From contig WQZW01000092.1 of assembly GCA_009780545.1 (NCBI GenBank), positions 1 through 6,328 on the forward strand: DNA of 6,328 bases, read 5' to 3'. The notes under the pieces are model-generated. The model was not told the origin of the DNA and did not search any database. It saw nothing but the letters and a program-made list of their open reading frames with translations. Origin of the DNA: Treponema sp. GTDB lineage: Bacteria; Spirochaetota; Spirochaetia; Treponematales; Breznakiellaceae. The translations under genes and the position numbers were made by a program. Positions 1 through 6,328 of the stretch are shown in pieces; within the stretch, counting starts at the first letter, position 1, and each line of letters starts with the position of its first letter.

Positions 1-1
1 G

Positions 2-106
2 AGTGCTTTTTATGAACTTATAAAACTGTGGCTTGATTATGGGATGGTACAAACTCCAAAATATTTAATGGGAATTATGGTGCCGAAGCGCATGAAGAGT
101 AGTTAA
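2..106 (+). CDS. C-terminal fragment of an unidentified plus-strand protein
   Basis: An open frame runs from the left edge (first complete codon at base 2) to a TAA at 104-106 and gives 34 residues ending in PKRMKSS. The stretch looks like a real protein C-terminus: an amphipathic aromatic/Leu segment (FYELIKLWLDYG), then a basic tail. I cannot assign a family. Base composition is strikingly AT-rich (about 35% GC in bases 1-60 by hand count), unlike the rest of the window. It would be convergent with the S41 peptidase gene, whose stop lies only 4 bp away, and there is no room for a terminator between them. A frame this short and AT-rich could be open by chance, so confidence is moderate. Confidence 0.5.
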   Translation, partial: SAFYELIKLWLDYGMVQTPKYLMGIMVPKRMKSS

Positions 107-110
107 GGCC

Positions 111-1607
111 CTACCGCTCATGCGCAAGCCCGTATCTTTCGATAAAGGCCAACACCCGGCCGAGGCTTTCGGTCGGCGGAACCCACAGGTCCGGCATGAA
201 GCCCACGCCCTCGAACTGCGAAAAATCCGGGCGAAGGTTTAGCTGCGTACCAAAGATCACGTTGATGCCGCTGCGGGGAAGACCGTCGCGCATTATTTGC
301 GCCGTAAGGGCCATCCCTCTGGTGTTGGTTCCTACGAAGATCACGTTTTCAAATTGGCGCAGGAGACCCGCGAGAATTTCTCCGGCAGACATTACGTTGC
401 CGTCAGTTAGTACGATCAGAAAACTTTCGTTGGGCAACTTCGAGGAAAAAGATTGTAATAGGGAAGTCCACTCAGGACCGTTACCGCGACCTTCATCATT
501 AGACATCGATCGCAACCTGAACTCCCCAAAGAATTGCCCGAACATCGGCCTCCTCCATGTAAAGGCGTCTATCCAGGCAAGCATGGCATCTTCAAAACCG
601 CCCTTGTGTCCGCGCAAATCCAGCACCACCACCGGCCTCCCGCGCAGCGATTCACCGGATTTCCGGAATCTTATTCTCTCTTCCGCTTCAAGAGAAGTAC
701 TGTCCAAGTGCCTATTTTCGATCACGGGAATGCCGTTTATCTCGTATTGGTGAAAAAGCCTATTGGGCGACACGATATTTGGCATGGGTTGCAAGCGTAT
801 GTCCAGCGATAGTTCCTCGTCTGTCTTCACGGACTCAAGGAGAACCGACATTGGTTGCGGGCCCAGCGGATCCCAGGCTGCGAAATGACCGAAGACGAAG
901 GCCGCCTCGCCGTCGCGAGTAAGCGTGGGAAGAATCCCGTCAACCTTTTGCCCGAGGAACGTGGCCTCGATAAACCTGTATTCAATATTATCAATTGTAG
1001 TAACAAACCCATCATCTATTTTGCGTAGGATGAACTCCTCGTTGATACGTGCGCTAAGCCTGGGAGCCCAAAGCGTTATGTTATGAAGTTGAAAATGGTT
1101 GTCGGCGATTACCGGTCCAAGCCCCGGAACCAGTATGTCGCGGAGAAGTGCCATACCTGTTATGGTATCTGGCATTTTTGCGAGTCGCTCCAGCATGGAA
1201 TTGCGAATTGGTATAAAAACCTCGTCACCGCCGAAATACCGATAGCCGGCGTAACCGTATTTCATCAGATCGAAAAGGAGATTTATATCCTTTGCCGCAT
1301 CCTCGCGCGGAATGCTGTCCGACAGGCGATTCTCTGGCCTAATTTCCCGAAAGCCCTGCCCGGGGGAAAACAATATCCGCAGTTTTTCGTTGGCGATTCT
1401 AAGGTCTTCCTCCCGAGTCAGACCCTGGGTAAGGAAAACATCGGCTCGTTCGCGGAAGTCGTCGGGAAAAGGTGGTAATGCGATTGCACGGTTTGTTTCC
1501 ATTATCTCTCGAAGATGCGGCGGGATGCCGGCGGGCTCGGGATTGGAGCAAGCGGCAAGGAGAAGGGTGAAGAAAACGGTTAAGACAAATCTTGAAAAAC
1601 GTTTCAT
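111..1607 (-). CDS. S41-family peptidase lipoprotein (tricorn/IRBP-like catalytic layout)
   Basis: Predicted 498-residue exported lipoprotein. The ATG at 1607 gives a compact signal peptide: basic MKR, a hydrophobic stretch and the lipobox L17-A-A-C20, so the mature protein should be lipid-anchored at Cys20. An AGGA about 10 bases upstream supports this start. The C-terminal half carries S41 hallmarks: VVVLDLRGHKGG (around 326-337, as in the family's LDLRGNGGG) and the nucleophile motif DGNVMSAGE with Ser407. Tail-specific proteases (E. coli Prc) have Lys 25 residues after the Ser; here that position is Met432, in GTNTRGM. Upstream, ADNH with His171 matches the D-G-H motif of tricorn/IRBP-type S41 proteins, which use Ser/His chemistry. 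I see no clear PDZ domain. The role is unknown; it may process or degrade secreted peptides. It lies 134 bp downstream of a double-glycine peptide gene on the same strand. GC is near 50%, lower than the genes to the right. The family call is firm and the substrate is unknown. Confidence 0.88.
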   Translation of the reverse strand: MKRFSRFVLTVFFTLLLAACSNPEPAGIPPHLREIMETNRAIALPPFPDDFRERADVFLTQGLTREEDLRIANEKLRILFSPGQGFREIRPENRLSDSIPREDAAKDINLLFDLMKYGYAGYRYFGGDEVFIPIRNSMLERLAKMPDTITGMALLRDILVPGLGPVIADNHFQLHNITLWAPRLSARINEEFILRKIDDGFVTTIDNIEYRFIEATFLGQKVDGILPTLTRDGEAAFVFGHFAAWDPLGPQPMSVLLESVKTDEELSLDIRLQPMPNIVSPNRLFHQYEINGIPVIENRHLDSTSLEAEERIRFRKSGESLRGRPVVVLDLRGHKGGFEDAMLAWIDAFTWRRPMFGQFFGEFRLRSMSNDEGRGNGPEWTSLLQSFSSKLPNESFLIVLTDGNVMSAGEILAGLLRQFENVIFVGTNTRGMALTAQIMRDGLPRSGINVIFGTQLNLRPDFSQFEGVGFMPDLWVPPTESLGRVLAFIERYGLAHER

Positions 1608-1685
1608 GTGCGGTTTCCTAACAAGGACGCGATCCGGTGCCGACGCAAGGAGTTCCCCTTGCCAGCCACGACAAACTGCATGGAA

Positions 1686-1733
1686 GCGGGCTCTTGCCTG
1701 ACGAAACGTTTGAGCCATGTGGCAAGAACCCGC
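1686..1733 (-). other. 13-bp stem-loop between the peptide gene and the S41 gene
   Basis: Bases 1686-1698 (GCGGGCTCTTGCC) and 1721-1733 (GGCAAGAACCCGC) are inverted repeats matching at 12 of 13 positions. In minus-strand RNA the mismatch becomes a G-U wobble, so the stem would be 13 bp with a 22-nt loop. No U-run follows the stem in the minus direction, so it is not a classical intrinsic terminator. It may be a transcript-stabilising or processing hairpin giving unequal expression of the peptide and the downstream peptidase, as is common in bacteriocin operons; this role is inferred. Confidence 0.6.
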
Positions 1734-1740
1734 CCCCCCC
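1733..1740. repeat. C8/G8 homopolymer tract
   Basis: Eight consecutive C on the plus strand (G8 on the coding strand) begin two bases after the stop codon of the small peptide gene and abut the stem-loop. Tracts of this length are prone to slippage. The tract lies outside any frame, so length changes would alter spacing or RNA structure, not a protein. Confidence 0.7.
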
Positions 1741-1741
1741 T

Positions 1742-1927
1742 TTAGAGGTTGTGGATTATATCACCGATGCCGCCGCCTTTGGGGCGATCAGGGGGAGGAG
1801 GTCGGTTGAACCCGCCATCAGCGACAATGATCGGCTCGGTCCCACCTATACCCCCGTTCACCCTTTCCAGCTCTTCCTGCCCGACGACAGAAAATCCGTC
1901 CACGTTCATGAAGCCGTTTGTGTCCAT
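1742..1927 (-). CDS. double-glycine leader peptide (bacteriocin/pheromone-like precursor)
   Basis: A 61-residue peptide preceded by a strong ribosome binding site (AGGAGG at 1933-1938, 5 nt from the ATG). Residues 15-26 fit the double-glycine leader recognised by C39-peptidase ABC transporters: V15 at -12, E19 at -8, L20 at -7, V23 at -4 and Gly25-Gly26 at -2/-1. Cleavage after Gly26 would release a 35-residue core beginning IGGTEP. The core is rich in Gly and Pro (a PPPP run at 43-46, GGG at 51-53), ends in DIIHNL, and has no Cys and a single Thr, so disulfide- or lanthionine-type structure is not expected. Further Gly-Gly pairs at 28-29 and 38-39 offer alternative cut sites. It is probably exported as a bacteriocin, signal or surface peptide; no transporter or modifying enzyme lies in the window. 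The S41 lipoprotein gene follows on the same strand. The gene is well supported and the leader assignment strong; the function of the core is unknown. Confidence 0.8.
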   Translation of the reverse strand: MDTNGFMNVDGFSVVGQEELERVNGGIGGTEPIIVADGGFNRPPPPDRPKGGGIGDIIHNL

Positions 1928-2064
1928 GACATCCTCCTATTTTTCCTGACCACACAACTATGATCACTTGTCACGTAGCCAAGAAGCAGAATCCCGTCTC
2001 CCATATAGGACACGGTTGCTCAATGCCAGGCGATCGCTTACTTTCATGGCATCTTACATGCTCA

Positions 2065-2093
2065 AGCGTAATACCGCATCCTTCACCTGTCAA
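2065..2093 (-). promoter_or_regulatory. candidate sigma-70 promoter for the peptide gene
   Basis: Reading the minus strand, a perfect -35 hexamer TTGACA (2088-2093) is followed after exactly 17 bp by TACGCT (2065-2070), a weak -10. A/T tracts just upstream of the -35 (about 2094-2112) resemble an UP element. Transcription would start near 2058 and leave an untranslated leader of about 130 nt before the ATG at 1927. A short stem (2023-2028 with 2047-2052, 6 bp) lies in that leader. Position and -35 support it; the poor -10 lowers confidence. Confidence 0.45.
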
Positions 2094-2161
2094 GAAAATT
2101 TTTCAACAAAAAGACAAGATTCGCCTGCGACTTTCCCGCTGAAACGCCTGTTCTCAACACC

Positions 2162-2956
2162 CTATCCGGCAACGTCAACCGGGTAACTCACTTTCCACAA
2201 AAACAGTCCCTGCGGCGGAATCGTCGGCCCGGCAAGCTTTCGGTCGCAGGATGCGATGATGTCGGCAAGCTCGCCGGGCGGGGTGCCGAGGCCCTCGTAG
2301 TGGAGCAGGGTGCCGGCGACCGAGCGGACCATCTTCCAGAGGAAGGCGTTGGCGGCGATCTCGAAGACCAGTCTGTCGCCCTGGACGAGAAACAGGGCAC
2401 GGTGAATGTTCCGACAGGGCGAGCCCCCCCGCACCAGCGAGGAATCGCCTGCGGCGGCAAAGATCGAGCAGTCCATTTCGCCTGCGAGAAGCCGGCAGTA
2501 GGCGTTCAGCAGGGCAATGTCCGGCCGCAGGCGGAGGTGCAGGGCGTAGCGGCTCTCGTGGGGCAGGACCTGCCGGCCGGGGATAAAGAAGTAGCGGTAG
2601 GTTCGGGCCCTCGCATCGAAGCGGGCGTGGAAACCGGGCCGTTCCGGGCGACTTTCCAGGATGCGGACGTCCCGGGGCAGGATGCTGTTCAGGGCCGGGA
2701 GGAAGCGTTCCGGTTCCATGCTTTCGATGTCGGTATCGAAGGCGGCGACCTGGCCGGCCGCATGCACCCCGGCATCGGTGCGGCCCGCGGCATTGACGGC
2801 CACCGGCCTTTTGTGGATGCGGGCAAGGGCCGCCTCCAGGCAACCCTGCACGGTCCGCGGCTGCCCTTTCGGATGGCCTGAGTGCCCGCCCGCCTGTGTC
2901 TGCCAGCCGGAGAAGTCCGTCCCGTCGTAGGCAAGGCGTAGGGCGATGGTCCGCAT
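2162..2956 (-). CDS. truA: tRNA pseudouridine(38-40) synthase TruA
   Basis: A 264-residue cytoplasmic enzyme that isomerises uridines 38, 39 and 40 in the anticodon stem-loop of tRNAs to pseudouridine. Family motifs are all present in order: the N-terminal LAYDGTDFSGWQ (8-19), RTVQGCLEAAL (34-44), the catalytic loop AAGRTDAGVHA with the nucleophile Asp61 (Asp60 in E. coli), FHARFDARARTYRYFF in the middle, and FLWKMVRSVAGTLL in the C-terminal half. Length is normal (about 245-270). Between the GWQ and RTVQG motifs it carries roughly ten extra polar residues (about 22-33, Gly/His-rich) compared with typical TruA. The ATG shares one base with the TGA of the DUF2225 gene (TGATG), which implies translational coupling. 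The gene ends in TAG. No convincing terminator follows it. The identification is secure. Confidence 0.97.
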   Translation of the reverse strand: MRTIALRLAYDGTDFSGWQTQAGGHSGHPKGQPRTVQGCLEAALARIHKRPVAVNAAGRTDAGVHAAGQVAAFDTDIESMEPERFLPALNSILPRDVRILESRPERPGFHARFDARARTYRYFFIPGRQVLPHESRYALHLRLRPDIALLNAYCRLLAGEMDCSIFAAAGDSSLVRGGSPCRNIHRALFLVQGDRLVFEIAANAFLWKMVRSVAGTLLHYEGLGTPPGELADIIASCDRKLAGPTIPPQGLFLWKVSYPVDVAG

Positions 2957-3822
2957 CAGCCTTTTTTCAGGCTTTCCAGTTCGGCGTGGATGGTGTTGTA
3001 CAGCTTCCGGGCGATGTCCAGGAAGGCCCCCGGCTTGTCCTTGGACATCTTGCCCATCCCGAATAGCCGCGCCACCGTCCGCCGCGCCTCCTCGAGCGAG
3101 TTGATCCTGTCCTCCTCGCTCTCCCCCTTGGGGCCGTAATTAAAACGGAGGTAGGCGCAGAGGTACAGCATGCCCTCGTAGGAGTAGTTCTTGTCGATGT
3201 CCGGACCGAAGTTTTTCAGTGCGGACATGATCTCCGTGCCGGCCTGCTCCTTCGACAGGGCCTCGCAGTAGAAGTATTGGGCTTTCTGGCGGAACAGGGT
3301 GGCCAGCCAGTCGTAGTTATGTCCGGGATACAAGGCGTTCAGCTCGTCGAGCATCCAGGCCGACCGCAGGGCGGCAACTCCCCGCTTTATCGTGGGGGAA
3401 GCGTCCCGTTCGTAGAAGTCGTAGCAACGGAGGGCCAGATAGTGGGATGCGGCCCCTTCCATCAGGCGGCGGGGCTTGAAGAAATCGGTACCGGGAAAAA
3501 TCCGCAGGGCCTCCTCCTTTCGGCGGGAACAGTCCGAGCGGGCGACATTCACACGGGACCGGGGAAACAAGGGAAAGTCCGTCTCGGTGGAGGCAAACCA
3601 GCACAAGGGACAGACCACGATGTAGTAGGCCAGGGGATACACCGGCCCGTAACGCACCGAGGGCTGGAAAAGCCGATGCAGCTCCTCGGTCAGTGCCCCG
3701 GCAATCAGCCTGCCGCCGCCGGAAAGTAGCTCTTCCTTGTGAAAAACCTCGCCGCAGACCGGGCAGGAATATTCCTTCTTCGACATAAAAGAGACCTTCA
3801 GTTCACGCTCTTCCTTGTTCAC
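2956..3822 (-). CDS. DUF2225 zinc-ribbon-like protein
   Basis: A 288-residue soluble protein matching DUF2225. It has an N-terminal CPVC pair (Cys20, Cys23), a stretch of about 45 residues containing GGGRLIAG and YGPVYPLAYYIVVC, then a second pair CPLC (Cys71, Cys74) followed by WFASTETDF. The two CxxC pairs probably bind one zinc. The rest is mostly helical, as expected for this family. Molecular function is unknown; the family is found in spirochaetes and Firmicutes. I chose the GTG at 3822 because GGAGGA (3826-3831) lies just upstream. An in-frame ATG at 3786 (276 residues, AAGG 8 nt upstream) is the alternative and keeps all motifs. It is coupled to truA by a one-base overlap, and the repeat-rich gap separates it from acpS. 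The family call is good and the start is moderately sure. Confidence 0.87.
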   Translation of the reverse strand: MNKEERELKVSFMSKKEYSCPVCGEVFHKEELLSGGGRLIAGALTEELHRLFQPSVRYGPVYPLAYYIVVCPLCWFASTETDFPLFPRSRVNVARSDCSRRKEEALRIFPGTDFFKPRRLMEGAASHYLALRCYDFYERDASPTIKRGVAALRSAWMLDELNALYPGHNYDWLATLFRQKAQYFYCEALSKEQAGTEIMSALKNFGPDIDKNYSYEGMLYLCAYLRFNYGPKGESEEDRINSLEEARRTVARLFGMGKMSKDKPGAFLDIARKLYNTIHAELESLKKG

Positions 3823-3925
3823 TCTTCCTCCATTAAAAACGGTTAAATCCCGATACACGGAAATCAATTCATAATGCGCGGGGGGACAACCCCCCTTCGC
3901 TCCAGACTTGCTACCATTACGGTGT

Positions 3926-3948
3926 GGAGTTTGGCTTCGCAAAACTCC
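3926..3948. repeat. 23-bp palindromic repeat, copy 1
   Basis: An imperfect palindrome with arms GGAGTTTGGC and GCAAAACTCC around a 3-nt loop (TTC). It matches the copy at 4170-4192 at 21 of 23 positions in the same orientation. One arm mismatch (the second G of TTTGG) is repaired in copy 2. Confidence 0.75.
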
Positions 3949-3951
3949 TAA

Positions 3952-3988
3952 AAGAATTGCGGAGTGCCTACGGCACGTAGCAATTCTT
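3952..3988. repeat. nested inverted repeat (9-bp outer, 5-bp inner stem)
   Basis: The outer arms AAGAATTGC (3952-3960) and GCAATTCTT (3980-3988) match perfectly. Inside them, GTGCC (3964-3968) and GGCAC (3972-3976) pair around a TAC loop. On the minus strand the outer stem ends in a short T-rich run, but the geometry is not that of a standard terminator. Confidence 0.7.
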
Positions 3989-4140
3989 ACGCTACCCCCC
4001 GAACGGGGCGGCCAATGAATGCGCGCGTAGTGCGTGGATGAAAAAGGCTCCACGCCGAGAGCGCCAATAAAGGCGCCCGAAACGAAAAATGGCGCGAAGG
4101 CTCTAGCCTGAGCAGTGCGCGACCACCCCGTAACGCCCCG

Positions 4141-4167
4141 ATCCAATCTACCGAAGGCAGATTGGAT
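4141..4167. repeat. 9-bp inverted repeat
   Basis: The arms ATCCAATCT (4141-4149) and AGATTGGAT (4159-4167) are perfectly complementary. Within the 9-nt loop a further CC/GG pair encloses GAA. It is immediately followed by the second 23-bp palindrome, so the two may form adjoining hairpins. Confidence 0.7.
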
Positions 4168-4169
4168 TC

Positions 4170-4192
4170 GGAGTTTTGCTACGCAAAACTCC
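4170..4192. repeat. 23-bp palindromic repeat, copy 2
   Basis: A perfect hairpin with 10-bp arms GGAGTTTTGC and GCAAAACTCC around TAC. It is a near-identical direct copy of 3926-3948, and the pair brackets about 220 bp of the palindrome-rich gap. It lies 48 bp downstream of the acpS stop. No T-run follows it on the minus strand. Confidence 0.75.
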
Positions 4193-4240
4193 ACCCCGCC
4201 GGTAAACCGCCGGCATTTCCGCAAGCCCAAGCCCGGCGGA

Positions 4241-4612
4241 TTAGTCCTTTTCAAGTACCACCATCGCCGCCGCGTATTCACCCTCGTGGCTTATCGAAAG
4301 GTGAATCCCGTTTGCCCCGCTTTTCTCCAGCGCCTTTTTCGCCGTTCCTGCCAGGCAAAGCTCCGGACGGCCGCAAGGCCCGTCCTTCACCCTGATGTCC
4401 CGCAGGGCGATGCCGACCAGTCCCGTTCCCAGGGCCTTACCGAAAGCCTCCTTGGCGGCAAAGCGGCCGGCCAGGGAAAGTGCCGCCCCGGAACCCCGGC
4501 CCAGAACGGCCCGTGCCTCGGCCTCGTCGAAGTACCGCATCAGAAGGCCCGTTTCCGGCCAACGCCCCATCCGGGCGGCCTTCACCAAATCGAGTCCTAT
4601 CCCTATGATCAA
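4241..4612 (-). CDS. acpS: holo-[acyl-carrier-protein] synthase AcpS
   Basis: A 123-residue cytoplasmic enzyme that moves 4'-phosphopantetheine from CoA onto a serine of acyl carrier protein, activating it for fatty acid synthesis. Family motifs: IIGIGLDLVKAARM at the N-terminus with the Mg-binding Asp8; GRFAAKEAFGKALGTG (49-64) with Glu55, the other conserved metal ligand, and Lys59; and LSISHEGEYAAAMVV near the C-terminus (105-119). Length is typical (about 120-126). The start is TTG at 4612, because IIGIGLD must begin at the very N-terminus and no ATG is available; AAGGTG lies about 9 nt upstream. TTGA overlaps this start with the TGA of the YbbR gene, so translation is probably coupled and restrained by the weak codon. 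The stop is TAA. After it comes the repeat-rich gap. The identification is secure. Confidence 0.95.
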   Translation of the reverse strand: MIIGIGLDLVKAARMGRWPETGLLMRYFDEAEARAVLGRGSGAALSLAGRFAAKEAFGKALGTGLVGIALRDIRVKDGPCGRPELCLAGTAKKALEKSGANGIHLSISHEGEYAAAMVVLEKD

Positions 4613-5667
4613 TTGTCGGCACCTTCGGCCTCGGCCTCACCCTCATCTTCACCTTCATCCGGTATCTCGTCTTCCTCCGGGGAAGTCTCGAAGCGTACCC
4701 TGAAGGTAACGCTCTGCGGATTCTGGTTGATCAGGATAAAGTTGTCCGGCAGATTCACCGTCACCTGCAGCGTGTAGGTTCCCTCGTCGATGATGCCGGA
4801 AGCGTCGACGGAAAGCAGTCCCTCGGTAACCCGGAAGCCGTCCACCCGGAACCGGCTTCCCTCGATGCGGATGCTGCCGAAACGTTCCCCGAAGTCCGTC
4901 CGAAGGTTCGGGGCAAGGTCGGTCAGCTCTATCGGTATGTTCTCGATGGTACGCACCGGGATCGTGGCCCTCACGACGCCGGAAAATTCCGCCGTGCCGC
5001 TTCCGATGGTAATCAGCGGGTCGGGATTGACGATGGTAACGGTAACGGAAAAGTCGGCGTTCCTGCCGTCCAGAAGCACCGGCGAAGTGGCAAGCGAGGA
5101 AATGCCCTGCAAAAGACCGGCCGGCCCGAAAACGGCCACCTCTCCCGGATTCAGGGAGTGGGAAACCAGGTCGAAGCCCGTCGCCACGCCGCCGTGCAGG
5201 GGAGTGGCCAAAGGCAGGGACAGATCGACGCGGCGGTCCAGATCAAGGACGATCTCGATGGGATTGACGGAAACCTCAAGCGGCTGAACGGCCAACGCAT
5301 TCCCGCTCCGTTTGACCTGCACCGCCGCCCGGTACCGGCCGCCGCTCTCATGACGGGAAAGGTCGACGAAGGCCTGCAGGTCGCCGTCGGCCACGGAGAG
5401 AACGCCGTCCCCGTCTCCCCGTATCTGCACCCGGACGCTGGAGGGAAAGGCGCCGGAGGGAGTCAGGGTGCCGTTCGTCACCACGTTCAGGGGGACGATG
5501 AGGGTGCGGGTGGACAGGGTATTTACCCGGTAGACCATCCCCAGGGCCAGGGCGAGGGCCACCGAAAGTATCTTTGCCGGCCAGTTCTCCAACAGCTTGG
5601 GCAACCAGGCCGGTCTGGGCAAGGCGGCCAGTTTCGACATCCTTTCCCTAAGGTTTGCCGGAAACAT
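4609..5667 (-). CDS. YbbR-repeat membrane protein (CdaR-type partner of CdaA)
   Basis: A 352-residue protein with a cytoplasmic N-terminus, one membrane segment (about 31-47, AKILSVALALALGMVY) and a long extracytoplasmic part. That part contains three YbbR-like beta domains, roughly 56-142, 147-235 and 236-327, with recurring patterns such as VRVQIRGDGDGVLSV, EVAVFGPAGLLQGI and SIRIEGSRFRV. The last 24 residues (329-352) are almost all Glu, Asp, Gly and Ala. In Firmicutes, CdaR proteins of this build bind and modulate the diadenylate cyclase CdaA; the same role is inferred here from adjacency. The ATG at 5667 was chosen because AAAGGAGG lies 5 nt upstream; this overlaps the end of cdaA by 20 bp. 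The internal ATG at 5640 has a weaker site. The downstream acpS start overlaps the TGA stop. The domain call is confident and the partner role likely. Confidence 0.9.
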   Translation of the reverse strand: MFPANLRERMSKLAALPRPAWLPKLLENWPAKILSVALALALGMVYRVNTLSTRTLIVPLNVVTNGTLTPSGAFPSSVRVQIRGDGDGVLSVADGDLQAFVDLSRHESGGRYRAAVQVKRSGNALAVQPLEVSVNPIEIVLDLDRRVDLSLPLATPLHGGVATGFDLVSHSLNPGEVAVFGPAGLLQGISSLATSPVLLDGRNADFSVTVTIVNPDPLITIGSGTAEFSGVVRATIPVRTIENIPIELTDLAPNLRTDFGERFGSIRIEGSRFRVDGFRVTEGLLSVDASGIIDEGTYTLQVTVNLPDNFILINQNPQSVTFRVRFETSPEEDEIPDEGEDEGEAEAEGADN

Positions 5668-6328
5668 CCCCGCCTCCTTTGGACAATATTCCCCCGTTGG
5701 AAAGGCCGTTTCCTTTGAAATCACCATCCTCGGTCTGCATCGTCCTCGCGCCCTCTTCGGCATCGGCCGTACGCCGGCCCTCCGGTCCCAAAAGGGTCCG
5801 TATCCGCTGGGATATATCCGCCGGGGAAAGGTCGTAGTAAAGCCTCGAGTCGCAGGCCAGCGAGATCGCCCCGGATTCCTCGGAAACCACCAGCACCACG
5901 GCATCGGACTGTTCGGACATGCCCAAGGCCGCCCGGTGCCTGGTCCCGAAGTTCCGCCTGATGTCCTTCTGTTAGGAAAGGGGCAGGAAGCAGCCGGCGG
6001 CAACGATCCTCCCATGCTGGATCACCATGGCCCCGTCATGCAGGGGACCGTCGAACTCGAAGATCGAGACGATCAGGCTGGACGAGATGTCGGCGTTGAT
6101 CCTCGTGCCGGTTTCGGCAATTTCCTTCAGGCCGGTCCTGCGGGGAAAGACCGCCAGCATGCCCCGCCGCTTCCCGGAAAGTATCTCGGCGGCGGTAATG
6201 ACCGCCTCGAGCTGGCCGATGCCGGCCTTTACGTTGGCCTTGAAAAAATCCGTCTGCCCCAAATGGAGGATGATCTTGCGAAGCTCCGGCTGGAAGATGA
6301 TAACGATGGCGATGAAAATTCCCGGGGC
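5648..6328 (-). pseudogene. cdaA: diadenylate cyclase CdaA, 3' part, interrupted by in-frame TAA
   Basis: CdaA condenses two ATP into cyclic di-AMP at the inner face of the membrane. The gene enters from the right edge, so the N-terminal membrane helices are missing; the visible frame begins APGIFIAIVIIFQPELRK, the usual link into the DisA_N domain. It continues to PLHDGAMVI, with the catalytic DGA motif at 6029-6037, and AAGCFLPLS, where it meets TAA at 5972-5974. The same frame resumes at once with QKDIRRNFGTRHRAALG (RHR motif at 5933-5941), then VVLVVSEESGAISL and a polar Gly-rich tail ending at TAG (5648-5650). No base is gained or lost: the TAA sits where B. subtilis CdaA has Glu (LPLSE). 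A protein stopping there would lack RHR and be inactive. No good ribosome site precedes the ATG at 5926, so a separate second half is unlikely. It is either a recent nonsense mutation, a sequencing error, or readthrough. Family identity is certain; its state as a pseudogene is not. Confidence 0.85.
5673..5680 (-). promoter_or_regulatory. strong Shine-Dalgarno that sets the YbbR start
   Basis: AAAGGAGG on the minus strand, 5 nt before the ATG at 5667 and inside the cdaA coding region. It decides between the two candidate YbbR starts. It also allows YbbR to be translated independently of ribosomes completing cdaA, which matters given the premature stop in cdaA. Confidence 0.8.

Follow-up and report, generated by a model that had tools for sequence, protein, structure and literature searches.

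Does the TAA that stands in frame inside the cdaA gene of this contig reflect a cyclase gene broken in the organism, or a wrong letter in the assembly? The window, that is, the whole stretch of 6328 nucleotides analysed here, carries the gene at its right-hand edge in three parts.

5975..6328, minus strand: part of cdaA ahead of the stop, with PLHDGA; the 5' end of the gene lies outside the window (Pfam DAC, 71.5 bits, profile 2-75 of 119; translation)
5972..5974, minus strand: TAA in frame inside the DAC domain of cdaA (translation; sense codon in 80/80 kept related loci)
5648..5971, minus strand: part of cdaA behind the stop, with GTRHR, as far as the terminal stop codon (Pfam DAC, 50.8 bits, profile 78-118 of 119; translation)

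Translated on the minus strand from 6328 to 5645, the gene reads ...FEFDGPLHDGAMVIQHGRIVAAGCFLPLS, then the stop, then QKDIRRNFGTRHRAALGMSEQSDAVVLVVSEESG..., with one inner stop. The reading runs from the window edge at 6328 to the terminal stop of the gene at 5648, and the TAA at 5972-5974 interrupts it, with PLHDGA ahead and GTRHRAALG behind. The stop is preceded by 118 residues and followed by 107, and each of the two pieces singly passes the curated cut-off of Pfam DAC (PF02457, 27 bits). Because the frame resumes without an indel, the pieces represent a single gene with an interruption, as opposed to a chance frame. The first-pass annotation had described an in-frame TAA that splits the two motifs of cdaA with the frame kept on both sides, and the translation and both DAC matches confirm this. 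The stop codon lies outside any homopolymer; therefore, the local letters give no hint of error.

The DAC domain contains both the DGA and the RHR motif, both in frame: PLHDGA precedes the stop and GTRHR follows it. The assignment of the gene to cdaA holds as well, since a near-identical intact protein from another contig, P0001, passes the NCBIfam equivalog TIGR00159 (223.6 bits versus 188.8). The window gene thus resembles CdaA (TIGR00159; DAC PF02457) in its two DAC motifs, its ybbR neighbour, and its near-twin P0001, and differs from it in the TAA between DGA and RHR and in having its 5' end outside the window. In the region missing from the window, where the N-terminal membrane segment of a CdaA would lie, P0001 has a 68-residue N-terminal extension.

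P0001 is 294 residues long and comes from a contig listed as 1299 bases. It agrees with the window's cdaA at 224 of 226 residues, differing only at the stop and at residue 234 (window positions 5831-5833). At residue 234, P0001 has Val and the window has Asp; among the matches listed, the other homologues have Asp in 114/119 and Asn in 5/119. Therefore, it is P0001 and not the window that departs from the family here, and the window copy shows no further wear at this position. An error or a private change is possible in P0001 too, and given the odd Val234 its contig could be of low quality or from a divergent strain. Judged from the protein alignment, an intact version of the window's cdaA is present in the same or a closely related population. 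P0001, compared as protein alone, may stem from a sister strain and not from the same cells. The full ybbR query retrieved the protein of the window itself, and the other matches, in a list of 50, were at most 57% identical, so no second ybbR allele appeared there; the first 130 residues of ybbR, used to look for a ybbR piece on the 1299-base contig of P0001, had no match at E ≤ 0.001 among 68 candidates; and an exact 27-base piece of the window's cdaA had no match in viral_contigs.

The column of the stop is nearly invariant in relatives. Among the best 120 of 7997 homologous proteins, it holds Glu in 119 and Asp in one, consistent with the earlier proposal that the stop replaces a single residue, commonly Glu. 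At the DNA level, 80 of the 89 related loci found were kept, and all 80 have a sense codon in this column (69 Glu, 4 Gln, 2 Ser, 2 Thr, 2 Ala, and 1 His), the loci without Glu being the more distant rows. The nearest loci in the genome collection are from Treponema and Spirochaetaceae bins, whose names we take to come from termite-gut studies; the first rows are 58-71% identical and the distant rows go down to 36%. In the aligned part of the 80 kept loci, no stop occurs ahead of P0001 residue 258, which lies behind the DAC domain. In 8/80, at least one stop falls within P0001 residues 258-279, that is, within the variable tail that follows the domain, and we read these, without a check of each, as the genes' own ends. 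The residue after the stop and the GTRHR motif are conserved in the window as in relatives.

These counts bear on the suggestion that programmed readthrough or another recoding yields full-length CdaA from the stop-bearing gene. The conservation in frame on both sides of the stop would fit such a mechanism, but a very recent change explains the conserved frame equally well. Moreover, a stop in this column is found in 0/80 kept loci and 0/120 listed proteins; the loci are the fairer count, since read-through proteins would not be listed as such. We know of no use of TAA for selenocysteine or pyrrolysine. No Rfam match at gathering scores was obtained within the window, and an RNA element near the stop was rejected on this basis. 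Readthrough, which the first-pass annotation had offered as one explanation, is therefore unsupported, no related sequence examined having a stop in the column, and we regard it as very unlikely.

Since each piece has one active-site motif, the two could in principle be made separately and assemble into a working cyclase. However, no listed relative is split at the stop point, and the earliest start codons in frame behind the stop (TTG at 5926 and a methionine codon just behind it) lie beyond RHR, so an internal restart there would lose that motif. Intact CdaA converts two ATP into c-di-AMP, and the accessible part of one report describes DGA and RHR as both required for ligand binding (PMC8573169). 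The product ending at the stop would be without RHR, and the later starts lie beyond it; therefore, neither piece should work alone. We consider a split enzyme more improbable still than readthrough.

Downstream of cdaA lie ybbR, acpS, a DUF2225 gene, and truA, of which the first two are as follows.

4609..5640, minus strand: ybbR (cdaR-like), the usual neighbour downstream of cdaA (Pfam YbbR, 59.7 bits; start taken from P0121)
4241..4612, minus strand: acpS, ending in TAA (Pfam ACPS, 49.8 bits, profile 1-110 of 111; stop codon)

The six other frames are free of inner stops by construction, having been selected for being open. The evidence for their completeness is profile coverage, which is good for acpS, the DUF2225 gene, and the S41 gene and weaker for ybbR (10-72 of 81). 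TAA ends acpS and the small peptide frame, TGA ends ybbR and the DUF2225 gene, and TAG ends truA and the S41 gene. A reassignment of TAA in the organism has nothing in its favour apart from the stop itself. Against it, TAA closes both acpS, whose end coincides with that of its Pfam profile, and, as the first-pass annotation correctly noted of both, the small peptide frame; the related loci also have a sense codon at the site. We therefore agree with the earlier statement that a reassigned code is not the answer; it is rejected on the TAA ends of other frames and is the least probable of the readings considered.

Some other features of the window may be recorded here. A 61-residue frame (1742-1927, minus strand) precedes the S41 gene, which has the same orientation. 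Its start resembles a double-glycine bacteriocin-type leader (...QEELERVNGGIGG) and its tail is proline-rich; it has no Pfam match, and its score with TIGR03949 (class IIb bacteriocin) is 14.3 bits (E 0.027), below the cut-off of 21.5. The peptidase S41-like protein (111-1607, minus strand) has, in our own reading, a lipoprotein-like start. The third-position GC of its gene is 0.58, below that of five other measured frames (0.66-0.82), possibly a sign of a different origin. A 23-base near-palindrome (GGAGTTT...AAACTCC) occurs twice between acpS and the DUF2225 gene (3920-3951 and 4167-4198); its copies are the two arms, separated by 215 bases, of an inverted repeat of 32 bases.

The stop might be tolerated if a second cyclase served as backup, as the first-pass annotation had suggested. 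Each of 12 genomes reached via the related loci has one DAC match, and the 39 genomes of the genus of one of those 12 have one match in 35 cases and none in 4. With 8 genomes common to the two sets, 43 are distinct. Exactly one DAC match, without an inner stop, is present in 39/43, none in 4/43, and two in 0/43; the 4 without a match are possibly incomplete genomes. As related genomes have one match or none, a spare cyclase is not expected, and the backup is rejected on these counts, by kinship only. The accessible part of one report describes one DAC in Borrelia turicatae, reported as important, and cdaA mutants that are viable and attenuated, with possible suppressor changes (PMC8316131).

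The counts also weigh on a more serious alternative, that the stop is a genuine and recent nonsense mutation carried by part of the population, with cdaA broken, its pieces unjoined, and c-di-AMP synthesis lost or compensated elsewhere. The sequence shows the stop unambiguously, and it is the only inner stop. Because P0001 differs at one residue besides the stop, more than one allele of cdaA may exist, and the Borrelia turicatae mutant with its possible suppressors, in what is accessible of that report, provides a viable precedent (PMC8316131). On the other hand, the single DAC gene in 39/43 related genomes suggests that a null would be costly, with no spare DAC in those genomes; at position 234 the window has the residue common in the family; and no added wear is seen, the third-position GC being 0.83 before the stop, 0.75 after it, and 0.78 in ybbR. 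Neither several lesions nor relaxed constraint, as expected of a decayed pseudogene, were found: there is one stop and no indel, the flanks are conserved, and the third-position GC is kept. Given that the pieces should be inactive alone, together with the Borrelia turicatae data, a null that had become fixed would be unexpected, and the sober interpretation is either an error or a null allele that is rare. Of these two, we hold the null allele to be possible but the less probable.

The preferred reading attributes the TAA to an error, in the base or in the assembly, close to where a metagenome contig ends, with cdaA probably intact in the organism. The database lists the ybbR protein of the window, P0121 (343 residues, 100% identical over 97% of the 352-residue ybbR query), on a contig of 6328 bases. 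Therefore, the window appears to be the whole contig, which breaks off inside cdaA at a distance of 354 bases from the stop. Metagenome contigs often have low coverage at their ends. The error is supported by the lone in-frame stop, the near-invariant Glu column, the intact near-twin P0001, and the nearby contig end. As with ordinary nonsense changes or assembly errors in metagenome contigs, the case involves a single position and no indel, beside an intact near-twin and a contig end, and no difference from such cases was seen in the window. Of the explanations put forward earlier, a base error or very recent lesion thus fits best, with a lone stop, no other damage, and an intact near-twin. 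We infer that the wrong letter is in the assembly and not in the cell. The cdaA of the organism would then encode an intact membrane-bound diadenylate cyclase that converts ATP into c-di-AMP, beside ybbR. The ranking of the five readings reflects our judgement and not a computation.

It is unlikely that a true cdaA null has reached notable frequency in a termite-gut-type spirochaete whose relatives have one cyclase, with c-di-AMP synthesis either absent or compensated. If the stop were true, the organism would be a natural one-cyclase spirochaete strain without c-di-AMP, useful for asking when the messenger can be lost. As it stands, the stop matters little for the biology of the organism and serves as a caution against reading biology into a lone stop at the end of a metagenome contig.
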